Source: Limnobacter parvus (GTDB lineage: Bacteria; Pseudomonadota; Gammaproteobacteria; Burkholderiales; Burkholderiaceae_B). From it: a stretch of 64,000 nt of DNA. The translations under genes were made by a program, and so were the position numbers. The notes under the pieces were generated by a model, which searched no databases, was not told where the DNA came from, and saw only the letters and a list, made by a program, of their open reading frames with translations. Shown here piece after piece: positions 1 through 64,000 of this stretch; positions within the stretch are counted from its first letter, which is position 1; every line of letters starts with the position of its first letter. The stretch lies in contig NZ_JANKHG010000001.1 in the NCBI RefSeq assembly GCF_024623725.1, positions 62,001 through 126,000 of the forward strand, written 5' to 3'.

Positions 1-243
1 CCCGTTGGGCAATACATCAATAAATGGCAACTTGAATTCTGACGACGAGGCCAGAAAGCTGCTTTCAATGGCGAAGTAATACACATACCCCGCACGTTCA
101 ATAAAATAGGTGTGCAAGCGATTGGTGCCCAACAAAGCGTATGCGTGGTTAACCACCACACGCTGCGGGCTGGCGCTGCCCACGGGCAATCGGCCTGCGA
201 TCAGGTTGGAGTAAATCGCTTTTAAGTTGACGTGTTGTTCCAT
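1..243 (-). CDS. Partial unknown protein of pilus operon (81 residues, runs off left edge)
   Basis: This minus-strand reading frame starts at an ATG at 241-243 and stays open to the window edge, giving 81 residues and no stop. An AGGAT ribosome-site-like stretch lies just upstream, and only 4 bp separate it from the stop of the platform-protein gene, so it is probably translated in the same operon. I do not recognise the protein. The visible part has no signal peptide or obvious membrane helix; it is mixed alpha/beta in character (ending SSSEFKLPFIDVLPNG). By position it may be another assembly or pilin-related component, but that is inference from context only. Confidence 0.6.
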   Translation of the reverse strand, partial: MEQHVNLKAIYSNLIAGRLPVGSASPQRVVVNHAYALLGTNRLHTYFIERAGYVYYFAIESSFLASSSEFKLPFIDVLPNG

Positions 244-247
244 TTTT

Positions 248-1498
248 TTAGGATCCTGAAATCACCAGTTCGTTTTGCAGGTACACCACCGCAAGGCTGA
301 AAAGCACCGCAATGCCGGAATACACAAGCGAGCCCACAAAGGCGAGAATCGCGAATCTGCGTGCTGCGGAATTGGCTTTGTCCTCGCGGGTTTGTGAAAT
401 TGAGGCCAAACACTCGGCCAATTGGGTTTGGTCTTTGTGAGCGCGTATCAGCAGCCTTTCGCTGCTGTCGAGCAACATGTGATTGAATGCGCTTGCCGGT
501 TGCTCGCCGATTTCACTGCGGTTGGTGATGTCTTCCCAAAAGCGTGTAATGGTGGGGGTGATGGTGCCCTTGCGCGCAATTTGCACTGCATTCAAAAACG
601 CAACACCGCCTGTTAACAGCGAACCCAGCACACGGGTTGTTGCAGCCATGCCGGAAGATATCAACAGCTCGCCAATCACTGGTACTTTTTCCAGCATGGC
701 AAAGGCCTGGGTTCTGGTTTTCTGGTCGGGCGACAACACCATCATGGTGAAATAAATCAACACCAGCATGAACACAAACGAGAACGCCAAAAGGCCGTTG
801 TTGACCTGTTCAGCAAGCGCCAGCGAACTTTCAAACTGAGCAATTTTTTCCGGGTCCTCACTCATCAGCGGAGTGCCCTTCAATTGCTCGATCAAGCCGA
901 AGCGCATGCCCACCACGGTGGACACTGCCATGATCAAATCAAGCGCAGTCCAGGTGACTGCACCAAACATCAACTTGAAAGTTGCGGAACCCTTTTCATA
1001 AAAACTAACCGCTGTTTCAAGCGCTTTGCTAAGCTGCCCGGCTGTTTCACCGGCACGCAGAACCGCCAGTGTTGAATCATCGAACCAATTCAACAATTCA
1101 AGGGCTTGAACAAATCCAAAACCCTGTCGAAGTGCATTCAATGCTTGATTCAAGACCAAACGTTGCTCGCCCAGCTCGCCCAAAATAACCTGTTCCAATG
1201 CTTTTTCAGGCGACAGGCCTGAACGCACATTGAATGCCAAAGCCTGCAAGAATTTTTGTTTGTAACTGCGGCTTACCTTGGATGCAAACAGCCTTTGCAA
1301 TGCGCCTTTTGAACGCACTTCAAAAATATCGAGTACAACCCCACCCCGGTCAATCACCTGCTGAATGGCCTCGCGTTTTCGGGAAGCAGTAATAACAAGT
1401 TCGTGACGGAAATAGCCGGTTAAACGATCATCTGGGCGCGCAGTGGCGTCGAGCATTTGCGGTGCAAGATATTGAACCCTGTAGTTTGCAATGGCCAT
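248..1498 (-). CDS. Type II secretion F / PilC-PilR-type inner-membrane platform protein
   Basis: A 416-residue polytopic protein of the GspF/PilC/PilR family, the inner-membrane platform on which pilin or pseudopilin subunits are handled. It carries two T2SSF-like repeats. The first contains the motif FNVRSGLSPEKALEQ and then LRAGETAGQLSKALE, followed by a hydrophobic segment; the second contains LGSLLTGGVAFLNAVQIARK and ends with a C-terminal membrane helix (ILAFVGSLVYSGIAVLFSLA). The ATG at 1498 is preferred over the longer frame to 1549 because it lies 4 bp after the upstream ATPase stop and avoids overlap. It is immediately downstream of the ATPase gene, the usual pairing of platform and motor. 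Family assignment is firm; assignment to a type IVb pilus rather than another type II-like machine comes from the neighbouring secretin. Confidence 0.85.
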   Translation of the reverse strand: MAIANYRVQYLAPQMLDATARPDDRLTGYFRHELVITASRKREAIQQVIDRGGVVLDIFEVRSKGALQRLFASKVSRSYKQKFLQALAFNVRSGLSPEKALEQVILGELGEQRLVLNQALNALRQGFGFVQALELLNWFDDSTLAVLRAGETAGQLSKALETAVSFYEKGSATFKLMFGAVTWTALDLIMAVSTVVGMRFGLIEQLKGTPLMSEDPEKIAQFESSLALAEQVNNGLLAFSFVFMLVLIYFTMMVLSPDQKTRTQAFAMLEKVPVIGELLISSGMAATTRVLGSLLTGGVAFLNAVQIARKGTITPTITRFWEDITNRSEIGEQPASAFNHMLLDSSERLLIRAHKDQTQLAECLASISQTREDKANSAARRFAILAFVGSLVYSGIAVLFSLAVVYLQNELVISGS

Positions 1499-1502
1499 GC
1501 GC

Positions 1503-3200
1503 TTACTCCACCGCACCGAATAGTTGGGCCACGCTGCGCCAATCCACAAGCCCCTGGTCCATCAGGGTTTGCAATGTGTCCAGGCGGCTGGTGTACTCCA
1601 CACCATTTTCTTCGCGCAAGTCCACTGGCAATTCAAGCTCATTGTTCTTGAATGCCCGCACAAAGTTGGCCCTCATTCCTTCATTGGTGGGCACATGCAA
1701 AGTTTCATGCGCGGCCACACGACCTGAATACCCAGTGCTTGCGCAGCGCGTGCAACCAGTTTTCTTTTTAAGGCCGGGGCGGGCTTGAATCAACCCACCT
1801 GTTAGTCGCAGGGTGTGGCTTTGTAGCTGTTCAATTTCGTCGTTGTGCATGGGCTTGGCACATGAACACAAACGTCGCATCAAGCGCTGGTGCACCACCA
1901 TGCGCAAGAAGTGCGCAATCAGAAATTCTGAATCGGCCCGGTGCGAAGGGTCGATCATCGACAAAAACCGTTCGCTGACTTGAATCACGCTGTTGGCGTG
2001 AATGGTGGAAATGACCAAGTGACCGCTTTCTGCAAAAGCCAACGCTGCCCGCGCGGAATCGGCGTCGCGAATTTCACCAAAAATAAGAATGTCAGGATCT
2101 TGCCGCAGAATGGACCGTTCCAGGTCAATTGCTTTTTGCTTCACCAAAGCCTGCAACTGAATTTGCTTGGCGAACGGCAAGATGTATTCAACCGGGTCTT
2201 CAACAGTAATAATATTCATCGCATCGCGGCGAAACCCGCAAGCCATGGTGTATTGCGTTGTACTTTTACCTGAACCCGTGGCACCGGAAATAAACACCAA
2301 GCCACCGGTTTTACCGGTTTGCTGGGTAATGCCGCGAATCAGTTCCATCATCTTGGGCTGGCCCGGAAACAATGCGGAAAGGCTGGGTAGTAATGATGCA
2401 TCCAGTGCACGCAACACCAGCGATTCACCATCGACCAAAGGCTGTGTTGAAATACGAAAATCCACAACTCGGCCCTCGTGTTCAACAGTCAAGCGACCGT
2501 CTTGCGCCGTGCGGCTATTCGACGCATCCATGCCTGCTTCAATTTTGATACGGGCCACCAGCGACTGCATCAGCAATTCGGGTAACAGATGGGTTTGGCG
2601 CATGGCGGAATCAACCCGATAGGCTATCCATGCATCGGGGTCAGATTTCCGGCTTAGATGAATGTCGCTTGCGCGCAATGAAAGTGCTTCTTTCAGCACC
2701 GCATACACCAGGCTGCGCAAGCGCCCCGCTTCCAAACCTTCGGAACGAAGAATGGACACCAAACCATTGACTGAACCCGATTGTTCAATGCGCATCAGCA
2801 CATCAAATACTTCCTGTCGACTTGCGGGCAACACACGAAGCGCTTGCACTGGGGCACGCAGAATTTCCTGAATTCGGGCGCGTTGTGCTGCACTTAAAGG
2901 TTGAGCACATTTCAGTGTGAGCACACCTTTTGAAAACTCAGTGGGCACGCACACGAAGCGTCGACAATATTCCAGCGGCAAAATTGTTTGCAGGGTGAAG
3001 TGATCACCAATGACACCCAGGTCATCGACATGGTCATCGTCCCGAAGATCATCGGCATTGATGAAGCGCGAACGCAGCGCGAGGCTTGATAGTTCAGATA
3101 CACGACCTTCTGATCGCAAATGTGCATGTTGCTGACGCAACAGCGTGAGCTGGTGGTCATCAAGCCCTGCATCGCTCAACTCCTGTTCTGTGCTTTTCAT
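1503..3200 (-). CDS. GspE/PilQ-type secretion or pilus assembly ATPase
   Basis: A cytoplasmic hexameric ATPase of the type II/IV secretion superfamily, 565 residues from the ATG at 3200. Seen in order: an N-terminal domain of about 170 residues, the RASDIHL motif near residue 176, Walker A GATGSGKST near 306-314, EDPVEY (Asp box) near 334, Walker B with DPDILIFGEIRD near 368-379, a His box STIHAN near 398, and a C-terminal tetracysteine zinc-type motif (CSC followed by CTRC). All ATPase signatures are intact. The frame is open to 3281, but the 3200 start removes overlap with the upstream gene (ends 3220). It should power pilin assembly or retraction with the adjacent platform protein; the direction of action cannot be told from sequence. 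Confidence 0.88.
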   Translation of the reverse strand: MKSTEQELSDAGLDDHQLTLLRQQHAHLRSEGRVSELSSLALRSRFINADDLRDDDHVDDLGVIGDHFTLQTILPLEYCRRFVCVPTEFSKGVLTLKCAQPLSAAQRARIQEILRAPVQALRVLPASRQEVFDVLMRIEQSGSVNGLVSILRSEGLEAGRLRSLVYAVLKEALSLRASDIHLSRKSDPDAWIAYRVDSAMRQTHLLPELLMQSLVARIKIEAGMDASNSRTAQDGRLTVEHEGRVVDFRISTQPLVDGESLVLRALDASLLPSLSALFPGQPKMMELIRGITQQTGKTGGLVFISGATGSGKSTTQYTMACGFRRDAMNIITVEDPVEYILPFAKQIQLQALVKQKAIDLERSILRQDPDILIFGEIRDADSARAALAFAESGHLVISTIHANSVIQVSERFLSMIDPSHRADSEFLIAHFLRMVVHQRLMRRLCSCAKPMHNDEIEQLQSHTLRLTGGLIQARPGLKKKTGCTRCASTGYSGRVAAHETLHVPTNEGMRANFVRAFKNNELELPVDLREENGVEYTSRLDTLQTLMDQGLVDWRSVAQLFGAVE

Positions 3201-3219
3201 GGTGCGTTGCCTTGTGCGG

Positions 3220-4065
3220 CTAAAACGGTGAAGACGAACCAAAGCCGGGCTGCTGGCCAAAGCCTTGATTGCCACCGCCAAAGCCTGAACCGAAGTTGCC
3301 GTTGTTGCCTTGCTGGTTGCTTTGCTGATTACCCGCCACGCCCGTGGCTGAGAAAGTTTGTGTGTTTAGCCTGGGAACCAGGTAATTGAAAGATTCCGTT
3401 TCTACTTTCAGCAACTGCGAATCGGTGGGTACTTGTGCAATGCCGCCATCGCTTGATTCCAATGCGCCGAAAAACACATTGACCCAGGCACCTTTGTCGC
3501 TGAGCCAATCGACCATCACGTCTTGCCCCATCACTTTGGCGCGCACGGAATAACCCGAAATGTTCACCACTTGCCCCACTCGCAAACGAACCACCGCAGT
3601 AGAACGCGATACATTGCGGGTGCCGGCCACTACAGATTCCTGCCCGCCCTGCCCCGCTTGCCCGCCCTGCCCGGGAGACGTGCCCACCCCAGGGGATGTT
3701 TGCACTGTTTCATTGCTGACCTTGCGCATCACGATTGCATTTTGAATATGTGCGGTGACCTGCATTCCGGAAAACAGATTGGCCAGCGCCAAAGGCACTA
3801 CAGCTGAATTCAGGGCTTGTTGCCTTACATTTAAATCTTCTTGTGTAATTCGTCGCTCGGCCTGCTGGCGCAGGTCCTCAGAATCTGCGGAATTGCCAAC
3901 AGGGGCCGTACTTTTGGCGGGCGCACTGCCTTCAGCGGCATTGTTTGTTTCCGTTAGCAGCGCAGGCCGTACCAGCGGATTTGCGATGGTTTGTGCCAGG
4001 CCAACTGCAGGCAAAGTACTTGTAAGCAGTACGAGAAGCCAACGTGTGTCGTTCAACTTTTTCAT
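3220..4065 (-). CDS. Exported Gly/Gln-rich periplasmic protein of pilus operon
   Basis: A 281-residue protein with a clear Sec signal peptide (WLLVLLTSTLPAVGLAQ). The start ATG at 4065 has a good ribosome site (GAGG five bases upstream) that lies inside the end of the secretin gene, so the two are probably coupled. After a low-complexity linker comes a central folded stretch with TAVVRLRVGQVVNISGYSVR and DVMVDWLSDKGAWVNVFFG, resembling a small beta domain. The C-terminus is rich in Gly, Gln and Phe (GFGGGNQGFGQQ), likely disordered. The slot between secretin and ATPase is occupied in type IVb operons by PilO/PilP proteins, so a PilP-like periplasmic linker is possible, but I see no recognisable signature and do not assign it. 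Confidence 0.7.
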   Translation of the reverse strand: MKKLNDTRWLLVLLTSTLPAVGLAQTIANPLVRPALLTETNNAAEGSAPAKSTAPVGNSADSEDLRQQAERRITQEDLNVRQQALNSAVVPLALANLFSGMQVTAHIQNAIVMRKVSNETVQTSPGVGTSPGQGGQAGQGGQESVVAGTRNVSRSTAVVRLRVGQVVNISGYSVRAKVMGQDVMVDWLSDKGAWVNVFFGALESSDGGIAQVPTDSQLLKVETESFNYLVPRLNTQTFSATGVAGNQQSNQQGNNGNFGSGFGGGNQGFGQQPGFGSSSPF

Positions 4066-4072
4066 GTCAGCC

Positions 4073-5773
4073 TCAGGGTTTTACTTTGGTTAGTTTCGAC
4101 AACATTTGCGTGGGTTGTGGTACGGCACCCAGGCGGCTGGACATGCGCAGCGCACTGCCTTTGAATTCCGCCTTGGCTACACTGGCCACGGGCTCCAGAA
4201 ACTCTTCGGGTTCGGCTTCGGGCTGAACTTCCGGAGTTGAACTGGGTGTTGGCACAGCCGCAGGTACAGGCTGAATTTGCCTGCGTACAGCGGGCGCGCG
4301 CATGGGTTCGCTGTAAACATCGGCTGCGGCCTGGCGGGTGTCATCGAACAGCAGCAAGCGTGGGCGAATGGTCACCACCAGTTCTGTTTGCTTGGTACTT
4401 TTCACCTTGCTGAGAATGCCCAAGCCTTCTTGAGAATCGTCTTGTGAACGCGATACGGTGATGCCACCCAATAAAATGGTGTCGCCGGGGCGACAACGAA
4501 TTTGGGTTTTCAGTTCACGGTCAGCCACTTCAGGCAGGTTTAAATCAACACCCAATGCAGTGAAGCGCTTCAGTGCTAGCAGTTCGGTAATCGAAATATT
4601 GATTCGGGTGTAAATGGTGGCGTCGTGTGCTTCGCCAGTTAATGACACTTCAAGACCGGTGCGCAGGTTTTGAGTATCCGCAGTGGATTGCGCAACGCCG
4701 TTCACAATTTGAGAACCGACCCGTGAAACAAACGTGGTGGACTGCCCCACGCGAATGTTGCCGTTGGTGCCGTTCATCAGGCCAATCTTGGGCTGGCTTA
4801 GTGTTTTAACATCACCCTGTGAGCGTAAGAAATCGAGCAAGAAATTGGTTGAAAAATTTTCGCCAAAAATAAGTGCTTCAATGCCTGTGGAAGAACGCGA
4901 CACCTGCCCTACGCTGGTGGCAGTACTGGCCGCACCTACAATTCCAGAATCGGGCGCTGTGTTGATGCCAGCACCGGTTTTGTAAAGTTCCCAGCGAATG
5001 CCCATGTTCGACGAATCGTTCAAATCGACTTGCAACACATTCATGTCGTAAACAATCAGTGAACGGGTTGCTCGGGCCTTGTTCATGTAGCTTTGAATGT
5101 CGGTCAACGCGCGGCGGTTTGCGCGAAACACCAACGACCGGTTGATGCGGTCCAGGTAAACGTCTTTCGCGCCCAGGTACTGCATGGTGTTGGTTACACC
5201 GGCCATGCTGTCTTCGTTCAACACCGGGGGCATGGTGACTACAAACTGCTGTTCCGGCATGATGCGCAACACACCAGAATCGCTGACAGTCCAGAAGAAA
5301 CCCATGATTTCACCCAACTGATTCATGACGCTGGGCAAAGTGCCGTTCAAGTTATTAAGGGTGACCACACCATAACGGGAAGCTGAATCTGCGCCACCTT
5401 CAAAGCTAAGTGGCATGTTGGTGTCTGCAAAAATAATTTGCAGCACATCGAACAAACCACGTTCAGTCACTGACAAATTGCGAATTTCGCGATCGGGCAA
5501 TTGCCCGCCCGACATTTGAGGCCGCACCCAGAAAGTGTCCGAGGGCAAGCGTTCGATTGGCAATGTTCGCTGGGCAATGTTTGAGTCAGACGAGGAGAGT
5601 TCAGCAGCGGTTATTTCAGGCGCTTTGATTTTGTCTTTGAAAACTTGCATGTCCTCGAACGGACGCAACGATGAGCAAGCAGCAGCGCCCAGGGCGACAG
5701 CCACGTAAACACCAATTCTACTCACCGATAAAGCGGTGTTTAATGCGGTGTTTGGTTTCATACTGATGCTCAT
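4073..5773 (-). CDS. pilN: Type IVb pilus / type II-like lipoprotein secretin (PilN type)
   Basis: An outer-membrane secretin of 566 residues. The N-terminus carries a lipoprotein signal ending ALGAAAC with the lipidated Cys at about residue 33. The middle holds N-domain-like repeats (RINRSLVFRANRRALTDIQ), and the C-terminal third is a secretin domain with VKTLSQPKIGLMNGTNG and the signature DTILLGGITVSRSQDDSQ followed by TELVVTIRPRLL. Lipidated secretins of this length that precede a PilQ ATPase and PilR platform gene match the PilN group of type IVb pili. A second ATG at 5761 gives a more typical signal peptide and may be the true start. It is the first gene of the operon; divergent gene 5903 lies across a 129-bp promoter region. 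The pilN name rests on family and order. Confidence 0.82.
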   Translation of the reverse strand: MSISMKPNTALNTALSVSRIGVYVAVALGAAACSSLRPFEDMQVFKDKIKAPEITAAELSSSDSNIAQRTLPIERLPSDTFWVRPQMSGGQLPDREIRNLSVTERGLFDVLQIIFADTNMPLSFEGGADSASRYGVVTLNNLNGTLPSVMNQLGEIMGFFWTVSDSGVLRIMPEQQFVVTMPPVLNEDSMAGVTNTMQYLGAKDVYLDRINRSLVFRANRRALTDIQSYMNKARATRSLIVYDMNVLQVDLNDSSNMGIRWELYKTGAGINTAPDSGIVGAASTATSVGQVSRSSTGIEALIFGENFSTNFLLDFLRSQGDVKTLSQPKIGLMNGTNGNIRVGQSTTFVSRVGSQIVNGVAQSTADTQNLRTGLEVSLTGEAHDATIYTRINISITELLALKRFTALGVDLNLPEVADRELKTQIRCRPGDTILLGGITVSRSQDDSQEGLGILSKVKSTKQTELVVTIRPRLLLFDDTRQAAADVYSEPMRAPAVRRQIQPVPAAVPTPSSTPEVQPEAEPEEFLEPVASVAKAEFKGSALRMSSRLGAVPQPTQMLSKLTKVKP

Positions 5774-5902
5774 CCTTTACTAATCGGTACCACTGAGTAT
5801 CCAGATAAGGGATGGGTTAAACATCCCTCTAAGGAGTCACCTCACCGCCCCCACCTTTTCGTGGGATAAAGTGGGGTTAACCGGAATTCATGGAGAGAAA
5901 AA
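5774..5902. promoter_or_regulatory. Divergent promoter region with two small hairpins
   Basis: This 129-bp gap separates the divergent secretin operon and the DsrE-like gene. It contains a perfect 7-bp hairpin (AGGGATG at 5808-5814, CATCCCT at 5822-5828) and a second potential stem between CCCCAC and GTGGGG near 5849-5876. A GGAGAG ribosome site at 5892 serves the plus-strand gene. I see no unambiguous -35/-10 pair, and neither hairpin has the T-tract of a terminator. The palindromes could be protein-binding sites; nothing in the sequence identifies a regulator. Confidence 0.4.
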
Positions 5903-6373
5903 TTGAAAGCTATTTTTATCAGAAAAGCGTTGCTGGGCTTGGTTTCCGGCATGTTACTAACAAGCCCTTTGCACGCGCAGAACACCGCCGCTGCACCTCG
6001 AGTGCACACCCAAGACATCACCTCGAAAGTGGTGTATCACATCAATGGCGCTGAACAGCCGCTTAAGGGATTGCGAAATATTCGCAACCATCTGGATGTG
6101 TCGCCAAAAACAACTATTGTGGTGGTGACCCATGCGAATGGCGTTGATTTCTTGATGGAAGGCGCCAAACACGCGGAAACCGGCACGCAGTACGCACCGC
6201 TTGTTAGCGCGCTAACAGCCCGTGGTGTTGTGTTTGAAATTTGCGAAATTACCTTGAAGAACAGAAAGCTGAACAAGGACCAGTTTGTGCTGGACGCCAC
6301 ATTCACCCCTTCCGGCGTAGTGCGCGTTGCCGATTTGCAAACCCAACAAGGCTTCGCTTACATCAAACCCTAA
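5903..6373 (+). CDS. Exported DsrE/DsrF-like family protein
   Basis: A 156-residue protein with a Sec signal peptide (KALLGLVSGMLLTSPLHAQ). The mature part resembles periplasmic DsrE-like proteins: KVVYHINGAEQPLKGLRNIRNHLD, then a strand TIVVVTHANGVDFLMEGA, and a later FEICEITLKNRKL that keeps a single Cys. The start is TTG at 5903, supported by the well placed GGAGAG at 5892; the ATG at 5890 is in another frame. Small DsrE-like proteins of this exported type are common and of unknown biochemical role; a link to sulfur transfer cannot be claimed because only one Cys is present. Confidence 0.65.
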   Translation: MKAIFIRKALLGLVSGMLLTSPLHAQNTAAAPRVHTQDITSKVVYHINGAEQPLKGLRNIRNHLDVSPKTTIVVVTHANGVDFLMEGAKHAETGTQYAPLVSALTARGVVFEICEITLKNRKLNKDQFVLDATFTPSGVVRVADLQTQQGFAYIKP

Positions 6374-6397
6374 TAATTAACTTATTACCCTGCCTTC

Positions 6398-7654
6398 ATG
6401 AACCCCATAACCCACAAGGCTGTTTCACCCCTAACCGTGCTGTGGTGCGGGGCTTTTATCATGACCATTGCACTTGGCGTTCGCCATTCATTCGGTTTGT
6501 TTTTACAACCCATGAGTTTGAGCAATGAATGGGGACGCGAAGTGTTCGCCTTTTCCATTGCGATGCAAAATCTGGTGTGGGGGGTGGCACAGCCCTTTGT
6601 AGGAAGAATGGCGGACCGGCTAGGTGCTGCGATTACCATGATGATTGGGGGCGCGCTTTACGCGTTAGGCCTTTTTTTGATGGCCACTGTGGAAAGCCCC
6701 GGTATGCTGACATTCAGTGCAGGTATTTTGATTGGCCTGGGTTTGAGTGGCACCACGTTTCCTGTGGTTTTTGGGGCGGTAAGCCGCGCCATGCCCCCTG
6801 AAAAGCGCAGTATGGCCATGGGCATTTCCATGGCGCTGGGCTCATTGGGTCAGTTTGCATTCCTGCCCGGCGGGCTGTTCTTGATCAACTCGATTGGTTG
6901 GTCTTCTGCGCTAACTGCGCTTGCGTGTATTGCGCTGATTATCATGGCTTTGGCTTGGCCACTGTTCGAGAGAAAACAAAATGTAGCGCCGCTTGGCCAA
7001 GCCCTTGCAAGCACGCCGACAAACCTGCCGCCTGAACTGGGCATGTGGGCATCGCTTCGCCAAGCGATACAACACCGGGCATTTTTAATGTTAAGCGTAG
7101 GCTACTTTGTGTGTGGCTTTCAAATTCTGTTCATCAGTGTGCACCTGCCCAGCTACCTGCAAGACAGTGGCATACCCGCCAGCGCAGGCAGCACTGCCCT
7201 GGCACTGATTGGTCTGTTCAATATTCTGGGCAGTTACCTGGCAGGGTTGTGGGGTGGGAAATACCGAAAACCGATGTTGCTCAGCGGCATTTATGGTTTG
7301 CGCGGTTTATTGATTATCGCTTTCGTGCTGGCCCCACTCAGCACCTGGAGCGTGTACCTGTTCGCAGCTTGCATGGGCGTACTTTGGCTTTCAACCGTGC
7401 CGCTGACCACAGGCACGGTGTCGTCCATGTTTGGGGTGAAAAACCTTTCCATGCTGGGCGGCCTGGTGTTTATGTTCCATCAAATTGGTGCTTTTGTTGG
7501 CGGCTGGCTGGGGGGGTTGTTGTTTGACGCCACAGGCAGCTACCAGGTGGTGTGGTGGATCTGTGTGGCTTTAAGTGCAATTGCAGCTGCGATAAACTGG
7601 CCAATACAGGAACGAAGTGCAGAGCACCATGAACCAACAACCCAAGCAGCCTGA
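6398..7654 (+). CDS. Major facilitator superfamily transporter
   Basis: A 418-residue inner-membrane transporter with about 12 hydrophobic helices in two halves. Helix 1 is followed by RHSFGLFLQPM, and the loop after helix 2 carries GRMADRLGA, the MFS motif-A variant (GxxxDRxGx). A charged central loop near residues 195-215 separates the halves. It resembles the oxalate/formate or monocarboxylate antiporter-like groups of MFS, so an organic acid substrate is plausible but not shown. It starts 24 bp after the DsrE-like gene and its end overlaps the next small ORF. Confidence 0.8.
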   Translation: MNPITHKAVSPLTVLWCGAFIMTIALGVRHSFGLFLQPMSLSNEWGREVFAFSIAMQNLVWGVAQPFVGRMADRLGAAITMMIGGALYALGLFLMATVESPGMLTFSAGILIGLGLSGTTFPVVFGAVSRAMPPEKRSMAMGISMALGSLGQFAFLPGGLFLINSIGWSSALTALACIALIIMALAWPLFERKQNVAPLGQALASTPTNLPPELGMWASLRQAIQHRAFLMLSVGYFVCGFQILFISVHLPSYLQDSGIPASAGSTALALIGLFNILGSYLAGLWGGKYRKPMLLSGIYGLRGLLIIAFVLAPLSTWSVYLFAACMGVLWLSTVPLTTGTVSSMFGVKNLSMLGGLVFMFHQIGAFVGGWLGGLLFDATGSYQVVWWICVALSAIAAAINWPIQERSAEHHEPTTQAA

Positions 7655-7787
7655 TTCATCTGCAGCACCTTTGATGCCACGCTGGGCAAAGGTGGCGCTG
7701 GTGGTGGTCGCCCTGTTGGTGATGCTGGGGTATGCCAGCCCGGACATGCGGGCGGTTTATGTTGCCGCTTGGGCTGCTTGCTTTTAA
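7629..7787 (+). CDS. Possible small single-span membrane protein (52 residues)
   Basis: The ATG at 7629 lies inside the last 26 bases of the MFS gene in another frame and opens a 52-residue ORF ending in TAA at 7785-7787. It has a polar N-terminus (MNQQPKQPDSSAAPLMPRW), one strongly hydrophobic helix (AKVALVVVALLVMLGY) and a short tail ending WAACF. The overlap suggests translational coupling with the transporter. Nothing else identifies it, and its 3' end abuts the start of a structured repeat, so it could also be the remnant of a longer gene cut by that repeat. Confidence 0.45.
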   Translation: MNQQPKQPDSSAAPLMPRWAKVALVVVALLVMLGYASPDMRAVYVAAWAACF

Positions 7788-7997
7788 TGATTCGATTGCC
7801 GGGTTGGCCTTGCGCTGGGTCAGCACTGAAAACCGCAAATACCCTTCTTCAATTTAGCTTGCGTTCACCGCACCCCGACAAAAAAGATGGTCGGTGTGCG
7901 GGGTCGCTCTTCGCGCGAACACGCTCGCTAAAATGAAGCGGGGCGGTTTTCTTGAAGTGCTGACCCAGCGCAAGGCCAACCCAGCAACCTGAATAAT
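7786..7997 (+). repeat. Structured double-hairpin repeat, copy A (plus orientation)
   Basis: A roughly 210-bp element bounded by a long inverted repeat. The 27-base arm at 7801-7827 pairs perfectly with 7956-7982; the stem continues with GAAAACCGC (7828-7836) against GCGGTTTTC (7943-7951), leaving TTGA (7952-7955) as an asymmetric bulge. Weaker pairing extends outward to about 7786 and 7997. Inside are hairpin 1 (7868-7901, loop AAAAAAGAT) and hairpin 2 (about 7904-7918). The core GGTTTTCTTGAAG is at 7945-7957. Three further copies occur at 8025-8225, 49965-50212 and 50305-50515. No convincing protein-coding gene lies in it. Confidence 0.8.
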
Positions 7998-8024
7998 CCC
8001 GGTGCTACGCGAGCAACTTGATAT

Positions 8025-8225
8025 TTAGAAGAATTCCGGTTCAAGTTGGAAGGTCTGCGATTCAAGGAAATCTGCCGCCATCAAACTGACAACACTGTTC
8101 ACCGAAGGTGAGAACCCGAACTCGCCCGTCTTTTTTGGCGAGGCGGGTTCAAGTGGTGTCAGCTTTGTATGGCGGGAATTCAGATTTCCAAGCAGACCTT
8201 GCACTTGTCCGGAATTCTTCAAGCG
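8025..8225 (-). repeat. Structured double-hairpin repeat, copy B (minus orientation)
   Basis: Same architecture as copy A, on the other strand. Arms pair as GAATTCCGG (8031-8039) with CCGGAATTC (8209-8217), AAGGTCTGC (8050-8058) with GCAGACCTT (8192-8200), and GGAAATCTG (8066-8074) with CAGATTTCC (8181-8189). Extra bases at 8059-8065 correspond to the TTGA bulge. Hairpin 1 is 8112-8150 (minus-strand loop AAAAAAGAC) and hairpin 2 is 8099-8111. The arm sequences do not match copy A, although they pair within this copy. Its core faces that of copy A, about 115 bp away. It sits between the convergent MFS and lrgB genes. Confidence 0.78.
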
Positions 8226-8235
8226 ACTCAAACCA

Positions 8236-9000
8236 CTAGGCGACCAAGGCGAACATCCACGGAATGAGCAACGCGCCAAATATGCCATGCAGCCCCATAC
8301 CCAAGCTAGCGTAACGCCCCGCCTCCGGGTGAACGCTAAACGCCCTTGCAGTGCCAATGCCATGCGCCGCCAAGCCCATGGTGAAACCCCTCACCCACCA
8401 GCGCTTCATGCCCATGAAATTGAACAGCCAGGTACCCACAGCCGCGCCCAAGATGCCGGTAACAATCGCGAACAAGGCAGTGAGCGTGGGCGAAGCCCCA
8501 ATGCGTTCGCTAACGCCCATGGCAATTGGCGCAGTCACCGATTTGGCCCAAAGGCTTTGAACAATGTCGATGTTGGCTCCCAACAGGTAAGCCGTGCCCA
8601 ATGCGCTGGCAATTGAAAGCCCCCCGCCCACCAACAGGGCCACACTGAGCAACACCAGTGTGCGAATGGTTTGCCCTTTCACTGCCGTCAGCCCTTGGTA
8701 AATGGGCACAGCCAATGCCACAGTGGCAGTACCCAGCAAAAAGTGCACAAACTGCGCACCTTCGAAATATTGTTGATAACTAAGACCTGTAATTTGCAGA
8801 AAACCCGCCAGAAGTAACACGGCGATCATGACCGGATTGGTGAAGGGCTGCTGCCCGCTTTTTTTATAGCACCAAAGGCCTATTTGATAGGCCAGTAAGG
8901 TCAGGAACAAGGCACTAAGCGGGTTACCAGTTAAGTACACCCAAATTTCAGGCAGATCGGCCAAGCGACGCGTCGATTCAATTTGCGCTGGTTCAATCAT
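8236..9000 (-). CDS. lrgB: LrgB/CidB-family membrane protein
   Basis: A 254-residue polytopic protein of the LrgB family, which works with LrgA-type holin-like proteins and has been linked to murein hydrolase control, and in some bacteria and plants to transport of small carboxylates. Seen: about six hydrophobic segments, the conserved stretch KSVTAPIAMGVSERIGASP and the C-terminal GLAAHGIGTARAFSVHPEAG, both typical of the family. The ATG at 9000 overlaps the lrgA stop by 8 bases, so the pair is translationally coupled. The longer frame to 9045 would intrude further into lrgA and is not preferred. Confidence 0.87.
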   Translation of the reverse strand: MIEPAQIESTRRLADLPEIWVYLTGNPLSALFLTLLAYQIGLWCYKKSGQQPFTNPVMIAVLLLAGFLQITGLSYQQYFEGAQFVHFLLGTATVALAVPIYQGLTAVKGQTIRTLVLLSVALLVGGGLSIASALGTAYLLGANIDIVQSLWAKSVTAPIAMGVSERIGASPTLTALFAIVTGILGAAVGTWLFNFMGMKRWWVRGFTMGLAAHGIGTARAFSVHPEAGRYASLGMGLHGIFGALLIPWMFALVA

Positions 9001-9367
9001 TCTTCGATACCTCGCTGACATCACCAGGCATGAACCGCGTGGCAAGGCGATCCAGCAACAGGGCTGTGCCCACCAGGGTTACGACGACACTAACCAGAAG
9101 GCTGATCAGAATGATTACACCGAATTCTGCAAGCACTGGCCAAAACACCACCACCCCCACCGCAGCGGGAACGAACAACAAACCCAGATTTGCTGTGAAT
9201 ACATTGGCCGTGGTTTGAATGTCGACGGGCACCTCGCCTTTCAGGAAAAAGAAGGCGAGCAGGCAAATCAGACCCAAAACCGGACCCGGAATGGACGGAA
9301 AGGCAGCAAAGCTGAGCAATTCGCCCAAGGCCTGAAAAGCAAGAAGTATCGTTAATGATTTAAGCAT
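8993..9367 (-). CDS. lrgA: LrgA/CidA-family holin-like protein
   Basis: A 124-residue membrane protein with four hydrophobic helices: LTILLAFQALGELLSF, IPGPVLGLICLLAFFFL, TANLGLLFVPAAVGVVVF and VIILISLLVSVVVTLVGTAL. The segment PGPVLGL followed by LGLLFVPAAVGVV is the LrgA/CidA signature. Family members form holin-like oligomers together with LrgB. The start MLKSL at 9367 is chosen over 9385 because it gives the usual family length. It is the first gene of the lrgAB pair; the divergent OmpA-like lipoprotein gene begins at 9474. Confidence 0.85.
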   Translation of the reverse strand: MLKSLTILLAFQALGELLSFAAFPSIPGPVLGLICLLAFFFLKGEVPVDIQTTANVFTANLGLLFVPAAVGVVVFWPVLAEFGVIILISLLVSVVVTLVGTALLLDRLATRFMPGDVSEVSKND

Positions 9368-9473
9368 GTGGCAGTGTAGCGCCATGAAAATTTTATAGTC
9401 AACCTGAAAAAGAGTGAGGCGTTACAATCGAGTGGACAGCAAATATTTAATAAAAAAACTCAAGGAAGACACC

Positions 9474-10142
9474 ATGAACAAGTTCAAACTTTCAGCAATC
9501 GCCCTTACTTTGTTTGCAGCAGGTTGCGCCACCAATGGCGGCGGTATTTATCAACAACCACAGGGACAATCTCTGCCAGCTCCAGGTTCACCCGTGGCAG
9601 TAGCGGGTTGCCCTGTTGCGCCCGAACGCAAGGTCGACAACACCAAAACCGCTATTGGTACCGCAGTGGGCGCAATTGGTGGTGCAATCGCTGGCAACAC
9701 CATTGACGGCAAAGACACCGTGCGCGGCGCAGCCTTGGGCGGCTTGTTCGGCTACCTGGTGGGCAGCCAGATTGCCGTGCGCGAACAGCGCGATGGTTCT
9801 GTGATGCTCGATATTCCAGGTGCGGCGCTGTTTGACACCAACCAAACTGCAATCAAATCGCAGTTCGCTGGCACGCTGGATCAAATTTCAGCCACCCTGC
9901 GTGACAACCCCAACACCATTGTGTGCGTGATTGGCTACACCGACAGCACTGGCAGTGACCAGTACAATCAGGATTTGTCAGTACGCCGCGCACAGTCAGT
10001 GACCAATTTCCTGACCAGCAAAGGCATCAGCGGCGCTCGCCTAACGGCGGCTGGTTTGGGTGAAGGTTTCCCAGTGGCCAGCAATGACAACGAAGCAGGC
10101 CGTGCACAGAACCGCCGCGTTGAAATGTACGTGCGCAACTAA
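9474..10142 (+). CDS. OmpA-family outer-membrane lipoprotein
   Basis: A 222-residue lipoprotein with the signal MNKFKLSAIALTLFAAGC, lipobox LFAAGC. After a short linker comes a glycine-zipper segment (AIGTAVGAIGGAIAG and AALGGLFGYLVGSQ, about residues 60-105), then an OmpA C-terminal peptidoglycan-binding domain with VIGYTDSTGSDQYNQDLSVRR and AGLGEGFPVASNDNEAGRAQ, ending RRVEMYVRN. It should tether the outer membrane to peptidoglycan (YiaD-type layout). The start at 9474 is set by the signal peptide; the upstream extension to 9414 is not signal-like. A bidirectional terminator follows. Confidence 0.88.
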   Translation: MNKFKLSAIALTLFAAGCATNGGGIYQQPQGQSLPAPGSPVAVAGCPVAPERKVDNTKTAIGTAVGAIGGAIAGNTIDGKDTVRGAALGGLFGYLVGSQIAVREQRDGSVMLDIPGAALFDTNQTAIKSQFAGTLDQISATLRDNPNTIVCVIGYTDSTGSDQYNQDLSVRRAQSVTNFLTSKGISGARLTAAGLGEGFPVASNDNEAGRAQNRRVEMYVRN

Positions 10143-10188
10143 GGAAGCAATCAGAGAATTGAGCTTCGCCACACGCGAAGTTTGAATA

Positions 10189-10219
10189 AAAAAAGCCACC
10201 TTCACAGGTGGCTTTTTTG
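10189..10219. terminator. Bidirectional intrinsic terminator (OmpA lipoprotein / fadD)
   Basis: An AAAAAAGCCACCT / AGGTGGCTTTTTT stem with a 4-base loop lies between two convergent genes. The A-tract and T-tract on either side allow it to act on both strands. Confidence 0.9.
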
Positions 10220-10249
10220 TTGAGCAAAACCAGTTTAACTGTTTCAGAC

Positions 10250-12019
10250 TTACGCTGTTTCTTTCGGCTTGTCGCGAAGTTCACGGCGCAGAATTTTACC
10301 CACTGGGGTTTTGGGCAAGTCGTCGCGGAATTCAACAAATGAAGGAATTTTGTAGCCCGTCAAATTCTGGCGGCAATGCGCGATCAAGTCTTCCTTGGTC
10401 ACACTGGCGTCTTTCTTCACAACCACCAACTTCACTTTTTCGCCGGTAACCGGGTCGGGAACGCCGACTACGCCGCATTCCAGAACGCCCGGGTGCTGGG
10501 CCACAACGTCTTCGATTTCATTGGGGAACACGTTGAAACCGCTGACAATGATCATGTCTTTCTTGCGATCGACAATTTTCACAAACCCTTGTTCGTCCAT
10601 GGTGCCAATGTCGCCAGTGGCCAGCCAACCGTCTTTGTCGATGGTTTTGGCGGTTTCTTCGGGGCGGTTCAAATAACCCAACATCACCTGTGGGCCGCGC
10701 ACACAAATTTCACCAGGTTCGTTCAGGCCTGCCCACAAACCATCGTCTCGCTTCAAACGCACTTCGGTGCCAGGAATGGGCAAACCCACATTGCCACGGA
10801 AGGCCGGGCGTTCGCCACCATGCAGCGGTGGCACGGTTACTACAGGCGAGGTTTCTGTCATACCGAAGCCTTCGGAAATCGCACAACCCGTTACCTTGTA
10901 CCAACGTTCAGCGATGGGTTGCTGCAAGGCCATGCCGCCGCTCATCGCGAATTTCATGTCGGAAAAATCGCGGTTGCAGAATTCCTCGTTGTTCAAAAAT
11001 GCATTGAACAGTGTGTTCACGGCAGTAATTACGTGGAATTTTTCTTTGCGCAGCACTTTCATGACCGTGCCCACATCGCGTGGGTTGGCAATCAAGATAT
11101 TGCGCGCGCCAAAGGTCATGAACAACATGCAATTCACGGCCAGCGCATAGATGTGGTAAAGCGGCAGCATAGTGACCACGCAAATTGGGTCTTTGCCAAT
11201 TGCTTCACTCATCCAGGCCAGGCCCTGTTCCATGTTGCTCATCAGGTTGCGCTGGGTCAGCATGGCGCCTTTGGAAACGCCAGTGGTGCCGCCTGTGTAC
11301 TGCAACAGTGCCACGTCATCAAGCTGTGGGCTGGGTTTGGGGAATGAAACACCATTGCCTGCAGCCAGGGCCTTTTTCAATGGTACGGCTTGCGGCAAGT
11401 TGTAGGCAGGCACCATCTTCTTGATTTTGCGCATCACGAAGTTGATGATCAGGCCCTTCAAACCACCCAACAAATCGCCAAGCTGAGTGATCACGATGTT
11501 TTTAACCTGAGTGCCTTCAAGAGACTGCTGCAAGGTGTTGGCAAAGTTTTCAAACACCACGATGGTGGTTGCGCCCGAATCTTTCAATTGATGATTCAAT
11601 TCGCGCACGGTGTACAAGGGGTTCACATTCGTCAGGGTACAACCCAGTTTCATGGCACCAACAAAACACGCCGGAAACTGCACGCAGTTCGGCAACATGA
11701 TGGCCACAACATCGCCTGCTTTCACGCCAATCGATTTCAAATAACCCGCAAACTGGTCTGAATAATCATCAACCTGCTTGTATGAAAATTCAGTGCCTGC
11801 TGACACAAAGGCAGGGCGGTCTGCAAACTTTTTAAGGCATTCCTGGATCAACTCCAGCATGCTGGTGTAGCGCAGGGGGGGCATGTCGCCAGACACGCCA
11901 GGGGGGTAGCTTTTGGTCCAGTAATTCGACTCAAATAACTCTTGTGCTTCTTTGCTGACAAAACCATTAAATTGGGTAGGCGACACCTGGGGGGCGGCCT
12001 CATCGGGACGTGCTGACAT
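10250..12019 (-). CDS. fadD: Long-chain-fatty-acid CoA ligase
   Basis: A 589-residue AMP-forming acyl-CoA synthetase that activates fatty acids for beta-oxidation. Seen: the P-loop-like motif LLQYTGGTTGVSKGAML, the adenylation motif GFGMTETSP, the hinge region DGWLATGDIGTMDEQGFVKI, VDRKKDMIIVSGFNVFPNEIE, and the C-terminal catalytic Lys in KTPVGKILRRELR. Length matches FadD. The ATG at 12019 has GGAG nine bases upstream; the longer frames to 12034 and 12091 lack a ribosome site. It lies near fadE, fadB and fadA, and with them forms a complete fatty-acid degradation set. Confidence 0.9.
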   Translation of the reverse strand: MSARPDEAAPQVSPTQFNGFVSKEAQELFESNYWTKSYPPGVSGDMPPLRYTSMLELIQECLKKFADRPAFVSAGTEFSYKQVDDYSDQFAGYLKSIGVKAGDVVAIMLPNCVQFPACFVGAMKLGCTLTNVNPLYTVRELNHQLKDSGATTIVVFENFANTLQQSLEGTQVKNIVITQLGDLLGGLKGLIINFVMRKIKKMVPAYNLPQAVPLKKALAAGNGVSFPKPSPQLDDVALLQYTGGTTGVSKGAMLTQRNLMSNMEQGLAWMSEAIGKDPICVVTMLPLYHIYALAVNCMLFMTFGARNILIANPRDVGTVMKVLRKEKFHVITAVNTLFNAFLNNEEFCNRDFSDMKFAMSGGMALQQPIAERWYKVTGCAISEGFGMTETSPVVTVPPLHGGERPAFRGNVGLPIPGTEVRLKRDDGLWAGLNEPGEICVRGPQVMLGYLNRPEETAKTIDKDGWLATGDIGTMDEQGFVKIVDRKKDMIIVSGFNVFPNEIEDVVAQHPGVLECGVVGVPDPVTGEKVKLVVVKKDASVTKEDLIAHCRQNLTGYKIPSFVEFRDDLPKTPVGKILRRELRDKPKETA

Positions 12020-12249
12020 CTGGCTAATCTCCATGCAAATCAAGGCTGACGCGCAGTGGTACCCGGGTTTGTTTGCTGCCTCCCTGACCAAGCGGTGTCG
12101 CCCTGACTTTTTTATAAGTGTTGTGTAAGTCTTCAGACAGTCATAAAGATATCACCCTTCACTCGATTTGGGTAAGGCCCATGTAAGTTTTCAGCCCGAA
12201 TCAAGTACTTAGGCAAAATAACGAAAGCACTTTTACTTTGCCCGAAAGG
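12020..12249. other. Intergenic region upstream of fadD
   Basis: A 230-bp stretch between the CoA-transferase gene and fadD, both on the minus strand. It must hold the fadD promoter if fadD is transcribed on its own. I see no gene, strong palindrome or clear terminator here. Confidence 0.4.
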
Positions 12250-13251
12250 TTAGCTCAACAGTATTTTTCGCGCTTTCACTTCTGCACGGCTTAGTACCGG
12301 CGTAATGCATGCGTCGACATTGCCAAACACCTGCTCCCAGTGACTTAAAGGCTGCGATGCGATCAGTTCAATCATGTCATTGCGCATTTGAACAGCAGCG
12401 GGCGTGCCGGGCATGGCACCACGACTCCAGTGAATATTGATCCATTCCGGTTTACCCATGGCTTCACAAGCCACCTTCCAGAATTTGTGCTCGAGTGAGC
12501 CCACCGCCAAGTGCCGATTGTCCAGCGTGCGGTAAACGTTGTAACAGGCCAAACCACCGCTGAGTAAGTCGTCTTGATGCCTGGCGGGCTTGCCACTGAG
12601 CATGACCCACATTTGTTCCATGCTCTCGGGCATGATGTTTTGCTTCCACAGGTTGTGCGTCATTGACACATCCACAAAGGTGCCCTGCCCTGTGCGCTGC
12701 GCTTTCAGCAGCGCTGCCAGAATTCCCTGCACCGCGGCTGAAGTACCGCCAAACAAATCACCAAACTGCACAGCGGGAACCGGAATGTCGCCGTTGGCGG
12801 TTTGCAAACCGTCCAGAACCCCGCTTAGCGCCATGTAATTGATGTCGTGCCCTGCTTTTTCAGCCAATGCGCCAGTTTGCCCATAACCGGTGATGCTACA
12901 CATCACCAACTTTGGGTTCAGCGCCTGAAGGGTCTCAAAACCACACCCCATTTCTGCCATTACACCGGGGCGAAAACCGTCGATCAACACATCGGCCTTG
13001 GCCGCATGGTCTTTTAAACTTTGAATGCCTTCCGGCGTGCGGAAGTCGGCGGTGACAATCTGCTTGCTGCTGTTTAGCGCGGCATAAAGCATAGGCATGC
13101 TTTTGGCGTCATCGCCGTGCGGGGGTTCCATCTTGATGACCGTGGCACCCATTTGCTGAAGTATCAGCGATGTGGCAGGACCGGGCAGGTTGCGAGACAA
13201 ATCGAGAACGGTGAGGCCCTTGAGTAGGGTGGGGTCTTGGATGGGTGACAC
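12250..13251 (-). CDS. CaiB/BaiF-family CoA transferase or alpha-methylacyl-CoA racemase-like protein
   Basis: A 333-residue family III CoA-transferase-like protein. Seen: the N-terminal LKGLTVLDLSRNLPGPATSL, VIKMEPPHGDD, VLIDGFRPGVMAEMG with GYGQTGALAEKAGHDINYMA (the conserved Asp of the family is in GHDINY), and QFGDLFGGTSAAVQGI. The pattern is closest to the alpha-methylacyl-CoA racemase branch. It ends abruptly at ARKILLS, so it is shorter than the usual 360-400 residues, perhaps lacking the last small segment. The neighbourhood (fadD, fadEBA) fits a role in branched or unusual acyl-CoA metabolism. A TetR-type palindrome lies upstream at 13289. Confidence 0.75.
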   Translation of the reverse strand: MSPIQDPTLLKGLTVLDLSRNLPGPATSLILQQMGATVIKMEPPHGDDAKSMPMLYAALNSSKQIVTADFRTPEGIQSLKDHAAKADVLIDGFRPGVMAEMGCGFETLQALNPKLVMCSITGYGQTGALAEKAGHDINYMALSGVLDGLQTANGDIPVPAVQFGDLFGGTSAAVQGILAALLKAQRTGQGTFVDVSMTHNLWKQNIMPESMEQMWVMLSGKPARHQDDLLSGGLACYNVYRTLDNRHLAVGSLEHKFWKVACEAMGKPEWINIHWSRGAMPGTPAAVQMRNDMIELIASQPLSHWEQVFGNVDACITPVLSRAEVKARKILLS

Positions 13252-13288
13252 GATAAATTTTCCATGGGTTGTTTCGTTTCAGTTTACC

Positions 13289-13304
13289 AAACAAACGTTT
13301 GTTT
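13289..13304. promoter_or_regulatory. 16-bp palindrome, probable TetR-family operator
   Basis: AAACAAACGTTTGTTT is a perfect palindrome located 38 bp upstream of the CoA-transferase start and just upstream of the divergent 13315 gene. It resembles sites of fatty-acid-responsive TetR repressors such as PsrA (AAAC-spacer-GTTT type). The actual regulator is unknown; the TetR gene at 22474 is one candidate. Confidence 0.6.
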
Positions 13305-13314
13305 TTTCAATTAA

Positions 13315-14598
13315 ATGAACTGCGGATCGCCACTGAGTTACTTAGTGGCACCTTACGCTTGTGTCAAACCCATGCCCAATTCGATTTCGACGAACCACCA
13401 CACCACGATTGAAAATACATCGGCCCGATACACGCTTAACCAACTCGCCCACACGTTGCCGAAAATTGCACATCGCCTTGGCCATCTGTTATACCGCAGC
13501 TACAAGATTTCCCCGGTTCAGGACAATTTCCGGGAGACGCACGCAACAACAGGGACGCATCAGTTAAAGCCAATTACGGACTGGCTTTTGAATGACCAGG
13601 GGCCGTCACTCAGCGCCCAAAATGAATTAAAAAAACAACTTGTACTCAGAAGCCGCCTGCTGGGGTACGAGGTGGAGAATCCGCTGTTTGTTTTCGCAAA
13701 CAACCGAGTGCAATCAGAAACGATTGCGCTGCGGGAAGGTGACCCGCTGATTGCAAAACCGCTTGATGATGCAAAACTGGTGCTTGCCGACCTTTATCAA
13801 AAAAAGTATGGAATCCGCATTGTGGTTGAAACCCACCCAATGAACAAAGTACAACTGGCAAAAAAAATAAAGCAGGAATGCCTGCGAGCCAAAGGCATGC
13901 CGGTGGGTTTGATTTTGCGAACTACAAGCCAAGGGCAAGGGGAAAGTATGGGGCCTGGACAGAGCAACTACGCGGGGCACGTAACCCCGATAGTGATTCA
14001 GCAATTTGAGAAGGTGATCAACGTTGTTTCGCTGGACAGTACCCTGAACCCCAACACGACACTGCTCGGGGCGATGTTGCGTTTGTCTCATCAAAACATG
14101 AATATTCGAATGATTACACTGCACAAGGCACGACAAGCAGATCACTTTTCTTGCCACACCGATGCATTGCAAATATTGAAAGATCTTTTGGTGCAACAAA
14201 AAAGTTCCAGCAGGTGCATTCTTGACGATTTGTCTGCGCACCACCTTGCCGACGGTGATCAAATCACAAGCGCGGTCAATTTGTTAAAAATCGATTTGCC
14301 CCTATTCCTGCAAAAAGTTAATCAACGTGCGGAATGGCCAGCCAACGGGAACCAAAACGATGCGCAATGGTTGCAAGCACACCTGTCACCCACGCAACCG
14401 GGGAAATACCAAACGATTGAACAACACTGGCAGCGATATTCACGACAACCTTGGGAAAACGCCGGCAAACTGCACAATCATTTTTTGGCGGTGAAAGCCT
14501 TTCACAATGCAAACAAGGTTTTAAATCATCTTGAGTCGTTTGAAAGCAAGGTGTCTCGCGACAAGTACCTGGCAAAGTTAAGGAAAACGCACACTTAA
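13315..14598 (+). CDS. YopJ-family acetyltransferase-like protein (candidate effector), copy 1
   Basis: A 427-residue soluble protein without a signal peptide. I place it in the YopJ family (clan CE fold, Ser/Thr/Lys acetyltransferases) from the spacing of a candidate catalytic triad: His222 in YAGHVTPIVIQQ, Asp241 in VVSLDSTLN, and Cys280 in HFSCHTDALQILKDL. His-Asp spacing of 19 equals the His-Glu/Asp spacing of YopJ and PopP2. The family feature IPPxFxK is echoed by IDLPLFLQKVNQ near residue 327. It is about 35-40% alike by eye to the next gene, especially NHFLxVKAxH and KVLxxLESFE at the C-terminus. The N-terminal 80 residues are polar and Ser/Thr-rich, as in secreted effectors, but no secretion system is visible here. 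The start is uncertain (ATG at 13372 is an alternative; neither has a clear ribosome site). Confidence 0.6.
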   Translation: MNCGSPLSYLVAPYACVKPMPNSISTNHHTTIENTSARYTLNQLAHTLPKIAHRLGHLLYRSYKISPVQDNFRETHATTGTHQLKPITDWLLNDQGPSLSAQNELKKQLVLRSRLLGYEVENPLFVFANNRVQSETIALREGDPLIAKPLDDAKLVLADLYQKKYGIRIVVETHPMNKVQLAKKIKQECLRAKGMPVGLILRTTSQGQGESMGPGQSNYAGHVTPIVIQQFEKVINVVSLDSTLNPNTTLLGAMLRLSHQNMNIRMITLHKARQADHFSCHTDALQILKDLLVQQKSSSRCILDDLSAHHLADGDQITSAVNLLKIDLPLFLQKVNQRAEWPANGNQNDAQWLQAHLSPTQPGKYQTIEQHWQRYSRQPWENAGKLHNHFLAVKAFHNANKVLNHLESFESKVSRDKYLAKLRKTHT

Positions 14599-14673
14599 GC
14601 AATGGCAAAACGGAACCGGTCCCCGTTCGTGGCTACTTATTTCTGTGTATAACAATTCGAGGGAAGTGGCGGC

Positions 14674-15792
14674 ATGGGGAACATTCAGATCAATCCATTC
14701 AAGAATTGCATGCCGCAACCCTCAGAGGAACCAAACCACCACACGCATTCACGATTGGAAACTTTGCGATCCCGAATGCTGACCCAGCAAGGTATCGACA
14801 CAGACTACCAAGTTCAACTTATTGAAAACTACCAGCGACGTGCGGAAAGATTGGGGTACAGCAACAGAAACCCGTTGTTTAAACCAGTGATTGAATTTCT
14901 GGAACCTGCCCGGGGAAAACCAAGTGAAATTGCGGGGATCAAGCCACTTGACGATGCCATGCTGATACTTTGTGATCTGTATCGGCAAAAGTACGGTATA
15001 CAAATATGGCCTTTGATTCCAAGCCAAGTAAACGCTCGCGGCAACGAGCACATCGCAAAGTGCTTGCGGGCATCGAACGGCGATGCGTTTGGATTAATCG
15101 TTCCTTCATCTGTCACTCAAACCACGCGCAACTATTCCGGGCATGTAGTGCCCTATGTAGTTCAACAATCAAAAAACGTTATTCAGATCATGAATCTGGA
15201 TTCAATGCCCAACGCGCAGCAAAATTTTTTGATGACCAATTTTATTCGCGATGAATCAAACGCAGGCAATGACGTGATTGAATTTAAAGTCAGCGATGAC
15301 CGACAAACCAGTAAAAATGGCTGCAAGGTGGATTCCATTCAAATTTTAAAAGACACCTTGCGGTTTTACAAAGAAGGGGATTTCGATTCCCTGCACTCGC
15401 TTTTGGGCGGAACCGAGAGCACACGTATAAAAGATAGAAAACAGGTGACACCGCACTTTGCAACAGCCACATTGATGCTGCCGCCGTTTCTGCTCAAAAC
15501 AGCCCAACGCGGCGCCTTTATTCGGGAACAAGGCTATGAAAATGTTGCAGGCGTGCAACCTTTTCAAGAACATTCCCTTGATGCGCTTCCGCAATCAATC
15601 GAACGACACCGAAGCAAATATTCTGCACCACTGAGCGCAGCAACACCCCCAAAAACGCCAACAGAAAAAACTGCCAATCATTTTCTGCTGGTGAAGGCAT
15701 ATCACCAAATTGGCAAGGTGCTGGACAAGCTTGAATCATTTGAAACGGCGAGCGACAGGCAGCACTACTTGCGGCGAATTTCAATTCAATAA
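14674..15792 (+). CDS. YopJ-family acetyltransferase-like protein (candidate effector), copy 2
   Basis: A 372-residue paralogue of the preceding gene, 75 bp downstream. The same candidate triad is present: His157 in YSGHVVPYVVQQ, Asp176 in IMNLDSMPN, Cys217 in NGCKVDSIQILKDTL, with His-Asp spacing again 19 and Asp-Cys 41. The segment TLMLPPFLLKTAQ matches the LPPxFxKxxQ element of YopJ proteins near residue 267. Both copies also share GIKPLDDAMLILCDLYRQKY-type and RNPLF blocks upstream of the His. No signal peptide or membrane helix. A GAGGGAAG stretch shortly before the ATG at 14674 may serve as ribosome site. A terminator follows directly. Function as an effector is inference; an enzyme acting inside the cell is the alternative. 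Confidence 0.62.
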   Translation: MGNIQINPFKNCMPQPSEEPNHHTHSRLETLRSRMLTQQGIDTDYQVQLIENYQRRAERLGYSNRNPLFKPVIEFLEPARGKPSEIAGIKPLDDAMLILCDLYRQKYGIQIWPLIPSQVNARGNEHIAKCLRASNGDAFGLIVPSSVTQTTRNYSGHVVPYVVQQSKNVIQIMNLDSMPNAQQNFLMTNFIRDESNAGNDVIEFKVSDDRQTSKNGCKVDSIQILKDTLRFYKEGDFDSLHSLLGGTESTRIKDRKQVTPHFATATLMLPPFLLKTAQRGAFIREQGYENVAGVQPFQEHSLDALPQSIERHRSKYSAPLSAATPPKTPTEKTANHFLLVKAYHQIGKVLDKLESFETASDRQHYLRRISIQ

Positions 15793-15819
15793 AAAAAGCC
15801 TCCCGAAGGAGGCTTTTTC
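15792..15819. terminator. Bidirectional intrinsic terminator (YopJ-like / fadE)
   Basis: AAAAAGCCTCC and GGAGGCTTTTT form an 11-bp stem around a cgaa tetraloop between two convergent genes. Confidence 0.9.
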
Positions 15820-15836
15820 TTTGACTGCAAAAACAA

Positions 15837-18185
15837 TCAGGCCACTACGCGCAATTTTTCAACTGCTTGCACGGGCTTTTCGTTGTGCAAAACATTCGGT
15901 ACGTTGGCACATTCAAAACCGGGGGCGTAGGTCACTGACTCATCACCAAAGAATTCTTGTGGTGTGAATTCATCGACCATAATGGCTTCCAGGCTAATGC
16001 GGTTGGCACGGTCCAGCAGTTTTTTGTCAGCTGCTGTAATAATGCCTTTGGCCAATGCGGCTTCAGCCATTTCTTGCACAGAACCCTTGTCCACCAACTT
16101 CGAGCGGCGCGCCTGAATCACTTTCATTTGCACCACTTCAGCTTCTTGCACAGCCTGGAAGGCTGCCATCAGGCGCTTCACGCCTGTGGTTTGGGCCAGC
16201 ACTTCATCGCTGTCCAGTTCAGCCAGGCTGAACTTGGGCATGTACAAATCGCCAGTAATACGCGCCAGTTGTGCGCCACTCTTGGTGATTGTTTTGGCCA
16301 CGGTGGGCACCAAACGATCAAGACCAGAACCCACAATCGGGTTCACGCGCAGGCTGAAGTAACCCACGGTGCGCAGCAGGAAACCGACCGGGTTGTTGCC
16401 GAAATTGGAATAGATCGACTCGAAAGCTTTCTGTACTTTCGCCAATGCGTATTCACAAGCGTACTGCACCAGTGGCAAATCTTCCTTGATTTCACCTTCG
16501 GCCACGTAGCGGCGAATGGTTGATATTGCCAACAGTTGCCAGCCCAAGGCATCGGCGAAATGACCGGTGAGTTGCTGGCGTGCTTTCAGCTTGCCGCCCA
16601 CGGTAATCAACGCCATGTCGGTCAGGAATGAGTAGCGTGAAGACGCCCAGGCCAGCTTACGCAGGTAGGGTGTTACGCCATCAATTTTCGGAGTGCTGGC
16701 CATGTAGCCACGGGTCAGCGTAAGGCCAACCAATCGGCTTGTGTTGACTACCATATGGCCGATCCAGCCCTTCAGCGCGCTGCTGAATGTGGGCAGGTCG
16801 TTGGCTTCCAGTGCGTTCGCAATTTTGAATGCATAAGGGTGGCAGCGCACAGCACCTTGACCGAATGTAATCAGCGAACGGGTCATGATGTTCGCGCCTT
16901 CAACGGTAATGGCAACCGGGGCTGAACAGTAACCGCGACCAATCACGTTGTTGGGGCCTTGCATTACACCTGCACCGGCCATCACGTCCATGGCATTCTT
17001 CGCCTGTTCACGTGAAAGTTCGGTGAGGTAGGCTTTCCACACAGCGGAAACCACGGGGGGCTGCTCGTTGTTGTCGAGTGCGCTAACCGCATAAACACGC
17101 GCTGCTTCACTGAGGTAAGCCATGGCTGCGATTTCAGCCAGCTTTTCCTGAATGCCTTCCATTTCAGCAATCGGCATGCCGAACTGCTGGCGCACACGGG
17201 CGTAAGCGCCTGAAGCAGCAGCTGCTGCACGCACACCACCCACTGCACCGGCCGGCAATGAAACGGCCCGGCCACCGGCCAGCTGTTCCATCAACATGCG
17301 CCAGCCCTGGCCCGCACATTCCGCACCACCAATAATTTCATCGGCATCAATAACCACGTCGCGACCAATAATTGGGCCGTTGTAAAATGCATCGCCAATT
17401 GGCTGGTGGTGCTTGCCCATTTCTAGGCCGGGTGTACCACGGTGAACCAGGCCCACAGTAATACCAGGCTCAACACCTTTGCCCAACAAATTGTCTGGGT
17501 CGTGCAGCTTGAATGCCAGCGAAATCAAATTGGCAACAGGTGCCAAAGTAATGTAGCGCTTGCGGAAGTTCAGCTTGATTTGAACTTTGCCTTCTGCGTT
17601 TTTGAACACCACGCCACGCGCCAGAATGGAAGCGGCATCAGAACCGGCTGTGGGCTCGGTCAAACCGAAACACGGCAAGAATTCACCAGTGGCCAAGCGT
17701 GGCAGGTAATGTTCTTTCTGCGCCTGTGTACCGTAATGCTTGATCAATTCGGCTGCGCCCAAGCTGTTGGGAATTACAACCAAAGTGGACAGCAAAGGGC
17801 TGTGTGAAGTGATCATCGCCATGATGGTTGAAATGGCGTTGGCCGAAAATTCCAGACCGCCAAATTTTTGCGGGATCAGGAAAGAATAGAAACCTGCAGA
17901 CGCCAGGAAATCAACAGCCTGCTTTGGAATGATGCGGGTGGTTGCAATTTCATGCGCATCGCACATTTCGCACAACTGCTGCACTGGGCCGTCGATGAAC
18001 TCGCGCTCGCGCTGGCTCAATTTCGAATACGGCTCGGCAAACATTTTTGCAAAGTCGGGCTTGCCTGAAAACACTTGCCCGTCGATCCACACCGTACCCG
18101 CCTCAAGCGCTTGGCGCTCGGTGGCGGAAATTTGCGGCATGGCCTTGGCTTTGATCAAGCCATTCATGATTGCTTTGAATACCAT
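15837..18185 (-). CDS. fadE: Large acyl-CoA dehydrogenase (FadE type)
   Basis: A 782-residue acyl-CoA dehydrogenase of the large FadE class, which introduces the first double bond in beta-oxidation using FAD. Seen: an N-terminal helical part, CFGLTEPTAGSDAAS and RKRYITLAPVANLISLAF in the FAD-binding middle domain (about residues 170-230), the ARVRQQFGMPIAEMEGIQEKL helix of the C-terminal dehydrogenase domain, and an extra C-terminal domain of about 250 residues (DUF1974-like) that defines this class. GGAG lies 8 bases before the ATG at 18185. It is followed upstream by fadB at a 37-bp gap, so fadA-fadB-fadE is probably one transcript. Confidence 0.88.
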   Translation of the reverse strand: MVFKAIMNGLIKAKAMPQISATERQALEAGTVWIDGQVFSGKPDFAKMFAEPYSKLSQREREFIDGPVQQLCEMCDAHEIATTRIIPKQAVDFLASAGFYSFLIPQKFGGLEFSANAISTIMAMITSHSPLLSTLVVIPNSLGAAELIKHYGTQAQKEHYLPRLATGEFLPCFGLTEPTAGSDAASILARGVVFKNAEGKVQIKLNFRKRYITLAPVANLISLAFKLHDPDNLLGKGVEPGITVGLVHRGTPGLEMGKHHQPIGDAFYNGPIIGRDVVIDADEIIGGAECAGQGWRMLMEQLAGGRAVSLPAGAVGGVRAAAAASGAYARVRQQFGMPIAEMEGIQEKLAEIAAMAYLSEAARVYAVSALDNNEQPPVVSAVWKAYLTELSREQAKNAMDVMAGAGVMQGPNNVIGRGYCSAPVAITVEGANIMTRSLITFGQGAVRCHPYAFKIANALEANDLPTFSSALKGWIGHMVVNTSRLVGLTLTRGYMASTPKIDGVTPYLRKLAWASSRYSFLTDMALITVGGKLKARQQLTGHFADALGWQLLAISTIRRYVAEGEIKEDLPLVQYACEYALAKVQKAFESIYSNFGNNPVGFLLRTVGYFSLRVNPIVGSGLDRLVPTVAKTITKSGAQLARITGDLYMPKFSLAELDSDEVLAQTTGVKRLMAAFQAVQEAEVVQMKVIQARRSKLVDKGSVQEMAEAALAKGIITAADKKLLDRANRISLEAIMVDEFTPQEFFGDESVTYAPGFECANVPNVLHNEKPVQAVEKLRVVA

Positions 18186-18222
18186 GGTACTGCTCCTATT
18201 GATTCAAATCAGTTGACTCAAA

Positions 18223-20367
18223 TTAGTTCAAATTGTCTTCAAGCTTCTTGCCCTGTGCGGCAAGTTCAACCAGCATGCTGGCGGGCTTGAAACGTTCGCC
18301 ATACTTGGCGGCCAGTTCTTCGCAACGCTGCACGAACTGGGGCAAACCTTTGGCATTGATGAACTGCAACATGCCGCCGGTGAAGGGCGCAAAACCCAAT
18401 CCAAAAATTGAACCGATGTTGCCGTCGGCCACGGAACGCAGCACTTTTTCCTGCATGCAGCGTGCGGCTTCATTGGCCTGGATGTACATCAAGCGGTCTT
18501 GCAATTCTTGCGAAGAAGGTTGTTGTGCAGCCACCGGGAATTCTTCGGCCAGGCCTGTCCACAGGGTTTTTCCGGCAGGGGTGTAGTCGTAAAAACCTTT
18601 GCCTGCTTTCTTGCCAATGCGGCCATGCTTTTCAGCCACGGTAATCAGCGTTTTGTAACCAGGGTGATCTGGGAAAGTTTGGCCTGCGGCTTCCATGTCT
18701 TTCTTGGTTTGCTTCATGATCAGCAAGCTAAGGCTGAGCGACACTTCGTCGTACAACGCCAAGGGTGGCATGGGCATGCCGGCTTCCAGACCTGCCATTT
18801 CGATAGAACGTGGGTGAACGCCCTCGCCCACCATGGCAGCGGCTTCCATGAGGAATGTGCCGAACACACGGCTGGTGAAGAAACCACGGCTGTCGTTCAC
18901 CACAATCGGTGTTTTACCGATTTGCTGAACATAGTCAAAGCCCTTGGCCAGTGTTGCATCGTCGGTTTTTTCACCCATGATGATTTCAACCAGCGGCATT
19001 TTGTCCACGGGGCTGAAGAAGTGCAAACCGATGAACTGGTTGGGACGCTTGGACGCTTCGGCCAGGCCAGTAATAGGCAAAGTCGATGTGTTGGATGCGT
19101 AAACCGCGGTTGCTGGAATAACCGCTTCCGCTTTGGCGGTTACTTCGGCTTTCACGCCACGGTCTTCAAACACAGCCTCGATGACCAAATCCGCGCCTTC
19201 CAGCTTGGAATAATCGGTGGTGGCGGTGATCAGGTTCAGCAGTGCTTCTTTCTTTTCAGGGGTGCTGCGCTTCTTGGCAATGGCTTTGTCCAGCAGGTTG
19301 GTGCTGTAGGCCTTGCCTTTGTCTGCACCTTCTTGAGTGGCGTCAATCAACACCACTTCAATGCCCACTTTCGCTGACACGTAAGCAATGCCGGCACCCA
19401 TCATGCCTGCACCCAAAATACCCACCTTTTTCACGGTGCTTTTTGCAGGTGCGCTGGGGCGGCTTTGGCCTTTCTTGATGCTGTTCAGCTGATACCACAG
19501 CGTGTTCATCATGTTCTTGCTTTCTTGCGACAACACGCAGGCAGCGAAGTAACGGCTTTCCACTTTCAGGCCAGTGTCGATGTCGGTAATACCGCCTTCA
19601 AACACGCAGCTTGCAATGTGCTTGATGGCTGGGTAGTTACCAAACGCTTTGGCGTTGGCCATGCTGGGAGCAATCGCCCAAATTTGTGCGATGGCAGGGT
19701 GCTTGGAATCGCCACCGGGGAATTTGAAACCCTTCACATCCCAAGGCTGCAAAGCTTTGGGGTTGGCCACTGCCCAGGCTTTCGCTTTGGCAATCATTTC
19801 TTCGACTGTGTCGGCTGTTTCTTGAACAATGCCCTTTTTCACGGCTTGCTCGACGCGCAACTCGGAACCCTGGGTCATCATTTCCAGCGCACCCTGAATG
19901 CCGATAATTCGCGGCAAACGCTGTGTGCCACCGCCACCAGGTAACAGTCCCAGCTTCACTTCGGGCAGGCCGAATTTGGCTTTGGGGTTGTTCAGCGCAA
20001 CACGGTGGTTACAAGCCAGCGCCAGTTCCAGACCGCCGCCCAATGCCGTGCCGTTCAAGGCACACACAATCGGCTTTTCGCACTTTTCCATGCGGCGCAG
20101 CAGGTTTTTGAAGGCTTCGGCCAAATCAAACGCTTGCTGGGCTTCGGTAATTTTGTAAACCGTGTCCAGATCTGCGCCTGCCAAAAACTCTGGCTTGCCA
20201 GAAGTCAGCACCACACCTTTCACGGTTGCATCGGTTTCAATGCGGGTCAGGGCTTCCGCGAAGGGGCCCATCAATTCTTCGTTCAATACATTCATGGAAC
20301 GGCCGGGCATGTCGAGCGTAACTACCGCGATGCCATCCTGACCGAGTTCAAATTTCACTGCACTCAT
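18223..20367 (-). CDS. fadB: Multifunctional enoyl-CoA hydratase / 3-hydroxyacyl-CoA dehydrogenase
   Basis: A 714-residue bifunctional beta-oxidation enzyme. The N-terminal crotonase domain shows NGTALGGGLELALACNHR and FGLPEVKLGLLPGGGGTQRLP (oxyanion and catalytic Glu region, about residues 100-150). The dehydrogenase part starts with VGILGAGMMGAGIAYVSAK (NAD-binding glycine motif, near residue 325) and has GLHFFSPVDKMPLVEII with the catalytic His; a C-terminal 3HCDH domain follows. The ATG at 20367 has an ideal AAGGAG site, so the 7-residue extension to 20388 is dropped. It sits between fadA and fadE in one operon; with the thiolase it forms the trifunctional complex. Confidence 0.92.
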   Translation of the reverse strand: MSAVKFELGQDGIAVVTLDMPGRSMNVLNEELMGPFAEALTRIETDATVKGVVLTSGKPEFLAGADLDTVYKITEAQQAFDLAEAFKNLLRRMEKCEKPIVCALNGTALGGGLELALACNHRVALNNPKAKFGLPEVKLGLLPGGGGTQRLPRIIGIQGALEMMTQGSELRVEQAVKKGIVQETADTVEEMIAKAKAWAVANPKALQPWDVKGFKFPGGDSKHPAIAQIWAIAPSMANAKAFGNYPAIKHIASCVFEGGITDIDTGLKVESRYFAACVLSQESKNMMNTLWYQLNSIKKGQSRPSAPAKSTVKKVGILGAGMMGAGIAYVSAKVGIEVVLIDATQEGADKGKAYSTNLLDKAIAKKRSTPEKKEALLNLITATTDYSKLEGADLVIEAVFEDRGVKAEVTAKAEAVIPATAVYASNTSTLPITGLAEASKRPNQFIGLHFFSPVDKMPLVEIIMGEKTDDATLAKGFDYVQQIGKTPIVVNDSRGFFTSRVFGTFLMEAAAMVGEGVHPRSIEMAGLEAGMPMPPLALYDEVSLSLSLLIMKQTKKDMEAAGQTFPDHPGYKTLITVAEKHGRIGKKAGKGFYDYTPAGKTLWTGLAEEFPVAAQQPSSQELQDRLMYIQANEAARCMQEKVLRSVADGNIGSIFGLGFAPFTGGMLQFINAKGLPQFVQRCEELAAKYGERFKPASMLVELAAQGKKLEDNLN

Positions 20368-20388
20368 TGTTGTTTCTCCTTCGGCCAA

Positions 20389-21594
20389 TTAGATGCGTTC
20401 GATGATGGTGGCAATACCCATGCCGCCGCCCACACACAGTGTGGCCAGGCCCAAGGTTTTGTCTTGCCGCTCAAGTTCATCAAGCAAGGTGCCGAGAATG
20501 ATTGCGCCAGTGGCACCCAGTGGGTGGCCCATGGCAATCGATCCGCCGTTTACGTTCACGCGGTCCAGGCTAACGCCCAGGTTGCGCGCAGTTTGCATGG
20601 GCACAACTGCAAACGCTTCGTTGATTTCCCACAGGTCAATGTCGGAAGCCTTCAAACCTGCTTTTTGCAGTGCTTTCAAACAGGCCGGTGTGGGGCCAGT
20701 CAACATGATGGTGGGTTCAGAACCGATGACCGCTGCGGCACGAATGCGCGCACGTGGCTTCAAACCTGCCTTGCGGCCTGCTTCTTCTGAACCGACCAGT
20801 ACCAATGCAGCACCGTCGACGATGCCGGACGAGTTACCCGCGTGGTGAATGTGGTTGATTGTTTCAACCGTGGTGTACTTGCGCAGGGCCGTTGCGTTAA
20901 AGCCCATGCTGCCCATCATGGCGAATGAGGGCTGCAAAGTGGCCAGGCTTTCCACGGTGGCGTTGCCACGAATGAATTCGTCGTGGTCCAACAGAATCAA
21001 GCCGTTCAAGTCTTTCACTGGTACGCGGCTTTTGTTGAAACGGCCTTCGGCTTGCGCCTTGGCGGCGCGGCGCTGGCTTTCTACGGCGTAGCTGTCTACG
21101 TCGTGGCGGCTGAAGTTTTCAAGCGTGCCGATCAGGTCGGCAGAAATACCTTGGGGAATAAAACCAAGTTTGTCGTTGATGCGGGGGTCCATGAACCACG
21201 CGCCGCCATCGCTGCCCATGGTCCAGCGGCTCATGCTTTCCACGCCGCCAGCAACCACCATGTCTTCAAGACCACTGCCCACCTTGGCTGCAGCCAGGTT
21301 CACTGATTCAAGGCCTGAAGCGCAGAAACGCGATTGGGTAACACCTGCCACTGTTTCGGCCCAACCGGCATCCAACACAGCAGTGCGGGCAATGTCAGCA
21401 CCCTGTTCGCCAACGGGGGTTACGCAACCCAGCACCACGTCGTCAACAAGGCTGGTGTCCAGATCATTGCGCTGCTGCAAAGCAGTCAGCAGGTTATTCA
21501 ACAACCACACGGGTGTTGCCTGGTGAAGGCTACCGTCTTTCTTACCTTTGCCCCGTGGGGTTCTTACTGCGTCAAATATCAGTGCCGATGGCAT
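20389..21594 (-). CDS. fadA: Acetyl-CoA C-acyltransferase (thiolase)
   Basis: A 401-residue thiolase that cleaves 3-ketoacyl-CoA in the last step of beta-oxidation. Seen: the nucleophile Cys in [12 protein letters not shown] (near residue 88), [18 protein letters not shown] with the catalytic His, and the C-terminal [12 protein letters not shown] with the second catalytic Cys. Length and motifs are complete. It is the first gene of fadA-fadB-fadE; 21 bp separate it from the fadB start. A palindromic operator lies just upstream at 21620. Confidence 0.92.
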
Positions 21595-21619
21595 CTGTGC
21601 CTCCTGGTTATTCTGGGTA

Positions 21620-21637
21620 CGGTAATCGGAATTACCG
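21620..21637. promoter_or_regulatory. Inverted repeat upstream of fadA, probable operator
   Basis: CGGTAAT (21620-21626) and ATTACCG (21631-21637) form a perfect inverted repeat around a 4-base spacer, 26 bp upstream of the fadA start. Position and size fit a repressor site controlling fadA-fadB-fadE. It differs from the palindrome near the CoA-transferase gene, so it is probably bound by another protein. Confidence 0.6.
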
Positions 21638-21741
21638 AAACTATAGTGAATTGCTCACAGTCCAGAATGGCGATGTGCAAACGCACAATCAACCCAAGAA
21701 GTTACTTTAGAGTAGCGGCTCTATGAATATGGTAATTTGCC

Positions 21742-22167
21742 TTACCGTTTGCCGTCATCGGTGTACTGGCGTACAGAGTCGTGCATAAAAAACCGGTCTT
21801 GAATTGGGGGCTGCAAACCCAGTTCCTTGACCAGCCGCAAAAGCTGCATGTCGCGGGTCCACAGGGTGGTTCCCGGCGACAATAACACCGAAGCCAATAA
21901 GTGTGTGTCGACATAACCCAGGCCCTGCCCATGAAGTTCGCGCAGTTCAACCAACTCCAGTACCTCGGTGGGCGAGGCCAGCACCGTGGGCTCCAGGTCG
22001 GCCATCCAGATTAATACCCGTTCGCGGTCTTGGAGATTGGCCAGCGCCATTTCGCCCAGTACGAAGGGGTGGCCCAACACACTGCCCTCGTTCAAAAGGC
22101 GTACCAGCTGTGGCTCGGATTGCTGAAAATGATCCACCCACACGGTGGTGTCGACAAGCACTTTCAC
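21742..22167 (-). CDS. vapC: PIN-domain ribonuclease toxin (VapC family)
   Basis: A 141-residue PIN-domain protein. Acidic residues expected for the Mg-dependent nuclease site are present: Asp in VLVDTTVWVDHF near the N-terminus, Glu in VLGEMALAN, and Asp in GYVDTHLLASVLL, with TLWTRDMQLLRLVKELGL at the end. VapC toxins cleave RNA and are held by VapB. The start is GTG; the one at 22165-22167 overlaps the antitoxin stop (GTGA), giving tight coupling, while an in-frame GTG at 22176 would add three residues. No ATG is available. Confidence 0.82.
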   Translation of the reverse strand: MKVLVDTTVWVDHFQQSEPQLVRLLNEGSVLGHPFVLGEMALANLQDRERVLIWMADLEPTVLASPTEVLELVELRELHGQGLGYVDTHLLASVLLSPGTTLWTRDMQLLRLVKELGLQPPIQDRFFMHDSVRQYTDDGKR

Positions 22168-22358
22168 AGCTGCCACTGCCTGCGGGGAATATTTTTCAGT
22201 TCAGGCTGGCTACCGCCCAGCAAAGCCAACCTTCGGGCACTTTCCCTTTGAATGAGCGCACGCAGTGCTTCGCGCAGCAATTCATTTCGCTCGCCAAGGC
22301 CAGAAAGCTGTTGGGCTTTGGTTAATAATTCATCATCCAGATTCACAGTGGTGCGCAT
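22164..22358 (-). CDS. vapB: Ribbon-helix-helix antitoxin (VapB family)
   Basis: A 64-residue antitoxin beginning MRTTVNLDDELLTKAQQLSG, the typical strand-helix start of the short VapB/DUF2191 type, followed by LREALRALIQRESARRLA (second helix) and a C-terminal tail PELKNIPRRQWQL that would wrap the toxin. The ATG at 22358 is chosen because the longer open frame to 22640 covers the divergent TetR gene and looks non-coding. It overlaps vapC by 4 bases. Such pairs autoregulate through the ribbon-helix-helix domain. Confidence 0.82.
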   Translation of the reverse strand: MRTTVNLDDELLTKAQQLSGLGERNELLREALRALIQRESARRLALLGGSQPELKNIPRRQWQL

Positions 22359-22473
22359 GGTTTGATCCAAAATTGAATGAATCAACATTAGCACCAACTG
22401 ATTCAGTTTTTGATTCACGCCCTTTTGCCTTTTACAGGTGGGTCCGGTCACTGCCAAGCCTTCAACAAAACAT

Positions 22474-23094
22474 ATGAACAAAACCAACACTGACAACGCA
22501 AGCGCCAACCCAGCCAATATGCGCAAAGCAACACTGGACCGCATTGAAAACGCTGTGCTTGAATTGTTTACGCTGCACGACTTCAACAATGTGCCTTTGA
22601 TCGAGGTGGCCCGCACCGCCAATGTTTCGCTACAAACCATTTACAAATACTTTGGCAGCAAAGAACAACTGGTGGCCTATGTGCTGGACACCACACTGAG
22701 CCGGCTGGCCAACCGCATGATTGACCACCTCGAAGGCATTGAGGATTACCGGGAGCGACTGCGAAAGACCCTGTGGGTAATGCTGGATTATTTCGACAAA
22801 CACCCAAAGGTGATTTTGTTGTTGACCGTTTCAATTCCTGCAAGCCGTTACCAAGACCTACCGGTGTATGAAAGCCCGGAACTGATGGGTGCGTTTCTGG
22901 GCATGTTGAAAGAAGGGCAACAGAAGGGTGTGTTAAACAACACGGTTTCAAGCAAGATGCTGCTGGACGTGTTCATGGGCGTGTTTGGGCGTGTTGCACA
23001 AATGCATTTTTTGCGGAAAGAGAACAACCGGCTGATTGACCAGTTCGATGATTTGTTTGGCATTTTGTGGGGGGCCTTGAAAGCCGCGCACTGA
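22474..23094 (+). CDS. TetR/AcrR-family regulator
   Basis: A 206-residue repressor-type protein. The N-terminal helix-turn-helix is clear: VPLIEVARTANVSLQTIYKYFGSKEQLVAYV in the region of residues 40-72. The remaining helical ligand-binding part is not diagnostic. The ATG at 22474 is preferred over the frame start at 22438, which has no signal of its own. It is divergent from vapBC and near the fad genes, so control of fatty-acid genes through the palindromes at 13289 or 21620 is possible but unproven. Confidence 0.82.
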   Translation: MNKTNTDNASANPANMRKATLDRIENAVLELFTLHDFNNVPLIEVARTANVSLQTIYKYFGSKEQLVAYVLDTTLSRLANRMIDHLEGIEDYRERLRKTLWVMLDYFDKHPKVILLLTVSIPASRYQDLPVYESPELMGAFLGMLKEGQQKGVLNNTVSSKMLLDVFMGVFGRVAQMHFLRKENNRLIDQFDDLFGILWGALKAAH

Positions 23095-23120
23095 GCGCCA
23101 CCCGAATTTAATAAAGGGTC

Positions 23121-24410
23121 ATGGAACTTGCTGGCCTGAATTGTCCACTCAAACTTAATGAGGCCCTGCACGGATATTCCATGAACATGCCCGTACAAAG
23201 TTTGAATGTCGCCAGCTGGCACACCCTGAAAGAACAAGCCGCCCCAAATTTGAATCAAGGCGGCGATCTTCCTTCCATTTCCCCAAACAGCCCGGCGTGG
23301 GGCAACTTCAAGCGTAATGCTGACATGCGCACGCCTTACGTTTCGCAATTAAATGAATCCATACGAGGCATTCATCAATTCATTGAGCAACACGCCGCAC
23401 CTGGCACCCAACGCAAAATCGCCTTAGGCAATTTGCAGCACATGCTGCAAGCCAAAGTAAATTGCCGGCCCAGTGACCTGTCGCCTTTAATGATTAATGA
23501 AAACCGGCGCAACTTAAACCTGTTTGTTCAGCAATTGAGCAACCCGGCAATTCCTTTGGCGCAGAAGTTGGGGGCGGCTTTGTCAATGGCCCAAGGTTTG
23601 GGGGTGTGCACTGAAGGTGAAACACTGAACATACTGGAAAGTACACAACAACTGTGCCAACAACAAACAGGGCTGGCTGGTTTGCTGGTGAACACGAAAA
23701 ACACATTGATCGAACAACACCTTCAAGCACTTGTGCAGCATGAAGACCAAGCCCAGATGCGCGCCAATTTGGCCAAAGAACTTGAAATTCATCACATTCA
23801 AGCTCTGAAAAATCATGTGGCCGGTGAGTGGGGGCTTGGTGTGGTTGAAGACCGCCACGCCACTCAAGCCTACCAAGAACAAGTGGGCGACATGGCTGCC
23901 AGCCTGTTGCGCCAAACCATTACACCAGCGTTGCTGGCAAACACGGTGGCAGACAGCTTGGCGCAGGCGCTGGTTAACCACACCGCCAGTTCAATTCAAA
24001 CTGGTATGCCCGCAGACCAACTAAAAACCGAACCCCTGCGCAGGGCAATTCAAGCGGAATTTGGAAACAGCATCGAGCTGGAAAACTGCCTGGAGTTCAA
24101 CGACGACTACACTGAAGTGCGTTTGAAGCCACAGGCCGAACTGGCATTGCTGGCCATGAAAACTTTTCAGGAAATTGGCCTTATTCATGCCAACGCCGAC
24201 CCCAAAGAACTGCTTCGCCAAGCGGGGCCGAACATAACCAAGGCGATTAAAAGTGTGGATCACTTGCGTGGCACTGTAAGCAGCCATCTCCGGAATGACC
24301 ACACAGGGGATCTTTTGTCCGGATTCTGGATGGGCCATGTGAACGGCATCGGTGATACCGACCGAAAAAGAAAAGAACGAAATAGTCTCCTCATTTCAGC
24401 GCACCACTAA
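23121..24410 (+). CDS. Unrecognised 429-residue helical protein
   Basis: I do not recognise this protein. It is soluble, without signal peptide or membrane helix, and rich in Gln, Asn and Leu, with long predicted helices (TLIEQHLQALVQHEDQAQ, RANLAKELEIHHIQALKN). The N-terminal 60 residues are polar and loop-like (PNLNQGGDLPSISPNSP), and the C-terminus ends in a basic tail DRKRKERN. In general style it resembles the two YopJ-like proteins 8 kb away, so a secreted effector is one possibility; there is no direct motif. An in-frame ATG at 23181 is an alternative start. It follows the TetR gene by 26 bp. Confidence 0.55.
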   Translation: MELAGLNCPLKLNEALHGYSMNMPVQSLNVASWHTLKEQAAPNLNQGGDLPSISPNSPAWGNFKRNADMRTPYVSQLNESIRGIHQFIEQHAAPGTQRKIALGNLQHMLQAKVNCRPSDLSPLMINENRRNLNLFVQQLSNPAIPLAQKLGAALSMAQGLGVCTEGETLNILESTQQLCQQQTGLAGLLVNTKNTLIEQHLQALVQHEDQAQMRANLAKELEIHHIQALKNHVAGEWGLGVVEDRHATQAYQEQVGDMAASLLRQTITPALLANTVADSLAQALVNHTASSIQTGMPADQLKTEPLRRAIQAEFGNSIELENCLEFNDDYTEVRLKPQAELALLAMKTFQEIGLIHANADPKELLRQAGPNITKAIKSVDHLRGTVSSHLRNDHTGDLLSGFWMGHVNGIGDTDRKRKERNSLLISAHH

Positions 24411-24417
24411 GGTGCAG

Positions 24418-24482
24418 CTTCAGGTTTAAAAGCGGGCATTGTTTTTGCATTAAATGCCCCACTTTTAACCATAAACCTGAAG
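24418..24482 (+). promoter_or_regulatory. Long imperfect hairpin in the amt leader
   Basis: The 23-base arm 24418-24440 (CTTCAGGTTTAAAAGCGGGC and three more bases) pairs with 24453-24482, which reads AATGCCC, CTTTTAA and AACCTGAAG with small insertions. The loop is T-rich. The downstream end is 10 bases from the amt ATG and covers its expected ribosome site region. It may end the upstream transcript, or control amt translation or attenuation; there is no classic T-tract after the stem. Confidence 0.6.
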
Positions 24483-24492
24483 ATTCACCAAA

Positions 24493-25698
24493 ATGGAACA
24501 AATCACACTCGCACTCGACACGCTTTTCGTGCTCTTAGGCGCCATCATGGTGCTTGCCATGCACGCTGGTTTTGCATTTCTGGAAGTGGGCACCGTGCGC
24601 CACAAAAACCAGGTGAATGCACTTGTCAAAATTCTGGCCGACTTTTCAGTTAGTACCATCAGCTATTTCTTTATTGGGTATGCAATTGCATATGGCGTTG
24701 GTTTTTACGAACCCGCCACCGTATTGAACGAAGGCAACGGCTATTCGCTCGTGAAGTTTTTCTTCTTACTGACCTTTGCAGCAGCCATTCCAGCAATCGT
24801 TTCCGGCGGCATTGCCGAGCGTGCCCGCTTTGTTCCACAGTTGGTGGCTACCGCAGCGTTGGTGGGTCTAATTTACCCGGTGTTTGAAGGCATCGTTTGG
24901 AATGGTAATTATGGCTTTCAAGAGTGGCTAACGACCAGTTTTGGATCGCCCTTCATGGACTTTGCGGGCAGCGTGGTGGTTCACGCAGTCGGCGGATGGA
25001 TTGCATTGGCTGCTGTGCTGCTGCTGGGTTCGCGCCGTGGCCGCTATACGAAAGACGGCCGCATCAGTTCACACCCCCCATCATCCATCCCCTTCCTGGC
25101 ATTGGGTAGTTGGGTGCTGGCGGTGGGCTGGTTTGGTTTTAACGTGATGAGCGCCCAAAAAATCGAGGGCATTTCTGGTTTGGTGGCAGTGAACAGCCTG
25201 ATGGCCATGGTGGGCGGCACCCTGGGCGCACTGGCCGCTGGTCGCAACGACCCTGGTTTTGCCTACAACGGCCCACTGGCTGGCCTGGTGGCTGTGTGTG
25301 CAGGCAGCAACATCATGCACCCATTGGGCTCACTGGCTGTGGGTTCCATGGCTGGCGTGTTGTTTGTGTACATGTTCACCTTCACGCAAAACCGCCTGAA
25401 AATTGACGATGTATTGGGTGTGTGGCCACTGCACGGCATTTGTGGTGCGTTTGGCGGTATTGCGGCGGGTGTATTCGGCCAGCAAGCCTTGGGCGGCATG
25501 GGTGGTGTGGCCTTCATGAGCCAACTGATTGGTACCGTGGCGGGGGTTTTGTTTGCGCTGCTTGGCGGATTCCTGGTCTACGGTGTGCTGAAAATAACCG
25601 TGGGTATTCGCCTAAGCGACGAAGAAGAATTCAACGGTGCAGACCTGACCATTCACAAGGTAAGCGCCAGCCCCGAACGCGAAACCAGCAGTTGGTAA
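24493..25698 (+). CDS. amt: Ammonium transporter
   Basis: A 401-residue Amt/MEP/Rh-family channel with about 11 membrane helices. Seen: the N-terminal AMHAGFAFLEVGTVRHKN, DFAGSVVVHAVGGWIALAA with the first pore His, and GVWPLHGICGAFGGIAAG with the second pore His. There is no signal peptide, unlike E. coli AmtB, which is common in shorter Amt proteins. No glnK is adjacent, so the usual glnK-amtB pairing is absent here. The C-terminal tail (SDEEEFNGADLTIHKVSAS) is of the regulated type. A long hairpin lies directly upstream. Confidence 0.92.
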   Translation: MEQITLALDTLFVLLGAIMVLAMHAGFAFLEVGTVRHKNQVNALVKILADFSVSTISYFFIGYAIAYGVGFYEPATVLNEGNGYSLVKFFFLLTFAAAIPAIVSGGIAERARFVPQLVATAALVGLIYPVFEGIVWNGNYGFQEWLTTSFGSPFMDFAGSVVVHAVGGWIALAAVLLLGSRRGRYTKDGRISSHPPSSIPFLALGSWVLAVGWFGFNVMSAQKIEGISGLVAVNSLMAMVGGTLGALAAGRNDPGFAYNGPLAGLVAVCAGSNIMHPLGSLAVGSMAGVLFVYMFTFTQNRLKIDDVLGVWPLHGICGAFGGIAAGVFGQQALGGMGGVAFMSQLIGTVAGVLFALLGGFLVYGVLKITVGIRLSDEEEFNGADLTIHKVSASPERETSSW

Positions 25699-25710
25699 TT
25701 CGTAATTTGT

Positions 25711-26412
25711 TTATTTCGACATAATCTCCAGGGCTTCTGAGTAGAAGTCCCTGCGGATCAGCACAAACACAATCAATGCGCTGAACGCCATCAACAAGCC
25801 GGGGTGAATCATCCAGGTCACTGATGCAATGCCAAAGTAGTAGCTGCGTAAGCCTCGGTTGAATTCATCGCCGGCCAGGCTGTTGATGCGCGCCATGCGC
25901 GATACATACGCTTCGTTGTACTCTTTGTCCGGATTGCCATCGGGTGCAGCGCCCACCAGAATGGTGAGCAGGTTGAACTGGCGCAAACTCCAAGTGAATT
26001 TGAAGTAGGCCACCACAAACACGGCCAATACCAACAGCACTTTGATTTCCATTAGCCCACGGCTTACTTCACGGCTGAAAGGCAAATCGGAAGTGATATT
26101 CACCAATTGATCGAGCGTACCCAGCAACGCGAACAAACCCGCAATAATGTAAATGGACGTGTTGGCATAGAACGTTACGCTGCTGACCAGATTGCTGATC
26201 AGCGCGGTGTCGCCCACCCGGTTGCTACGCCGAACCAGTTCGCGCGCCCAAAGCTTGCGGAATTCATGGGTTTTTTGAGCCAGGCCGTGCCGACCAAACC
26301 GGTTACGCCCATCGAACACATAGTTGTAACCGCGAAAACAAATGACAAAAAACGCCACGGCGATCCAGTCGAAGGGTGTGAGCAGTGAAATTGCAGATTG
26401 AACAGCGGTCAT
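25711..26412 (-). CDS. DUF599-type membrane protein
   Basis: A 233-residue protein with four hydrophobic segments (FDWIAVAFFVICFRGYNYVF, ASIYIIAGLFALLGTLDQLV-like, VLLVLAVFVVAYFKFTWSL, MIHPGLLMAFSALIVFVLI) and the conserved region LRQFNLLTILVGAAPDG with FNRGLRSYYFG. This matches the DUF599 family, whose function is unknown. It is 44 bp downstream of the Mur-ligase fusion gene on the same strand and may be the last gene of the tamA-tamB transcript. Confidence 0.75.
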   Translation of the reverse strand: MTAVQSAISLLTPFDWIAVAFFVICFRGYNYVFDGRNRFGRHGLAQKTHEFRKLWARELVRRSNRVGDTALISNLVSSVTFYANTSIYIIAGLFALLGTLDQLVNITSDLPFSREVSRGLMEIKVLLVLAVFVVAYFKFTWSLRQFNLLTILVGAAPDGNPDKEYNEAYVSRMARINSLAGDEFNRGLRSYYFGIASVTWMIHPGLLMAFSALIVFVLIRRDFYSEALEIMSK

Positions 26413-26456
26413 TGTTGATCCGGTAGCAGTTTATTTGGAAGTAGCTCTGGTGTGGA

Positions 26457-29400
26457 TTAATTGATTGCCATCAAGGTAGCGACCACCTCATGAAGACCGG
26501 TACCATGCGAGCCCTTGAACAAAACCACGTCGCCATCCTCTATTCTCTCACTTAGCACAGGCAGCACCTGATCCAGCTGATCAACTGTTGTTGCGAATCG
26601 GGCAATGTGACTGAAATTTTCCGCCAAGCGCCTCATTTGTTCGCCAAGAAGTATCAAGCCCTTGATTTTTTCAGGACTTAGCAGTGGCAACAACTCCCGG
26701 TGCAATGTTTCAGACTGGTCTGCCAACTCAAGCATGTCACCGAGCACCAAAACTGGCTTTAGACCACGACGCTGTGCACTGACGACAGCATGCAGAATTG
26801 CCGCCTTGGTCGACAAAGGGTTGGCGTTGTAGCTTTCATCAATGACACAAACCTGCTTGCCGGAAATAGTGGTGTCAAATTCACTGCCCCGCCCTGCCAA
26901 GGGCTTAAAGCCACCAAACCGTTCGACAGCTTGTTGCACGCTCAACCCCAGGCAATACACAACGGAAACGCAAGCCAGAAAATTGGCAAGGATGTGATCA
27001 GCAATATCAGTGGCTGAAAGTGGATATACCTTATTGTCGATGCGGATCTGAAACAGATTGTTTGCAGTGCCATCGCCTAGCAGTCGCACATGGCAACTTG
27101 CATGCCGGCCAAATGTGCATAAGTTGAGTTGGCATTTGTTAGCCGCTTTTTCGAGTGTCTCAAAGCAATCGGTGTCGCGATTAATGACAGCGAACCCCCC
27201 TTGTTCGACACCCTCAAAAATGCGTGCTTTGCGCTGTGCAATTTCTTCAAGAGTGTGATGGTATTCAAGGTGCGCGTGGCCAATATTGGTCACCACCGCG
27301 ACATGGGGCCGTGCCAATTGGGCGTTGATGTGCATGCGGCCAATTGCCATTTCAGCGACAAAAAAATCGTTTTCCCACAACGCATTTGCCATATTCCATG
27401 CAATACCAACCGGCAAATTGGCATTGCCCTGAGTTCCGGCGCAAGACCCGAATTGCCCAAGCACTTGGCACAAAAGGGCTACCGTGGTGGTTTTTCCTGC
27501 ACTGCCGGTAACTCCAATCACCTTGCTCCGCATTTGGGAACGCGCATGACGACCCAATGCAACGACGGCTTTTTCAGTGTCGTCCACCAGCAACAGCCCG
27601 CAATCTTCAGGCATATTTGGTGGGCGTTGGGTGGCCATTATGCCTTTGAAACTTCTTTCCCCAGTCGAAAGCCGTTGGATGGAAACACCGCGTTCTTGGT
27701 CATTCTGACTAACAGTCAGCAACTGACCTTCCTGAAATGAGGGCCACCAACTACACACACCTTGAGGAACCCAATCGCTTGGGGGAGGAATTAGCCAAAT
27801 GCCACCCGTGGCATTGGCCATGGCCGAAGGGTGCCATTGTGTTGCCCGGTCAGCAGGTAAAGGAGTGCTAGGTGCGGCGCTTACAGGTACGCCATTTAAC
27901 AGATGTCTTCGATAGGCAAGCAAACCGGACAAGTAATGCTCCACATCGTCGATGCGCACCCGGTAGGCTTGGTGACGAATGAAAAAAGAACCCAGGATAG
28001 AACTAGGTTTGCCAAAATACATCGCCCATTCCGGCCAGAAGAAACCGTTCAACAAATAGTTGGCCCGCCAATGCATTGCCCGGTAAAACTTTTCGACATC
28101 TACCTGCGAATACAGGTCGGAATATTCGGGTATGGCCTGCAAGCGAACCAGCATTTGCTCAGCCGCCATCATCAGCTCAAGCAGAGTGGGAAAGGTGGTG
28201 ATGCGCGTCTGCACAAAATCGAGGTGATTGATGAAATTTCGGATACCGAACTCAAAATAAACGCGCTTGGGGCGATACAGGGTCAGCTCGTTTACACAGT
28301 AACTAAGCCAGTGGTCGTTGGCCTTCCAGTGGCGGGCTTCAATAAAATATTCAAAAGCCAATTCAACGGCCTGAAGCCACTGAGCACGGCGCGTAATTTT
28401 GTAAAGGCGCATCAAGGCAAATGCGGCTTCGCCGTCGTAATAAATTATGCGGAACTGCTGCTTCACCGAAAGCTCGGGGTAGTTCAAAACATGCACAAAC
28501 TGCCGTGTACCGGGGTTCAGCATGGCCACAATGCCTTGGGCCAATAATTCGGCCAGCGCAAGGTATTGGGTGCTACCAGTTAGTTCGGTGTATTTGGCCA
28601 AGGCCAATATGCACACTGCGTTTCCACCCAATTTGATTTCATTGCCGGTGTCGACCAGAAACGCGGCTTTAATTCCACCCGGCAAAGTGACTTGCTTGAT
28701 CAACTGCGTACACAGGCAATTCAGTGAACGGTCGATGGCGGCTTTCAGGGTTTCGCTTTTTGTAAGTTCCCAGGCTTCCAGCATGGCGTAGGTTGAGCTT
28801 GCATGGCGCAGGGTGTTGTAGGTAGGTATCTCGCGGTTAAAGCAGGGAAACAGGCCGTAAACAAACATGCCGTTGGGCTTTACTTGCCGGGCTAAAAACT
28901 CACTGGCATCCAGTACAAGTTCTGCACATGAATCAGCAGTTAAGGGGGCCAATTCACGGCGCCCGGTGGCTACACCCTCGGAAACAAGGGGATGCACAAC
29001 ACCATCGGTTCCACAGTACGCGCCAACTGAATCGAACAGCCAAACAGCTTGTTCCTCCGAATGATTCAATGCAAAACTTTGACCATACTTTTTTCGTGCA
29101 TAGCTTTCGAAATTTCCAACGTTCAGGGCTGCACATTCCATGTCAGAGCCATCGTAAAACATGGCATTGCCGTTCAATTCGCCCCACACAAAGCAATGCT
29201 CAAACTGCGCATCAAGCGCAATACTTCGCGTGAAATAATTTCGCTTGGTTTGTGAAAGTTTGCGTTTCAATTCGCCCCAGTTTGTGGGCTCAACACGCAC
29301 CACAAGGTCGATGCGCAAATGCACACAACTGCTGACTGCTGTAGGCGGCAGCTGTTCGGTGTGCGCATGAAGTTTTTGCCAAGCTTCACCGAAGGTTGCT

Positions 29401-29531
29401 GCGCGAAATGTTGCCACTGTTGCACGTGAACTGCCATCTGAAAACGACAGGATCAACACGCTGGGTTCGATGCTGGCAGGCACCACCACTGATTCGAAGT
29501 GTACACGCAGTAAATCAAGCCGTTCATTCAT
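26457..29531 (-). CDS. Fusion of helical toroid-like domain with MurF-like ligase (1024 residues)
   Basis: The C-terminal 355 residues are a Mur ligase: P-loop VIGVTGSAGKTTTVALL near residue 670, VVTNIGHAHLEYHHTLEEIA, and the MurF-like DESYNANPLSTKAA, then LVLGDMLELADQSETLHREL and FKGSHGTGLHEVV. Just before the P-loop is a MurF domain-1-like stretch (LLVDDTEKAVVALGRHARSQ). Residues 1-200 are unrecognised. About 210-590 look like an alpha/alpha toroid (NTLRHASSTYAMLEAWELT, GGNAVCILALAKYTELTG, YYDGEAAFALMRLYKIT), as in glycosidase-, epimerase- or LanC-like folds. The ligase half should form an amide bond in an ATP-dependent way; the substrate is unknown. It starts 9 bp after tamB, which suggests an envelope role. 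It is not the cell's normal MurF, which lacks this N-terminal half. Confidence 0.8.
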   Translation of the reverse strand: MNERLDLLRVHFESVVVPASIEPSVLILSFSDGSSRATVATFRAATFGEAWQKLHAHTEQLPPTAVSSCVHLRIDLVVRVEPTNWGELKRKLSQTKRNYFTRSIALDAQFEHCFVWGELNGNAMFYDGSDMECAALNVGNFESYARKKYGQSFALNHSEEQAVWLFDSVGAYCGTDGVVHPLVSEGVATGRRELAPLTADSCAELVLDASEFLARQVKPNGMFVYGLFPCFNREIPTYNTLRHASSTYAMLEAWELTKSETLKAAIDRSLNCLCTQLIKQVTLPGGIKAAFLVDTGNEIKLGGNAVCILALAKYTELTGSTQYLALAELLAQGIVAMLNPGTRQFVHVLNYPELSVKQQFRIIYYDGEAAFALMRLYKITRRAQWLQAVELAFEYFIEARHWKANDHWLSYCVNELTLYRPKRVYFEFGIRNFINHLDFVQTRITTFPTLLELMMAAEQMLVRLQAIPEYSDLYSQVDVEKFYRAMHWRANYLLNGFFWPEWAMYFGKPSSILGSFFIRHQAYRVRIDDVEHYLSGLLAYRRHLLNGVPVSAAPSTPLPADRATQWHPSAMANATGGIWLIPPPSDWVPQGVCSWWPSFQEGQLLTVSQNDQERGVSIQRLSTGERSFKGIMATQRPPNMPEDCGLLLVDDTEKAVVALGRHARSQMRSKVIGVTGSAGKTTTVALLCQVLGQFGSCAGTQGNANLPVGIAWNMANALWENDFFVAEMAIGRMHINAQLARPHVAVVTNIGHAHLEYHHTLEEIAQRKARIFEGVEQGGFAVINRDTDCFETLEKAANKCQLNLCTFGRHASCHVRLLGDGTANNLFQIRIDNKVYPLSATDIADHILANFLACVSVVYCLGLSVQQAVERFGGFKPLAGRGSEFDTTISGKQVCVIDESYNANPLSTKAAILHAVVSAQRRGLKPVLVLGDMLELADQSETLHRELLPLLSPEKIKGLILLGEQMRRLAENFSHIARFATTVDQLDQVLPVLSERIEDGDVVLFKGSHGTGLHEVVATLMAIN

Positions 29532-29539
29532 GTTTTTAT

Positions 29540-32500
29540 TTAATCAAAAGACAGCTGGTACAGGGCATCCACTGCATTGTCAGCCCCCGTTCTGGCAATA
29601 AAACTTAATTGACGAGAATATTGGTAATTCAACTTTACAATACTGGCCGCGGTGGTCACCGACTGATCGAAACTCAAGTAAAACTTGTCGCTTAATCGCT
29701 TGCCCAAAGACACGATCCGCTGTGAAAGCAGTGGGTCGTCGGAACCCAGAATACTTGCTGACGCATCTGCTCCCGGCGCAATCGCCACTTTACTGCCCAC
29801 GGCACGGGAATCGGCTGCAGTCAACGAACCAGTGCTCAGGTTCAAGTCGTCAATACCAATTGACCGCGCAATTTTTCGCGTCGTGCTTTCATCACTGTCA
29901 CCAAAAATAGCCGCAGCTGCGGTTAACAGCAAGGTTGAATCGCGATCGGCAGAACCACTGCCACGACCAAGGATCATCCACGACAGCTTTTCAGAATCGG
30001 GCACGGCGGGTTCGCTGACCAGCGTCACGGTTGGCCGCTGCGCAGTACCGGTGACTTCGACGCCCGCTTCCACAGCCACACCCTTTCTCACTGCACGAAC
30101 ATTCAAACCCGGATTGTCGATTGGCCCCTGAAAGTTCACTACACCGCGCTCAATCGAAAGGTCTTGCCCATAGGCACGGTAGGTTCCGTCCACGGTTTGA
30201 ATGGTGCCGTTGGCCGTCAATCTGCGGCCCGCGCGGCGCTGGCCACTGCCACCAACGCCTTCAAGTAAAACCAACTGCAGCCCACCTTCCAGCCGAGTTC
30301 TAAGACCCTCGGCATTCACGTAAAAACGGTCACCCAAATTGGCCCGAACTTGCAGATCTATCGGTAAGCCAGCGCCAGACGCTTCGCTTCGACCTTGAAT
30401 GAACACGTCGTCGCTCAGCGTTTGGGGCCCACTTTCGGGCATTTCAAAATAAGCGCCCAACACGTTCAATGTACCGCGAATTTTAAGGGGACCGTCTTCC
30501 ACGGTGGGTTGCTGAACCTGTACGGTGGAATCTACTTTCATCCATCGATCGGGTCGCTGCAACAAAGGTACTTTGTCCATCACCATGCGAATTTCGCCAT
30601 CGCGGCCAGTCAAGTTCCACTGACCTGTTGCAGTAATTTTTCCAACACCTTGAATCAGTGGCCCCAGTTCTTCAAGGTAACGTCGTGGCGAGCGGCGGTT
30701 GTACACGGTGAATTCAAAGGTATCAATGCTGGCTTTGTCGGTGGTGAAATCGACAATGATGTTGCCTTCTTCAAGCCGGACACCTTGGTCAAGCTGAAAC
30801 ACATCGAGATCCATGGCGAACAAGCGACCTTGCACATCCGGATTGTTGGCCGTGCCGCCGATGGCCATGGCGACCTGCCCGGTGCCACTGGTTCTTACCC
30901 CACCGCTAATTAATGGACCCAACCAGTTCAGTTCAGTGAATCCGCCCGCCACCGCGCCTTTCATGGGCTGGTTGCCCGCGATGCCCCATGTATTGGTTTG
31001 CGGATTTTGCACAACTGGCAAACGCAGGTCTGCAGTGACGGAACCAAACTCATCGGCGACCACGTTCAGATTCACACTAACGGCTTCCCGGTCAAAATCA
31101 AGACGAGCGATCAGGGTTTGAATTCCGACATCAATTTGTGAGTCTTCAAGCACCTGCAAACCACCCGATACATGCGTAACATCCACATGACCTTCGACTT
31201 TTTCCGGATTGGACAAGTAATCCCATTTCACTTTGGCGATCAAGTCTTTGGGTTCAACGGTAAGCTGCTTTCGCAAAATTGGCGACATTCGCGGGAATGA
31301 AAACTGGGGCATTTCCCCTTCAACCCGAATTTCGCGATTGGCCATGCGCAGCAATTTGTTGTGAATCAAAGATGTGTCTTCGCCTTTTATCACCAGGTTC
31401 AGCAGTTCCACATAACCGCCCGCCAAGGTTAGCGGTGCAGGGCTTTGCAAGTTGAAGCTGCGCGCGGGGATCCACATGCCTTCTACTTTTAAAGCGGTAA
31501 TTGCTCCTTGCCAGCCAGTGGCCGCAATTGGCTTTTGAAGTTGCTTGATGCCACCACTTAAAGCGAACTCACCTTTCAATGGACGAAGCCTGCTAAACGG
31601 CTGCAGGCCACTATTGAACACACCCTTCAGTTCATGCTGGTTGCGCGCACCACGCAAAGTCAAATTCATGCCATTGAGGGTGTTGGCCAGAGCGCCAGGC
31701 ACCTTGACCTGGCTGACTTGAATGTCTCCAGTCCATGGTGAGCTGGGGGCTGAACCCAGTGAAAATTGCCCAGCAATTTGTTCCACTTGCAAAGCTTGAT
31801 CCAGTTCAAGCTGGCGAACGTTAATATTGCCTTCACCTGAAAAATCGCCCCCGATTCCACGCAGCTTCCCCTGAAGGCGTGCGGTGCCCGCCAGTTTCAT
31901 ATCGAGCAGGCGGCCCAGTCTGCGAAGCTCATCAAGGTGAATGTCGATGTCCACAAAATCGGCTTGCGTGCCATAGCTGCCATTTGCACGCACGGTGTTG
32001 CCCACCACATCCAGATCAAGCAACACATTACTCAAACGCTGGGTGCCACCGGTGGCCTGGGCTTTCAGGGTTAATGGCGCGTCGGCCAAAAAGGAATTGT
32101 CAAGATTCAGGCGAAGTTCACCAAAAGGATCAATCTTACTGCTGTTGCCACTGGGCGCCAAATCACCTTTAAAAAACAAGTCGCCGTTCAGTTTGCCCTG
32201 TAACAACGGACTGGAATCTGGAATGTAATTTCCGGGGTTGATGGCTTTTAAATTTAACTGAACATTCAGTGGTAACTTTCCGGTCAAACCCACCAGCGCT
32301 TTGCCATTCAATGTGGCGTTGCGGTCTTGCATGTTCAAGCGATCAATGCGCAACTGCGTGGGCGTTTTGCTGCCTTGTACCGTGCCAGTCAATGAAATTT
32401 TTCTTGGCAAATCGGCAAACACAGAAGCATCCAGATTGCGTGTTTTCAAATCGAAATCAATGACACCAGAGGCCAGGTCAGGATTGGGCGAGCCATCTTC

Positions 32501-33595
32501 AAGCGCGGCAGCGGCACGCCATTGCAGGGTTGCAGTCGCCGACCCTGCGGCGCGTTGTATGTCGGCCAAACTCAGTTCATCGACCCAAAAGTCCAGCTGC
32601 TGGGGCATCTGATCTTTCAAAGCCAATTCAAACCGCGATTTCAAATTCATCAGCGGTAAACCACCCTCTTGCACTGGCATCGGCAACGCGTTACGAACGG
32701 ACAACTCACCGACGCTTTGCGTGAAATCTGCATTGGGCAACACTTTGGCATTCACAGTTAAAGACGCACGTGGCGCACCTTCAAGCCACTGCGCCGGGTT
32801 GAAGCTGCTGGCAAATACAGTAACTGTTTCCAGCAAGCTGGGTTTGAACAAGGTAAGAACCGCCTGCGCTTCAGCACTTTGAGAAACCTCATTGCGCTCC
32901 AGATTCTGGCCCAAGGCATTCAGCGTTAATTCCAGTCGTTCAACCGAGCCCTGTGCAAGCAGCTTTGCATCCAGTGCCACGTCTTCAAAGTTTTTTTGTG
33001 CGGTCACAAAACCATTCAAGAGGTAAGGCTTTTCGAGCACCACGTTCAACTGTGCGTTCAGGTCAGTGTTTTGGGTTGTTAGCGAGAGTTGAGCAACATC
33101 CAGACGACCATTCTTTACACTGGCCTTGCCCGCTAAATTATTAAAGGTTTGGTCATTAAATACGACTTCGCCAACGGCAAGGTTTTGCAATTCAAGTTCA
33201 GATGAAAGCTCAATTCGCTCGGGCAACACGAAGGGGTCCTGCTCTTCCTCGGTTGGGGGAAACTGCGCACGGATTGAATCCGCACTAAGTGTGTTCACCA
33301 CCACTTTCCTGCTCAATAGAACTGGAAAGTCCACCTGAATATAAACCTGCTCGGCTTGGACAGAATTGTTTCCATCTTGCCAACTCAAGGTGTCAATGTA
33401 CAACCCTTGCCACAGCGTGCCACGTACATTGCCAACAACAAGCTTTTGGGTTGTATTGCCAGCCAGCCATTGTTCAGCCTGCCGAAACGCAAACTGCACC
33501 CCTTGCTCAGTTTTAATTAACCAGAATGACGAGGTGGCAACACCAACCACGATCAGCAAGAAAACCAAGAATAGCGCTGTGACTGCCCTTTTCAA
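29540..33595 (-). CDS. tamB: Translocation and assembly module protein TamB
   Basis: A 1351-residue inner-membrane-anchored periplasmic protein of the TamB/DUF490 (AsmA-like, bridge-like) family. The N-terminal helix ALFLVFLLIVVGVATSSFWL is the anchor. The long middle consists of repeated beta strands, and the C-terminus shows the TamB signature (VVNFQGPIDNPGLNVRAVRK, SWMILGRGSGSADRDSTLLL, LSFDQSVTTAASIVKLNYQY) ending YQLSFD. With TamA it inserts certain outer-membrane proteins and is also thought to move phospholipids. It overlaps tamA by 4 bases, the common gene pair. Confidence 0.9.
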   Translation of the reverse strand: MKRAVTALFLVFLLIVVGVATSSFWLIKTEQGVQFAFRQAEQWLAGNTTQKLVVGNVRGTLWQGLYIDTLSWQDGNNSVQAEQVYIQVDFPVLLSRKVVVNTLSADSIRAQFPPTEEEQDPFVLPERIELSSELELQNLAVGEVVFNDQTFNNLAGKASVKNGRLDVAQLSLTTQNTDLNAQLNVVLEKPYLLNGFVTAQKNFEDVALDAKLLAQGSVERLELTLNALGQNLERNEVSQSAEAQAVLTLFKPSLLETVTVFASSFNPAQWLEGAPRASLTVNAKVLPNADFTQSVGELSVRNALPMPVQEGGLPLMNLKSRFELALKDQMPQQLDFWVDELSLADIQRAAGSATATLQWRAAAALEDGSPNPDLASGVIDFDLKTRNLDASVFADLPRKISLTGTVQGSKTPTQLRIDRLNMQDRNATLNGKALVGLTGKLPLNVQLNLKAINPGNYIPDSSPLLQGKLNGDLFFKGDLAPSGNSSKIDPFGELRLNLDNSFLADAPLTLKAQATGGTQRLSNVLLDLDVVGNTVRANGSYGTQADFVDIDIHLDELRRLGRLLDMKLAGTARLQGKLRGIGGDFSGEGNINVRQLELDQALQVEQIAGQFSLGSAPSSPWTGDIQVSQVKVPGALANTLNGMNLTLRGARNQHELKGVFNSGLQPFSRLRPLKGEFALSGGIKQLQKPIAATGWQGAITALKVEGMWIPARSFNLQSPAPLTLAGGYVELLNLVIKGEDTSLIHNKLLRMANREIRVEGEMPQFSFPRMSPILRKQLTVEPKDLIAKVKWDYLSNPEKVEGHVDVTHVSGGLQVLEDSQIDVGIQTLIARLDFDREAVSVNLNVVADEFGSVTADLRLPVVQNPQTNTWGIAGNQPMKGAVAGGFTELNWLGPLISGGVRTSGTGQVAMAIGGTANNPDVQGRLFAMDLDVFQLDQGVRLEEGNIIVDFTTDKASIDTFEFTVYNRRSPRRYLEELGPLIQGVGKITATGQWNLTGRDGEIRMVMDKVPLLQRPDRWMKVDSTVQVQQPTVEDGPLKIRGTLNVLGAYFEMPESGPQTLSDDVFIQGRSEASGAGLPIDLQVRANLGDRFYVNAEGLRTRLEGGLQLVLLEGVGGSGQRRAGRRLTANGTIQTVDGTYRAYGQDLSIERGVVNFQGPIDNPGLNVRAVRKGVAVEAGVEVTGTAQRPTVTLVSEPAVPDSEKLSWMILGRGSGSADRDSTLLLTAAAAIFGDSDESTTRKIARSIGIDDLNLSTGSLTAADSRAVGSKVAIAPGADASASILGSDDPLLSQRIVSLGKRLSDKFYLSFDQSVTTAASIVKLNYQYSRQLSFIARTGADNAVDALYQLSFD

Positions 33596-35364
33596 AACGC
33601 CACCCCCAATGCGAAATGAATACGGGGGGAGCTTTGATTTGCTGCCTTGGCAATATCAAAAGCGATTGGCCCTGCAGGCGTTTGGTACCGCACACCAATG
33701 CCAATCGCCGTGTTGGGATCAAAATCGCCCCAGCTGTTCGATACATCGCCTACATCGGTAAACACCGCTGCACCCAGTGGGCCACCATCGAACCACCTGG
33801 TGTATTCAAGGCTACCAATCATGGTTCGGCGGCCACCCACCAAAACACCTTGATCGAGCACACCCAAATCAAGAAAATCAAATCCACGAAGGCTGTTGGT
33901 TCCGCCCGCCCGGAACAGGAAATCCTGGGGAATGTCTCGCCGTGCGCTGGCCACAACTGTACCTGCCTCAAAACGGGCGGAGAAAACATTCTCGCGAGAA
34001 GGCGACCAGAATTTTTGTACGCGACCGTACAGACGAACGAAGTCCTGATCGGATGCAAGCTGTTCCGCTGCCACGGCCAACTGACCAAACGCAATGTAAC
34101 CTTTGCGCGGATTCAACCTGTCATCCACCGCATTGCGCTGCCAGGATGAACTGGCCACCAAGGCCTGCGTATCACCAAAATTCACGCCCAAGGTTTTTCG
34201 CGCCTCCAATTGAAAATTCAGGCCGAGCCGAAACTCGTTAATGCCTTTGCTGAATTCGCGAATGGCACCGATCGATGAGCGATCCACTTCAAGATTTGAA
34301 ATTTCTTGATGATCAAATGCCACGCCCACTGAATCGGTAATACCCAGACTTGAAGGCGGTAAAAAGACATCGGCATAGGCGGATTGCCTTTTTTGTTCAA
34401 GACGAGCACCTGTGACCAAGGAATAGGCTCGATTGAACAAGTTGTTGTATTGATATGTTGCCTCGGTTCTAAACCCGGTGTTGGAACTGTAGCCGGCACC
34501 CAAACCCAAACGCTTGCTGTCGCTTTCAAGCACGGAAACTTCGATGGGAACATTCTTGGGGTTGCGATCATCGGCATCAATTTTTACATCAACCGACGAG
34601 AAATAACTGGTTCCTTGCAGGTCAGCCAAAAGCCGAAGTAGCCGCTCTTGCTCATAGGGATCACCGGGGCGTATTTTGTTGTAACGCGACACCAAATCCA
34701 ATGGATACTTTTTCATTCCTTCAATTTTCAATTCGCCGAAGGTGAATACCGGCCCGCTGTCGTAAACAACTAGAAGCTCAACGGTACTTTTCTCTGGATC
34801 AACATTGGCCAGGCTTTCAGACAGGGTCGCCGCCGCGAAGTCACGCGCCAGCAAATCACGAAGTAATGTGTCTTTACTTGCACTCCAGTCGCCTTGGTTA
34901 AAGGGTTGATTCACGCCAAGCAGCCACAAGGTTTTCAGCCTTTCGCGGCGATCCGAGAATTCGTCTTTGTTAATTTCACCATCAAACTGGATGTCGACTG
35001 ACACGACCTTGCTTTGCGGCCCGGGCTCAACCGTAATGTTCAATACTGGAGCTTGGTCTTCAGGGATGCTTTCATCGACGACACGTTGAATATTGGGAGA
35101 AAAGTAACCCTGCGTGCCCAGGGCGTCACGAATTGCAGGCCGCAAACGGCGGAACAACTGCCAAGCGTCGCCATTGTCGTTCACCTGCGCAGAAGCAAGA
35201 ATTTGACGTGTTGATTGATCAATCAGACTTTGAAACTGATCTGCCACCTGATAGCTGACTTTTGGCGGTTCAAGTTCCGCCTCTGCCGGTTGCGCATTGG
35301 CCGCACCAAGCTGAAACGCAAGTATCCATGCCATGCACAACACACGCAAACGAAAAAATTTCAT
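33592..35364 (-). CDS. tamA: Outer-membrane assembly protein TamA
   Basis: A 590-residue Omp85-family protein from the ATG at 35364, which begins a Sec signal (MKFFRLRVLCMAWILAFQLG, cleavage after ANA). POTRA-like domains occupy roughly residues 35-270 (FTFGELKIEGMKKYPLDLVS is in the last), and the C-terminal half is the 16-stranded barrel with YTRWFDGGPLGAAVFTDVGD and GIGVRYQTPAGPIAFDIAKA, ending in Phe (FALGVAF), the outer-membrane signal. The frame is open to 35505, and no start has a good ribosome site, so the start rests on the signal peptide. Confidence 0.88.
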   Translation of the reverse strand: MKFFRLRVLCMAWILAFQLGAANAQPAEAELEPPKVSYQVADQFQSLIDQSTRQILASAQVNDNGDAWQLFRRLRPAIRDALGTQGYFSPNIQRVVDESIPEDQAPVLNITVEPGPQSKVVSVDIQFDGEINKDEFSDRRERLKTLWLLGVNQPFNQGDWSASKDTLLRDLLARDFAAATLSESLANVDPEKSTVELLVVYDSGPVFTFGELKIEGMKKYPLDLVSRYNKIRPGDPYEQERLLRLLADLQGTSYFSSVDVKIDADDRNPKNVPIEVSVLESDSKRLGLGAGYSSNTGFRTEATYQYNNLFNRAYSLVTGARLEQKRQSAYADVFLPPSSLGITDSVGVAFDHQEISNLEVDRSSIGAIREFSKGINEFRLGLNFQLEARKTLGVNFGDTQALVASSSWQRNAVDDRLNPRKGYIAFGQLAVAAEQLASDQDFVRLYGRVQKFWSPSRENVFSARFEAGTVVASARRDIPQDFLFRAGGTNSLRGFDFLDLGVLDQGVLVGGRRTMIGSLEYTRWFDGGPLGAAVFTDVGDVSNSWGDFDPNTAIGIGVRYQTPAGPIAFDIAKAANQSSPRIHFALGVAF

Positions 35365-35934
35365 GACAAAAACTGTTAACAACATCCGCACACTCGGTTG
35401 TAGCGCTCTCATTGATTTGGTAGGCATTGGCCACACATGGCTGCCCTGCATCGTAGTACTTTGACATCCATACCGGGGCCCAAAGATTGTTTCTGCACAA
35501 ACCATTCCGAAAAATACAGAAATTTACATTTGCGATTCGGCAAAAATGACCGCTAAGACTGTTCAATTCAACAGCGTGAAGATAGTTATCGGAATAATTA
35601 CCTCACCCACCCACTAAAATGGGTCCCCCCTCGGGCTTAGTCGCCGAAAACACCCAATACAAGCAAACCGCATCTTAAAAGGTTTTTTGTAAACAAACCT
35701 GACAACGAAATTAACGTTTCTACTCACAAGAAAGCTCGCAATAGCTTGAAATGAAGGCTTTGCAAAACCTTTTAACAGTATAAATTTCACAATCTATCGT
35801 TATTTGTCCAAATTTATCCCGCGATTGACGTGATTATTTCCTATTCCTTGAATCCGTTCGAAACAGCTGTGAGTAAAACGCCTATAGAAGTCTTTTTGCC
35901 TGAAGAAAACCCTAGCTCCGAGGAACTGTAAATC
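35365..35934. other. Divergent intergenic region tamA / repeat protein (570 bp)
   Basis: This AT-rich gap must hold divergent promoters. It contains an inverted repeat: TTAAAAGG followed by T-rich sequence near 35674-35686 and AAAACCTTTTAA near 35764-35776, about 80 bp apart. A TTGACG near 35825 could be a -35 box, but no strong -10 follows. The ribosome site of the plus gene is GAGGAACTG just before 35935. I see no gene in it. Confidence 0.4.
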
Positions 35935-38900
35935 ATGGAAAACGCAAACCCGAATGTCGGAATAATTAAATCCGCATCTGGCCTTCAAGTGGAACGAAGC
36001 GGTCAGATCATTCAACTGTCGCAAGGCGATGCCTTGAAATGGAATGACGTAGTTACAAACACAAGCGCACAAACAGCAGAGGTATTAATGCCTGCCGTTT
36101 CTGCGGGCCACGGCGACACGCTTATGCAACTGGCTCCGAACGCATCCGCGAAGCTTGAACAGATCAGTTCCACGGTAGCTGACGGTGCAAATCGTACTGA
36201 AGTGGTGGCATTGAGCGAAGGCGTTGAACTGTATGACATCGACAACGAAGTAAGTTCCGCCATTCTGACCCCCTATGAAGGATCAATGTCCGGTTTGGTT
36301 GGCGCTGGCTTGCTCGCAGGCGGCAGCGCTGGTGCAGGCGTTGGTGCCGCAATTGGCGGCGCGGTGTTGGGTGCAGTTGCGCTAAGCGATGACGACGACG
36401 GCCCCGGAACCACCACAGAACCAAGTGATGGCGACGCTGATGCCGATGCTGACGCTGATGCTGATGCTGATGCCGATGCTGATGCCGATGCCGATGCTGA
36501 TGCTGATGCTGATGCTGATGCTGATGCTGATGCTGATGCCGATGCTGATGCCGATGCTGATGCCGATGCTGACGCGGATGCTGATGCTGATGCTGATGCT
36601 GATGCTGATGCTGATGCTGATGCTGACGCTGATGCTGACGCTGATGCTGACGCTGATGCTGATGCTGATGCTGATGCTGATGCTGATGCTGATGCTGATG
36701 CTGATGCTGATGCTGATGCTGATGCTGATGCTGATGCTGATGCTGATGCTGATGCTGATGCTGATGCTGATGCTGATGCTGATGCTGATGCTGATGCTGA
36801 TGCTGATGCTGATGCTGATGCTGATGCTGATGCTGATGCTGATGCTGATGCTGATGCTGATGCTGATGCTGATGCTGATGCTGATGCTGATGCTGATGCT
36901 GATGCTGATGCTGATGCTGATGCTGATGCTGATGCTGATGCTGATGCTGATGCTGATGCTGATGCTGATGCTGATGCTGATGCTGATGCTGATGCTGATG
37001 CTGATGCTGATGCTGATGCTGATGCTGATGCTGATGCTGATGCTGATGCTGATGCTGATGCTGATGCTGATGCTGATGCTGATGCTGATGCTGATGCTGA
37101 TGCTGATGCTGATGCTGATGCTGATGCTGATGCTGATGCTGATGCTGATGCTGATGCTGATGCTGATGCTGATGCTGATGCTGACGCTGATGCCGATGCT
37201 GATGCCGATGCAGACTCCGACACTTCTGGAGTGATCGGTGGTCTTGAGTCGTTAAATCAAGGACTCGAAGAGACACCCCTAGCACCTATTACTGCGGTAA
37301 CCGGTGCGTTGGCTGATGGCCTGGCCACTGTGTCAGACGGCATCGCAAGCGTGTCTGAACAGGATCCTACTGGGGTCGCAAACCTGCTTGCAGAAACCGT
37401 TGGTCAACCGCAAGAAGGTTTCACCAACGACCAAGGAGGCTTGGCCGGTACAGTGAGCAACTTGGCTCAAGGTCTGGCAGAAGGCGCAGAGCCAACACCG
37501 CTCGACCCACTGGTCAACCCCTTGGCACAAACCTTGGGCTTCACAGAGAATGAGCCAGTGCAAGAGAACATGATTACAACGGCGGCCGCTAACCCACGAG
37601 CACGAAACAAAGGTGAAGTGGATGGCGTAGCGCAAGGCTTGACGAAAGCTGGCAATGTTCTTGCCTCAGACAAAAGCCCATTGAGCCCTCTTACTGCTGA
37701 AATTTTGGCACCAGTTGTTGGTACCAAGAACTCTGACGCTGGTTCACCTGGCGTACCAGGCACCTTGCAAGAAGTGGCGGAAGGCCTGACCGACTTGACC
37801 AACCCAGAGAGCGCCCTTGCACCTTTGGCACCAGTAACCGGTGGCCTAGCCTTTGTTGTTGCAGGTGGTGAAGATCCGACTGGTGGACAACTGCCTGAGC
37901 AACTTTCAGGTGGACTGGCCGGTGGTGTGGTGCTTCTTGGTGAACAATTGACGAATAACGCCGAAACAGCTGGCCCAGGTGAACCACTTATTGAAACAGT
38001 GGGCAACCTGCTAGGTGGCGAACGAGCAGAGGATGATGGCGGCGAACCCGGCGAGGGTGAAGAGCCGGGCGAAGGCGGCCCAACGGGCACACCTTTGGAT
38101 GCAATACTTGCTCCATTGACAGACCTGGCTGGTGGCGGTTTGCCAGCAATCCCAGGCTTGCCAGGTGGTGACGAAGGCGAACCAGGCGAAGGCGGCCCAA
38201 CAGGCACACCTCTGGATGCAGTTCTTGCTCCATTGACAGACCTGGCTGGTGGCGGTTTGCCAGCAATCCCAGGCTTGCCAGGTGGTGACGAAGGCGAGCC
38301 AGGCGAAGGCGGCACCACTGGTACGCCACTTGATTTGATCATCGATCCTATCGCCGATGCCGTTGGTGGCGGTGAAGGTGGCATTCCTGAAACTCCACTG
38401 TCTCCCATAACAGACGCATTGATGGAAAATGCGGACCCAGCGGTGTTTGCAGAAAACTTGGCCAGTGTGATCGAAGACATCGGCACCAACACACCTCTTG
38501 AGGCAGTCACTGAGCCACTGGTTGAAGCGCTGCGCTCTGGCGGTCTGCCAGACATGGGCGGTGGCGACGATGGAGAAGATCCAGAGGAACCAGAAGAGCC
38601 AAACCCCACTGCTGGCCCAATCGAAAGCGCAGCTCGTCAGTTTGTAGATGTGGCGCCCATCGAAATGATCCCAGTAATTGGCCAGCCAATTGAAGACGGC
38701 ATCGTAACTGGCGCCATGGCTTTGGACGGTCTACTGGCTGGTGGCATCCCTGGTGCACCTACAATCCCTGGCTTGCCAGGTGGTGACGAAGGCGAGCCAG
38801 GCGAAGGCGGCCCAACAGGCACACCTCTGGATGCAGTTCTTGCTCCATTGACAGACCTGGCTGGTGGCGGTTTGCCAGGCTTGCCAGGTGGTGACGAAGG

Positions 38901-39702
38901 CGAGCCAGGCGAAGGCGGCCCAACAGGCACACCTCTGGATGCAGTTCTTGCTCCATTGACAGACCTGGCCGGTGGCGGTTTGCCAGGCTTGCCCGGTGAT
39001 GACGGCGGTGACGAAGGCGGCCCAACAGGCACACCTCTGGATGCAGTTCTTGCTCCATTGACAGACCTGGCTGGTGGCGGTTTGCCAGGCTTGCCAGGTG
39101 ATGACGGCGGTGACGAAGGCGGCCCAACAGGCACACCTCTGGATGCAGTTCTTGCTCCATTGACAGACCTGGCTGGTGGCGGTTTGCCAGCAATCCCAGG
39201 CTTGCCAGGTGGTGACACCGGTGGCGAGACGCCAGCACCTAACCCAGAGGCTGGTCCGATTGAAAGTGCAGCACAACAGTTTGTTGATATTGCGCCAATC
39301 GAGATGATCCCAGTGATTGGTCAGCCAATTGAAGATGGCATCGTAACTGGCGCCGCACTTCTGGACAGCATATTGGCTGGTGGCATCCCCGGCGGTGGTG
39401 ACACTGATGGCCCAACAGGAACACCTTTGGACACAGTACTTGCTCCATTGACTGACCTGGCGGGTGGTGGCATCCCTGGCGGTGGTGACACTGATGGCCC
39501 AACAGGAACACCTTTGGACGCTGTACTTGCTCCATTGACTGACCTGGCGGGTGGTGGTTTGCCAGACGCTGGCGGATTGCCAATTCCAACAGATCCATCT
39601 GCACTGACCGACTTGCTGGGTGGAGATGGTTCACCAATTAGTACAGTTACAGACCTGTTAGATCCAAGCGCATTGCCGATCCCAGGTTTACCAACTGCCT
39701 AA
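35935..39702 (+). CDS. Giant acidic repeat protein with 130 Asp-Ala dipeptides
   Basis: A 1255-residue protein in four parts. Residues 1-115 are a beta domain (SGLQVERSGQIIQLSQGDAL, TLMQLAPNASAKLEQISS) resembling the FecR-like or retention module at the N-terminus of large type I secreted adhesins. Residues 120-150 are a Gly/Ala zipper (SGLVGAGLLAGGSAGAG) that may sit in a membrane. Residues 167-426 are 130 consecutive Asp-Ala pairs. The rest is Pro/Gly-rich with eight PTGTPLDAxLAPLTDLAGG units and two copies of a 50-residue block (IEMIPVIGQPIEDGIVTGA). There is no Sec signal and no RTX repeat or clear type I signal at the C-terminus, so the export route is open. It is likely a surface or adhesion protein; the acidic repeat may bind Ca2+. 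Confidence 0.75.
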   Translation: MENANPNVGIIKSASGLQVERSGQIIQLSQGDALKWNDVVTNTSAQTAEVLMPAVSAGHGDTLMQLAPNASAKLEQISSTVADGANRTEVVALSEGVELYDIDNEVSSAILTPYEGSMSGLVGAGLLAGGSAGAGVGAAIGGAVLGAVALSDDDDGPGTTTEPSDGDADADADADADADADADADADADADADADADADADADADADADADADADADADADADADADADADADADADADADADADADADADADADADADADADADADADADADADADADADADADADADADADADADADADADADADADADADADADADADADADADADADADADADADADADADADADADADADADADADADADADADADADADADADADADADADADADADADADADADADADADADADADADADADADADADADSDTSGVIGGLESLNQGLEETPLAPITAVTGALADGLATVSDGIASVSEQDPTGVANLLAETVGQPQEGFTNDQGGLAGTVSNLAQGLAEGAEPTPLDPLVNPLAQTLGFTENEPVQENMITTAAANPRARNKGEVDGVAQGLTKAGNVLASDKSPLSPLTAEILAPVVGTKNSDAGSPGVPGTLQEVAEGLTDLTNPESALAPLAPVTGGLAFVVAGGEDPTGGQLPEQLSGGLAGGVVLLGEQLTNNAETAGPGEPLIETVGNLLGGERAEDDGGEPGEGEEPGEGGPTGTPLDAILAPLTDLAGGGLPAIPGLPGGDEGEPGEGGPTGTPLDAVLAPLTDLAGGGLPAIPGLPGGDEGEPGEGGTTGTPLDLIIDPIADAVGGGEGGIPETPLSPITDALMENADPAVFAENLASVIEDIGTNTPLEAVTEPLVEALRSGGLPDMGGGDDGEDPEEPEEPNPTAGPIESAARQFVDVAPIEMIPVIGQPIEDGIVTGAMALDGLLAGGIPGAPTIPGLPGGDEGEPGEGGPTGTPLDAVLAPLTDLAGGGLPGLPGGDEGEPGEGGPTGTPLDAVLAPLTDLAGGGLPGLPGDDGGDEGGPTGTPLDAVLAPLTDLAGGGLPGLPGDDGGDEGGPTGTPLDAVLAPLTDLAGGGLPAIPGLPGGDTGGETPAPNPEAGPIESAAQQFVDIAPIEMIPVIGQPIEDGIVTGAALLDSILAGGIPGGGDTDGPTGTPLDTVLAPLTDLAGGGIPGGGDTDGPTGTPLDAVLAPLTDLAGGGLPDAGGLPIPTDPSALTDLLGGDGSPISTVTDLLDPSALPIPGLPTA
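36433..37212 (+). repeat. GATGCT hexanucleotide satellite (130 units)
   Basis: 780 bp of GAYGCN hexamers encode the Asp-Ala stretch. From 36655 to 37182 there are 88 identical GATGCT units in a row; the flanks carry third-position changes (GCC, GAC, GCG). Unit length is a multiple of three, so slippage changes protein length without breaking the frame. All six frames stay open across it. Confidence 0.97.
38050..39560 (+). repeat. Nested tandem repeats in the 3' part of the giant gene
   Basis: Near-identical DNA units encoding TGTPLDAVLAPLTDLAGGGL start near 38080, 38195, 38812, 38920, 39020, 39122, 39410 and 39497, with linkers GLPGGDEGEPGEGG of varying length. Two longer blocks (38605-38750 and 39241-39390) encode the IEMIPVIGQPIEDGIVTG module. 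Third-position identity among units points to recent duplication or gene conversion. Confidence 0.85.
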
Positions 39703-39718
39703 TGAGCTGAAAGGACCA

Positions 39719-39748
39719 ACAAAAACCCCTCCTCGGAGGGGTTTTTTG
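39719..39748 (+). terminator. Intrinsic terminator after the giant repeat gene
   Basis: AACCCCTC and GAGGGGTTTTTT form a GC-rich stem with a T-tract directly after the stop at 39702. It separates the gene from its downstream paralogue. Confidence 0.88.
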
Positions 39749-39804
39749 TTTGAATCCAAATTGCAGTCTCGCGCAGTAAAACTAATAACTTTACCGACAA
39801 ACCA

Positions 39805-40653
39805 ATGGACACTACTCCCATGAGCACTGCCCCACAAATTGGCACCATTGCCTCCAACACAAGCAAACTGCAGGTACAACGGCAAGGCGAACAAATTACC
39901 CTTCGCCAAGGCGACGCAATTTTTGCCGGAGACGTACTTCAAAACAAAGACCTTGTGCCGGTGGACATTGAACTGCCTGCACAGGTTTCTGGCCAAGCCG
40001 ATTCATTGGTTACACTGGCGCCTCAATCTGCTGCGCAAATCGCTACTAATACATCGGCAGAAGGCGCTTTTCTGGAAATTACATCGTTGACTGAAGGTGT
40101 GGAACTTTATGCAGTCAGCGAAGGTGCTGATGGTGCAGTGTTGGTTGCCGATGCAGGTACTGGCATGAGCGGATTGGTTGGTGCTGGGGTTTTGTCTGCA
40201 GGCTCAGCCAGTGGTGTGGGCGGAATCGCCACTGCGATTGGTGGTGGTGTGGGCGTTGCAGCACTTGCAGCCTCGTCTGGTGACGACACTTTATTTGAAG
40301 GCTCCGCCTTCACGGATGTGCGAGTCGACAACGGCGACGAAACCACAGACCCGGTAGACAATCCCGACGAAAGCGAAAATCCAGATCAAGACAACCCAGA
40401 CCAAGAAAATCCGGACGAGGAAAACCCCGAGGAAGAAAATCCCGAGGAACCTGCTGAACCAGTCGATGAAGGCACCACTGGCACCCCACTGGATGCAATA
40501 CTCGACCCACTTGCAGATGCCCTGGGCGGCACGCCTTTGGCAGTGATTTCCGACCCGCTTTTTGATGCATTGGGATCGCTTCCTATTGGATCCGCGCCCA
40601 ACCCGGCAGACGCACTGCCGCTGGACGCAATCACTGGCAACCTGCCTTTTTAA
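39805..40653 (+). CDS. Short paralogue of the giant repeat protein
   Basis: A 282-residue protein with the same N-terminal plan as the preceding gene: a beta domain (KLQVQRQGEQITLRQGDAIF, SLVTLAPQSAAQIA, ITSLTEGVELYAV), then SGLVGAGVLSAGSASGVGG, an acidic tract DNPDESENPDQDNPDQENPD and one GTTGTPLDAILDPLADALGG unit. It lacks the Asp-Ala satellite and most of the repeats. It has no Sec signal. ATG at 39820 is an alternative start; neither has a clear ribosome site. The pair probably arose by duplication, and the short form may be a partner or an anchor of the long one; function is unknown. Confidence 0.68.
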   Translation: MDTTPMSTAPQIGTIASNTSKLQVQRQGEQITLRQGDAIFAGDVLQNKDLVPVDIELPAQVSGQADSLVTLAPQSAAQIATNTSAEGAFLEITSLTEGVELYAVSEGADGAVLVADAGTGMSGLVGAGVLSAGSASGVGGIATAIGGGVGVAALAASSGDDTLFEGSAFTDVRVDNGDETTDPVDNPDESENPDQDNPDQENPDEENPEEENPEEPAEPVDEGTTGTPLDAILDPLADALGGTPLAVISDPLFDALGSLPIGSAPNPADALPLDAITGNLPF

Positions 40654-40659
40654 GTCAAG

Positions 40660-41733
40660 TTATTCGAATTTATCATAGCGAATGTTCTCTGCCTTCACGC
40701 CAAGTCTGGAAAACTTGGCGATGGCGGCATCAATCATTGCAGGCGGCCCGCACAAGTAGGCCTGAACTTCACGCCAATCCAGTTGCAGTTTGTCGAGTTC
40801 ATCCGTGACATAACCACGTGCGCCAGTCCAGCCAGAATTCTCGGGCTCTTCCGACAACACCTGCTTGAAATTCATGGATCCACGCCACCCCTGCTGAATG
40901 CGGGCAATTTCGTCTGCCGCATACAAATCGCGCTGGGTGCGCGCACCAAACAGGTAAACCGCATCGCGGGTTTCACCCGCCCACTTGGCCTGCTCCAGCA
41001 AACTTAAAATGGGTGCCATGCCACTTCCGCCTGCCACACACACAATGGGGGCAGCTTTTTCACCCTCTGCAGGGCGCAGGTAGAAATCGCCAAATGGTCC
41101 GCTCATGCTAAGGCGGGTTTCTTGGCGATTGGCCGCAAACAGCCATTCCGTGAACTTACCGCCGGGCACTTTGCGAACATGAAAAACCAGTTCGTTCGCC
41201 TCTTGCCCCTTGGGTGCCATTGCAAAGCTGTAATTGCGGGAAAGGCTGAATTCTTCCAAGCGAATTTCCGCATATTGTCCGGCCTTGAAAGGCATGGGGT
41301 CGTCCAGCGCCACGCGCAACTCCACAATGTCATGGGTCAAATCTTTTTGCCCCACAATCGTGCCGCGTGTTTCAACCAAGCGGTCACCGCCCGAAGTCAA
41401 TTCCACTTCAATTTCCAGATCTGTTTCTGGAATCGACTGGCACGCCAGAATCATCCCAGCCTTCAGGTCTTCAGCGCTTAGCACATAGCTGGAATCGGTC
41501 AGCTCGCGCACCTTGCCGCTTTTCAGTTTGCACTTGCACTGGGTGCAACTGCCCACACGGCAGTTGTGCGGGAAACCCAATCCCGCCGACAATGCCGAAT
41601 TCAAAATCACTTTTCGGCCTTTTTCGACTTCAAAGCTTTGCCCGCCGGGTGCCACACTTACTTTGTGGCTTACTTTGCCTTTCTTGGCTTGAACCGCACC
41701 GCCCTGTAAACCAAACCATTCAAGTAATTTCAT
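40660..41733 (-). CDS. 2Fe-2S ferredoxin-NAD(P)H reductase of alkane monooxygenase
   Basis: A 357-residue fusion of a plant-type [2Fe-2S] ferredoxin and a ferredoxin-reductase module. The cluster Cys residues are in CRVGSCTQCKCKL (about 58-70), with the fourth in MILACQS. The reductase part has the FAD motif LSRNYSFAMAP, then VCVAGGSGMAPILSLLEQAK for NAD(P)H, and the C-terminal AYLCGPPAMIDAAI. This layout matches electron-transfer components such as XylA that supply membrane diiron hydroxylases. It is 32 bp downstream of the AlkB-type gene, so it should pass electrons from NADH to that hydroxylase. Confidence 0.88.
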   Translation of the reverse strand: MKLLEWFGLQGGAVQAKKGKVSHKVSVAPGGQSFEVEKGRKVILNSALSAGLGFPHNCRVGSCTQCKCKLKSGKVRELTDSSYVLSAEDLKAGMILACQSIPETDLEIEVELTSGGDRLVETRGTIVGQKDLTHDIVELRVALDDPMPFKAGQYAEIRLEEFSLSRNYSFAMAPKGQEANELVFHVRKVPGGKFTEWLFAANRQETRLSMSGPFGDFYLRPAEGEKAAPIVCVAGGSGMAPILSLLEQAKWAGETRDAVYLFGARTQRDLYAADEIARIQQGWRGSMNFKQVLSEEPENSGWTGARGYVTDELDKLQLDWREVQAYLCGPPAMIDAAIAKFSRLGVKAENIRYDKFE

Positions 41734-41765
41734 TGTCGTCTCCTTGTGGGGAATCAGGCCACGGC

Positions 41766-42968
41766 TTAGGCCGCAGCGCGGTTCATGTTCTGGCTTGCTT
41801 GTTGGCCCAACTGTGCCGACTTCAATCCCTTCATGCCGCTTTTAACGCTCGCTTCAATGGCCAGCTTTTTTTCCTCTGGCGTGGCAAACGTTTCGTCCCA
41901 ATGGTTCAACAAAGGCGTCATTACTTTTTTGTAGAGTGGAGGCACCAATGCCAGCAAAATAGTGCCCAAATAACCGGTCGGCAACATGGGTGCATGCTGG
42001 TAGCTGCGCAAGTTCCAGTATTCCTGGTCGGCTTCAGCGTGATGATGTGAATGGCGGGTTAAGGCGTACAACAGTGCAGTAGAAACCGATGCGTTGGTGT
42101 TCCAGCTGTGGCGGGGTTCTACCTTGTCTTCCGGACGGCGGACAATGCCGTAATGTTCCATGAAGTTCACGATTTCCAACAAAGTTTTACCGCCAGCGCT
42201 CATCACCCAAAACATCACCACCCCGGCCCAACCGCCGATATAGAACGACGCGGCAAACAAGCCCAAACTCATCAAATTACCGCGCATCATTCGACTGTGA
42301 ATTGGATTCCACACCGACTGATTGAATTTTGCCAAGCGCTGTTTTTCAAGCTTCCAGGCCGACTTGTAACCGCCAATTGTGCTTTTCAACACAAAGCTGT
42401 ACACATTCTCGCCACGTTGCGCAGTGGCAGGATCGGCGGGTGTGCCCAAGTTCTTGTGGTGGCCGTACACATGCTCAATTGCGAAAGAAGCATCACAAGT
42501 AAAAGCCAACATCCAGCGGCCCAGAATCATGTCGCGCATGCTGTACGTGCGGTGAGTCAACTCGTGACCCACATTGGTGCCACCTGCGCCAAACAAAAAC
42601 GCACCGGCCACCGCGCCTACAAACCACTGGTACCAAGTGGTGTCAGCTTGTAGCTGCAAGCGGTCGTAACCAAAGGTGCTCTTCATAAAGCCATCGATGC
42701 CCAGTACATCCACCGGGGCAACCCCCCAAGTGAAACACAGGGTCACCCACATTAAAATTGGCAGGGTCAACCACAACATCAGGTTCAGGAAAAACTCACC
42801 TTCCATGCGGGGCTCGCTGCGGTCGTCTGGCAACAAAATATCGCCCAATGCAACCACAAACACCAAAGCCAGAATACCGGTGTACATCCAGGCGCCACCT
42901 TGCATCATGGCGTGCATCACACCAATCGCAATCAGGGGGAACGTTGTAAATTTTAAGTAATGCAACAT
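41766..42968 (-). CDS. alkB: AlkB-family membrane alkane hydroxylase
   Basis: A 400-residue integral-membrane diiron monooxygenase that hydroxylates the terminal carbon of alkanes or related hydrocarbons. All His clusters are present: HELTH (about 135-139), HVYGHH (166-171), NFMEHYG (the AlkB-type HYG motif) and RHSHHH near the C-terminal third. Six hydrophobic helices are visible. It is followed by its reductase gene and transcribed divergently from a TetR gene. It could also be a close relative acting on aromatic side chains (XylM), but the HYG motif favours AlkB. No rubredoxin gene is adjacent; the fused ferredoxin-reductase probably replaces it. Confidence 0.88.
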   Translation of the reverse strand: MLHYLKFTTFPLIAIGVMHAMMQGGAWMYTGILALVFVVALGDILLPDDRSEPRMEGEFFLNLMLWLTLPILMWVTLCFTWGVAPVDVLGIDGFMKSTFGYDRLQLQADTTWYQWFVGAVAGAFLFGAGGTNVGHELTHRTYSMRDMILGRWMLAFTCDASFAIEHVYGHHKNLGTPADPATAQRGENVYSFVLKSTIGGYKSAWKLEKQRLAKFNQSVWNPIHSRMMRGNLMSLGLFAASFYIGGWAGVVMFWVMSAGGKTLLEIVNFMEHYGIVRRPEDKVEPRHSWNTNASVSTALLYALTRHSHHHAEADQEYWNLRSYQHAPMLPTGYLGTILLALVPPLYKKVMTPLLNHWDETFATPEEKKLAIEASVKSGMKGLKSAQLGQQASQNMNRAAA

Positions 42969-43037
42969 GTCAGGTCTCCCGTTGTTTGCTGCCCTTTAGT
43001 TGTTGTGGAATGGGCAAAGTCTATCTCAACAAATCCT

Positions 43038-43057
43038 ATGTTAACGATTGTAAACAT
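43038..43057. promoter_or_regulatory. Imperfect palindrome upstream of alkB, probable operator
   Basis: ATGTTAACGATTGTAAACAT has 8 of 10 pairing positions and lies 70 bp upstream of alkB in the divergent region shared with the TetR gene. It is a natural site for that regulator. Confidence 0.55.
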
Positions 43058-43128
43058 ACTCGTCAATACCTGCATAGATCGATTGATTCAAACTACACAA
43101 ACACGGTTTCATAACAGGCGTTCGGGTT

Positions 43129-43143
43129 TTCGATATAATCGAA
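43129..43143 (+). promoter_or_regulatory. Palindrome with TATAAT box at the TetR gene start
   Basis: TTCGATATAATCGAA is a 15-base palindrome that contains a perfect -10 box TATAAT at 43134-43139. The ATG of the TetR gene is at 43149, so transcription would begin only a few bases before it, giving a nearly leaderless mRNA. A repressor bound here would block RNA polymerase directly, which fits autoregulation. The -35 region is weak. Confidence 0.5.
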
Positions 43144-43148
43144 GGCCT

Positions 43149-43790
43149 ATGACCTCCACAGCATCAACCACCCACGGCCGCACACGGCTTATCAACGCTG
43201 CACTGAACCTGAGCTATCAACGGCGCAGCTTCTCCAGCCTAGGCATTCGTGAAATTACCCGCGAAGCCAAATTGTCTGCGCCCGCCTTTTATCGGCATTT
43301 CGAAGATTTGTCCGACTTGGGTACTGCTGTGATTCTGGAAGTGGAAAAAGCGGTCATCGACGCTTTCACTGAAGTTCGCATTAGCACCGCCAAGGAAGCG
43401 GATCTAGACATTCGCCCTATGTTAGTGAAACGTTTTTTTGACTGGGCTGCTGAAAATCCCAAGCCAGTTGTGGTGGGCGCATCCGAAGCCTTCGGCCCGC
43501 TGGAACGCATGCGCGCCGGTTTGAAAAAAACCATACGCGCCATCAGCGAAGACATTTGCAGCGACAATCGCATCGCCGCACTGCTGCCTGGCCTACCCCA
43601 AGAAGAAATGATCGAAGTACTGGAAGTACTTGCCCAAAACGTGTTGTTCATGGCCGTGGAATACGTTGAAAAGCCCGAGCAACGACAAGCCATCTATGAC
43701 AAGGCACTTCGAATCGTGGCTGTAATTTTTGCTGGAGCCCACGCCACGCACGCCATGCAGACCGAACTCGAAAATCCTCAATCGCCTTAA
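43149..43790 (+). CDS. TetR-family regulator next to alkB
   Basis: A 213-residue TetR-type protein. The DNA-binding part is FSSLGIREITREAKLSAPAFYRHFEDLSDLGTAVI (residues about 30-65), with the AFYRHF recognition helix. The C-terminal part carries ALLPGLPQEEMIEVLEVLAQ, as in FabR/FadR-like unsaturated-fatty-acid regulators. The start at 43149 excludes an unlikely 63-residue extension back to 42960. It is divergent from alkB and probably represses it and itself through the palindromes at 43038 and 43129. Confidence 0.83.
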   Translation: MTSTASTTHGRTRLINAALNLSYQRRSFSSLGIREITREAKLSAPAFYRHFEDLSDLGTAVILEVEKAVIDAFTEVRISTAKEADLDIRPMLVKRFFDWAAENPKPVVVGASEAFGPLERMRAGLKKTIRAISEDICSDNRIAALLPGLPQEEMIEVLEVLAQNVLFMAVEYVEKPEQRQAIYDKALRIVAVIFAGAHATHAMQTELENPQSP

Positions 43791-43921
43791 TTGATAAATT
43801 GGCAGGCCAATCAATTTAACAAAAAAGCAACATTGTGTTTCCCACCCTGTTTAAACGATTAAACTGTCAACACACAAATTAACCTTGTGGTAACAAAAAT
43901 TCCAATGCAGGAGCCACAGTT

Positions 43922-44665
43922 ATGCGCATCGCAGTTCTTGAAGATGATTTGACCCAGAGCGAAATGCTGCGTTGGGTGCTGGAATCAGCAAACCACAAAT
44001 GCTACGCATTTGCGTCCTTCAAAAGCTTTCAAACGGCTCTGTATCGCGACAGCTTCGACCTGGTTTTACTTGACTGGGTGTTGCCAGACAGCTCTGGCCC
44101 CAAGGTTATGCAGTGGATTCGCGACACCCTGCACATCAAGATACCCGTTCTCTTTATTACGTCAAAAACAGATGAAGAAAACATTGTTGAAGCCCTAAAT
44201 GCCGGGGCCGATGACTACATGATCAAACCCATCCGCCGTGGTGAACTGATTGCCCGCGTGAATGCACTGCTGCGTCGCGCTTATCCCGAACTTACAGCAC
44301 CCGAAGTTTTTGAAATTGCCGACCTGGAATTTCACCCAAAATTCTCAACAATTGTTCGTCATGCCAAGCGCGTGGTCATGACCCAAAAAGAATTCGATTT
44401 GGCCTTGCTGCTGTTTCGCAACCTGGGTAAACCTCTTTCACGTTCACACATTCAAGAAAGTGTTTGGGGTCGCGACACCGATTTGCCCTCCAGAACCATG
44501 GACACCCACATTTCCCGCGTTCGCTCAAAGTTGGCCCTGCGACCCGAGCAAGGCTTTCGCCTGACACCCGTGTATGGCTTTGGCTACAAACTGGAACAAG
44601 TCGACCATGAGGGCAAATCATCCGACCTCGCAAAAATCAAACGCCAGCTCGCTGAAAACGATTGA
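43922..44665 (+). CDS. OmpR-family response regulator (orphan)
   Basis: A 247-residue two-component regulator. The receiver domain has the acidic pair ED-D at residues 7-9, the phospho-acceptor Asp in LVLLDWVLPDSSG, Thr in LFITSKTDE and the Lys in DDYMIKPIRRGEL. The C-terminal winged helix has MTQKEFDLALLLFRNLGKPLS, RTMDTHISRVRSKL and PVYGFGYKLEQ. A GGAG lies 8 bases before the ATG. No histidine kinase is adjacent. Winged-helix regulators of this type with a hemA neighbour are common, but I can name no target. Confidence 0.88.
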   Translation: MRIAVLEDDLTQSEMLRWVLESANHKCYAFASFKSFQTALYRDSFDLVLLDWVLPDSSGPKVMQWIRDTLHIKIPVLFITSKTDEENIVEALNAGADDYMIKPIRRGELIARVNALLRRAYPELTAPEVFEIADLEFHPKFSTIVRHAKRVVMTQKEFDLALLLFRNLGKPLSRSHIQESVWGRDTDLPSRTMDTHISRVRSKLALRPEQGFRLTPVYGFGYKLEQVDHEGKSSDLAKIKRQLAEND

Positions 44666-44687
44666 AAGCAAAGCTGGCATAGCGGGT

Positions 44688-44693
44688 TATAAT
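44688..44693 (+). promoter_or_regulatory. Probable -10 box of hemA
   Basis: TATAAT lies 26 bases upstream of the hemA ATG, just after the response-regulator stop. TTGAAA at 44662-44667 could be the -35 box, but its 20-base spacing is longer than optimal. Confidence 0.45.
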
Positions 44694-44719
44694 GAAGGGT
44701 TTTCCGCCCAGTAGGTATT

Positions 44720-45988
44720 ATGGAGCTTTTCGCAGTCGGCCTGAATTACCAATCCGCACCACTCGCCCTTCGCGAGCGTTTGGCGTTTCCGGCCGAGCAA
44801 TTGCAAGAGGCCTTGCGCGCACTCGCCGTACGCGTGCAGGCGCCTGAAGCCGCCATTCTTTCCACCTGCAACCGCACCGAAGTCTATTGCGCCAGCAGCA
44901 ACATTGAGCAACTGAAAAGTGATTTGCTTGAATGGCTGGCCAACAACAGAAACATTCCCACCACCGAACTGGGCCCCCACCTGTACATTCTGCCGCAGCA
45001 GGAAGTAGTACGACACGCGTTCCGCGTGGCCAGCGGGCTTGATTCCATGGTGTTGGGCGAAGCCCAGATTCTGGGGCAAATGAAGCAGGCAGCCCGCACC
45101 GCTGAAGAAGCTGGTACGCTGGGCCAGATGCTGCACCAACTTTTTCAGCGCACCTTCTCGGTGGCCAAGGAAGTGCGTTCACACACTGAAATTGGAGCCC
45201 ATTCGGTGTCCATGGCCTCAGCCGCCGTAAAGCTGGCCACCCGCATTTTTGGCGACCTAAGCAAGCGCAATGTGTTGTTCATCGGGGCAGGTGAAATGAT
45301 CCAGCTTTGCGCCACCCACTTTGCCGCGCAAAACCCAAAAAGCATTACCATTGCCAACCGCAGCGCCGACCGCGCCCAGCAGCTGGCGCAAACCTACGGC
45401 GCCACTGTAATTGGTCTGGCCCAGGTGCCCGAGCAACTTGCGAAGTCCGACATTGTGATTTCCTGCACGGCCAGCACCTTGCCCATCATTGGCCTAGGAA
45501 TGGTGGAAGCCGCCTGCAAAAAGCGCAAACACGAACCCATCTTTATGCTCGACCTGGCAGTTCCACGCGACATTGAAGCCCAGGTCAGCAAACTTGATGA
45601 CGTATTTCTGTATTCCGTCGACGACCTTAGCCAGATTGTTCAGGAAGGCCGCGAACAACGCGCAGCTGCGGTGGAACAAGCTGAAGCCATTATTGAGTCG
45701 CAAGTTCAAGGCTTCATGCGCTGGATGAGCGAACGATCACTGGTACCCACCATTCAGGAAATTCACCAGAAAGCCGACGACATTGCCCAGCTTGAACTGG
45801 ACCACGCCCGCAAACAACTGGCCAAAGGCACCCCAGCCGATGAGGTATTGCAACTCATGGCCCACCGCATGAGCGCAAAATTCATGCATGGCCCAATGCA
45901 AGCCCTGCACCAAGCCAGCCCGGCCGAACGGGAAGCCCTGATAAAGTGGGTACCCCAACTATTCAACATCAAAAACACCGACAAATAG
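44720..45988 (+). CDS. hemA: Glutamyl-tRNA reductase
   Basis: A 422-residue enzyme that reduces glutamyl-tRNA to glutamate-1-semialdehyde, the first committed step of tetrapyrrole synthesis. Seen: AAILSTCNRTEVYC with the nucleophilic Cys (near residue 50), LDSMVLGEAQILGQMK, HQLFQRTFSVAKEVR, the NADPH-binding NVLFIGAGEMIQLCATHFAA, and DLAVPRDIEAQVSKLDDVFLY-type region. Length and motifs are standard. It is directly followed by prfA (stop and ATG adjacent), a classic gene pair. Confidence 0.94.
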   Translation: MELFAVGLNYQSAPLALRERLAFPAEQLQEALRALAVRVQAPEAAILSTCNRTEVYCASSNIEQLKSDLLEWLANNRNIPTTELGPHLYILPQQEVVRHAFRVASGLDSMVLGEAQILGQMKQAARTAEEAGTLGQMLHQLFQRTFSVAKEVRSHTEIGAHSVSMASAAVKLATRIFGDLSKRNVLFIGAGEMIQLCATHFAAQNPKSITIANRSADRAQQLAQTYGATVIGLAQVPEQLAKSDIVISCTASTLPIIGLGMVEAACKKRKHEPIFMLDLAVPRDIEAQVSKLDDVFLYSVDDLSQIVQEGREQRAAAVEQAEAIIESQVQGFMRWMSERSLVPTIQEIHQKADDIAQLELDHARKQLAKGTPADEVLQLMAHRMSAKFMHGPMQALHQASPAEREALIKWVPQLFNIKNTDK

Positions 45989-47071
45989 ATGAACGACAGC
46001 ATGCGGAACCGGCTGACTCGGCTTGCCGAGCGCCTGGCCGACCTAGAAGATTTTTTGTCCTCCCAGAACGCAGCCAACGACATGGCGCAGTTCAAGGCCA
46101 TCACGCGCGAGCGTTCAGAATTGTTACCAGCCACCGAGCGCTTTGCCGAATACCAAAGCATTGAAGCCGACTTAAATACCGCCCGGGAATGGCTCGCCGA
46201 CCCCGACATGCGCGACATGGCCCGCGAAGAAATTGCACACAATGAAGAGAAACTGGCGCAACTGGAAGCCGACTTGCAACGCTTGCTGCTGCCCAAAGAC
46301 CCCAACGACCACCGCAACGCCATGCTCGAAATTCGCGCGGGTACAGGGGGCGACGAGTCGGCCTTGTTTGCTGGCGACCTGTTCCGCATGTACACCCGCT
46401 ATGCTGAACGACAAGGCTGGCAAATTGAAATCATGGGTGCCAGCGATTCTGAATTGGGTGGGTACAAAGAAGTGATCATTCGCCTCGCGGGCGAAAACGT
46501 GTACAAGCATTTGAAATTTGAATCGGGCGGTCACCGCGTGCAACGCGTGCCCGCCACTGAATCGCAAGGGCGAATTCACACCTCGGCTTGTACTGTCGCG
46601 GTGATGGCCGAACCCGATGAAGCCGAAGCCATTGAAATAAACCCCGCTGATTTGCGAATCGACACCTACCGGGCCAGCGGTGCCGGTGGCCAGCACATCA
46701 ACAAAACCGATTCTGCAGTGCGAATTACCCACCTGCCCACCGGGCTGGTGGTGGAATGCCAAGACGAACGCAGCCAGCACAAAAACAAAGCCAAAGCACT
46801 GAAGGTGCTGAATGTGCGCCTTCAAGACAAAATAGACCGCGAACGCCAGGCAGCCGAGGCTTCCGAGCGACGCAGCCTGGTGGGTTCTGGCGATCGTTCA
46901 GAACGTATACGCACCTACAACTTTCCGCAAGGCCGCATGACGGACCACCGCATCAACTTGACGCTGTACAAACTCGACTACATCATGGACGGCGACCTGA
47001 CCGACCTGATGAACGGCCTGACAGCCTTTCATGAAGCAGAATTGCTGGCTGAAATCACCGCCAAAGAATGA
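45989..47071 (+). CDS. prfA: Peptide chain release factor 1
   Basis: A 360-residue RF1 that reads UAA and UAG. The codon-recognition motif PAT is in [14 protein letters not shown], and the catalytic GGQ is in [20 protein letters not shown]. The C-terminus contains [20 protein letters not shown]. The start ATG follows the hemA stop with no gap and no ribosome site, so translation is coupled. PrmC, which methylates the GGQ Gln, is encoded next with a 4-base overlap. Confidence 0.95.
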
Positions 47072-47931
47072 GCACATTGCCCCAACCCACCGTTGAATCC
47101 GTTTTGCAGCAAACGCGCGAGGAAACTGGCCTTCCGCCCAGTGAACTGCGCGTTTTAATGAGCCACATCACGGGGTTTGACCGCGTCGGTTTGGTCACCA
47201 AAGGCAACCGAGAATTGCCCATGGACCAACTTAGCGCTTTCAAGTCACTGGCAGCACGGCGCAAAAACGGCGAACCCATCGCCTATTTGGTTCAACAGAA
47301 AGAATTCTACTCACGACCTTTTTTCGTGGACCCTCGGGTGCTGATACCCCGCCCAGAAACCGAAGAATTGGTGGAACATGCACTGGGCTTTCTACAAAGC
47401 AAGTCCACTGAAAACCTGTTAACCCGTGTGCTCGACATTGGCTGTGGCAGTGGCGCAATTGCGGTGTCACTGGCCCTTGAAAACCCGATACTTGAAGTAA
47501 CAGCAAGCGACATTTCAGCCGATGCCTTGTGGGTGGCGCAATACAATGCCAACGAACTGGGCGCAAAAAACGTGCGCTTTATTCAATCCGATCTATTTGC
47601 CGATTTGCTAAACCAAACCCCCGCACTGGCATTCGATTTAATCTGTAGCAACCCACCGTACATTGAACAAGGCGACATTCACCTTGAACAGGGCGACCTG
47701 CGGTTCGAGCCTGCCCAAGCCCTGACCGATGGTGGCGATGGCCTTCGCTTTTACCGGGAAATTGCCCGCCACAGCCCAACCCTGCTGCGCACAGGCGGCG
47801 GCGTCCTGGTTGAGCACGGGTACAACCAGCAACAGGCTGTGAAAGCCTTGTTTTCGCAAGCGCCTTATGTGCAGGCACAAGGCTTGCCCGACTTGGCTGG
47901 CACACCACGCTTCGTGTTTGCCCGCATCTAG
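47068..47931 (+). CDS. prmC: Release factor glutamine methyltransferase
   Basis: A 287-residue SAM-dependent methyltransferase that modifies the GGQ Gln of release factors. Seen: the SAM-binding [18 protein letters not shown] and the catalytic NPPY in [11 protein letters not shown]. The N-terminal helical domain and [13 protein letters not shown] fit PrmC. It overlaps prfA by ATGA. Confidence 0.93.
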
Positions 47932-48011
47932 GCATTGAAAACAAGCGTTTTGTACCCACATCCATTACACTACAGGGTTGTAGCAATTCACAAAATTGAA
48001 AGGAAGTTTCT

Positions 48012-48344
48012 ATGAGCGCTCGCGATTCCATTCACGAAACCGTTACCAGCCACCCCGTGGTTCTGTTCATGAAAGGAACAGCCCAATTCCCCATGTGCGG
48101 GTTTTCTGGTCGCGCCATTCAAATTCTTAAAGCCTGCGAAGCCGAAAAGGTGGTTACAGTGAACGTGCTGGACGACCCGGAAATTCGCCAGGGCATTAAG
48201 GAATACGCCAACTGGCCCACCATCCCGCAACTGTATGTGAACGGCGAATTCCTGGGCGGCTGCGATATCATGACCGAGATGTACCAAAGCGGCGAACTGA
48301 AATCGCTAATCGCTGCGGCCAGTTCATCAACCAAATCCGAGTAA
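48012..48344 (+). CDS. grxD: Monothiol glutaredoxin (Grx4 type)
   Basis: A 110-residue CGFS glutaredoxin, a carrier of Fe-S clusters. The active site is PMCGFSGRAIQIL, followed by NWPTIPQLYVNGEFLGGCDI and a C-terminal helix. A strong ribosome site (AAAGGAAG) lies upstream. It follows prmC by 80 bp. Confidence 0.93.
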   Translation: MSARDSIHETVTSHPVVLFMKGTAQFPMCGFSGRAIQILKACEAEKVVTVNVLDDPEIRQGIKEYANWPTIPQLYVNGEFLGGCDIMTEMYQSGELKSLIAAASSSTKSE

Positions 48345-48396
48345 TCGTGAATCCGGCCGCATCCTGCAGTCTGCGGCCATTTTCAGGCATATCATC

Positions 48397-48996
48397 TTGA
48401 GCAGCACCCTTCCCCCACAGTTCCTGCAATCCGTCACAGTGGCCATCACGGGTGCCAGCGGTGCGCTGTATGGCTTGAAAATTCTGGACTTGCTTCGCGC
48501 GCGTGGCGACACTGAAATTCACCTAGTGATTTCATCTTCCGGCTGGCTAACCCTGGCCAGCGAAAGCGACTTGAGCAAAGAAGAAGTGGAGGCCAAGGCG
48601 AATGTAGTGCACTCGCCCAAATCAGTGGGCAATTGCATTGCCAGCGGGTCTTATCCATCCATGGGCATGGTGATTGCACCCTGCTCCATGCACACCCTTG
48701 CCGCTGTAGCACATGGTTTGTCGAATAATCTGATTACCCGCGCAGCCGACGTGGTGTTGAAAGAACGCCGCCGCTTGGTGATACTGCCGCGTGAAACACC
48801 GCTGAATTTGGCACACCTGCGCAACATGGTCAGCGTAACTGAAATGGGTGGCGTGGTTATGCCTCCTGTTCCTGCACTGTACCAGCGCCCAAGCAGCATC
48901 GACGCAATGGTCACAGACACTGCCCAGCACGCCCTTCAGCTACTTGGCCTACCGAATGTACAGCGCAATGAATGGCAGGGCTTGCGCAGCAGCTAA
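48397..48996 (+). CDS. ubiX: Flavin prenyltransferase UbiX
   Basis: A 199-residue enzyme that makes prenylated FMN for UbiD-type decarboxylases in ubiquinone synthesis. Seen: VAITGASGALYGLKILDLL at the N-terminus, NCIASGSYPSMGMVIAPCSM, and LKERRRLVILPRETPLNLAH with PPVPALYQRPSSIDAMV. The start is TTG at 48397; the sequence begins at the usual distance from the ITGASG motif, and no in-frame ATG is available nearby. Confidence 0.92.
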   Translation: MSSTLPPQFLQSVTVAITGASGALYGLKILDLLRARGDTEIHLVISSSGWLTLASESDLSKEEVEAKANVVHSPKSVGNCIASGSYPSMGMVIAPCSMHTLAAVAHGLSNNLITRAADVVLKERRRLVILPRETPLNLAHLRNMVSVTEMGGVVMPPVPALYQRPSSIDAMVTDTAQHALQLLGLPNVQRNEWQGLRSS

Positions 48997-49022
48997 TGCC
49001 GCAACCCCACAGCGTGCTTCTT

Positions 49023-49889
49023 TCAGGCCGGCACGCCAAAACGCTGCTGCAACCCTTCTTCACCATCCAGCCCCAGCTCAGTCAACATGTCGCGCAAGCG
49101 CTGTGCAGCTTTTGGGTTTGAACGCTGATGCTTCTTTGCAATAATCAGCTCGTTTTTCATCGAATGCTCCCAACCCACCAGTTCCGTCACAGTGACCTGG
49201 TAGCCATGCGCTTCCAGTTGCAAGCAACGCAACACGTTGGTTAGCTGACTGCCAAATTCACGCGTGTGCAAGGGGTGGCGCCACATTTCCACCAAGCTTG
49301 TTTTTCCCAACTGGCTGGCCTTGTTCTTGCGCAAGTGTGTTGCTACCTCGGCCTGGCAGCACGGCACCAAGGCCATGAATTTAGCCTGCTTCTTCAGACC
49401 AAAAGCGATAGCATCGTCTGTGGCTGTATTGCAGGCATGCAGCGCCGTCACAATGTCGACCTGCTGCGGCAAATCCGGATGTTCAGTGGCCTGTGCCACT
49501 GGCAGGTTAATGAACTTCATGCCGCTTCCGAATCCCAGTTTGTTGGCCAGCTCGCTGGATTTATCGACCAATTCCTGGCGGGTTTCCACCCCGGCCACCA
49601 TTGCACCTTCCGGATTCTGCTTGATGTACAAGTCATAAAGAATGAAGCCCAAATATGATTTTCCAGCGCCATGGTCTACCAAGTACAAACTGCCTTCATT
49701 GGCTTTTCGCGCCTCATCAATCAAGGGCTCAATGAAATGGGTCAGGTGGTACACCTGCTTCAGCTTCCTGCGGCTGTCTTGGTTAATGCCGCCTTCCCGC
49801 GTCACAATGTGAAGTGCTTTCAATAGCTCGACAGACTGGCCTGGCTTCAATTCAAGTGAATCAAGCGGGTTCTTTTTCGGTTTAGGCAT
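49023..49889 (-). CDS. SAM-dependent methyltransferase (domain 25 type)
   Basis: A 288-residue cytosolic methyltransferase-like protein. Seen: the SAM motif LYLVDHGAGKSYLGFILYDL, then VAGVETRQELVDKSSELANK, DIVTALHACNTATDDAIAFG and LVPCCQAEVATHLRKNK (two Cys). This matches the family that includes tRNA- and small-substrate methyltransferases with a Cys pair. The start MPKPKKNPL at 49889 is preferred: the frame runs to 50057, but the extra 56 codons lie in a structured repeat (49965-50212) and read like non-coding sequence. The substrate is unknown. Confidence 0.75.
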   Translation of the reverse strand: MPKPKKNPLDSLELKPGQSVELLKALHIVTREGGINQDSRRKLKQVYHLTHFIEPLIDEARKANEGSLYLVDHGAGKSYLGFILYDLYIKQNPEGAMVAGVETRQELVDKSSELANKLGFGSGMKFINLPVAQATEHPDLPQQVDIVTALHACNTATDDAIAFGLKKQAKFMALVPCCQAEVATHLRKNKASQLGKTSLVEMWRHPLHTREFGSQLTNVLRCLQLEAHGYQVTVTELVGWEHSMKNELIIAKKHQRSNPKAAQRLRDMLTELGLDGEEGLQQRFGVPA

Positions 49890-49964
49890 TTGTGTTTGCA
49901 GGGTTGAATTCAATGCGCACAGTGTAAAGGGTTCTGTGCCGAATTCAGCGTGAAATTTCAACCT

Positions 49965-50212
49965 GGCGTTGATTGAAAACTCAGTTCGTTGATAGCCCAA
50001 TCGCCGCGAATCCCAACGCTTCGCCTGAAAACCTGTGTTTCCCTTTTTGAAGTTCACACTGACTCACCGATCGCGGCAAAAAAGATGGCCGCGTATCGGT
50101 GTCGACCTATGGTCGAACGTGGCGTGTGAATTCAAACGGGAAGGTTTTCTTGAAGGCGAAGCGATTGGGATATCGCTGCTGATTGGACTGAACGCGACTA
50201 ATGATTGATCAC
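49965..50212 (+). repeat. Structured double-hairpin repeat, copy C (plus orientation)
   Basis: Same layout as the copies at 7786 and 8025. The inner stem pairs CGCTTCGCC (50017-50025) with GGCGAAGCG (50155-50163) and GAAAACC (50027-50033) with GGTTTTC (50143-50149), with a TTGAA bulge at 50150-50154. Weaker pairing extends outward. Hairpin 1 (50065-50101) has a 13-bp stem with loop AAAAAAGAT; hairpin 2 is TCGACCTATGGTCGA (50102-50116). The core GGTTTTCTTGAAG is at 50143-50155. Confidence 0.78.
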
Positions 50213-50244
50213 ACACGTGCAATCGGCACGCGCGGTGATGAATA

Positions 50245-50261
50245 ATAACCACACTGGTTAT
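50245..50261. other. Short hairpin between repeat copies C and D
   Basis: ATAACCA (50245-50251) and TGGTTAT (50255-50261) form a perfect 7-bp stem with loop CAC. The rest of the 92-bp spacer between the two repeats holds nothing I can identify. Confidence 0.45.
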
Positions 50262-50304
50262 CACAACCAGTTAGCGGAGACTCGCACGCGTTGGCTTAGT
50301 CAAC

Positions 50305-50515
50305 CCAGCAACGATTCAGCCAACTCGGCAGTGGGATTGCTTGTTCCGCACTTCAAGAAAACCGCCCCGTTTGATGTCAATCGCAGCGGTCGGCCAAAAG
50401 CCGACGAAGAATTCGGCCATCTGTTTTGCCAAATTCTTTGAGCAAGGATGAATATCAAAAAGGGATGAAGCGGTTTTCAGTGCGGAACAAGCAATCCACA
50501 ACGAGTGGGCACACG
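50305..50515 (-). repeat. Structured double-hairpin repeat, copy D (minus orientation)
   Basis: The arm GGATTGCTTGTTCCGCACT (50334-50352) pairs perfectly with 50479-50497; GAAAACCGC (50357-50365) pairs with GCGGTTTTC (50470-50478), leaving TCAA (50353-50356) as the bulge. Hairpin 1 on the minus strand is 50409-50436 (loop AAAACAGAT) and hairpin 2 is 50389-50405. The core faces copy C. The region also shows short spurious frames on both strands. Confidence 0.8.
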
Positions 50516-50595
50516 CATTTGAATCACAGCGTGATACCAAAGAATATGGAATAAACTATCAACTTTGATGGCTTCCCGGGAGACCGGGAGAAGAA

Positions 50596-50671
50596 TGGTG
50601 CCGCTTGTCGGATTCGAACTGACGACCTACCGCTTACAAGGCGGTTGCTCTACCAACTGAGCTAAAGCGGC
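50596..50671 (-). tRNA. tRNA-Thr (anticodon TGT)
   Basis: A complete 76-nt cloverleaf on the minus strand. The acceptor stem is GCCGCTT/AAGCGGC, the anticodon loop CTTGTAA gives TGT, the T-loop is TTCGAAT and CCA is encoded. The T-stem has one A-C mismatch, which also occurs in E. coli tRNA-Thr(UGU). It lies 15 bp downstream of sspB. Confidence 0.96.
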
Positions 50672-50685
50672 ACTTAAGAGAAGCG

Positions 50686-51231
50686 CTATTTTACTCGAGT
50701 CAGATGATTCTTTTTCTTCTGACCCGGTTTTTTCGGTGTTTTTTCATCAGATTTATCTGATTTAGCGACAGACAGGGGCTTGGGATCTTCCGACGCACCT
50801 GAAACTGCCCTCAAACCTGATTTTTTGTGGTCTGAAGAATCGTCAATCGCAGGTTCGTCTTGATCATCAAGCACAAACTGAACCGCTTCATTGCCGTCGC
50901 CTTCAATTTCCGCCAAAGGCTTGTTGACCTCAAAGGCCATTCCGTGACCATTTTCACGCGCATAAATTGCGCTGATTTGTTCAATCGGCACATAAATTTC
51001 TCGTACCACACCACCAAAACGAGCTTCAAACTCGATGGCTGCATTTCCCAGATTCAGCTTGTTGGTGGCCAAAGGCGATGTATTCAATACAATCTCGCCA
51101 GCTTTTACAAACTCTTTGGGCACCTGGGTGCTTTCATTCACAGCCACCGCGAGGTACGGCGTGTAACCGTTGTCAACGCACCATTCATGAATGGCGCGAA
51201 TCAGATAAGGCTTGGTTGATACTTCAGTCAC
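50686..51231 (-). CDS. sspB: ClpXP protease specificity-enhancing factor
   Basis: A 181-residue adaptor that delivers ssrA-tagged peptides to ClpXP. The N-terminal folded domain shows KPYLIRAIHEWCVDNGYTPY, NTSPLATNKLNLGNAAIEFE and REIYVPIEQISAIYARENG, all typical of SspB. The C-terminal half is acidic and then basic linker ending KKPGQKKKNHLTRVK, the flexible tail that docks ClpX in the family. It lies downstream of sspA, the usual order. Confidence 0.9.
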   Translation of the reverse strand: MTEVSTKPYLIRAIHEWCVDNGYTPYLAVAVNESTQVPKEFVKAGEIVLNTSPLATNKLNLGNAAIEFEARFGGVVREIYVPIEQISAIYARENGHGMAFEVNKPLAEIEGDGNEAVQFVLDDQDEPAIDDSSDHKKSGLRAVSGASEDPKPLSVAKSDKSDEKTPKKPGQKKKNHLTRVK

Positions 51232-51280
51232 TACAAATACCTCGGCGGTTTTGGGTCGCTACGAATTAACAAGCGCCCAA

Positions 51281-51883
51281 TTAACGACGCATCACCTTCT
51301 CAGAAGGGGTCAATGCATCAATGAAAGCAGGCTTGGCGAAAATCCGTTCAGCGTATTTCATCAGCGGTGCCGCTGACTTCGGAAGCTCAATACCGTAGTG
51401 CTCCAAGCGCCACAACAGCGGTGCCAAAGCCACGTCAAGCATTGAAAAATCCTCGCCCAGCATGTATTTGCTTTTCAAAAACACTGGTGCCAGCTGGGTC
51501 AACTGTTCACGAATGGACGACTTGGCCTTGTCCATTGCCTTGGGGTTTCCCGCCTTTTCCAACACGCTTACATGTTGAAAAAGTTCACGCTCAAAGTTGA
51601 ACAAAAACAGACGAGTACGCGCGCGCATCACCGGGTCAGCGGGCATCAACTGGGGGTGCGGAAAACGCTCATCAATGTATTCATTGATAATGTTTGATTC
51701 GTAAAGGATCAGATCACGCTCTACCAAAATCGGCACTTGGCTGTATGGGTTCATCACGCTGATGTCATCAGGCCGATTGAACAAGTCAATGTCCTTGATC
51801 TCGAAATCCATGCCTTTTTCATGCAAAACAAATCGGCAACGCTGAGAAAACGGGCAAGTCGTTCCCGAGTAAAGAACCATCAT
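51281..51883 (-). CDS. sspA: Stringent starvation protein A
   Basis: A 200-residue glutathione-transferase-fold protein that binds RNA polymerase. Seen: MMVLYSGTTCPFSQRCRFVL, SVMNPYSQVPILVERDLILYES and a C-terminal helical domain with EDFSMLDVALAPLLWRLEHY. The start at 51883 (or 51880, the second Met) is set by the family N-terminus; the extension to 51928 is rejected. It is followed by sspB and preceded by petC, as in many betaproteobacteria. Confidence 0.9.
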   Translation of the reverse strand: MMVLYSGTTCPFSQRCRFVLHEKGMDFEIKDIDLFNRPDDISVMNPYSQVPILVERDLILYESNIINEYIDERFPHPQLMPADPVMRARTRLFLFNFERELFQHVSVLEKAGNPKAMDKAKSSIREQLTQLAPVFLKSKYMLGEDFSMLDVALAPLLWRLEHYGIELPKSAAPLMKYAERIFAKPAFIDALTPSEKVMRR

Positions 51884-51958
51884 AATGTTGTCATCCCAAA
51901 ACAAAAAATGGCCGGGGCGTGCAAACACCCCAGCCTGTACATGATTAAGCCAAAATGC

Positions 51959-52717
51959 TTATTTAATGTCTTTCCAGTATGCTGCGTTCAAACGCCATGC
52001 AAAAATGGTAAACACACCGAAGAACAACAGCACGATCACACCCAGCTTGAAACGGTCTTCGCGAACCGGATCAGCGACGTAAACCAGAAAACTGGTCAAA
52101 TCAGCCATCGCTTGATCGTATTCCACCGCCGTCATCAAGCCAGGCTTCACCTGCTCAAATCCGACAAACTTTTGCACAGTGCCTTCTTTGCCGTAACCGG
52201 CGGGCACTTCTTCATACTTGGCCTGGCGCTCGCCCTGCAGTTCCCACAACACATGCGGCATACCCACATTTGGATAAACCATGTTGTTCCAACCCGTCGG
52301 CTTGGACGGATCAAGGTAGTAGGTGCGCAGATAGGTGTAAATGTAGTCAGCACCCGGGCCTTTGCTTGATGCCCTGGAACGCGCAATCAGAGAAAGGTCG
52401 GGAGGCACTCCGCCAAACCACAATTTTGCGTCTTTGGGGTCCATGGAAATGTTCATGGTGTCACCCACGTTGTCCGTGGCAAACATCAAGTTTTCCTTGA
52501 TTTGCTCGTCGGTCAATCCAATGTCACGCAAGCGGTTGTAACGCATGTTTTCAGCAGAGTGACAGTTCAGGCAATAATTGGAAAATAGCTTAGCACCGCG
52601 CTGCAGTGCCGCCAAATCGTTCGTCAGGTCAGGTGCCTTGTCGAGCGGGTAATCGCTACCCGCGCCGAACACCAGTGAAGGCACAAGAGCCAGTAATGCC
52701 AATAGTTTTTTCATCAT
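51959..52717 (-). CDS. petC: Cytochrome c1 of the bc1 complex
   Basis: A 252-residue membrane-anchored cytochrome. It has a Sec signal (KKLLALLALVPSLVFGAG), the haem motif CLNCH in FSNYCLNCHSAENMRYNRL, and a C-terminal anchor LGVIVLLFFGVFTIFAW. It accepts electrons from the Rieske centre and passes them to a soluble cytochrome. An AGGA site precedes the ATG at 52717. It is the last gene of petABC. Confidence 0.92.
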   Translation of the reverse strand: MMKKLLALLALVPSLVFGAGSDYPLDKAPDLTNDLAALQRGAKLFSNYCLNCHSAENMRYNRLRDIGLTDEQIKENLMFATDNVGDTMNISMDPKDAKLWFGGVPPDLSLIARSRASSKGPGADYIYTYLRTYYLDPSKPTGWNNMVYPNVGMPHVLWELQGERQAKYEEVPAGYGKEGTVQKFVGFEQVKPGLMTAVEYDQAMADLTSFLVYVADPVREDRFKLGVIVLLFFGVFTIFAWRLNAAYWKDIK

Positions 52718-52767
52718 CAAATCCTATCTAGTCCAGTTCGTTGTCCAGTCAGCTTAGTGCGCATAAC

Positions 52768-54033
52768 TTAGTGCGGTTGAAACACAACACGGTCGGGCAC
52801 GGGCTTAAACGAACCCAACTTGGACCACCATGGCATGGCCAAGAAGAACAGGAAGTAATACAACGTACCGAGCTGGGACACGATTTGGCCAATGTCTGAA
52901 GGCGGCTTCACGCCCAGGTAACCCAATACAATGAAATTGATTACAAACACTGCATAAATCCACTTGTGCAGGGTTGGGCGATAACGGATCGACTTCACCG
53001 GGCTCTTGTCGAGCCATGGCAGGAAGAACAGAATTACTACCGCACCGCCCATGGCGACCACTCCCCAGAACTTCGCATCAAGGCCCAGGAAAGGGAATGT
53101 GATGGCGCGAAGGATGGAATAGTAAGGCGTGAAATACCACACAGGCGCAATGTGCGCAGGCGTTTTTAAAGGGTCAGCTGGAATGAAGTTGTTGTATTCC
53201 AGGAAGTAACCGCCCATTTCAGGCGCGAAGAACACAATGGCGGAAAACACCATCAAAAACACGCCCACACCCAGAATGTCATGCACGGTGTAGTAAGGGT
53301 GGAAAGGGATGCCATCCAGTGGCTTGCCATCGGCGTCCTTCTTTTCCTTAATTTCGATACCGTCTGGATTGTTTGAACCTACTTCGTGCAAGGCCACCAA
53401 GTGCGCTGCCACCAAGCCCAGCAACACCAATGGAATGGCGATTACGTGGAATGAGAAGAATCGGTTCAGTGTTGCATCAGAGACCACATAGTCACCGCGA
53501 ATCCAGATTGCCAAATCTGGGCCAATCACTGGAATTGCTGAGAACAGGTTCACGATCACTTGCGCGCCCCAGTAGCTCATTTGGCCCCATGGCAACAGGT
53601 AACCGAAGAAAGCTTCCGCCATCAGGCACAGGAAAATCGCAACGCCGAAGATCCAGATCAGTTCACGGGGTTTGCGATAAGAGCCATACAACAAGCCACG
53701 CATCATGTGCAGGTAAACCACCACGAAGAACATGGAAGCACCGGTAGAGTGCATATAACGCACCAGCCAACCCCACGGTACATCACGCATGATGTATTCC
53801 ACAGACTGGAATGCCTTGGCGGCATCGGGCTTGTAGTGCATGACCAGGAAAATGCCAGTCACGATCTGGATAACCAGCACCAACAAGGCCAGGGAACCAA
53901 AAAAGTACCAGAAGTTAAAGTTTTTGGGCGCATAGTACTCGGACAAATGCGCTTTGTAGGTCGAAGTCAGGGGGAAGCGCTGGTCAATCCAGCCCATCAC
54001 ACCTGTTGTCTCGACTTTCTTGTCTGCCGCCAT
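52768..54033 (-). CDS. petB: Cytochrome b of the bc1 complex
   Basis: A 421-residue quinol-oxidising subunit with eight membrane helices. Haem-binding His pairs are in HSTGASMFFVVVYLHMMRGL and HVIAIPLVLLGLVAAHLVAL. The Qo-site motif appears as PVWY (in HIAPVWYFTPYYSIL) instead of the common PEWY. It sits between petA and petC, 25 bp after petA. Confidence 0.93.
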   Translation of the reverse strand: MAADKKVETTGVMGWIDQRFPLTSTYKAHLSEYYAPKNFNFWYFFGSLALLVLVIQIVTGIFLVMHYKPDAAKAFQSVEYIMRDVPWGWLVRYMHSTGASMFFVVVYLHMMRGLLYGSYRKPRELIWIFGVAIFLCLMAEAFFGYLLPWGQMSYWGAQVIVNLFSAIPVIGPDLAIWIRGDYVVSDATLNRFFSFHVIAIPLVLLGLVAAHLVALHEVGSNNPDGIEIKEKKDADGKPLDGIPFHPYYTVHDILGVGVFLMVFSAIVFFAPEMGGYFLEYNNFIPADPLKTPAHIAPVWYFTPYYSILRAITFPFLGLDAKFWGVVAMGGAVVILFFLPWLDKSPVKSIRYRPTLHKWIYAVFVINFIVLGYLGVKPPSDIGQIVSQLGTLYYFLFFLAMPWWSKLGSFKPVPDRVVFQPH

Positions 54034-54058
54034 AATTACTACTCCTCGCTCTCAGATG

Positions 54059-54664
54059 TCAGGCGTTGTTCTCGTCTACACCGATCAACAACTTGGTGTC
54101 TGACAAATATGTGTGGGGTGGCACTTCCAGGTTGTCTGGTGCAGGCTTGCCAGCGTATACGCGGCCAGCCAAGTCAAATGTGGAACCATGGCAAGGGCAG
54201 AAAAAACCGCCCTGCCAGTCATCAGGCAAGCTGGGCTGCGGGCCAGTTTCGAAGCGGGCTGAAGGGGAGCAGCCCAAGTGTGAGCAAATGCCGACCGCGA
54301 CCAAGTATTCGGGCTTGATTGAGCGGTGTGTGTTGCGTGCATATTCAGGCGTCAGCATGTCAGGGCTTCGCTCGGAATTCGGGTCGGCCAACTGGTCGTC
54401 AAGGGCAGGCAAGGCTTCAACGGCTGCCGCATCACGGCGAACAACCCACACTGGCTTTCCGCGCCACTCTACAGTTTTCATATCGCCCGGCTGCATGCCG
54501 GAAATATCAAGCTCAACAGGCGCACCAGCAGCTTTCGCGCGCTCGGAGGGTGCCATTGAAGTCAGAAATGCAGCACCCGTTGCGGTCGCTGCTACTCCAC
54601 CTGCCGCACCACAGGCGATCATCCAGACGCGGCGTTCTTTGTCTACAGGTTGATTATTGCTCAT
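54059..54664 (-). CDS. petA: Rieske iron-sulfur protein of the bc1 complex
   Basis: A 201-residue protein. The N-terminal KERRVWMIACGAAGGVAATA is a twin-arginine signal anchor, consistent with the tat genes 2 kb away. The [2Fe-2S] ligands are in CSHLGCSPSARF and FFCPCHGSTFDLAGR. It moves electrons from quinol to cytochrome c1. The start at 54664 fits the signal; the extension to 54730 does not. First gene of petABC. Confidence 0.93.
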   Translation of the reverse strand: MSNNQPVDKERRVWMIACGAAGGVAATATGAAFLTSMAPSERAKAAGAPVELDISGMQPGDMKTVEWRGKPVWVVRRDAAAVEALPALDDQLADPNSERSPDMLTPEYARNTHRSIKPEYLVAVGICSHLGCSPSARFETGPQPSLPDDWQGGFFCPCHGSTFDLAGRVYAGKPAPDNLEVPPHTYLSDTKLLIGVDENNA

Positions 54665-54809
54665 CAAAATAACCCCGAAAGTAAAAACCAGTGATCCATG
54701 CAACCGGAGATTGTACTCTAGCAAGCCCAAAACGAGGAATAGTTTTGGGGATATTTTCTATCAAATGGCCTGAACAACAAGATATTTGCGCCCATACATT
54801 TGAAAACAT

Positions 54810-55562
54810 CTAAACCGCAACAAACAAATCCCTGAAAATCACTTCAATGCCATATCGCTGCGCGATCCACTCACCCAGTGCCTGAACGCCGCACCGCTCT
54901 GTTGCGTGGTGGCCTGCGCCCAACAAACTGACCTTGCATTCACGGGCAACATGCACGGCCGGTTCAGACAACTCGCCAGTTAGATACAGATCTGCCCCTT
55001 GACGCGCGGCTTCTTCCACATAGCCCGGCGCTCCACCCGTGCACCAGGCCACGGTACTAACCATTCGATCAAGGTCTTCTGCGCCTTCCACTTGAACGCG
55101 ATGCCCCAGCACCTCTGCCACCTTACTCACCAACACTTGCAGATTTTGTGGCTGCGGCAGTCTGCCCATGTGAATCAGGCCTTTGTCGCCAACCACCTGC
55201 TGGCTTGGCCAACCCAGCATTTTCCCAAGTTGCGCATTGTTGCCCAGCTCGGGGTGCTTATCCAAAGGCAAATGATAGGCAAACACATTTAAATCATGCG
55301 CAAGTGCGGCATACAAACGTTCTTTGCGAAATCCGGTAATTGTTTGCGGATCGCCCTTCCACATCAAACCGTGGTGCACCAGGATGGCATCTGCATTCAA
55401 TTCCACCGCCAAATCAATTAAGGCTTTGGATGCGGTAACGCCCGTCAAAAGGCGCTTAATACGGGGCTTTCCTTCCAACTGGAGGCCATTTGGGCAATAA
55501 TCAGGCATGCGAGCCTGATCCAGCAATTCCTGCAAATCACGTTCAAGCACATTCCGATCCAC
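54810..55562 (-). CDS. Nif3-like dinuclear metal-centre protein (DUF34)
   Basis: A 250-residue protein of the Nif3/YbgI family, often proposed as a GTP cyclohydrolase 1-like or hydrolase; its role is unsettled. Metal-binding residues are in ADAILVHHGLMWKGDP (HH motif) and the C-terminal GAGHHATERCGVQALG (HxxxE). DYCPNGLQLEG is the N-terminal signature. The start is GTG at 55562: it places this signature at the same distance as in E. coli YbgI and avoids a long overlap with the divergent protease gene. Confidence 0.83.
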   Translation of the reverse strand: MDRNVLERDLQELLDQARMPDYCPNGLQLEGKPRIKRLLTGVTASKALIDLAVELNADAILVHHGLMWKGDPQTITGFRKERLYAALAHDLNVFAYHLPLDKHPELGNNAQLGKMLGWPSQQVVGDKGLIHMGRLPQPQNLQVLVSKVAEVLGHRVQVEGAEDLDRMVSTVAWCTGGAPGYVEEAARQGADLYLTGELSEPAVHVARECKVSLLGAGHHATERCGVQALGEWIAQRYGIEVIFRDLFVAV

Positions 55563-55593
55563 TGAACTCAATGGCGCACCCCTGCATTTTGAT

Positions 55594-56745
55594 ATGTTGA
55601 AAAAACTCTGGCTGACCTTTTCCCAGGCCCTCGCAGTGCTGCTTGCATTGTATTTCATCACCGAAGTGCTGCGCCCGGAATGGGTTCCAGAGCTGCTGCA
55701 AAAACCTGCTCACCAAATTGCCCAGCCCGAAGGTGTTGCAGGCTACCGCAATGCAGTGGACAAAGCCATGCCTGCGGTGGTGAACATTTTCACCAGCAAA
55801 CGTGCAATGGAAGTGCCAAAACACCCATTTTTCGAAGATCCTGAAATTCGCAAATTTTTTGGCGATGAACTAGAAGAACAACTTGACCCCCAGGAACAGA
55901 TCGCAGGCTCTGGTTCCGGCGTCATCGTTAACAGCGATGGCCTGATTGTAACCAACCAGCATGTTGTGGAATCTGCCGATGAAATTGAAGTGGGCTTGAA
56001 CGACGGCAGAACTGCGAAGGCCGAACTGGTGGGCACCGACCCGGAGACAGACCTGGCCGTACTTCGAATTAAAATGGACGACCTGCCCAGCCTGAAGTTT
56101 GCTTCTGAGGACAATCTGCGGGTGGGCGATGTTGTATTGGCCATGGGCAATCCGTTTGGTGTGGGCCAAACTGTAACCATGGGAATTGTGAGCGCCTTGG
56201 GGCGAAACAAGGTGGGCATCAATACCTTCGAAAACTTCATTCAAACCGACGCGGCAATCAACCCCGGTAACTCGGGCGGCGCATTGGTCGATACTGCTGG
56301 AAATTTGCTGGGCATCAACACCGCCATTTACAGCAGATCAGGCGGTTCGCTGGGCATTGGTTTTGCAATTCCGGCCAAAACAGTTCAAGGCGTGCTTAAT
56401 CAAATTGTGCGTACAGGCACGGTAACGCGCGGCTACATTGGCGTTGAACAACAAAACATCACCGAGGAATTGGCCGCAGCGTTTGACCTGCCCCAAAAAG
56501 ACGGTGTGATCATTGCTGGCATCGTGAAAGACGGTCCAGCCGACAAAGCTGGCCTGAAAGTGGGCGATATCTTATTAAAACTGGATGATAAAAAGATTTC
56601 CGATACCACGCAAATGCTGAACCAGATTGCGGGTTACGTTCCGGGCGAGAAGAAGTCTGTGGAACTATTAAGGGACGGCAAAAAGGAAAGCCTGACCATC
56701 GAGATCGGACTTCGACCCAAGCCAGGCGATTTCATCAAGCGTTAG
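55594..56745 (+). CDS. DegS/DegQ-type periplasmic serine protease
   Basis: A 383-residue trypsin-like HtrA protease with an N-terminal helix (ALAVLLALYFITEVL) that is more like an anchor than a cleavable signal. The catalytic His is in TNQHVVESADE, Asp in DPETDLAVLRI and Ser in NPGNSGGALVD. A single PDZ domain follows (GYIGVEQQNITEELAAAF, GPADKAGLKVGDILLKLDD). One PDZ plus an anchor is the DegS pattern. It may act in envelope stress; betaproteobacteria usually name this gene after DegQ or MucD. It is divergent from the Nif3-like gene. Confidence 0.88.
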   Translation: MLKKLWLTFSQALAVLLALYFITEVLRPEWVPELLQKPAHQIAQPEGVAGYRNAVDKAMPAVVNIFTSKRAMEVPKHPFFEDPEIRKFFGDELEEQLDPQEQIAGSGSGVIVNSDGLIVTNQHVVESADEIEVGLNDGRTAKAELVGTDPETDLAVLRIKMDDLPSLKFASEDNLRVGDVVLAMGNPFGVGQTVTMGIVSALGRNKVGINTFENFIQTDAAINPGNSGGALVDTAGNLLGINTAIYSRSGGSLGIGFAIPAKTVQGVLNQIVRTGTVTRGYIGVEQQNITEELAAAFDLPQKDGVIIAGIVKDGPADKAGLKVGDILLKLDDKKISDTTQMLNQIAGYVPGEKKSVELLRDGKKESLTIEIGLRPKPGDFIKR

Positions 56746-56764
56746 TTGACGCAAAAAGGAAAGG

Positions 56765-57502
56765 CTACTCCAATAGTTGTTGCTTTTGTTTGCCAATTAC
56801 TTTTGCAAACAAAATACCCACCTCGTAAAGAATACAGATGGGGATGGCCAGGAACAGCTGCGACATGACATCGGGTGGCGTAACAATTGCAGCAATTACG
56901 AAGGCTGCCACAATCACATAACCGCGAATTTCCACCAGCTTTTCAACAGTAACGATACCTAGATACACCAGCACCACCACCACAATCGGCACTTCAAAAG
57001 TCATGCCAAAAGCCATGAACATGGTGAGCACAAAGCTCATGTAGGCTTCAATGTCTGGCGCAGGCGTAATGCTTTGCGGCGCAAAATCATTGATAAAGGC
57101 GAACACCTTGCCAAACACGATGAAATGACAAAACGCAATACCAATCAAAAACAGCACGGTGCTTGAAAATATAATGGGCAAGGCCATTTTCTTTTCATGC
57201 TGATACAAGCCCGGCGCAATAAAAGACCAAGCCTGGTACAGCAAAATTGGAAGGGAAATTACAAATGCGACCATGGCAGTCAACTTCACCGGCACCATGA
57301 ACGGTGTAACCACACCTGTCGCGATCATTTTTGTGCCTTCAGGCAGGGCGCTTTGAATGGGCTGAGCCAACAAATCAAAAATGAAGGCCGCCCCGGGGTA
57401 GGCCATCAAGCCCACGAAAATAATCAAAAACCCAACTACGCCGCGCAACAGGCGGTCGCGAAGCTCGACCAAATGGCTGACAAAATTCTCTTGCTGACTC
57501 AT
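56765..57502 (-). CDS. tatC: Twin-arginine translocase subunit TatC
   Basis: A 245-residue membrane protein with six helices. Seen: the N-terminal SHLVELRDRLLRGVVG, FIAPGLYQHEKKMALPII (substrate-binding loop), and FAFGMTFEVPIVVVVLVYLG-type helix. It recognises folded proteins with RR signals, for example the Rieske protein above. Last of tatABC, 15 bp after tatB. Confidence 0.95.
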   Translation of the reverse strand: MSQQENFVSHLVELRDRLLRGVVGFLIIFVGLMAYPGAAFIFDLLAQPIQSALPEGTKMIATGVVTPFMVPVKLTAMVAFVISLPILLYQAWSFIAPGLYQHEKKMALPIIFSSTVLFLIGIAFCHFIVFGKVFAFINDFAPQSITPAPDIEAYMSFVLTMFMAFGMTFEVPIVVVVLVYLGIVTVEKLVEIRGYVIVAAFVIAAIVTPPDVMSQLFLAIPICILYEVGILFAKVIGKQKQQLLE

Positions 57503-57517
57503 GACCCTTGCACCTTG

Positions 57518-57946
57518 TTATTTGGCCTCTGCCTTGGGACCGGGCCCGACAGTCTGCTCTGGCGCAGATACCTCTGATTTGCTGACGTCAGTCTGCGTTG
57601 TGGTTTGCGGTGTGGGCACACCCGTGGTCTTGCTGCCTTCCAGCTCGGCAATGTCGTCTTCAATCGACTTCACGGATTTGTTCAAATCTGCCTCGGTGTC
57701 GCGCAGCGTGGTTTGAACATCGCCTTCCATCTTTCGGGCCGCGGTTTGCATTTCTGCTTGCAGCTTGCGCAACTCGTCAATTTCCATTTCCCGATTAATT
57801 TCTGATTTCACGTCACTCACGTAACGTTGAGCCTTACCCAGCAGGTGACCCACCGTTTTGGCCACCTTGGGTAATTTTTCAGGGCCTATCACTATCAGCG
57901 CAATGACTGCAATGATAAGCATCTCTGAGAATGCAATGTCGAACAT
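57518..57946 (-). CDS. tatB: Twin-arginine translocase subunit TatB
   Basis: A 142-residue protein beginning [20 protein letters not shown], the single helix with the Glu of TatB, then [17 protein letters not shown] (amphipathic helix) and a long charged helical tail. It forms the receptor complex with TatC. Gene order tatA-tatB-tatC is standard. Confidence 0.94.
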
Positions 57947-57970
57947 GCTGCGCGCCGAAAAAAAGGAGAA

Positions 57971-58207
57971 TTAGCTGGAAGATTTCTCTTTGGCTTCTAC
58001 ATCGATGGTGTCCGATTTTTTGCTGCTTTCATCAGCCAGTTTGGTCGTGTTTTGCTCTTCATCAGAACCACCATCTTTCATTCCTTGCTTGAAGCCTTTC
58101 ACGGCACCACCCAAGTCCGAACCAATGTTGCGCAATTTCTTGGTGCCAAACACCAACATCACGATAACCAGCACGATTACCCAGTGCCAAATGCTAAATG
58201 AACCCAT
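57971..58207 (-). CDS. tatA: Twin-arginine translocase subunit TatA
   Basis: A 78-residue pore-forming protein: helix [17 protein letters not shown], then [19 protein letters not shown] (FG hinge and amphipathic helix) and an acidic tail. It lies 35 bp downstream of the HIT-family gene and 24 bp ahead of tatB. Confidence 0.94.
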
Positions 58208-58242
58208 GACTTACTCCTAATTTGTTTCTGTGTCTCGTTGCT

Positions 58243-58599
58243 TTACAAGGCCGGCATGCCGAGCATGACGCCCAATGGTTTGTCGCCGCCAAGGATGTGT
58301 ACATGCACATGATACACCTCTTGGCAACCTACCCTTCCCGTGTTCACGATGGTTCGGAAACCATCGTGACAACCCACTTGCTTTGCCAGCTTTCCGGCAA
58401 TCGTCATTATTTTTCCCATGACTGGAATGTCTTCTTCAGTGGCATCGGCCAAGGTGGGAATGTGCTTTTTCGGAATAATCAGAAAGTGCACAGGCGCAGC
58501 CGGCTTGATGTCGTGAAACGCGAGGATATCCTCGTCTTCATACACTTTTCTGCTAGGGATTTCCCCAGCGATGATTTTGCAGAAGATGCAATCAGTCAT
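58243..58599 (-). CDS. hinT: HIT-family nucleotide-binding protein (HinT-like)
   Basis: A 118-residue histidine-triad protein. The N-terminus CIFCKIIAGEIPSRKVYED and the active-site triad HVHVHILGGD near the C-terminus are both intact. Hint proteins hydrolyse adenosine phosphoramidates. It is embedded between hisE and tatA, a common arrangement in betaproteobacteria. Confidence 0.92.
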   Translation of the reverse strand: MTDCIFCKIIAGEIPSRKVYEDEDILAFHDIKPAAPVHFLIIPKKHIPTLADATEEDIPVMGKIMTIAGKLAKQVGCHDGFRTIVNTGRVGCQEVYHVHVHILGGDKPLGVMLGMPAL

Positions 58600-58621
58600 G
58601 TCACGCCTTTATCAAATGCTT

Positions 58622-58960
58622 TCATTTGGAGCGATTGGCTTTTTCAACCAGACCAGAAAGCCCCATTCGACGATCCAGCTCGGCCAGCACATCGCCTGCC
58701 TGCAAGCCATGCCAGCCCAGCAACACAAGGCTGTGAAACCACAGGTCGGCTGTTTCAGCCACCACCTTGGCTGGGTCTTGGTCTTTGGAAGCCATCACCA
58801 ATTCGCACGACTCTTCACCAATTTTTTTCAGAATGGCATCTTGACCCTTGTGGTGCAACTTCGCCACATAAGAACTTTCCGGGTCGCCTTTTTTGCGTGC
58901 TTCCAGCACTTGCGTTAAACGTTCGAGCAAATCTCCAGACGCTTTCTCAAGGTCAGCCAT
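58622..58960 (-). CDS. hisE: Phosphoribosyl-ATP pyrophosphohydrolase
   Basis: A 112-residue enzyme for the second step of histidine synthesis. Seen: [20 protein letters not shown], then [14 protein letters not shown] (Mg-binding Glu cluster) and [20 protein letters not shown]. It is separate from hisI here, 13 bp downstream of it, unlike the fused hisIE of enterobacteria. Confidence 0.94.
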
Positions 58961-58973
58961 GGTTTCTCAATCC

Positions 58974-59399
58974 TTATTTCTTGCCGTACATGTCGGAAGG
59001 GTCTTTCAGCACCGGGTCTTTGGCGACCCATTTGGGCTTGTCGCCCTGTGCACCTTCCAGCGCATAGTAAAAGCAGCTTTCACGGCCTGTGTGGCAAGCA
59101 ATTCCACCCACTTGCTCAACCATCAGCACCAGCACATCGCCATCACAATCCAGGCGAATTTCCTTTACTTTCTGCTGGTTGCCCGATTCCTCACCTTTGT
59201 GCCACAGTTTACCGCGCGAACGTGAATAATACGTTGCAAAACCGCTGCTGGCGGTAATTTCAAGGGCCTCGCGGTTCATCCAGGCCACCATCAACACACG
59301 TTTGGTGATGTGGTCTTGTGCCACCACATTCAGCAGGCCTTTGTCGTCAAAAGCAACACTGTCGAGCCAATTGTCGGTGATTACCACGTCTTTGCTCAT
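58974..59399 (-). CDS. hisI: Phosphoribosyl-AMP cyclohydrolase
   Basis: A 141-residue enzyme opening the purine ring in histidine synthesis (third step). Seen: [33 protein letters not shown] and the metal-binding [20 protein letters not shown]. Complete, 12 bp after hisF. Confidence 0.94.
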
Positions 59400-59411
59400 T
59401 GGGTTTTGTCC

Positions 59412-60176
59412 TTACAGGCGAACTGTGATACCCGCTTTGGCCATGTGGGCCTTGGCTTGCTGCACCGTGTATTCGCCGTAATGGAAGATGCTCGCGGCCA
59501 GCACGGCACTGGCCTTGCCTTTAATTACGCCGTCAACAAGATGATCCAGATTGCCCACACCGCCACTGGCGATTACGGGAATGGTCACGGCGTCAGAAAC
59601 TGCGCGGGTCAGCTCCAGGTTAAAACCGATTTTTGTGCCGTCACGGTCCATGCTGGTTAACAGCAGCTCACCAGCGCCCAAGGCCTGCATTTTGCACGCC
59701 CATTCAACGGCATCAAGCCCGGTCGGCTTGCGCCCGCCGTGGGTGTATACCTCCCAGCCAGGCTCGCCGTTGGTTTTGGCCTTGGCATCAATGGCCACCA
59801 CGATACACTGCGAACCATATTTGGTGGCAGCTTCGCCCACCAATTCAGGGTTGGTGACAGCCGAAGTATTGATGCTGATTTTGTCTGCGCCCGCATTAAG
59901 CAGTCGGCGAACATCTTCAACCTTGCGCACGCCACCGCCCACCGTCAGCGGAATGAAAACCTGACTGGCCACCGATTCAATCACATGCAAAATCAAATCT
60001 CGGTCATCAGAAGACGCGGTGATGTCCAAGAATGTGAGCTCATCGGCGCCTTGCTCGTCGTAGCGACGTGCAATTTCCACGGGGTCGCCTGCATCGCGCA
60101 GTTCGACGAAGTTCACGCCCTTAACCACCCGGCCTGCGGTCACATCCAGGCAAGGGATAATTCGGCTTGCCAGCAT
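59412..60176 (-). CDS. hisF: Imidazole glycerol phosphate synthase cyclase subunit
   Basis: A 254-residue TIM barrel. Catalytic Asp residues are in [18 protein letters not shown] and [15 protein letters not shown]. With HisH it makes imidazole glycerol phosphate and AICAR. Start codon touches the hisA stop. Confidence 0.95.
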
Positions 60177-60925
60177 TAGTAGGCTTTTCCGTTCAATTCA
60201 TCGGCCAGTGTTTGGCCTTTGGCGAAATCCAGTGTGCCTTCGTAAATGGAACGGCCACAGATGGCGCCCATCACGCCTTCATGCTCTACCTCACACAATT
60301 GCTTTACATCGTCCAGATTGGTGATGCCACCTGAAGCAATCACCGGAATGGTCAACGCATTGGCCAAACGTACCGTGGCCTCAATGTTGACGCCATTCAA
60401 CATGCCGTCGCGGCCAATGTCGGTGTAAATAATGGCCTCAACACCATACCCCTCGTATTTCTTGGCGAGGTCTACCACGTCATGCCCGGAAATTTTGCTC
60501 CAGCCGTCCGTCGCCACTTTGCCGTCTTTCGCATCCAGGCCCACAATAATTTGGCCAGGAAATGCGCCGCATGCATCGTGCAGGAAGCCAGGGTTTTTCA
60601 CCGCAGCTGTGCCAATGATCACGTAGCTTAGGCCGTCATCGAGATAACGCTCAATGGTGTCCAGATCGCGAATGCCACCGCCAAGCTGCACGGGAATTGC
60701 GCCACCTACCGCATCAAGAATGTCGATGATGACCCCTTCATTCACGGGTTTGCCCGCAATCGCACCATTCAAGTCAACGAGGTGCAAGCGGCGTGCGCCG
60801 CTTTCGACCCATTTCATGGCCATTTCGACCGGGTCTGCCGAGAAAATGGTGGCATCGTCCATATTGCCTTGCTTCAGGCGAACACATTGACCGTCTTTCA
60901 GGTCGATTGCTGGAATGAGTAACAT
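60176..60925 (-). CDS. hisA: ProFAR isomerase
   Basis: A 249-residue TIM barrel that isomerises ProFAR, fourth step of the pathway. Seen: [17 protein letters not shown] with the catalytic Asp and [15 protein letters not shown] with the second. Half-barrel similarity to HisF is visible. It lies 52 bp after hisH. Confidence 0.95.
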
Positions 60926-60977
60926 GAGACTGTGTTGTTAGCTATTCAAGTGGGTGAAAAAAATGGTCAATTAAAAC

Positions 60978-61610
60978 TTACGGATTCCACCGCAAAAAGT
61001 TGGAATACAGCCTAAGACCGTCATCGGCACTTTTCTCGGGATGAAACTGTGTTGCAAAGATGTTATCCCGTGCGATGGCGCAGGTAAAGCGAACACCATA
61101 GTCTGTCTCGCCGGCCACATGCTCGGGGTTCACAGGGTTAACGTGATAACTGTGTACAAAATAAAACCAGGCGCAGTCTTCAATGCCTGCCCACATGGGG
61201 TGTTTGATTCGCTGGTTAACCTGATTCCAACCCATGTGGGGCACCTTCAGGCCACACTCCACGGTCAGGCGCGGGTCGAACTTCACCACATCGCCGGGAA
61301 ACAGCGACAGGCATTCGGCAGGCCCTTCGGCACTGCGCTCCATCATCATTTGCTCGCCCACGCACACACCAAAAAGCGGTTTGCTTTCGGCGGCCCGGTA
61401 CACCGCTTCCATCAATCCTGACTCACGCAAGGCTTTTATGCAATCGGGCATTGCGCCCTGGCCGGGCAGCACCACGCGGTTGGCCCGGTCAATTACGGCC
61501 GGGTCATCGGTGATTCGGATTTCCTGATTATCAAGCTTCACATGTTGCAAGGCTTGGGCCACCGATCGCAGATTGCCCATGCCGTAGTCAACAACGGCAA
61601 CTAGACTCAC
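60978..61610 (-). CDS. hisH: Imidazole glycerol phosphate synthase glutaminase subunit
   Basis: A 210-residue class I glutamine amidotransferase. The nucleophile Cys is in [15 protein letters not shown] and the His-Glu pair is in [20 protein letters not shown]. It supplies ammonia to HisF. It overlaps hisB by ATGA-type spacing. Confidence 0.95.
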
Positions 61611-62194
61611 AAAGCACCTTTGGTACTGGGAATGGCGCCCTGTTGGCGTTCGTCAATCGCCACGGCCATGCGTAGGGCACGACCAAATGCCTTAAACACG
61701 GTTTCGCACTGGTGGTGTGAATTCAAGCCCTTCAAGTTATCGATGTGCAAGGTACAAAGGGCATGATTCACAAAACCCTGAAAGAATTCAAACACCAAAT
61801 CAACATCGAATGCGCCAATGCTGGCGCGTGTAAAGGGAATGTCTTGATGCAAACCGGGGCGACCCGACAGGTCGATGACCACGCGCGACAAGGCTTCGTC
61901 CAATGGCACATAGCTGTGCCCATAACGAACAATGCCCTTTTTGTCGCCCAAGGCTTTGGTGAAAGCCATGCCCAGCGTAATACCGGTGTCTTCTACAGTG
62001 TGGTGTGCGTCAATGTGCAAGTCACCTTTGGCCACAATGTGCAGATCGAACAGGCCATGACGCGAGATTTGTTCCAGCATGTGGTCCAAAAATGGCACTC
62101 CGGTGTCCAGGTGACGTTCGCCTGTTCCATCCAGATTGATTTTGACTGTGATCTGGGTTTCCAGGGTATTGCGGGTAACTTCTGCGGTTCTCAT
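61607..62194 (-). CDS. hisB: Imidazoleglycerol-phosphate dehydratase
   Basis: A 195-residue monofunctional dehydratase without the phosphatase domain of enterobacterial HisB. The metal-binding His motifs are [30 protein letters not shown] and the C-terminal [17 protein letters not shown]. Complete; 15 bp after hisC. Confidence 0.95.
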
Positions 62195-62209
62195 GATTTT
62201 CTAAAAAAG

Positions 62210-63310
62210 TTATGCGGCCTTGGCAGCCACTTCATCGATGGATTCTTGCACGGCCAACAAAAACTGCTGGTTCTCTTGCTCGGTGCTTACCGTAACGCGC
62301 AAGCAATTCTGCAACAGGGGGTGCGCCTTGCCCACGTACTTCACCAAGATACCCTTGTTTTTGAGGGCATCAAATACTTCAAGCGCGTGAGCCACTCGAA
62401 AAAGCACAAAATTGGCGCAAGAATCAAACACTTCAACGCCACCATTGGGTGCTTTCAGGTTTTTTAGTGCGTCGGTCAGCACATTGCGCTGATCACGCAG
62501 CAATTTGGCCTGCGCCTCGAAAGCCCCAAAATGTTCAAGCGCGAACTGCACTGCGATGCGGGTAAGTACGTTCACATTGTAAGGCGGTCGAACCTTGTCG
62601 ATTTGCTCAACCCAGGCAGGACTGGCCACCGCATAGCCCAATCGTGCACCGGCCAAACCCAGCTTGGAAAAGGTGCGCAGTACCAACACATTCGGAAACT
62701 CAAGCACACGGGCCATAAATGAAGCATCCGCGAACGCTTCATACGCTTCATCGACCACCACCAAACCGGGCGTGGCCTCAATAATCTGAACAATTTCAGC
62801 TTCGCGAAGCGCAACACCGGTGGGGTTGTTAGGGTACGCAAGAAACACTACTTTGGGCTGGTTGGTGGCGATGGCCTTCAACAGGGCCGGCATGTTCAGC
62901 GTGAAATCCGGGTTTAAATCAACACCCACGAAGCGGGCATGGCTCCACTGGCTGTAAACCGCATACATCACAAATGTAGGCACGGGCGAAAGCACTGCAT
63001 CGCCGGGCATGCAACAAGCTCGAATAATCAGGTCAATCAGCTCATCGGAACCATTGCCAAACAGCACATGGGCGGCCTTTGGAATGGACGTGCAGGCGCG
63101 CAAGGCCGCTTCCAGTTCAAGCGCCTTGGGTGCCGGGTAGCGATTCAATTCCGCTGCTTTTAGCTGTTGTGCAAGTTCATCGAGCAAATCCGCAGGCATG
63201 CCCTGCGGGTTCTCCATGGCGTCCAGCTTCAGCATGCCAGCAGAAGGCGCGACCACATAGGCTTGCGTGGCTTGAACGTCGGCACGAATTGTTTTTTGAA
63301 GTAGGCTCAT
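62210..63310 (-). CDS. hisC: Histidinol-phosphate aminotransferase
   Basis: A 366-residue PLP enzyme of fold type I. Seen: GNGSDELIDLIIRA, NPNNPTGVALREAEI, VVVDEAYEAF and the PLP Lys in LRTFSKLGLAGARLGYA, then FRVAHALEVFDALKNKGILV. The start at 63310 gives family length; the frame continues into hisD and is open to 63610, but that part is shadow. 7 bp separate it from hisD. Confidence 0.94.
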   Translation of the reverse strand: MSLLQKTIRADVQATQAYVVAPSAGMLKLDAMENPQGMPADLLDELAQQLKAAELNRYPAPKALELEAALRACTSIPKAAHVLFGNGSDELIDLIIRACCMPGDAVLSPVPTFVMYAVYSQWSHARFVGVDLNPDFTLNMPALLKAIATNQPKVVFLAYPNNPTGVALREAEIVQIIEATPGLVVVDEAYEAFADASFMARVLEFPNVLVLRTFSKLGLAGARLGYAVASPAWVEQIDKVRPPYNVNVLTRIAVQFALEHFGAFEAQAKLLRDQRNVLTDALKNLKAPNGGVEVFDSCANFVLFRVAHALEVFDALKNKGILVKYVGKAHPLLQNCLRVTVSTEQENQQFLLAVQESIDEVAAKAA

Positions 63311-63317
63311 GGGCTGT

Positions 63318-64000
63318 TTAATCTGCCTTGCGAAATTTGGGGCCCACGCGGTATTCGGCTGAACGCGCGTGCGCGGGCAAACCTTCCCCATAGGCCAATT
63401 CAGCGGCCACTTCACCCAGCGTGCTGGCGCCTTCACGGCTGGCAAAAATAATGCTGCTGCGTTTTTGGAAATCGTACACACCCAGGGGCGAACTAAAACG
63501 CGCTGTGCCAGCAGTGGGCAGCACGTGGTTGGGTCCTGCACAGTAATCGCCCAGCGATTCACTGGTGTACGGGCCCATGAAAATAGCGCCCGCATGGCGC
63601 AGTTTGCCAACCCAGGCGTCCGGGTCTTGCACGCTCAATTCCAGGTGTTCTGGCGCAATCTGGTTGCTCAGCTCACAGGCCTCTTCCATGTCGCGCACCT
63701 GGATCAGCGCACCGCGATTTTTCAAAGATGTGGCGATCACCGTTGCGCGGGGCATGGTGTCCATCAGGCGCTTGATGCTAGCCTGCACATTGTCCAGAAA
63801 TTCCTTGCTGGGGCTGACCAAAATAGACTGGGCCATTTCATCGTGCTCAGCCTGGCTAAACAGGTCCATGGCGATCCAGTCGGCGTTGGTGCTGCCATCA
63901 CAAATCACCAGAATTTCAGACGGGCCAGCAATCATGTCAATGCCCACGGCGCCAAATACACGGCGCTTGGCTTCGGCCACATAGGCATTGCCGGGGCCTA
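63318..64000 (-). CDS. hisD: Histidinol dehydrogenase, 3'-terminal part
   Basis: About 227 residues of the C-terminal part of HisD, which oxidises histidinol to histidine using Zn and NAD. The visible frame begins [21 protein letters not shown] and continues with [57 protein letters not shown], and [20 protein letters not shown]. The start lies beyond the right edge; the internal GTG at 63980 is not the start. Confidence 0.94.

What the first reader, a model, noticed from the sequence alone, without database searches (positions are those of the whole stretch)
7786..8225. Head-to-head pair of structured elements with arms that differ between copies but pair within each
Copies A and B share a 5'-to-3' plan: left arm, hairpin 1 with loop AAAAAAGAT/C, hairpin 2, right arm with a GAAAACC:GGTTTTC stem and a TTGA bulge. 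Arm sequences are unrelated (27-base perfect arm at 7801-7827/7956-7982 in A; 9-base blocks in B), yet each pairs internally. Ordinary MITE copies share their terminal repeats, so this pattern speaks for selection on structure, either of an RNA or of single-stranded DNA. The only conserved primary sequence is the loop and the core. I know no named family with this combination, but I cannot exclude one.
Basis: seen in the sequence. Interest (0 to 1): 0.85.

Follow-up and report, generated by a model that had tools for sequence, protein, structure and literature searches.

The report
Twin DNA-hairpin repeats in Limnobacter
The spot is one of about forty places in this bacterium's genome where large, branched DNA hairpins sit, usually as two unlike halves facing each other between the ends of two genes and tending to point one way relative to chromosome copying, which suggests an undescribed mobile or chromosome-organising DNA element.

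Summary
The paired structures at 7786-8225 are real and belong to a dispersed family. A covariance model from 21 copies finds 58 matches at home, 35-89 in four other Limnobacter genomes, and none in 44 genomes of other genera. Over 149 copies 94% of cells pair and 47 of 50 pairs change on both sides. The unit is a pair of branched hairpins: 45 of 46 neighbouring halves are +/-, and 25 of 26 two-half sites at home hold exactly one alpha-armed half. By pair, G-T is not favoured over A-C; T-runs are lacking; orientation follows replication (G007, 24 sites, p=8e-6; weaker at home and in G009). That favours DNA over RNA. 31 of 43 sites lie between convergent genes, background 49 of 340. The nearest plan is REPIN/BIME, but its transposase family is absent from 15 of 16 genomes, the host included. 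I favour a REPIN-like, replication-coupled single-strand DNA element moved by an unidentified enzyme; a polar host role or template-switch upkeep is not excluded.

The parts
7790..7994 (+). Half A: beta-armed branched hairpin (core match 7821-7961)
   Evidence: fold; R1 match 122.8 bits at G000:C1:69821-69961
7880..7888 (+). A-rich apical loop AAAAAAGAT of hairpin 1 in A
   Evidence: sequence and fold
7952..7955 (+). TTGA bulge of A, on the 3' side of the stem
   Evidence: sequence and fold; TGA in the bulge of 128 of 149 copies
8010..8230 (-). Half B: delta-armed branched hairpin (core match 8055-8196; perfect outer arm 8028-8039/8209-8220)
   Evidence: fold; arms; R1 match 63.4 bits at G000:C1:70055-70196
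8128..8136 (-). A-rich apical loop AAAAAAGAC of hairpin 1 in B
   Evidence: sequence and fold
8062..8065 (-). TTGA bulge of B
   Evidence: sequence and fold
49986..50197 (+). Second unit, alpha-armed half (core 50020-50159)
   Evidence: folds; R1 match 151.2 bits
50323..50506 (-). Second unit, beta-armed half (core 50347-50485)
   Evidence: folds; R1 match 142.9 bits
6398..7654 (+). MFS transporter gene, left convergent neighbour of unit 1
   Evidence: gene call, Pfam MFS_1 3.9e-39
8236..9045 (-). LrgB-like gene, right convergent neighbour of unit 1
   Evidence: ORF, Pfam LrgB 4.9e-68

Best explanation
A dispersed, bipartite, non-coding DNA element. SHOWN: the usual unit is two branched hairpins (184-221 nt in the four window copies) facing each other, normally one alpha-armed half and one half with other arms (beta, zeta, gamma or delta). 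Most copies keep a TGA-containing 3'-side bulge, a 5-nt 5'-side bulge and an AAAA-led apical loop. Sites are mostly between convergent genes, and by GC skew the alpha half is mostly terminus-proximal. INFERRED: when one strand is exposed, most simply the lagging-strand template at the fork, each half folds and its fixed unpaired bases are read by a protein acting in trans. The unit spread as single-stranded DNA in a replication-set orientation, as IS200/IS605 elements do and REPINs may, and was kept where insertion does little harm. INFERRED: copies now mostly stay put; complementarity is kept by selection and/or template switching in the hairpin, and heads are exchanged between copies by conversion through shared arms. 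The enzyme is unknown.
For: 58 matches at home, 89 in G009 and 43 in G007, 61 in G011 and 35 in G012. Covariation. +/- in 45 of 46 neighbouring halves of host+G009 and 39 of 39 in G007/G011/G012. Alpha+beta in 26 of 26 pairs where both arms fell in those two classes by the stricter rule, 19 further pairs having another or unclassed arm; exactly one alpha half in 25 of 26 two-half sites at home and 43 of 51 in G009. Polarity: G007 14 R/0 F against 1 R/9 F, p=7.6e-6; host p=0.0007-0.004; G009 p=0.0004-0.03 by choice of terminus. Convergent: host 31/43, G009 39/58, G007 13/23, background 49/340. By pair no wobble excess. Empty site in 7 of 10 relatives with both flanks of site 1.
Against: No mobilising enzyme found: PF01797 only in G008, PF04986 only in G014, where R1 finds no element, PF00078 in 5 of 16 and not at home, integron integrase above cut-off only in G009 and, in two pieces, G001. 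No target-site duplication or transposition intermediate shown; sites looked at are mostly shared between species, so recent movement is not demonstrated. Site 1 itself reads R on a contig that is otherwise F, against the polarity rule. G009 has many polarity exceptions, and 7 of 51 of its multi-half sites have no alpha half. Counted by cell, G-U exceeds A-C: 198 to 161 in A2, 178 to 67 in A3. The polarity rule was found in these data, and arm classes come from my own patterns.
Confidence: 0.5

Rival explanations
1. A host-used polar chromosome element: the twin hairpins are read during replication or segregation (as Chi, KOPS or Ter are polar signals, recalled), so orientation is selected rather than set at insertion, and convergent gaps are used because they are free of promoters.
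For: Polarity. For 8 G007 sites, 15 of 15 comparisons with both flanks found in G005 or G006 have a gap of 480 bases or more; three of these sites were aligned and show the elements, with in-situ arm changes.
Against: Found in one genus only; empty or partly lost at site 1 in 9 of 10 relatives; single halves exist; exceptions in G009.
Confidence: 0.2
2. Long palindromes kept complementary mainly by replication template switching (quasipalindrome correction) and shuffled by recombination, with no function now.
For: By pair, G-T and A-C mismatches are about symmetric; a head in G009 L279 turned into a near-perfect palindrome; tandem duplication of arms; loss of a half between short repeats in its arms, G009 against G008.
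Against: Correction should erase bulges, yet TGA is in the 3' bulge of 128 of 149 copies and the 5' bulge is 5 nt in 118 of 149. It does not explain spread, alpha/non-alpha pairing or polarity.
Confidence: 0.15
3. An RNA element at mRNA 3' ends (stabiliser, processing site or bidirectional terminator) serving both convergent genes.
For: Convergent sites; the inverted arrangement gives each convergent gene a sense-oriented hairpin. Counted by cell, G-U exceeds A-C in both alignments, though mostly at a few pairs.
Against: By pair there is no excess of G-U: 12 pairs against 28 in A2, 13 against 16 in A3. Longest T-run of 5 or more in 2 of 149. Replication polarity is not expected. Tandem-gene sites also carry whole pairs: 5 in the host, 10 in G009.
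Confidence: 0.12

Closest known systems
REPIN / BIME (REP doublets)
   Same: Two palindromes in inverted orientation as the repeated unit, extragenic, many copies, mosaic, single remnants, compensatory changes, tandem clusters (passages of PMC3116915 and PMC6006769).
   Different: Each half is about 200 nt and branched, not 20-40 bp; the two halves have different arms; RAYT's family PF01797 is absent from 15 of 16 genomes of the genus.
IS200/IS605 ends (TnpA Y1, lagging-strand transposition)
   Same: DNA hairpins read as single strands; insertion tied to the lagging-strand template (PMC6006769 passages), which would give the polarity seen.
   Different: No Y1 transposase at home; halves here face each other; no tnpA or tnpB seen inside the units.
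Integron attC
   Same: Folded single DNA strand with extra-helical bases and an unpaired spacer that mark the strand (PMC2727003 passages); a variable head.
   Different: Inverted pairs scattered over the genome, not arrays; bulges on both strands; no integron integrase above cut-off at home; the R-box GTTRRRY (recalled) is not seen in the beta or alpha outer arms (GTTGGC, ATTGGGC).
Parvovirus-type hairpin telomeres and fungal mitochondrial double-hairpin elements (recalled, not tested)
   Same: Two unlike branched hairpin ends, or mobile twin hairpins.
   Different: No Rep gene seen between the halves here; bacterial chromosome.

Membership tests
REPIN / REP-RAYT | Two palindromic units in inverted orientation form the repeated unit | tested here: met
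   45 of 46 and 39 of 39 neighbouring halves are +/-
REPIN / REP-RAYT | RAYT (Y1 transposase) gene in the genome, usually beside REPs | tested here: not met
   PF01797 in 1 of 16 genus genomes, not at home
REPIN / REP-RAYT | Short (20-40 bp) REP palindrome (size from the listing of PMC3733652) | tested here: not met
   Halves are 184-221 nt and branched in the four window copies
REPIN / REP-RAYT | GTAG or CGTC tag at one end (title and start of abstract of PMC3733652) | not tested
   no scan for the tags was run
Integron attC | GTTRRRY R box with partner (recalled) | tested here: inconclusive
   By eye in outer arms: GTTGGC (beta), ATTGGGC (alpha), so not seen; no attC profile was run
Integron attC | Integron integrase in the carrier | tested here: not met
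   Host matches are partial, 79 and 53 bits against a cut-off of 265; 2 of 16 genomes pass the cut-off
Known structured RNA (Rfam 15) | Match at gathering score | tested here: not met
   Only a tRNA in the window; best sub-threshold match in 7700-8300 is Archaea_SRP, 29 bits against 96.5 needed, on the - strand over A
Intrinsic terminator | Hairpin followed by a run of T | tested here: not met
   T-run of 5 or more within 110 nt in 2 of 149 copies
IS200/IS605-like replication-oriented element | Orientation bias relative to replication | tested here: met
   G007 p=7.6e-6, host p=0.0007-0.004, G009 p=0.0004-0.03
IS200/IS605-like replication-oriented element | Y1 transposase | tested here: not met
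   PF01797 absent at home
IS200/IS605-like replication-oriented element | Excision and insertion catalysed on single-stranded DNA | not testable with these tools
   needs experiment

The most novel reading that the evidence does not exclude
A new class of bipartite single-strand DNA element: two unlike, branched DNA hairpins that work as a pair, laid down in a set direction relative to the replication fork between convergent genes, and handled by an enzyme outside the Y1/RAYT, IS91-type, reverse-transcriptase and integron-integrase families searched here; or, domesticated, a polar chromosome-organising signal.
Probability: 0.35. Interest if true: 0.88.

Novelty: new variant of a known kind. 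Interest (0 to 1): 0.74.

Why it matters
It would be a REPIN-like system without RAYT, with halves some five to ten times larger than REPs and normally unlike each other, and with replication polarity visible from sequence. That makes two questions directly testable in Limnobacter: how hairpin repeats spread, and why they lie between convergent genes.

Tried and rejected
RAYT/IS200 as mobiliser: rejected for the host. IS91-type Y2 transposase: only in G014, where R1 finds no element; that search rang in none of its 14 control genomes. Reverse transcriptase: absent at home. Integron attC: no integrase above cut-off at home, R box not seen by eye. Rfam family: none. Intrinsic terminator: no T-run. 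Insertion into the loop of an existing terminator, giving host-derived arms: the empty site 1 in relatives is short (about 12 nt between stops in G012, read by eye) with no such arms. Cassette carrying cargo: a few pairs enclose genes, too few to be the rule. Viral carriage: no exact match of a 22-base core pattern in viral contigs. Literature: Limnobacter+palindromic gave 2 papers, judged unrelated from the listing only; Limnobacter+repetitive+intergenic gave none; one search on REP polarity gave one unrelated paper; the double-hairpin search was of no use. I found no report of this family in those searches; most subscription papers are not held. The tRNA wobble control failed: only 5 distinct tRNAs.

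Full report
What is there. The window lies in a 3.18-Mb genome. Copy A folds from 7790 to 7994 (+) and copy B from 8010 to 8230 (-), far better than shuffles (z -13 and -9.8). A second unit lies at 49986-50197/50323-50506.

Family. 21 copies gave alignment A1 (31 of 50 pairs with a change on both sides) and model R1. They came from the 20 loci of a BLAST search and were kept only with a TTTTCTTGAA-type right motif and a left GAAAACC motif, so A1 leans to the two commonest arm types. R1 finds 58 matches at home at E<=1, the last two being the two strands of one palindrome. With stricter filters 12 of 60 genomes match, all in the genus: 12 of 16 there (2 to 54 matches each), 0 of 44 elsewhere. 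Of the four without, two are only 85% and 65% complete. Searched again two at a time, G009 has 89, G007 43, G011 61 and G012 35.

Structure. On 149 copies from host and G009 (A2), 94.0% of cells pair, 47 of 50 pairs have a change on both sides, and the covariation score is 0.556 against 0.170 shuffled and at most 0.072 slid. A2 was fitted to the model, which leans it towards the structure; relatedness also inflates counts. Unpaired parts are kept: TGA in the 3' bulge of 128 of 149, a 5-nt 5' bulge in 118 of 149, an apical loop starting AAAA in at least 139 of 149.

DNA rather than RNA. In A2, G-U cells number 198 (84 at one pair) and A-C 161; 12 pairs favour G-U and 28 A-C (sign test p=0.017). 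In A3 (92 distinct copies of G007, G011, G012) G-U cells are 178, 136 of them at four pairs, and A-C 67, 24 at one pair; by pair it is 13 against 16. RNA selection tolerates G-U but not A-C (established knowledge), so the count by pair speaks against RNA, while the count by cell does not; no RNA control could be run.

The unit is the pair. Within 600 bp, 45 of 46 neighbouring R1 halves in host+G009 are +/- and one is -/-; in A3 39 of 39 are +/-. By the stricter arm rule all 26 pairs with both arms classed alpha or beta are alpha/beta; 19 pairs had another or unclassed arm. A third head and arm type, zeta, missed by R1, was modelled from 13 of 15 pattern matches (R2) and gave 34 matches in the host and G009 regions, two of them the two strands of one site. 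With it, 25 of 26 two-half sites at home have exactly one alpha half (12 with beta, 12 with zeta, 1 unclassed); the exception is site 1 (beta/delta). In G009 43 of 51 multi-half sites do; 7 have none, one of them beta/beta by this looser rule, and 1 has two. 17 of 43 host sites and 10 of 61 G009 sites still show one half.

Place. 31 of 43 host sites lie between convergent genes, 11 tandem, 1 divergent; one gene-enclosing unit counts as two sites. G009 has 39, 18 and 1 of 58, one match without a gene on both sides left out. In G007 the gap holding the match is convergent in 13 of 23 fetched loci. Background: 49 convergent of 340 gene pairs in 400 kb of the host, used for all three. Fisher p is 9e-15, 5e-16 and 9e-6. 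Gene calls are from my own script.

Replication polarity. In the single-contig G007, by GC skew of fetched pieces, all 14 scored sites of the first replichore have alpha on the right and 9 of 10 of the second have alpha on the left (p); gamma halves were not scored and not every G007 site was fetched. With the leading strand G-rich (established knowledge), the alpha half is terminus-proximal. Host: contigs with positive skew 9 R and 7 F, negative 2 R and 18 F (p=0.004; 9/4 against 2/18, p=0.0007, without C7 beyond 400 kb, where skew was not mapped); C6 was left out as unclear, and the gene-enclosing unit again counts twice. G009, 55 informative of 61 sites: 21/7 against 7/20 with a cut at 1.50 Mb, 21/10 against 7/17 at 1.77, 21/12 against 7/15 at 1.95 Mb; skew suggests the latest cut, the weakest. 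Site 1 is an exception.

Evolution. Of 10 relatives with both flanks of site 1, 7 have a gap of some tens of bases, G008 has both halves, G001 and G009 have B and only arm remnants of A. At site 2 G009 lacks a half that G008 has, with the break between near-identical short repeats, read by eye. Eight G007 sites were sought in G005, G006 and G013: both flanks were found in 15 of 16 cases in G005 and G006, gaps 480-690 bases, and in 3 in G013, one of them about 130 bases. Three sites were aligned: heads are exchanged while arms stay, and arms change with pairing kept. Arms form tandem arrays, and one head has become a near-perfect palindrome.

Machine. None found: PF01797 only in G008, PF04986 only in G014, PF00078 in 5 of 16, integron integrase above cut-off in G009 and G001. 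Other recombinase families were not searched.

Judgement. The plan is REPIN-like (passages of PMC3116915 and PMC6006769), but the defining RAYT is missing and the halves are large, branched and unlike, so I do not file it as a REPIN. I favour a replication-coupled single-strand DNA element; a polar host role and passive palindrome upkeep remain open.

Noticed in passing
L015:351-1419 (host C8:130029-131097) and L187:1548-2499 (G009): Two genes lie between an alpha and a beta half: an NlpC/P60 protein (Pfam 1.6e-16 in the host) and a lipoprotein-like protein with no Pfam match in the host; the arrangement resembles an amidase effector with its immunity protein (recalled likeness).
   Followed up: partly
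L188:1426-2588 (G009:C1:2842725-2843887): A Peptidase_C92 (YaeF/YiiX) protein and a secreted-looking partner without Pfam match lie between two halves; the same place in G008 has halves, the left one of another type, but no such genes.
   Followed up: partly
L279:2565-2693 (G009): A zeta head has become a near-perfect palindrome, as expected from template switching.
   Followed up: no
L111:3889-4044 (G005), L238:4530-4623 (host), L192:1381-1524 (G011): Tandem arrays of an outer arm, 20-44 nt period, beside the hairpins.
   Followed up: partly
G009:C1:2438434-2439375 (L492); partial or broken ones in G001, G014, G008: A full integron integrase in G009 and partial or broken ones in relatives: perhaps an old chromosomal integron largely lost in the genus.
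   Followed up: no
G000:C7:533162-533315: An R1 match on both strands: a nearly symmetric hairpin.
   Followed up: no
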